A stretch of 16,943 nucleotides of DNA from an uncultured Lachnospiraceae bacterium (GTDB lineage Bacteria > Bacillota > Clostridia > Lachnospirales > Lachnospiraceae): NCBI GenBank assembly GCA_934376945.1, contig CAKRPI010000042.1, forward strand, positions 1 through 16,943. Reading direction: 5' to 3'. This document shows, piece by piece, positions 1 through 16,943 of this stretch. How positions within the stretch are numbered: the first letter of the stretch is position 1; each line of letters opens with the position of its first letter. A model generated the notes under the pieces. It made no database searches. It was not told the DNA's origin and saw only the letters and a program-made list of their open reading frames with translations. Made by a program: the position numbers and the translations under genes.

Positions 1-1351
1 GTACGTTCTCCAGCCAGTCACCGAAACGTCCCTTGCCGATGCTCTCCGGAATCCAGTTGACGGTGTTGTTGTTGCGGACCAGATCATCGCGCACCTCGGT
101 CATCTTGATGAACCAGGATTCTCTTGCATAGTAGATCAGCGGAGTGTCACAGCGCCAGCAATGCGGATAGCTGTGCTCAAACTTCGGTGCATTGAACAGA
201 AGTCCTCTCGCATCCAGATCCTTGATGACCTCCGGTGATACACCGTTCTCGCCTTCCAGATCCTTTCTTGCGATACAGGAATGGCCGGCCCACTTCGTCT
301 CCTTCGTCATCATACCGTTCTCATCGACCAGCTGCAGGAACGGAAGGTCGTATTTTCTGCCGACTTTGCTGTCGTCCTCACCGAATGCCGGAGCGATATG
401 AACAATACCGGTACCGTCTGTCATCGTTACGTACGTATCGCACACAACGTAATATGCTTTTTTCTTCAACTCGGCCGGATAAAGAGCCTCATACTCTTTA
501 TACTCCAGATCTTTCCCTTTATAAGTCTCAAGAACGTCATACGTACCTTCGCCAAGCACGGTATCTGCCAGTGCCTGTGCCAGATAGTAAACGTAATCCT
601 CTTCTTTCATTTTTACCTTTACGTAAGTCTCATCCGGATTTACGCAAAGTGCCACGTTGGACGGAAGCGTCCACGGTGTCGTGGTCCATGCCAGGAAGTA
701 TGCATCCTCACCAACTACCTTGAAGCGTGCCGTTGCAGAACGCTCCTTGACATCCTTATAGCCCTGTGCCACCTCATGGCTCGACAGCGGAGTGCCGCAG
801 CGCGGGCAGTACGGTACGATCTTATAGCCCTTGTAAAGCAGCTTCTTCTCCCAGATCTGCTTCAGCGCCCACCATTCTGACTCAATAAAGGTATCATGAT
901 ACGTAACGTACGGATCATCCATGTCTGCCCAGAATCCAACGGTCGCGGAAAAATCCTCCCACATTCCCTTATATTTCCAGACACTTTCCTTACAATGCTG
1001 AATGAACGGCTCCACACCGTATTCCTCGATCTGCTCCTTGCCGTCAAGGCCAAGCATCTTTTCCACTTCCAGCTCTACCGGAAGACCATGCGTATCCCAT
1101 CCTGCCTTTCTCGGAACCATTTTGCCCTTCATTGTCTGGTAACGAGGAATCATATCCTTAATGACACGCGTCAATACATGACCGATATGCGGCTTTCCAT
1201 TTGCGGTAGGCGGTCCGTCATAGAAGGTATACGTTTCTCCTTCCTTGCGGTTCTCCATACTTTTTTTGAAGATATCATTGTCTTTCCAGAACTGCTCGAC
1301 TGCTTTTTCATGCTCTACGACATTCCGGTTTGTAAGTACTTTATCGTACAT
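1..1351 (-). CDS. ileS: Isoleucyl-tRNA synthetase, N-terminal part (runs off the left edge)
   Basis: Cytosolic class I aminoacyl-tRNA synthetase that charges tRNA-Ile. The reverse strand is open from an ATG at 1351 to the window edge, about 450 codons; the full protein should be about 1,000 residues. The nucleotide-binding signature GPPTANGKPHIGH is seen with HIGH at residues 55-58, followed by GWDTHGLPVE. The CP1 editing domain is present (AWTTTPWTLPSN and GTGIVHIAPAFGEDD). The AFGEDD and HGLPVE forms point to the eukaryote-like IleRS2 subtype, which in other bacteria often goes with mupirocin insensitivity; that is family knowledge, not shown here. The start is fixed by AAAGGAGG about 6 nt upstream. 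Many Firmicutes ileS genes have a T-box leader; the conserved T-box motif was looked for here and not found. Confidence 0.97.
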   Translation of the reverse strand, partial: MYDKVLTNRNVVEHEKAVEQFWKDNDIFKKSMENRKEGETYTFYDGPPTANGKPHIGHVLTRVIKDMIPRYQTMKGKMVPRKAGWDTHGLPVELEVEKMLGLDGKEQIEEYGVEPFIQHCKESVWKYKGMWEDFSATVGFWADMDDPYVTYHDTFIESEWWALKQIWEKKLLYKGYKIVPYCPRCGTPLSSHEVAQGYKDVKERSATARFKVVGEDAYFLAWTTTPWTLPSNVALCVNPDETYVKVKMKEEDYVYYLAQALADTVLGEGTYDVLETYKGKDLEYKEYEALYPAELKKKAYYVVCDTYVTMTDGTGIVHIAPAFGEDDSKVGRKYDLPFLQLVDENGMMTKETKWAGHSCIARKDLEGENGVSPEVIKDLDARGLLFNAPKFEHSYPHCWRCDTPLIYYARESWFIKMTEVRDDLVRNNNTVNWIPESIGKGRFGDWLENV

Positions 1352-1397
1352 CGTCTGCCTCCTTTATGAGTGCTCTCTATCTATATTCCCATATTCC

Positions 1398-1510
1398 GTT
1401 CAGAGCCAAGCAAAATTTTGTGAAGCAGGCATAAACGTCTGCGCTTTTAAGCTTGTTTTCAAAATTTTATTTGGCGGATACGCCATGCCGCTTTACGGCT
1501 GGCTCTGAAC
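1398..1510. repeat. 113-nt palindromic element folding as a four-way junction, in the ileS leader
   Basis: Perfect 11-bp ends GTTCAGAGCCA (1398-1408) and TGGCTCTGAAC (1500-1510) close the element. Inside on plus are a long arm (AAAATTTTG 1412-1420 with CAAAATTTT 1460-1468, capped by GCAGGC/GTCTGC at 1425-1430 and 1437-1442), then GGCG-GATA-CGCC (1473-1484), then GCCG-CTTTA-CGGC (1487-1499). The predicted ileS transcript starts near 1536, so it contains the whole element. The capping stem pairs through a G-U on the plus strand but gives an A-C mismatch on the minus strand. It may be an interspersed mobile palindrome or a structured leader RNA. I do not recognise a named family. Confidence 0.7.
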
Positions 1511-1542
1511 AGTATCCATTATTACTATGTACACGTTTTTTT

Positions 1543-1572
1543 ATTATAGCTCAGCAGTCAATGGCTTGTCAA
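1543..1572 (-). promoter_or_regulatory. Predicted sigma-A promoter of ileS
   Basis: On the minus strand, -35 TTGACA (1567-1572), an 18-bp spacer and -10 TATAAT (1543-1548). Transcription would begin near 1536, giving a leader of about 185 nt that carries the palindromic element 1398-1510. Confidence 0.7.
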
Positions 1573-1605
1573 TTTATGATGTGCTGAAAATCCCTTCATT
1601 TTTCA

Positions 1606-1662
1606 TTGCATTTTCCCTACATTTCCCTTATACTGGATATAATGTCGCGAATTGTCGCGAAT
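1606..1662 (+). promoter_or_regulatory. Predicted promoter of the YesL gene with a repeated GTCGCGAAT site
   Basis: -35 TTGCAT (1606-1611), 17-bp spacer and -10 TATACT (1629-1634). Just downstream are two direct copies of GTCGCGAAT at 1644-1652 and 1654-1662, exactly 10 bp apart (one helical turn), each containing the palindrome TCGCGA. The position over the start of transcription suggests an operator for an unidentified regulator. An overlapping TATAAT at 1638-1643 lacks a matching -35 box. Confidence 0.5.
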
Positions 1663-1726
1663 ACGTGTGGGACAACACAAAAAGGCAGGTTTCTGCCGGA
1701 AAGAAAAGAGAGTGAGTGTTTAACAA

Positions 1727-2479
1727 ATGAGTAATTTTTTCAACATGGACAATGGCTTTTTCCGTACACTCGGAAAGCTGGCCGATCTGATGATCCTGAA
1801 CATCTTGTTTCTACTATGCAGCATCCCCATTTTTACAATCGGTGCTTCCATGACGGCCATGTATTATGTCACTTTGAAAATGGCAGAAAACGAAGACGGC
1901 TACATCGCCCGAGCCTTTTTCAAATCCTTCCGTCAAAACTTCAAGCAGGCCACTGTGATCTGGCTGATCATGCTGCTGTTCGGCATCATCCTTGTACTTG
2001 ATCTCCTTATCATGAAAAATGCTTCCGGCACTGTCGCAACCGTGTTTAAAGTTATCATTACCGCCACCGGATTTCTCTATATCATGATGCTGATCTACGT
2101 ATTTCCGGTGCTCGCCCGTTTTTACAACACTACGAAGGCCATCTTTAAGAACTCGTTCATCATGGCAATCGCAGATTTCCCGCGCACCTTCGTGATGCTG
2201 ATGATCACACTGGGATCCGTTGCAATTATGTTTCTTAACAACTACGTTTTCTGGTACGGCATTCTCGTATGGATTCTTGCAGGCTTTGCCCTTGTGGCAT
2301 TTGCAAATTCATTCTTCCTCAAAAAGATTTTTGCAAAATATATGCCAAAGGAGGAAGAAGAGGAAACTTCCTCTGACGGCTGGTCCGTCGATGCAATGCC
2401 GCCATCCATTTTTGATGATCCGGATACAAATTCTGAAACGACGGATCACGACACAGACGATACTACAAAAAGCAATTAG
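1727..2479 (+). CDS. YesL/DUF624-family integral membrane protein
   Basis: A 250-residue membrane protein of unknown biochemical role. The N-terminus (GFFRTLGKLADLMILN, then LCSIPIFTIGAS) is typical of the DUF624/YesL family. Hydrophobic segments lie at about residues 19-48, 76-94, 105-127, 147-168 and 172-196. The tail after residue 205 is acidic and Asp/Thr-rich, probably cytoplasmic and disordered. Family members are often linked to carbohydrate uptake loci in Firmicutes (known), and an arabinoside locus lies a few kb away, but this gene is a single unit ending in its own terminator. The SD is weak (GAGTG about 9 nt upstream), so the start rests on the N-terminal match to the family. Confidence 0.85.
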   Translation: MSNFFNMDNGFFRTLGKLADLMILNILFLLCSIPIFTIGASMTAMYYVTLKMAENEDGYIARAFFKSFRQNFKQATVIWLIMLLFGIILVLDLLIMKNASGTVATVFKVIITATGFLYIMMLIYVFPVLARFYNTTKAIFKNSFIMAIADFPRTFVMLMITLGSVAIMFLNNYVFWYGILVWILAGFALVAFANSFFLKKIFAKYMPKEEEEETSSDGWSVDAMPPSIFDDPDTNSETTDHDTDDTTKSN

Positions 2480-2483
2480 GACG

Positions 2484-2527
2484 AAAAAACCGGCCGGTCA
2501 TCTGAAAAGATGACCGGCCGGTTTTTT
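2484..2527. terminator. Bidirectional intrinsic terminator
   Basis: A perfect 19-bp stem, including A6/T6 ends, with the GC core CCGGCCGGTCATC. Arms are 2484-2502 and 2509-2527 with loop TGAAAA. The T-tract in both directions lets it end both the YesL transcript (plus) and the convergent metalloprotease transcript (minus). Confidence 0.93.
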
Positions 2528-2530
2528 GTC

Positions 2531-2725
2531 AAAGTGGACATTCGCAAGCTGCTCCGCTATCTAAGTCAAGCAGATATTCGCAATCCGCTTCGCTACTTGC
2601 TCATAACCGAGTAGCTGCTTCGCAGCTTATCAGGAGTGGCTTGTACCACTCCTGATACAAGCAAGTCCACACCCACTGCTTATTGCTCCGCGCAATTGAA
2701 GCAGGGGACTTGCTTGACTCGGTTA
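2531..2725. repeat. Highly structured palindromic element with a near-perfect four-way junction
   Basis: The core spans 2604-2725. P1 is TAACCGAGT/ACTCGGTTA (2604-2612 with 2717-2725), P2 is AGCTGC-TTC-GCAGCT (2613-2627), P3 is an 11-bp stem (2629-2639 with 2646-2656), and P4 is an 11-bp stem CAAGCAAGTCC/GGACTTGCTTG (2658-2668 with 2706-2716) capped by CTGCTT/AAGCAG and ATTGC/GCAAT. Only two nucleotides (2628 and 2657) are unpaired at the junction. The flank 2531-2603 has two related ATTCGCAA-type repeats, and AGTCAAGCA (2564-2572) can pair with 2711-2719, competing with P1 and P4. On the minus strand the core begins 2 nt after the metalloprotease stop codon, as a 3' UTR. Not a named family to my knowledge. 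Confidence 0.75.
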
Positions 2726-2727
2726 AA

Positions 2728-3687
2728 TTATTTTCCCCATGCGGCGCTGTATACGCTGAGGATTCTGTTAACCTGTGCATCTGTGACACAAGCTAATGCC
2801 CGCTGAATTGCTGCATAGGTCTGTGGTCTGGATGCTTTCAGTGCAGCCGGATTCTCGGTATAGTTACGGAAAGACTCTGCAAAGTATTCGGAACTGTTCT
2901 GAAGCACATAATTCTTATTGAATGCAGTGTATTTTGATTTCTCATTCTGGAAAATCTGCTGGAATGCGGAAGAAGTATCCACATTTCCTGCAACGAATGC
3001 CAGAAAATGTCCAAGCTCATGGTAAGCCGTTGCGTCTGCCTGCTTCAGGGTGATCGTACGCGTTCTTGCATCACACAATCCGGAATACGGAACGGAAGAC
3101 TTGATCACTACCTGGAAGCCGAGCTTCTGGAAGGCATTGAGCACTCTCTTATCTGCTGCCGGTGCAATCTGTGTCACTGCAACCGTGCCATCCTTTACAG
3201 TCGTACCAGGTTTTGCCGTGGTCGTCTTTTTAGCGATTGGTGTAACCGTCTTTGTCGTGGTCGTCTTTACTGTTGTGACCTGGGTATTGATCTTGGAACC
3301 CTTTTTATAATTATTTGTGATGGTAGTCTGTGTTACAACCTCAGTCGTTGTCGTTGCTGTAGCAGATTTTGTCTTTATAGTCTTCTTCTTTGTGGTCGTC
3401 TTGCCCTTTTTCACATACGTTTTCTTGGATGCTGTTTTCAAAGAAATCTTCTTTGTGGATTTGCTCGTTTTGGTGGATTTTATCACCTTTGACTCTCCAA
3501 GCGGTGTCGCATCTTCCTCAATCTGTACCACCTCGTCATCATCTATATAGGTGGTCAGCTCCGGAATCGGATTCTGCTGATTGTAGATATAAGTTCCTCC
3601 TCCAAAAACAAGAGCTGTTGCCAGCGCCAACGCACCGGCCTTTTTCGTGATCTGCCGAAGCATCTCTTTCATTTTCTGATTTTTCAT
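2728..3687 (-). CDS. Secreted zinc metalloprotease, ATLF/Pro-Pro endopeptidase-like (HELGH)
   Basis: A 319-residue exported protein. Residues 1-36 are a basic N-terminus plus one hydrophobic segment (signal peptide or membrane anchor). Residues 65-165 are a Lys/Thr-rich low-complexity linker, perhaps spanning or binding the cell wall. The C-terminal 145 residues hold the gluzincin site: HELGH at 223-227 (two zinc His and the catalytic Glu) and SSEYFAESF at 265-273 giving the third ligand (E267 or E271). This spacing and the FAE motif fit the anthrax lethal factor-like/PPEP group; the substrate is inferred, not seen. The start is supported by GGGAGG 9 nt upstream. The leader carries a c-di-GMP-I riboswitch and a terminator, matching the known c-di-GMP control of the PPEP-1 gene of Clostridioides difficile. 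An ordinary peptidase of the same fold is the alternative. Confidence 0.8.
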   Translation of the reverse strand: MKNQKMKEMLRQITKKAGALALATALVFGGGTYIYNQQNPIPELTTYIDDDEVVQIEEDATPLGESKVIKSTKTSKSTKKISLKTASKKTYVKKGKTTTKKKTIKTKSATATTTTEVVTQTTITNNYKKGSKINTQVTTVKTTTTKTVTPIAKKTTTAKPGTTVKDGTVAVTQIAPAADKRVLNAFQKLGFQVVIKSSVPYSGLCDARTRTITLKQADATAYHELGHFLAFVAGNVDTSSAFQQIFQNEKSKYTAFNKNYVLQNSSEYFAESFRNYTENPAALKASRPQTYAAIQRALACVTDAQVNRILSVYSAAWGK

Positions 3688-3736
3688 GTCTTCTACCTCC
3701 CTGAAAATCGTCTGATATAAACTTTATCCAGGATGT

Positions 3737-3772
3737 AAAAAAACCGCTTGATTCATTTTCAAAATCAGCGGT
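3737..3772 (-). terminator. Leader terminator (expression platform) of the c-di-GMP riboswitch
   Basis: On the minus strand ACCGCT (3767-3772) pairs with AGCGGT (3743-3748), extended by GATT/AATC, and is followed by seven T. It sits between the aptamer and the protease start codon, where ligand-dependent termination or antitermination would act. A second hairpin, GGCTTC/GAAGCC (3819-3824 with 3836-3841), lies between the two. Whether c-di-GMP turns the gene on or off cannot be read with certainty. Confidence 0.75.
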
Positions 3773-3890
3773 CACCACTTACACACTCCTCTGATGAAAA
3801 TTCTTCCCTTCTTTATCCGGCTTCATTCATTGAAAGAAGCCCTCAGGAAATACACCAGCCTCACAAGTTCACGCCTGTGATGGAGAATGC

Positions 3891-3970
3891 GGCAACCGGC
3901 TGTCATAGCTTCCGGATACGGAAGCCTTAGACCCTTTGGCTTTGCGTCTCTGCTTTTCAACAGATTTGCC
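3891..3970 (-). promoter_or_regulatory. Cyclic di-GMP-I riboswitch aptamer (GEMM-I)
   Basis: Read on the minus strand, the region has the GEMM-I hallmarks in order: GGCAAAT, a short hairpin with a GAAA-type loop, GACGCAAAGCC, GGGTCTAAGG, the P3 hairpin CTTCCGTATCCGGAAG, then ATGACAGCCGGTTGCC. The 5' GGCAA and 3' TTGCC pair to close it. GEMM-I RNAs bind c-di-GMP and control motility, adhesion and secreted proteins (known). Here it is cis to the secreted metalloprotease, with about 110 nt between aptamer and terminator. Confidence 0.93.
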
Positions 3971-4002
3971 TTTATATCAGATTTTATTTTATTTATACTA
4001 TA

Positions 4003-4031
4003 ATCATAGATTTTTCACCTGCAAATGTCAA
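4003..4031 (-). promoter_or_regulatory. Predicted promoter of the riboswitch/metalloprotease transcript
   Basis: Minus strand -35 TTGACA (4026-4031), 17-bp spacer and -10 TATGAT (4003-4008). The start near 3996 would place the aptamer about 25 nt into the RNA and give a leader of about 310 nt. The stretch 4032-4136 upstream of it shows no gene or clear structure. Confidence 0.75.
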
Positions 4032-4136
4032 CCGATTTTGGTATCTTTTTCATTTTTGTTACATTTTTCCGTTATACTCTCCATGGCAGCTCTCTGGCAG
4101 GGGATATTTGTACAAAATGCATGGAAAATGTGGTAG

Positions 4137-4155
4137 TAAAGCGGTTTCCGCTTAC
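4137..4155 (-). terminator. Possible weak terminator hairpin at the LacI-type gene stop
   Basis: TAAAGCGG (4137-4144) and CCGCTTA (4148-4154) form a short hairpin overlapping the regulator's stop codon. The T-tract on minus is poor (ATTTTCC further on), so read-through towards the riboswitch promoter is possible. Confidence 0.35.
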
Positions 4156-5198
4156 ACCGTTTCCCCCTCCACGATCTCATACGGAAGAATGCATTCTTCC
4201 TCCGGCCGTGATACGTTTGCATCAGCCCCGGAAGTCTCCTGGGAGTCTTTTCCCTGCACTTCTTCAATCCGTTCAAACAGCCGGTTCACTGCCGTCCTCG
4301 CAATTTCATCCACCGCATTAGAAACGGTCGTCAGCCGCGGGATCACATAATTCAGTGTGTCAATATTGTCGAATCCGATAATGCCATAGTCAGCAGGCGC
4401 CTTCTTTCCCTGCTCCTTCAGCCGTTTCATAATATCAAGCGCAAACTCGTCGGCCGCACAGACAAAAGCAGTCCGTTTTCCATCTCCTGTCAGCGCTTCA
4501 ACCTCATTCAGATAATTCCAGTCCAGAAGGCAGACCGTCTCTATCTCTCGCTTCTGCTCCCCGGCTGCCGCCGCAATTCCCTCCTGAAACCCCTTCAGAC
4601 GTTCACGATGCACATACATATTTTCCTTCTCGCCGGATGCCATGGCAGGGCAGACAAATACAATGCGTTCATACTGTTTTTCCAGCACATGCAGCACAGA
4701 AGCTTTCATCGCCCTGCGCTGATCAATACTCACAAACGGAATACCATCCGCAATCCGGTTGTCCACAGATACGATCGGCATGCCGAGACTGTCTAAGAAT
4801 TCCCGATACTCCTCCCCTTCATTTACAGACGAAAGGATGATGCCATCCATACGATAGGCTGCGAGATTCATCAGCTGCCTGCGTTCCAGCTCCCGATTGT
4901 TTCCATGCAGCGCAATGTTAATATTATAGCCGCGGCTCGTGGCTTCCCGACTGATCGCACTGAGCATGGCGGAAAAATAGCGGTTTTTTACATCCATTAC
5001 GACAACACCAATATAGTAAGTGCGCCCCTTTACGAGTCCGCGCGCCAGCAGATCCGGCCGATAATCATGCTCCCTTGCCACACGCAGGATCATCTCCTTC
5101 GTGTCCGGATGAATGCGTCCGCCACCGTAAAGTGCTCTGTGAACCGTTGTTCTCGACACCCCGCACAGCTGCGCGAGATCCTTTGTTGTAATTCCCAC
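4152..5198 (-). CDS. LacI-family transcriptional regulator of the arabinoside locus
   Basis: A 348-residue cytosolic repressor. Residues 1-55 are the LacI helix-turn-helix and hinge region (TTKDLAQLCGVSRTTVHRAL, then HPDTKEMILRVAREHDYRPD). Residues 60-320 are the periplasmic-binding-protein-like sensor (YYIGVVVMDVKNRYFSAML, then DGIILSS, SVDNR, IIGFDNID). The last ~30 residues are a Glu-rich extension. Translation starts at GTG (5196-5198), supported by GGGAGG 7 nt upstream and by the HTH beginning there. It follows the GH51 gene but has its own promoter and lies past that gene's terminator. The inferred targets are the two palindromes before the solute-binding protein gene. An L-arabinose or arabino-oligosaccharide inducer is inferred from context. 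Confidence 0.93.
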   Translation of the reverse strand: MGITTKDLAQLCGVSRTTVHRALYGGGRIHPDTKEMILRVAREHDYRPDLLARGLVKGRTYYIGVVVMDVKNRYFSAMLSAISREATSRGYNINIALHGNNRELERRQLMNLAAYRMDGIILSSVNEGEEYREFLDSLGMPIVSVDNRIADGIPFVSIDQRRAMKASVLHVLEKQYERIVFVCPAMASGEKENMYVHRERLKGFQEGIAAAAGEQKREIETVCLLDWNYLNEVEALTGDGKRTAFVCAADEFALDIMKRLKEQGKKAPADYGIIGFDNIDTLNYVIPRLTTVSNAVDEIARTAVNRLFERIEEVQGKDSQETSGADANVSRPEEECILPYEIVEGETV

Positions 5199-5238
5199 TA
5201 TAATTCCTCCCCTGATAATCTGGACTTTTCACAATTCT

Positions 5239-5268
5239 AAGATACGACACGCTTTCCGGTTTTGTCAA
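5239..5268 (-). promoter_or_regulatory. Predicted promoter of the LacI-type regulator
   Basis: Minus strand -35 TTGACA (5263-5268), 18-bp spacer and -10 TATCTT (5239-5244). It lies just past the terminator of the GH51 gene, so the regulator is probably transcribed separately. No copy of the GTACACGTGTAC operator is seen here, so autoregulation through that site is not supported. Confidence 0.6.
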
Positions 5269-5279
5269 TCCATGCAGTC

Positions 5280-5333
5280 AACAAAGCAGAGACCTGCTCG
5301 CAATCTGTATGCATGCAGGTCTCTGCTTTTGTT
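5280..5333 (-). terminator. Terminator of the arabinoside operon
   Basis: Long hairpin AAGCAGAGACCTGC (5284-5297) with GCAGGTCTCTGCTT (5315-5328), a 14-bp perfect stem with a 17-nt loop. Short T-runs flank it on both strands. It follows the GH51 stop by about 40 nt. Confidence 0.75.
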
Positions 5334-5370
5334 CTGCTCAGCTGTTTTTTCCTTTTTTCTTTGCCTGTTT

Positions 5371-6879
5371 TTATCTCACAGCTACCCTTATCATCTCAAA
5401 CGACAGAGGCAGCAACTCACACATGACCCGTCCGTTTTTCAGGCTGACATTTTCGCATACCTGCGGCACAACGCGGTCGTGCTGAATCTGATTTGTCGCT
5501 TTTTTATCCTCATGATGCAGTACCGTTGAAGCAACAATCTGTTCCGCCTCAAAGCCCTGCAGCTCAATCTCTGTCTCTGCTTTTTCCTCACCGCGATTGA
5601 TCAGAAAAAGTACCACCTCGCCTGCCTGCTCGTTCCACACCGCTACTTTATCAATATACGGAACCTCTGCAAACTCTCCGCTTGCATACGACGGCCCCTC
5701 ACTGCGTTCATCCAGCACAATACCCCGGCCGTATTTTGCCATTATTGCAAACGGATAATAAATCGGCTGAAGCCACACATCACCTCCGCGCTCTGTCATG
5801 ATGCAGGAGCTGATATTCGTCAGGAGTGACTGGCAGGCGATCTTTACACGGTCGCTGCACCGCAAAAAATTCATCATCATGCTCGCAAAGAGAAGGGCAT
5901 CCTCCATCGTATAGATCTGCTCGCTGAAGGCCGGCGCGATCTGCCACGGTGCATTCTCGACTGACGCCTGCACTTCTTTATCCGGGATCTCCCAGACTCC
6001 CCATTCATCAAAGCAGATATCGATCTTTTTGGGGCTGTGTCGCTGTACGCCGACGGCATCACAAATGCCACACACCGTACGAATATAGCGTTCCATATCC
6101 ATCGACTGTGCCAGAAATGCTGCCGTTCCTTTTTCCTGCCCACCATAATACTGATGCAGGGAAATGTAATCTGCACAGCCGTACGTATGCTGCATTACAA
6201 TACGCTCCCATTCACCGAAGGTCGCATTGCTTGACATGGAGCTGCCGCATACGGCCAGACGAATCGAGGGATCCAAAAGCTTCATTGCCTTACCTGCTTC
6301 ATAAGAAAGACGCCCGTATTCCTCCGCCGTCTTATGCCCGATCTGCCAGTCCCCGTCCATTTCATTGCCGAGACACCATGTTTTGATGCCGTACGGCAGC
6401 TCCTGCCCGTTTGCGCGGCGCAGATCGCTGTAGTACGTACCGCCCGGAAAGTTGCAGTATTCCAGCAAAGAAACCGCTTCCTTTACGCCGCCGGTGCCAA
6501 GATTCACCGCAAAAATGGGATCGACACCAGTCTTTCCTGCCCACCGCATAAACTCATCGGTACCGACTTCATTTGTCTCAATGCTTTTCCAGGCCAGATC
6601 GACCTTGCGCGGCCGTTTTTCCCGTGGTCCCACACCGTCACGCCAGTCATAATTTGATACGAAATTACCGCCCGGATACCGCACAGCAGTAACGCCCATC
6701 TCTTTAACCGCTGCTCTTACATCCTCACGAAATCCATCCGTATCCGCCGCTTTGTGCGTCGGCTCATAGATACCCGAATAGACCACTCTTCCCATATGTT
6801 CCACAAAGGAGCCGTAAATCTCCGGGCTGATTTTTCCTTTTTGAAATTTTTTATGTACGATTACTTTTGTCTTTTCCAT
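5371..6879 (-). CDS. abfA: Intracellular alpha-L-arabinofuranosidase, GH51
   Basis: A retaining glycoside hydrolase that removes terminal alpha-L-arabinofuranosyl residues from arabino-oligosaccharides. The 502 residues match the usual GH51 length. An (alpha/beta)8 barrel comes first, with GSFVEHMGRVVYSGIYEP at 23-40 and RYPGGNF at 67-73. The acid/base is E173 in WCLGNEMDG and the nucleophile is E292 in ICFDEWGVW, nearly the positions known for the Geobacillus enzyme (175 and 294). A C-terminal beta-sandwich follows. No signal peptide is present, so it acts in the cytosol on imported oligosaccharides. SD GAGGGG lies 5 nt before the ATG. It is 52 nt downstream of the second permease gene and ends the operon. 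Confidence 0.97.
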   Translation of the reverse strand: MEKTKVIVHKKFQKGKISPEIYGSFVEHMGRVVYSGIYEPTHKAADTDGFREDVRAAVKEMGVTAVRYPGGNFVSNYDWRDGVGPREKRPRKVDLAWKSIETNEVGTDEFMRWAGKTGVDPIFAVNLGTGGVKEAVSLLEYCNFPGGTYYSDLRRANGQELPYGIKTWCLGNEMDGDWQIGHKTAEEYGRLSYEAGKAMKLLDPSIRLAVCGSSMSSNATFGEWERIVMQHTYGCADYISLHQYYGGQEKGTAAFLAQSMDMERYIRTVCGICDAVGVQRHSPKKIDICFDEWGVWEIPDKEVQASVENAPWQIAPAFSEQIYTMEDALLFASMMMNFLRCSDRVKIACQSLLTNISSCIMTERGGDVWLQPIYYPFAIMAKYGRGIVLDERSEGPSYASGEFAEVPYIDKVAVWNEQAGEVVLFLINRGEEKAETEIELQGFEAEQIVASTVLHHEDKKATNQIQHDRVVPQVCENVSLKNGRVMCELLPLSFEMIRVAVR

Positions 6880-6931
6880 GCTTTCCCCTCATTTTCTATT
6901 CCGAACTCATGCTCTGGTTTTCTGCCTATAC

Positions 6932-7762
6932 TTATTCCTTCATGCCGGACGTCGCAATTCCTTCCATGAAGAATCTCTGTCCAAACAAAAACAGGATCAA
7001 AAGCGGTGCAATTGAAATGACTGTTGCTGCCAGCGTAGGACCGAATTTGATCGAATTGCTGCCGACCAGCACTGCCAGACCGGCAGAAAGCGTACGCATT
7101 TCCACGGAGCTTGTCAGCATCATCGGGTAAAGCAGGTCATTCCAGTTATTCATAAAATGAAAGATTCCAAGTGTCACGAATGCCGGCTTTGCAAGCGGTG
7201 CAATGATCCGCGAATAAATCTGAAATTCTTTCATGCCGTCAATGCGTGCAGCTTCATCCAGCGATTTCGGGATGTTTCCGAAAAACGAGGTCAGCATATA
7301 AATTCCATAGGCACTCGCCGCACGCGGCAGGATCAGACCGGCATACGTGTTCAGAATACCAAGATTGAATTCTTCCAGATACAATGGAATCATGATGACC
7401 TGAAACGGCACCATCATCGTCAACAGAATCACGTTAAAAATGACTTTTTTTCCACGGAAATGCATTCTTGAAAATGCATAAGCCGCCATAGAATCAAAAA
7501 ACAGGCTGACAACCGTCACGCACCCTGCAAAAATCACCGTATTTCGCAGCATCCGCAGCACTGGGATCGCTTTTACCACATACCGGTACTGGTCCGCCAC
7601 CCATTTCTCCGGGAAAAAATGCGGCGGCCACTTAATTACATCCGCATCCGACTTGAAGGAAGAAACCAGAAGCCACAAAAGCGGAAGAATCACGATCAGC
7701 AGGATTAAAAGCAGGATCAGATCTCCAATCCGTTCAAACAGCGTACCTTTGCTCTTTTTCAT
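6932..7762 (-). CDS. Sugar ABC transporter permease, MalG/AraQ-like
   Basis: A 276-residue inner permease subunit of a CUT1-type carbohydrate importer with six predicted membrane segments. The EAA loop that contacts the ATPase is clear: LDEAARIDGMKEF at 168-180, followed by IIAPLAKPAF. It starts at an ATG that overlaps the end of the upstream permease gene by 4 nt (ATGA), so translation is probably coupled; GGGAGG lies 9 nt upstream. No ATPase gene is in the locus. CUT1 importers of Firmicutes commonly share an MsmK-type ATPase encoded elsewhere (known). Confidence 0.95.
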   Translation of the reverse strand: MKKSKGTLFERIGDLILLLILLIVILPLLWLLVSSFKSDADVIKWPPHFFPEKWVADQYRYVVKAIPVLRMLRNTVIFAGCVTVVSLFFDSMAAYAFSRMHFRGKKVIFNVILLTMMVPFQVIMIPLYLEEFNLGILNTYAGLILPRAASAYGIYMLTSFFGNIPKSLDEAARIDGMKEFQIYSRIIAPLAKPAFVTLGIFHFMNNWNDLLYPMMLTSSVEMRTLSAGLAVLVGSNSIKFGPTLAATVISIAPLLILFLFGQRFFMEGIATSGMKE

Positions 7763-8673
7763 GCTTCCTCACCTCCCTGCGGAAATGCATATCTTCTAAG
7801 CACAAATGTCAGTACCGCAATCATCAGAAACAGATACACAGCCGTTGATGAAGCATAACCAAGATCAAACGGTGCCGTCTGAAATCCTTTGTTGTAAATA
7901 TAGCCGACCAGCGTTTCTGTCTTATACTGCGGACCTCCCTCTGTCATGACATAAATCTGATCAAATACCTGAAGTGCCGTGATCAGTGTCGTGACCGCAC
8001 AAAAGCCTATCGTGTCCCGAATTCCCGGAATCGTCACATACCGGAATTTCTGCAGTCCGCCTGCACCATCCAGCTCTGCCGCCTCATAAAGAGAATTGGA
8101 GACCCCAAGTGCCGCCGCGGACAGTACCGTCAAAGTATAACCAAATCCCTTCCATACGGTTACAAGAATAACGGTCGGCATCGCCCATACCGTACTGGTC
8201 AGAAGATTCGGCATCTGAATGCCGATCCTTCCAAGCAGATATGGAAGCATTCCATAATTTTTATTAAGCAGCATCGACCACATGATGCTCACCGCTGTCA
8301 TTGAGCAGACGTACGGCAGATAAAATGTCGTACGCAGCAGCTTATGCCATCTCGTATTTCTGGTCATAAACATTACAAGCAACAGCGCAAGCACCATTTG
8401 CAGCGGCACCTCCAGAAGTGCAAAGTAAAACGTATTCAGCGTTGCATTTCCTACTCTTGCGTCTGAAAACAGCTTCAGATAATTTTTCAGACCGGCAAAG
8501 GAAATGTCATTCATATAAATATTGATATTCATCACACTGATCACAAGTGCGCCGATCAGCGGAACGAAAACGAATATTGTCAGGATGATCAGTGACGGTG
8601 CCAGAAACAGATACGCCTGTTTCTGACTTTTCATCTCGTTTCCCTTCCTGCTTCCCGCTATTTTCTTTTCCAT
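7759..8673 (-). CDS. Sugar ABC transporter permease, MalF/AraP-like
   Basis: The first permease subunit of the CUT1 importer, about 304 residues with six membrane segments starting at YLFLAPSLIILTIF. The EAA motif is YEAAELDGAGGLQKF, then VTIPGIRDT. The frame is open further up to an ATG at 8766, but that codon lies in the loop of a strong intergenic hairpin and lacks an SD, so it is unlikely. Better starts are the ATG at 8673 (GGGAG 9 nt upstream, chosen) or the one at 8634 (AGGAAGGG 7 nt upstream, 291 residues). The C-terminus overlaps the next permease gene by 4 nt. Confidence 0.9.
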   Translation of the reverse strand: MEKKIAGSRKGNEMKSQKQAYLFLAPSLIILTIFVFVPLIGALVISVMNINIYMNDISFAGLKNYLKLFSDARVGNATLNTFYFALLEVPLQMVLALLLVMFMTRNTRWHKLLRTTFYLPYVCSMTAVSIMWSMLLNKNYGMLPYLLGRIGIQMPNLLTSTVWAMPTVILVTVWKGFGYTLTVLSAAALGVSNSLYEAAELDGAGGLQKFRYVTIPGIRDTIGFCAVTTLITALQVFDQIYVMTEGGPQYKTETLVGYIYNKGFQTAPFDLGYASSTAVYLFLMIAVLTFVLRRYAFPQGGEEA

Positions 8674-8738
8674 AATAGATAACTCCCATCTCGTCTTATA
8701 CACGAAAGCACTGTCACGATACATTCCCCGCACAGTCA

Positions 8739-8783
8739 GATACCTCCGGACATCTGCCCTTTTCATGCCTGCCCGGAGGTATC
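8739..8783 (-). promoter_or_regulatory. Intercistronic stem-loop between binding-protein and permease genes
   Basis: Perfect 11-bp arms GATACCTCCGG (8739-8749) and CCGGAGGTATC (8773-8783) with a 23-nt loop. There is no T-tract, so it is more likely an mRNA 3'-end stabiliser or attenuator than a terminator. Such hairpins are known to keep binding-protein mRNA more abundant than permease mRNA (as in the E. coli mal operon). Here that role is inferred from position. Confidence 0.6.
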
Positions 8784-8850
8784 CACTATCGTAATCCTGT
8801 TTTCCAGGTCTGTCACCCTTTCCGCCTCTTAGGCGAAAATGAGGGATTAC

Positions 8851-10107
8851 TTACTGTCCTGCGATAACGGAATCTAATACATCAGATGCAGCCTTTACGC
8901 TCTCTGCCACGTCATCGCCTGCAAGTATTTTTTCCATCATCGGCTGCATAACATCCGTGTCGATCTGGCTTCCGATCGTCAGGTTCAAATGCCAGTCTCT
9001 TCCGATCTCAGATGCCTTCGATACATTGGAGAGAATCTCATTTGCCTGAATATCCTGATCCTCCAGTACAGAGTAAGACCATACCGGGAAGCCGTTGCGA
9101 TTGGACCATTCTTTTAAGGTCGCATCTGACAGCCAGAATGCCATAAATTTGTAAACGGCTGCTCTCGTTGCATCATCTGCGCCCTTTGTCAGCATGTACG
9201 CACATCCGCCTTCCGGTGAGAACGCACCTGCACTGCCAGCCGGAATCGCTGTGATGCCGTAGTTTACGCCGAGCTGTGTCAGACCATTGATGTTCCACGG
9301 TCCGCTCGTATACATTGCCAGCTGTCCTGCCTGGAACATGGTGTCTGCATCTGCCGCTGTCAGACCTTCCGGTGATACCCCCTCATTCCGTACAAGATCC
9401 TGAAGCCACGTCAGCGTATCAATATTTTCCTGGGAATTCAGAAGATTCTCTGTGCCGTCCGTACTGATGACATCTCCACCGTTCGCCCACAGATATTCGC
9501 AGTAGGATGCGTAGTCATACGGGATACCGATGCCATACTGATTTTTGGACGCATCGGTGCAGGCAATTGCATCTGCCTTCAGCTCCTCAAGGGTAGTCGG
9601 CGGTGTCTCCGGGTCAAGGCCTGCTGCCTCAAAAATATCTTTGTTATAGTAGAGATACTGCAGATTGTACTGCATCGGTACACCATACTGTACATCTCCG
9701 ATATAGGATTTCGCCAGTACATTCTCATAGAAATTGCTCTTGTCAACACCTGTTACGTCCCAGAAATCGCTGATGTCCTCAATCAATCCGTTCTTCGCAT
9801 ACTGCTGTAAAAACTCGATGCCGACAAGGACGAAGGACGGGCCGGTACCGGTCGAAACGGCAGTCGGCAGCTTGGACTGCAGTGTCGCATTGTCCATGAT
9901 GTCGATCTGTACTGTGATGTTGTCTGTGTTTGTCTCATTGTAATTGTCGATGATCTCACGAAGCACGTCTCCGTCGGAACCGGTAAACGGCGCCCATACG
10001 GAAAGTGTGATCGGATCGGATTCTTCTGCGTATCCGACGATTCCGCCTGCGAGCATTGATGATGCAAGTGCTGCTGCCATAAGCAAACTGATGGTTTTCT
10101 TTTTCAT
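8851..10107 (-). CDS. Extracellular sugar-binding protein of the arabinoside ABC importer
   Basis: A 418-residue family-1 solute-binding protein that captures the sugar outside the cell. Signal peptide at 1-27 (MKKKTISLLMAAALASSMLAG). The mature part shows the SBP_bac_1 fold: ITLSVWAPF at 33-41, the YYNKDIFEAAGLDPETPPTTLEEL hinge region near 153, and QAGQLAMYTSGPWN near 265. Oddly, the expected lipobox LAGC reads LAGG; the codon is GGC instead of TGC, and the Ser/Gly linker usual after the lipid-anchored Cys is missing. Cleavage after GYA by signal peptidase I would leave it unanchored. SD GGGAGG is 8 nt before the ATG. It is the first gene of the operon, behind an operator-controlled promoter. 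Confidence 0.96.
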   Translation of the reverse strand: MKKKTISLLMAAALASSMLAGGIVGYAEESDPITLSVWAPFTGSDGDVLREIIDNYNETNTDNITVQIDIMDNATLQSKLPTAVSTGTGPSFVLVGIEFLQQYAKNGLIEDISDFWDVTGVDKSNFYENVLAKSYIGDVQYGVPMQYNLQYLYYNKDIFEAAGLDPETPPTTLEELKADAIACTDASKNQYGIGIPYDYASYCEYLWANGGDVISTDGTENLLNSQENIDTLTWLQDLVRNEGVSPEGLTAADADTMFQAGQLAMYTSGPWNINGLTQLGVNYGITAIPAGSAGAFSPEGGCAYMLTKGADDATRAAVYKFMAFWLSDATLKEWSNRNGFPVWSYSVLEDQDIQANEILSNVSKASEIGRDWHLNLTIGSQIDTDVMQPMMEKILAGDDVAESVKAASDVLDSVIAGQ

Positions 10108-10131
10108 ATTGATATCCTCCCTTTTGTTGTA

Positions 10132-10148
10132 CGGATCGCTGCGATCCG
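10132..10148 (-). promoter_or_regulatory. Palindrome in the binding-protein leader
   Basis: CGGATCGC-T-GCGATCCG, two perfect 8-bp arms about 25 nt before the start codon and just upstream of the SD. It could be a regulator site; a hairpin with a 1-nt loop would need to open the inner pairs. A second inverted repeat, ATCCGT-GA-ACGGAT, lies at 10232-10245. Confidence 0.4.
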
Positions 10149-10264
10149 CTTTTCTAAGTTATTCTCCCGGACATCAGATCTCGGAATGCCGCCTGGAAAC
10201 ATCCTTTCGTGAGCCTTCCCTGATTCCATTCATCCGTGAACGGATCAACCTGACGTCTCATTGC

Positions 10265-10276
10265 GTACACGTGTAC
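10265..10276. promoter_or_regulatory. LacI-type operator O2 (GTACACGTGTAC)
   Basis: A perfect 12-bp palindrome with a central CG, as LacI-family operators usually have, in the context TGC-palindrome-ATT. It lies about 105 nt downstream of the predicted transcription start and is identical to the promoter-proximal copy at 10362-10373. Confidence 0.75.
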
Positions 10277-10361
10277 ATTTTTGTTTTAAAAGAAAATGCA
10301 GTCCGCATTTTTCCGATTGATGAAACGGTTTCCTGCATCTTCTTGTGTACTTTTGCTTTGC

Positions 10362-10373
10362 GTACACGTGTAC
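10362..10373. promoter_or_regulatory. LacI-type operator O1 (GTACACGTGTAC)
   Basis: Identical 12-bp palindrome placed at about +6 to +17 of the binding-protein promoter, where a bound repressor would block RNA polymerase. The centre-to-centre distance to O2 is 97 bp, compatible with DNA looping by a LacI tetramer or two dimers. A half-site TGTGTAC lies between them at 10344-10350. Confidence 0.8.
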
Positions 10374-10384
10374 TTTATATTTGC

Positions 10385-10413
10385 ATTATATATTTTGCAC
10401 ATGTTCCTGTCAA
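10385..10413 (-). promoter_or_regulatory. Consensus promoter of the arabinoside operon
   Basis: Minus strand -35 TTGACA (10408-10413), 17-bp spacer and -10 TATAAT (10385-10390), a perfect sigma-A consensus. Such a strong promoter with operators just downstream fits tight repression and full induction. The leader is about 270 nt. Confidence 0.85.
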
Positions 10414-10479
10414 GCTTATCTTCTACTGACAAATCACCAAATTTTCATTTCCATTTTTGTATATTTTTCAGGTGGAATC

Positions 10480-10488
10480 TGTTATACT
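10480..10488 (+). promoter_or_regulatory. Predicted extended -10 promoter of the transglutaminase-like gene
   Basis: TGTTATACT gives an extended -10 (TGn plus TATACT). TTGTAT at 10458-10463 could serve as a poor -35 with a 19-bp spacer. The leader to the ATG is about 95 nt. Confidence 0.5.
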
Positions 10489-10587
10489 GAAAAAGAATGT
10501 GGGCGGAATCGTTGATAATACAGACTTTCGATGTCGTCTGACATTCGTTTACCAATGATGCAATGATGTTTACGAAAGGATTTATTT

Positions 10588-11538
10588 ATGAAAGTTACCG
10601 GCTTTCGCCGCTTTGGTGTATTCCTTCTTTCTCTTTTCTGTCTTTTCCTTGGCTCCGGCTGCCAGAAAAACGCCAGCAGCAGTGAAGAAACCACCAAGCC
10701 GCCGCAATCTTACAGTCCCGGAAAAACCTCAGTGCTTGTCCCGGACGCACCCGGAACGGTGACCACCGGAGGCGACCCTCTGATCCTGGATTTTTCCAAC
10801 GCGGATCACGGTTATTTTATGGGAAAGCTTACACAACCGGACACCAAAGTCAACATTCAGATTACCGGTCCTGATGATGTCTGCTATAAATATTTTCTTA
10901 CAGAAAATGACATCTGGACTGCATTTCCGATCACAGCCGGAGACGGTCCGTATCTGGTGCTTGCCTATCAGGAAATTTCCGACGGACAGTATTCTTCTTT
11001 GTTCAGCTATCCACTGGATGTTTCGCTGGACAATGAGTTCTATCCGTTTTTATATCCGAATCAGTATGTGGATTTCACAGCCGGGAGTAAGGCGATTTCT
11101 CTTGCCGCTTCTCTTACTGCGGATTCTACGGAGGACCTGGACGCGCTGGATGACATTTATCAGTACGTGACGACTCATATTACCTACGATGAGGAAAAAG
11201 CCGCAACCGTAGGCACAGGATATCTTCCCGATATCGATGAAACGCTGCGTACCGGCAAGGGCATCTGTTTTGACTACGCTGCACTCACCGCTGCCATGCT
11301 TCGTTCCCTGTCAATTCCGGCACGGCTCGATATCGGCTACAGCGGCGATATCCGGCATGCCTGGGTCGATGTCTATATCGAATCGATCGGCTGGGTAAAG
11401 CGTGCCGTTGAATTTAACGGAAATGAATGGAAAATGATCGATCCCACCTTCGCGGCCGCCGCCGGAAATGAGGATAATGAAGCGATTGATGAATACATAG
11501 GTGACAGCTCCAACTACACCGTACAGTATATCCGTTAA
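10588..11538 (+). CDS. Transglutaminase-like (cysteine peptidase fold) lipoprotein
   Basis: A 316-residue exported lipoprotein. A signal peptide with lipobox LGSGC puts the lipidated Cys at 25, followed by a Ser/Thr/Pro-rich linker. Residues 60-165 form an unassigned beta-rich region. The transglutaminase-like core follows with the full triad: C227 in GKGICFDYAALTAAMLRS, H257 in IRHAWVDVY and D285 in WKMIDPTF. Bacterial members usually act as proteases or amidases at the cell surface rather than as cross-linkers (family knowledge). Its substrate is unknown. The start is supported by AAAGGA 7 nt before the ATG. It is a single gene divergent from the arabinoside operon, with no link to it beyond position. 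Confidence 0.9.
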   Translation: MKVTGFRRFGVFLLSLFCLFLGSGCQKNASSSEETTKPPQSYSPGKTSVLVPDAPGTVTTGGDPLILDFSNADHGYFMGKLTQPDTKVNIQITGPDDVCYKYFLTENDIWTAFPITAGDGPYLVLAYQEISDGQYSSLFSYPLDVSLDNEFYPFLYPNQYVDFTAGSKAISLAASLTADSTEDLDALDDIYQYVTTHITYDEEKAATVGTGYLPDIDETLRTGKGICFDYAALTAAMLRSLSIPARLDIGYSGDIRHAWVDVYIESIGWVKRAVEFNGNEWKMIDPTFAAAAGNEDNEAIDEYIGDSSNYTVQYIR

Positions 11539-11564
11539 TATTATATCCGTTAGTATATCCGTTA
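11527..11564 (+). repeat. Three copies of TATATCCGTTA at the gene end
   Basis: TATATCCGTTA occurs at 11527-11537, 11542-11552 and 11554-11564. The first copy encodes the last codons and stop of the lipoprotein gene (YIR-stop). The others lie just before the IS-derived debris, which suggests repeated duplication of the target edge. Confidence 0.7.
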
Positions 11565-11565
11565 A

Positions 11566-11682
11566 CACCAGTTTACAACTTTATAAATGATAGACTTGTT
11601 GATGAATCAGCTGTTTTAAGGCCTTTGTCATAGCATTTGATTTTATGTGTGTTTCGATATTTTTCACCAGTTTACAACTTTA
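11566..11682 (-). pseudogene. IS end with the 3' tail of a transposase-like ORF
   Basis: The terminal sequence CACCAGTTTACAACTTTA occurs at 11566-11583 and again at 11665-11682. Between them the minus strand reads an open 28-codon tail ending IKSNAMTKALKQLIHQQVYHL-stop, with the stop at 11581-11583 lying inside the terminal repeat, as is usual for IS transposases. I cannot name the IS family. Nothing else is recognisable, so it is a remnant. Confidence 0.4.
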
Positions 11683-11812
11683 CACCACTTTACAACTTTT
11701 TCATAAAAAATATCGTACAGGACTTTCTGATGTATAATGAGTTTGACCAAAACATTACAAAGGAAAGCGACCCTGTACGATATTTTTTTGTGAAAAAACT
11801 TGTAAAGTGGTG
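11683..11812. mobile_element. MITE-like element with about 40-bp terminal inverted repeats
   Basis: The left end 11683-11721 begins CACCACTTTACAACTTTTTC and ends ATATCGTACAGG. The right end 11772-11812 is its near-perfect inverse (CCTGTACGATATTT, ending TTGTAAAGTGGTG). The 50-bp middle contains an ATG at 11731 opening MYNEFDQNITKESDP, which looks like the beginning of a transposase joined directly to the right end. So this is probably an internally deleted derivative of an autonomous IS. As RNA it would form a long hairpin, which may also act as a terminator for the toxin-immunity transcript. Confidence 0.75.
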
Positions 11813-11822
11813 TTCGTATATA

Positions 11823-12125
11823 TCATTTCCGATACTGAATCAAAACAGCTTCCACAAGTATTGCAAGACGATAGTATATTACTAGTTCATCTTTTTCTAT
11901 TCCCGTCGATTGATTTATCAATTTCGAAAAAGCAACTTTTTCGGTTTTAGAAATAATCTCGCTTGATTGGAGTTCAATGAATTTTGCCCGTTTCATAAGC
12001 TGTGTACAATACCCTCCCATAATGGAATCAATGGCTATAAATTCAGGAAAACCGCTGCGCATTGCCGTAGGAATACTGGATTTTAAAAAAGCTTTTAAAA
12101 TGTACTCATGTTGTTTATTTTCCAT
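11823..12125 (-). CDS. Candidate immunity protein for the Rhs C-terminal toxin
   Basis: A small, probably cytosolic, mostly helical protein of 100 residues that I do not recognise by family. The reading frame can begin at a GTG (12134) overlapping the toxin stop, but the ATG at 12125 is better: it has AGGTGA 5 nt upstream, formed by the last codons of the toxin gene. So the two are translationally coupled. Position directly after an Rhs toxin tail and an AT-rich composition like that tail, unlike the Rhs core, are the marks of an Rhs/CDI immunity gene. The role is inferred from context only. Charged segments dominate the middle (KTEKVAFSKLINQSTGIEKDE). Confidence 0.65.
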   Translation of the reverse strand: MENKQHEYILKAFLKSSIPTAMRSGFPEFIAIDSIMGGYCTQLMKRAKFIELQSSEIISKTEKVAFSKLINQSTGIEKDELVIYYRLAILVEAVLIQYRK

Positions 12126-12130
12126 TAAAT

Positions 12131-13657
12131 TCACCTATACCAGAATGTTAAAATCTTACCACCTGACGTAAACATTCCGCCCTGTCCATTTGAATAAGTT
12201 AAATTCCAAGATGCATTTCCATAATTATAGTTGTAAGTATATTTCAATATAGAAGAATTTCGATTGGTAAAATTCACCGCATCTCGTGTATATTTAAGTA
12301 CATTATTTCCTTTTGTCAAGCCTTCTCTCACTACATGTTTATTATAATGATATTTCATTGATTGATACCCTGATTCAAATGTACCTTTATCCCATGTTCT
12401 TGCAGCTTGTGAGATTTTTGATACACTACTAGCACCTCCTGTTATTACACCGGTAATGGCACCTGATAATGCCCCATCTCCCATTCCATTAAGGGCAGCC
12501 GTACCTGCACCAGTCCAACTACCCGTGGACATTCTATGGCTCACCGCCGCTGTAGTTGCACCTATAGCAGCTCCAGAAGCTATTCCGATTGAAGCTCCTT
12601 TTAGTGCTCCTACTGCTACTACTGCTGCCGCTGTACCTGTACCAGCCGTTGCAACAGTTACTGCTGCTACTGCCACAACCACCACTACAACGCCAACAGC
12701 TGCAGCTGCTTTTTTAGCCCAGTTAGGCAAAGACCAATCCCCATTGGTATCACAACGATTAATAGGATCATTCATACAATATATAGTGAGATTATATTGC
12801 ATAAGATTTTCTAATTCTTCATCTAATACATTTACATCATCCGCACTGATAAATCTCCTGATCTCCGGGTCATAATACCTGCTCTGCAGATAATACATCC
12901 CGCTCTCGGCATCGAAGTAGTACCCTCTGTATCGGAACGGGTTCTTCTGTCCTACGGTCGCTGCCAGTGTGCCGGTTATGCTGACGACTTTGCCCCAGCT
13001 GTCATACTTATAAGATACCACCCGCTTTCCTGTGCTGTCAATCAGCCCGATGATGTCATTCTGGGCATTTCTGATGTAATTATAACGCTCCGTTCCAATC
13101 ATCAGTGCTACCAGGTTTGCTGCGCTGTCGTACTGGTACCAGAGCGTTGTACCATCGGTGCGCTCTGAGATAAGCAGGCTGCCTGCCATGCGGTATCCCG
13201 TTGTCACACCATTCACGGTCTTCTTCACGCGTGCCCCGGTATGGTCGTAGTAGTAACGGATGCTCTTTCCATTGCTTCCGTTACTGATTGCGGAGAGCTT
13301 CCTGCCCTGGGTCCATAGGATGTTCCTTGCATCCTTTACGCTGTCCAGGAGGTCCTTTCCTGTATCCCAGTCATAGGTGACCTGGCAGCCGCGTGCATCC
13401 TTTACCGTCCTCACATGGTTCTGGTCCTCCGTCATCGTCCGCGTCAGCCAGGTGCCGGCCGTCTCATCACCCGCCGATACCGCCGCGCTTTTCACCACAT
13501 TTCCCTTATCATCATACTGGTAGTACAGGGCGCGCTTTTCCGCCGAGGTTCCCTTTATCACGTTATGGTGGTTATCATATTCATACTTAAACGAACTCCC
13601 CTTCGCGTCCGTCACGCCGGTAAGGTCAAAAAATCCCAGAGCACTCCCGTTTTTCAA
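12131..13657 (-). CDS. Truncated Rhs protein with intact C-terminal toxin
   Basis: Only the end of an Rhs (YD-repeat) toxin, 508 residues from a TTG at 13657. Residues 1-110 are YD repeats. At about R111 the sequence jumps from LLDSVKDAR to ILWTQGRKL, which in full Rhs proteins are separated by many repeats, so the barrel middle seems deleted. Residues 112-305 are the conserved core end (RYRGYYFDAESGMYYLQSRY, then RRFISADD, YCMNDPINRCDTNGD). Residues 314-412 are Ala/Val/Gly-rich, probably membrane-active. Residues 415-508 are the toxin, with YQSMKYHYNKHVVREG and KYTRDAVNFTN resembling BECR-fold RNase toxins (tentative). The frame is open back to a TGA about 10 nt inside the amidase tail, with no signal peptide. 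Composition turns AT-rich from about 12,840, the usual toxin boundary. Confidence 0.85.
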   Translation of the reverse strand: MKNGSALGFFDLTGVTDAKGSSFKYEYDNHHNVIKGTSAEKRALYYQYDDKGNVVKSAAVSAGDETAGTWLTRTMTEDQNHVRTVKDARGCQVTYDWDTGKDLLDSVKDARNILWTQGRKLSAISNGSNGKSIRYYYDHTGARVKKTVNGVTTGYRMAGSLLISERTDGTTLWYQYDSAANLVALMIGTERYNYIRNAQNDIIGLIDSTGKRVVSYKYDSWGKVVSITGTLAATVGQKNPFRYRGYYFDAESGMYYLQSRYYDPEIRRFISADDVNVLDEELENLMQYNLTIYCMNDPINRCDTNGDWSLPNWAKKAAAAVGVVVVVVAVAAVTVATAGTGTAAAVVAVGALKGASIGIASGAAIGATTAAVSHRMSTGSWTGAGTAALNGMGDGALSGAITGVITGGASSVSKISQAARTWDKGTFESGYQSMKYHYNKHVVREGLTKGNNVLKYTRDAVNFTNRNSSILKYTYNYNYGNASWNLTYSNGQGGMFTSGGKILTFWYR

Positions 13658-14078
13658 GGCCTGTCCTACCCCTCCATTCGGCTTCGTCTCTGAGATTCCT
13701 TTTGCTCCATTTTCCTGCCCTTTAAGCAGTTTTCACGATCGCTGTAAAACCTTTTTTCTGCAGCTGCCCTGCAAGCGCTTCTGCATTTTTCTTCTCTGCG
13801 AACGCGCCGCACTGTACAACATAGCGTATCTTCTGTGATGTGTCTGATGCTCCGTCTGTTTTGCTGCCTCCGGCATTTTGTTTTGTCTTCTCGCTATCTG
13901 ACGCATCGGAAATCCTGTGTTTGAATTCGCTCCATGTCCAGCTTGTCCGGTATTCGTTATTGTGGACGTAAGGTGCCGGGCATACTTTATTCACGATATC
14001 ATAATGCCGCAGAACGTTTTCTGCCGGGATGCTGAGATCTTTCATCAGCTTCTTTACCAGCCTTCCTGCGTCTCCTCG

Positions 14079-14141
14079 GATCATAAGGAATCCAGGCTCA
14101 TAAGGCATCCTCCCACCTGCGGTGGTCCCTCCTTATGAGAT
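14079..14141. repeat. Small palindromic insertion A in the amidase pseudogene
   Basis: Arms CTCATAAGG (14097-14105) and CCTTATGAG (14131-14139) enclose CCACC-TGC-GGTGG. A partial extra copy of the end (ATCATAAGGAATCC) is at 14080-14093. It shares CATAAGGCATCC and GGTCCC with insertion B, so the two belong to one family. It brings a TAA stop into the amidase frame. Confidence 0.75.
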
Positions 14142-14270
14142 TAAATACCACTTCGGATCGTCTGCGCTTGTGCTGTCTCCGTCGCACTTGCAGCACGGTT
14201 CGATGCTGATCGTCTTTGCATTCCGCACATAGGGATGCTTCTGCGTGTAATATCCGGCTGTGCCGACAGC

Positions 14271-14314
14271 TAGATCATAAGGCATCCCCCCGCAAGCGGG
14301 TCCCCCATTATGAT
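14271..14314. repeat. Small palindromic insertion B in the amidase pseudogene
   Basis: Arms ATCATAA (14274-14280) and TTATGAT (14308-14314) enclose CCCGC-AA-GCGGG. Taking out exactly these 44 bp rejoins TGG-AAT to GCT-GTC-GGC and restores the expected amidase sequence VWN-AVGTAGYY. It is the same family as insertion A. Confidence 0.8.
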
Positions 14315-14371
14315 ATTCCAGACAATCGCATCGTGGGCGCATCTCTGATAAATCGTTCCGTCCCAGTAAAT

Positions 14372-14464
14372 ACCAAATTTTCAATTGCTCGCATCTGAAA
14401 ATTTGATTCTCGCGGCAGTCGCCAAATATCTGTGCAAGCACAGCTACTTGGCTCGTTGCTCGCG
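14372..14464. repeat. Double-hairpin insertion C in the amidase pseudogene
   Basis: 93 bp between the codons for GAHYF and IYWDG. It holds two hairpins: CAAATTTTCA/TGAAAATTTG (14374-14383 with 14396-14405) and GCCAAATATCTGTGC/GCACAGCTACTTGGC (14421-14435 with 14438-14452, two mismatches). Its length is a multiple of three but it carries a TAG. Its arms are unlike insertions A and B. Confidence 0.7.
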
Positions 14465-14686
14465 GAAGTAATGCGCGCCTGTTCCATCCGATGTAAGCTC
14501 ATGGTTCTGTCCGACCACGCCGAGGTAATGAATCGCAAGATACTGCTTCTTGTTGCCCCAGCTGGGAACCGACGCAGGAGAAATGGCGTTTATAATTTTA
14601 AATTCAGACATATAAATCCCCCTGTCACCAATACAGCTCATCACGGAATATGACAGGCACACACCTCAGATCTACCCCAAAAGTTG

Positions 14687-15310
14687 CTATTGACTCTTGC
14701 GTTTTTCGTATTTTTCCACATATTTTTTTATATCACAGTACTCTGGTTCATAGTCCTTCGGATCATAATACTCCGGTTCCAGAGAAGTTTCCGGAATTCC
14801 CATTTGCTCCAGGTCCTCCAGTGTCCCGCAATAAAAAACATATTCAGGACGTCCCTCTACTATCTTTATTCCCATGGACTCTAACACTGGTGCCTCTTCC
14901 GTGCCTATATACAAGCTCGACATCTCTTCATGTGCCGTACTTTTCAGGCAGCAGTAATTATCTTTGTAAAAACATAAATCCATTGGCGCAGCCGGATAAT
15001 CCCAGTTGAATAGTCCTCCAACCCGCACAAGTGTATCCAGGCATTTCATATCTGAATAATAGTAAGCAATTCGATAAATATGTTTTTTATCCCACGTTAT
15101 GGTTCCCGGCCATTCATTCGTATTTTTACTGTAAATTTTGAACGGCCTGAGTTCATCGCGGATCTGTTTTGCACTTTTCCTTAAATGTTCTCCTTCATTG
15201 TGCCTGAAATAAATTACCGAAAAACAGTCACTTTTTTTTAACATGTACTCTATAAACTTTGCGTACTGCTCCTTATCTTCTATGTCGCACAAAGTATACC
15301 ATTTTAGCAT
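14687..15310 (-). CDS. Hypothetical protein, candidate immunity protein of a decayed toxin module
   Basis: A soluble 207-residue protein without signal peptide or membrane segment. I do not recognise its family. It is rich in Tyr, Cys, Glu and Lys; the C-terminus has a small internal duplication (EPEYYD, then EPEYCD) before a charged tail. The start is firm: GAGGAGG lies 7 nt before the ATG. Its C-terminal half matches the partial protein at 16661-16943 closely (both read APMDLCFYKDNYCC, LESMGI, EMGIPE and YCD-KKY), so it is one of at least two paralogues. Position just downstream of a toxin C-terminal fragment (15580-15804) and near an Rhs module suggests an immunity protein; this is inference from context. 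Confidence 0.75.
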   Translation of the reverse strand: MLKWYTLCDIEDKEQYAKFIEYMLKKSDCFSVIYFRHNEGEHLRKSAKQIRDELRPFKIYSKNTNEWPGTITWDKKHIYRIAYYYSDMKCLDTLVRVGGLFNWDYPAAPMDLCFYKDNYCCLKSTAHEEMSSLYIGTEEAPVLESMGIKIVEGRPEYVFYCGTLEDLEQMGIPETSLEPEYYDPKDYEPEYCDIKKYVEKYEKRKSQ

Positions 15311-15395
15311 AAGAATTCCTCCTCATCTTTATAAACACGATCTGTTTGGTTCAAAATTCTTTTGATCCAAATAATACTATTTATACGAGTTGCCC

Positions 15396-15563
15396 GACAA
15401 ATGAGTCTCCATCGATTTTTCCGTGCCTCTGGCACTCTCAAAATCGATGAAATCATTCAAAATCCGTTCATTTTTCTACGAAAAATGGCTACTTTTTCAT
15501 AATTTAACGGGATCCATAGACATAAAATCGGATACAAGCGTCCATTTGTCCCTTGACTCATTT
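15396..15563. repeat. Branched palindromic element flanked by AAATGAGTC inverted repeats
   Basis: Ends AAATGAGTC (15399-15407) and GACTCATTT (15555-15563), with a second nested pair GACAAATG/CATTTGTC (15396-15403 and 15543-15550). Inside are CATCGATTTT/AAAATCGATG (15410-15419 with 15440-15449) capped by GTGCC-TCT-GGCAC, and CATTTTT/AAAAATG (15469-15475 with 15481-15487) within CCGTT/AACGG. No coding potential. It fills most of the gap 15311-15579, between the toxin fragment and the immunity candidate. Confidence 0.6.
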
Positions 15564-15579
15564 ATATTGTACATTATTC

Positions 15580-15804
15580 TTAATCAAAAAACCAGATATG
15601 TACAGATGAATATCCTGTATGATTACGAGTAGGATGATAATGGCTATAACCCTTATTGCCATGCTTTTCTGGTCCAACTGGATGCGCGTATCCAGTTACA
15701 AAAATAATATGCCTGGCTGCTGCTTCATTACGGCAAATAACACTTTTTGATTGAGCAACTCTGAAACACGCTTCCTTTACTGTTAACGGTACACCTCCTA
15801 CCAT
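15580..15804 (-). pseudogene. C-terminal fragment of a polymorphic toxin
   Basis: About 74 codons ending HIWFFD-stop. The fragment has VKEACFRVAQSKSVICRNEA and then a His-rich end GYSHYHPTRNHTGYSSVHIWF, a type of ending I associate with toxin tails carried by Rhs-like proteins; that family assignment is tentative. Upstream the frame hits a stop exactly where the transposition ATPase fragment begins (about 15,800), so the rest of the toxin was lost when that element inserted or was deleted. It sits in the same orientation as, and just upstream of, the 207-residue immunity candidate, the normal toxin-immunity order. Confidence 0.5.
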
Positions 15805-16050
15805 AACCTTGAAGGTATGTCAAAAACAGAAGGGCATGCATATGTGACAGCCAAGTTAAAAGGTGCCGGATGCAACCAGACAGTATTTGAAGAAAATGCC
15901 CTTGAAGCAATCTTAAACGCAGCTAATGGAACCCCCCGTATGATCAACAAGCTTTGTGATGCGAGTCTTTTAGTCGGAAACAGTTCAAATCGAAACATTA
16001 TAACTACCGACGCTGTCATGCAGGCAATCAATGACTGCGAACTTGGTTAG
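15802..16050 (+). pseudogene. C-terminal fragment of a transposition AAA ATPase (ExeA/TniB-like)
   Basis: The last ~80 residues of an AAA+ ATPase that works with a DDE transposase in target selection. The readable part starts at HNLEGMSKTEGHAYVTAKLK, then FEENALEAILNAANGTPRMI and NKLCDASLLVGN, ending in ITTDAVMQAINDCELG; this is the lid subdomain with the sensor-2-like GTPR. The Walker A and B parts and the transposase are missing, so it cannot work. The homology continues upstream of the ATG at 15817, which is thus an internal Met. The breakpoint is near 15,800, against the toxin fragment on the other strand. Confidence 0.75.
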
Positions 16051-16061
16051 GAGGCTTTATT

Positions 16062-16382
16062 ATGGAATTCACATATATTTGTAAATCCTGCATGGTTGAT
16101 AATTACGAATCATGGATCGGTACAATCTGTCCCCTTATGCCCTTTGACTGCACAGAATACGAAGTTAGCGCCAGAGGGAGCTACTTCCACCGGATTATTG
16201 GTGAACATCAATACAGCAGATATATTTATATCCCTACATGGAATATCGCAATGGATATTTCCTGTCTGGATGACCGTTTTGGGAATCTGGAACACTTGAT
16301 ACAGTCCTATCCGGAATTATCACCTGTAGATGCAGTCAGCATCGTGGAAGCATTAGTAGCAATTAAAAAACATAATCGTTAA
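16062..16382 (+). CDS. Small accessory protein of the transposon (DUF6618-like)
   Basis: 106 residues, probably cytosolic. The pattern GSYFHRIIGEHQYSRYIYIP followed by WNIAMDISCLDD resembles DUF6618-type proteins that follow the AAA ATPase in some Firmicutes transposons; I give this from memory with moderate confidence. It starts 11 nt after the ATPase stop with a strong SD (AGGAGG, 7 nt before the ATG), so the two formed an operon. A terminator follows directly. It is intact, but since the ATPase is truncated and no promoter is seen, it is probably a passenger left from a deleted element. Confidence 0.65.
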   Translation: MEFTYICKSCMVDNYESWIGTICPLMPFDCTEYEVSARGSYFHRIIGEHQYSRYIYIPTWNIAMDISCLDDRFGNLEHLIQSYPELSPVDAVSIVEALVAIKKHNR

Positions 16383-16389
16383 TCTATTT

Positions 16390-16419
16390 AAAATCAGACG
16401 GATATCTCCGTCTGATTTT
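16390..16419 (+). terminator. Intrinsic terminator of the transposon operon
   Basis: AAATCAGACGG (16391-16401) pairs with CCGTCTGATTT (16408-16418), an 11-bp stem with 6-nt loop, followed by TAGTTTT. It lies 8 nt after the stop of the small accessory gene. Confidence 0.85.
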
Positions 16420-16547
16420 AGTTTTAAATAAAATGATGCACACAAGTTCACCAGTAAATAATCTGCCCTAAAGGCATAAAACAAACTGACTGGCGGCAAA
16501 ATATATCCTTTAAATGCTCTAAAATAAAGTGGCTATCAAAGACTTTT

Positions 16548-16598
16548 TTAATTCGCCGGATTACAGTTTGAGTATAACGCAGTGCCCCATGCGCCCAT
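16548..16598 (-). pseudogene. Start fragment of a DUF4259-like protein
   Basis: ATG at 16598 with an ideal SD (CAGGAGG, 7 nt) opens MGAWGTALYSNCNPAN-stop. The first 11 residues match the very conserved start of DUF4259-like proteins (MGAWG with a small acidic continuation), then the match is lost and a stop follows. So only the translation-start end of such a gene is left. The remaining stretch 16420-16547 has no recognisable gene; a 60-codon overlapping frame (16448-16630) is not convincing. Confidence 0.45.
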
Positions 16599-16660
16599 GT
16601 TTTTACCTCCTGAAAAAGGATTACTGGCAAGTTATATTTTACCGTTTTATTTTCTCTAAA

Positions 16661-16943
16661 TTATGAATGCTTTTCCAGATATTTATCCAAATATTTTTTC
16701 ATATCACAATATATTGGTTCAAGAGATATTTCCGGAATCCCCATTTCTTCCAGCCGCTCTGGTGTCACACCATAGTCAACATACCATGGTGTAATTTCAC
16801 ATAAATTGATTCCCATAGATTCTAAAAATGCCGCCTTTTTCTCCTCTATATACATTTTTGAGTAACCTTCATGTGCTGTATTTAACAAACAACAATAATT
16901 ATCTTTGTAAAAGCATAAATCCATTGGAGCATTCGGATAATCC
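16661..16943 (-). CDS. Partial paralogue of the 207-residue immunity candidate (5' end beyond the window)
   Basis: The reverse strand is open from the stop at 16661 to the right edge, reading DYPNAPMDLCFYKDNYCC at the edge and ending DMKKYLDKYLEKHS. It is clearly related to the C-terminal half of the gene at 14687-15310, but lacks the 10-residue internal duplication near the end (EPIYCD against EPEYYD..EPEYCD). The divergence is well beyond recent duplication. Two such paralogues on the same strand within 2 kb look like an array of immunity genes. Function unknown. Confidence 0.7.
   Translation of the reverse strand, partial: DYPNAPMDLCFYKDNYCCLLNTAHEGYSKMYIEEKKAAFLESMGINLCEITPWYVDYGVTPERLEEMGIPEISLEPIYCDMKKYLDKYLEKHS

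Follow-up and report, generated by a model that had tools for sequence, protein, structure and literature searches.

A structured repeat beside a zinc protease gene of an uncultured Lachnospiraceae bacterium, best supported as a copy of a dispersed mobile element

The stretch between positions 2531 and 2725 of the window (the whole piece of DNA that was analysed, 16,943 nucleotides from an uncultured Lachnospiraceae bacterium) is best supported as a copy of a dispersed mobile element and not as a 3' UTR device of the neighbouring protease gene. It is placed between a DUF624 gene (plus strand, 1727-2479), with a hairpin at 2484-2527, and a zinc protease gene on the minus strand. A letter-level check of 2531-2725 found all arms of a four-way junction on the minus strand, and comparison with relatives showed this junction to be real and kept by compensatory change. 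The element has been active recently in at least one genome. The features of the window are as follows.

15402-15560, minus strand: bona fide Clostridiales-1 RNA (RF01699, 76.4 bits)
3888-3980, minus strand: c-di-GMP-I riboswitch, upstream of the protease gene (RF01051, 82.2 bits)
2728-3687, minus strand: zinc protease with ATLF / Pro-Pro endopeptidase domain (PF07737, E 4.3e-11; Pro-Pro endopeptidase / Zmp1 structures, best E 1.2e-4)
2722-2727, minus strand: TTTAAC at the left flank, the proposed target of insertion; from 2725 inward it forms part of P1 (TTTAAC in 19 of the 20 copies of genome G019, TTTAAT in one)
2565-2722, minus strand: complete mobile unit (match of covariance model R1 at 2561-2729, minus strand, 195.1 bits; boundaries via G019 copies, tandem junctions and empty sites)
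2604-2612/2717-2725, minus strand: P1, 9 bp (pairing of letters and covariation)
2717-2725, minus strand: 5' strand of P1, TAACCGAGT (pairing and covariation)
2604-2612, minus strand: 3' strand of P1, ACTCGGTTA, containing GGTTA, the proposed target guide (pairing and covariation; co-change of left end and guide among subfamilies)
2658-2716, minus strand: P4, arm with an 11-bp stem (2658-2668/2706-2716) and an inner hairpin (pairing and covariation)
2628-2657, minus strand: P3, hairpin of 12 bp, stem 2628-2639/2646-2657 (pairing and covariation)
2613-2627, minus strand: P2, hairpin of 6 bp with loop GAA, stem 2613-2618/2622-2627 (pairing and covariation)
2573-2604, minus strand: conserved core ATGAGCAAGTAGCGAAGCGGATTGCGAAT, Clostridiales-1-like (within a sub-threshold RF01699 match)
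2568-2590, minus strand: P5, hairpin near the right end with a 7-nt loop, stem 2583-2590/2568-2575 (90.2% of cells paired on alignment A2, double changes in two of eight pairs)
2528-2564, minus strand: probably a second copy in tandem, truncated on its 5' side, with ...CTTTGAC as its end beside the terminator (direct repeat D1; ending like right ends elsewhere)
2484-2527, no strand assigned: terminator-like hairpin, perfect 20 bp, usable from both sides (inverted repeat I1)

The original prediction had proposed stems of 9, 6, 11 and 11 bp meeting with two unpaired nucleotides. All arms were recovered, and P3 proved to be 12 bp long instead of 11, hence none is left unpaired. The start two nucleotides past the protease stop was exact (P1 ends at 2725, the minus-strand stop codon occupies 2730-2728). 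The compactness was indeed beyond chance: against dinucleotide shuffles, the 195-nt stretch folded with z scores of -8.28 (plus strand) and -7.40 (minus strand), and none of 200 shuffles was as good on either strand. The right end of the window unit reads ...CTTGAC at 2565; the tandem junctions and empty sites seen in relatives served as the model for placing its left boundary (2722 or 2723). The adjoining segment 2528-2564 is, judging from direct repeat D1 (2532-2559/2568-2595, 79% within the window), a probable 5'-truncated second copy in tandem with the first; model R1 gave no separate match for it. Elsewhere in the window, inspection by eye uncovered inverted arms GTTCAGAGCC / GGCTCTGAAC in the ileS-DUF624 intergenic region (1398-1510), which could be another dispersed palindromic repeat, and what resembles the C-terminal part of an RHS-repeat protein with small ORFs behind it (12131-13657, minus strand).

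The architecture was preserved in relatives. The window is similar to Coprococcus catus, the protein fragment of its ileS displaying 87% identity to the best of 80 listed loci, and the stretch used as BLAST query found matches in 18 of 145 C. catus relatives (E <= 1e-3). Ten copies were aligned; 90.1% of their cells were paired and 22 of the 57 pairs displayed double changes, values as high being absent from 500 shuffles. With a ten-copy covariance model, family members were detected in 42 of the 295 relatives (E <= 1e-4), some of them fragmentary genomes, and ten genomes contained at least nine matches each. On 84 matches aligned to the model (alignment A2, 74 distinct rows), 93.6% of pair cells were paired; this alignment was fitted to the model and thereby biased toward the structure, slid controls nevertheless dropping to 38-46% paired. 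Double-change cells numbered 538, against 158 in shuffles, and affected 40 of the 57 pairs (7/9 in P1, 5/6 in P2, 7/12 in P3, 19/22 in P4 with its inner hairpin and 2/8 in P5), so that the covarying stems for which a covariance-model search had been proposed were found. An RF01699-type helix within the core, considered in place of P5, was 89.7% paired on alignment A1 with no double changes.

The mismatches bear on the molecule that folds. In the minus-strand reading, G-T/T-G cells numbered 208 against 354 expected from column composition, and A-C/C-A cells 53 against 226, the latter being the stronger depletion; with each genome and pair counted once, the numbers were 112 and 46. Since a double-strand cruciform under selection should favour neither kind of mismatch, the depletion of A-C points to a single folded strand of minus sense. 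A double-strand cruciform is thus probably not what is selected, as far as counts that depend on a model-fitted alignment can tell. Three options had been put forward beforehand, namely a 3' UTR RNA, a trans-acting sRNA and a cruciform mobile unit; the mobile unit has the best support, from near-identical dispersed copies and empty sites, and a double-strand cruciform nature is disfavoured.

A competing pairing of 2564-2572 with 2711-2719 had also been described. The letters are complementary over 9 bp as claimed, but this pairing was unconserved in ten sequences (59.3% of cells paired, no double changes), and the relatives gave no support to two competing folds. The letters involved belong to the conserved TCAAG of P4 and to the CTTGAC of the right end. 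A riboswitch-like protease mRNA tail switching between two states through this pairing has the complementary letters in its favour; with that lack of conservation and the protease itself unmatched among relatives, it is barely credible.

The protease carries a HELGH motif and a Thr/Lys-rich linker, and its N terminus looks like that of a secreted protein. A Pro-Pro endopeptidase under a c-di-GMP-I riboswitch is the arrangement of Clostridioides difficile PPEP-1. No match to the protease was obtained in 295 relatives (E <= 1e-8) nor in an earlier contig scan, these searches having been run without a positive control, and the genes neighbouring element copies were of many different kinds. The suggested functional tie to the c-di-GMP-controlled protease therefore looks incidental, and a protease-linked function was set aside as unsupported.

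Mobility was apparent in genome G019, where twenty copies of one 166-bp unit (TTTAACC...TTTGACT) were found amid unrelated flanks. Sixteen of the 20 were full-length, two lacked one base, one was four bases short and one was cut by a contig end; identity was 95.8-100% among the 19 uncut copies and 93% for the cut one. Twelve more pieces were located at contig ends of this genome, of which eight were checked and four start at base 1. BLAST matches to the element amounted to 45 in G216 and 43 in G308, some representing fragments of one copy.

Empty orthologous sites were sought for seven copies of G216 (L198 and L200 clean, L196 and L202 approximate, L197 deleted, L199 and L201 one-sided) and five of G308 (L442, L447 and L448 aligned, L441 deleted in orthologues, L446 without orthologue). 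Occupied L200, AAAGAGTGTGAA-C[...]CTACC, corresponded to AAAGAGAGTAAA-CTACC in the empty orthologue, and occupied L198, AAGAAAATGAAC[...]TCGTATT, to AAGAAAGGGGA-TCGTATT. Among copies of the TTTAAC type, to which the window copy belongs, L448 (AGTTTAAC[...]CAAAAATA) was matched by AGTGTAAC-AAAAAC in G316 and by TTTTAT in G216 (L467). The empty orthologues of L442 read TATAAGC in G316 and TATAGC in G216 (L471), and those of L447 read TTCTTAAAAAT in both genomes. TAA was present at the empty site in at least one orthologue for all three G308 copies of this type and absent from the second orthologue for two of the three. The TAA of the left flank probably predates insertion, by these alignments, a case for a pre-existing target that is weakened by the second orthologues without TAA. 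Empty sites of the TGAA type deviated from TGAA (GTAAA, GGGGA, TAGAA, TTTGA), and here the flanking bases probably predate insertion in part at most. Both the insertion target and any duplication were assessed by visual inspection, which showed no target-site duplication at the 20 G019 copies or at the empty sites L198/L295 and L200/L299. At tandem junctions (L407, L420, L450, L459), TTTAC was directly followed by CGCAG or similar, which suggests that the unit starts just behind its target and that a target can also be provided by the right end of the unit itself.

Left end and guide changed together among subfamilies, in the pairs TTTAACC/GGTTA, TTTGAAC/GTTCA, TTTAACA/TGTTA and TGTGAAT/ATTCA; mismatched guides were seen in genomes G028 and G168 and in a small number of single copies. 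Shorter forms of the element were encountered in G216, G308 and G316, the recurring parts being guide, core, P5 and right end. A mini form composed of P1, P2, core and P5, without P3 and P4, occurred at 13 of the 40 partial-match loci that were fetched (L406-L415, L418, L419, L443), and internal deletions at short direct repeats were seen in L426, L428 and L430. Hence P3 and P4 are seemingly dispensable for spread in that lineage. Many of the copies read displayed GTAG a few bases 5' of P5, with GCAG or GGAG in L419, L443 and L445. The core was also observed joined to quite different hairpins in L123 (G021) and twice in tandem in L131 (G041), as might be expected of a recognition module in shared use.

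The orientation of copies followed GC skew. Measured over 20 kb, the sense strand coincided with the G-rich strand in 22 of 22 stronger copies and in 28 of 29 when weak matches were included; 22 of the 29 were tabulated, and of the seven weak ones left out six agreed and one, L330 (18909-18963, 36.1 bits), opposed the bias. By 3-kb flanks, 68 of 75 copies agreed, for which a P value of 1.2e-13 is a guide only, related copies being non-independent. A second 20-kb set, built around all seven 3-kb exceptions, agreed in 17 of 22 and left five exceptions standing (22 of 23 matches used, the omitted one being a second view of one copy). Counts of flanks, context and strand comprised 75 of the 84 A2 matches. 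The nine dropped were second loci of copies already represented (L145, L147, L149, L151-L154, L158, L159); L203 and L204 have identical flanks. The G-rich strand would be the lagging-strand template, replication direction having been deduced from GC skew and not from mapped origins, and the skew being weak in G060.

Genes were called on both sides of 71 of the 75 copies by a simple longest-ORF rule. The element lay in sense between tandem genes in 32 cases and in antisense in six, and the upstream gene was co-directional in 53 of 71 (in convergent or divergent pairs independently of element orientation). In nine of the 75 copies, two of which share flanks, the upstream reading frame had the TAA within the TTTAA of the element as its stop codon (distance -6). 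Both the sense excess and the stop-codon overlap are expected if the lagging-strand template is where a TTTAA target is read, since most genes are co-oriented with the fork. Few copies separate replication from transcription as cause of the orientation, and transcription as its direct cause is possible. Six copies had both neighbours in antisense; the 20-kb skew was positive in L329, L343 and L341 and otherwise in L336, L337 and the minus-strand copy of L339. Third-position skew was negative for antisense genes at L346 and L351 and slightly negative for sense genes at the G060 loci.

The excess of sense copies between tandem genes, the co-directional upstream genes and the RNA-type covariation would also suit an RNA element useful to the host, residing in mRNA tails or between cistrons, serving processing, stability or termination, and spread by selection or passive copying. 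Such an element is improbable in view of the orientation that tracks GC skew, and of near-identical copies at unrelated sites, empty orthologous sites and differing neighbours.

Endonuclease-less group II introns such as RmInt1 likewise insert into the lagging-strand template, according to an excerpt of PMC8914252. By analogy with them, a bacterial SINE-like route may be conceived, in which the RNA would enter the single-stranded lagging-strand template at a base-paired target, a reverse transcriptase would copy it in trans and nascent lagging strands would prime. Besides this shared preference, such a route is favoured by the strong covariation with many G-U pairs and by copies in which the 3' end is intact and 5' parts are gone (L366, L368, L420-L424, L440). 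Pieces consisting of the 5' part only occur too (L365, L369, L370, L427, L429, L431), however, and 5' truncation as proof of target-primed reverse transcription was thus dismissed as indecisive. Tandem units and left junctions are equally compatible with single-strand DNA transposition. No group II ribozyme domains were detected, the Rfam gathering scan of the window giving only RF01051 and RF01699; unlike group II introns, the element displayed no intron domains, is far too short and encodes no protein, its 158-nt unit being too short for a reverse transcriptase. The route as such is unlikely. Its fuller version is slightly less likely still: a gene-less SINE-like retroelement of ~75-166 nt whose junction would be completed by host DNA, whose guide would pair a TTTAA or TGAA-like lagging-strand target, which a reverse transcriptase would copy in trans from the 3' end and to which Clostridiales-1 RNAs would be related via the recognition core.

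The element shares several traits with IS200/IS605 and derivatives as an excerpt of PMC6006769 presents them: no visible target duplication, orientation by the lagging-strand template, a hairpin near the right end, a proposed short left-flank target that an internal guide could read and similar final right-end bases. According to the same excerpt, IS608 and ISDra2 have hairpins near their ends and move as single-strand DNA on the lagging-strand template, guides reading both the left-flank target tetranucleotide and the final right-end tetranucleotide. The co-change of left end and guide resembles this logic and favours mobilisation in trans by a Y1/HUH transposase. In contrast to IS200/IS605, the element has a much larger, covarying four-way junction at its left end, its guide follows the hairpins instead of lying just 5' of a hairpin foot, its target is not strictly fixed, and neither a transposase gene nor an autonomous partner was seen. 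With the REP sequences of TnpA-REP (RAYT) it shares high-copy intergenic hairpins and, in many copies, the GTAG 5' of P5. REPs are, however, 21-65 nt long (excerpt of PMC6006769), whereas the element is ~75-166 nt, contains the junction and has GCAG or GGAG in some copies. The bcr1 repeat of the Bacillus cereus group is also a dispersed structured intergenic repeat and of similar size (167 bp, excerpt of PMC2267715). Among the papers listed by one literature search for dispersed structured repeats in Lachnospiraceae, none concerned this family, and the main text of PMC3733652 contains no words starting with Clostridi, Firmicutes, Coprococcus, Lachnospiraceae or lagging.

Clostridiales-1 RNA (RF01699) shares with the element the core UGAGCA...GCGGAUUGCGAAU and its multi-copy occurrence in related bacteria. 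Of 79 relatives, 28 contained it at E <= 0.001, 22 of them above the cut-off, with up to 30 matches per genome, which qualifies it as a dispersed repeat itself; its copies were adjacent to one another in G040, G030 and G049. Its authors marked it as probably RNA and probably not cis-regulatory (excerpt of PMC2864571). Full membership of the element in this family is very unlikely. The minus-strand match (2677-2533) spans the whole model, the core motif is alike and a true copy is found elsewhere in the window, but the score (24.5 bits) is half of the gathering threshold of 48, arms and ends differ, and the 18 loci containing copies of the element or of its core gave no above-gathering match. 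Moreover, RF01699 displayed no strand bias (11 versus 9 in the 20 of 30 fetched loci with a listed strand). The two cores may be homologous.

Taken with these comparisons, a short non-autonomous element that moves as a single strand via the lagging-strand template, with a Y1/HUH enzyme acting in trans, is the reading to which we incline, at slightly better than even confidence. In single-stranded form, the element would enter DNA laid open at the replication fork; there the guide (GGTTA or GTTCA), which makes up the 3' side of P1, would pair with a TTTAA or TGAA-like target. Host DNA and element would thereby be linked at the outer end of P1, the remaining recognition signals would reside in core and P5, and the right end (...TTGAC / TTTAC) would be cut and joined. 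A TTTAA target on the sense strand of most genes would account for the siting right behind co-directional stop codons. The likeliest enzyme, and the least certain step, would be a trans-acting Y1/HUH transposase of IS200/IS605 or TnpA-REP type.

Of 12 element-bearing genomes, 11 yielded Y1 transposase matches (PF01797), the exception being G168; in G216 these amounted to just two broken Y1 pieces despite its many element matches. No autonomous copy or partner was found, the partial hits of G019 being contig ends. The element core (E <= 1e-3) occurred in three of 30 fetched Y1 loci, just upstream of Y1 in two. In these, L489 (G175:C6) and L505 (G316:C65), a core copy preceded a co-directional Y1 gene at short distance. 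By eye, ends common to element and Y1 units were not evident at either locus; the sequence common to the two Y1 units starts ~70 and 170 nt past the core copy and is unlike the element end.

What appeared to be a 3' UTR RNA of a protease gene thus turns out to be a widespread mobile element of relatives of this gut bacterium. The direction of replication seems to be readable from its orientation, and a short internal guide may determine which target it takes, according to a target-guide rule that is testable. Given the similar core and the multiple copies of Clostridiales-1 RNA, part of the structured RNA catalogued in gut bacteria may be mobile DNA.
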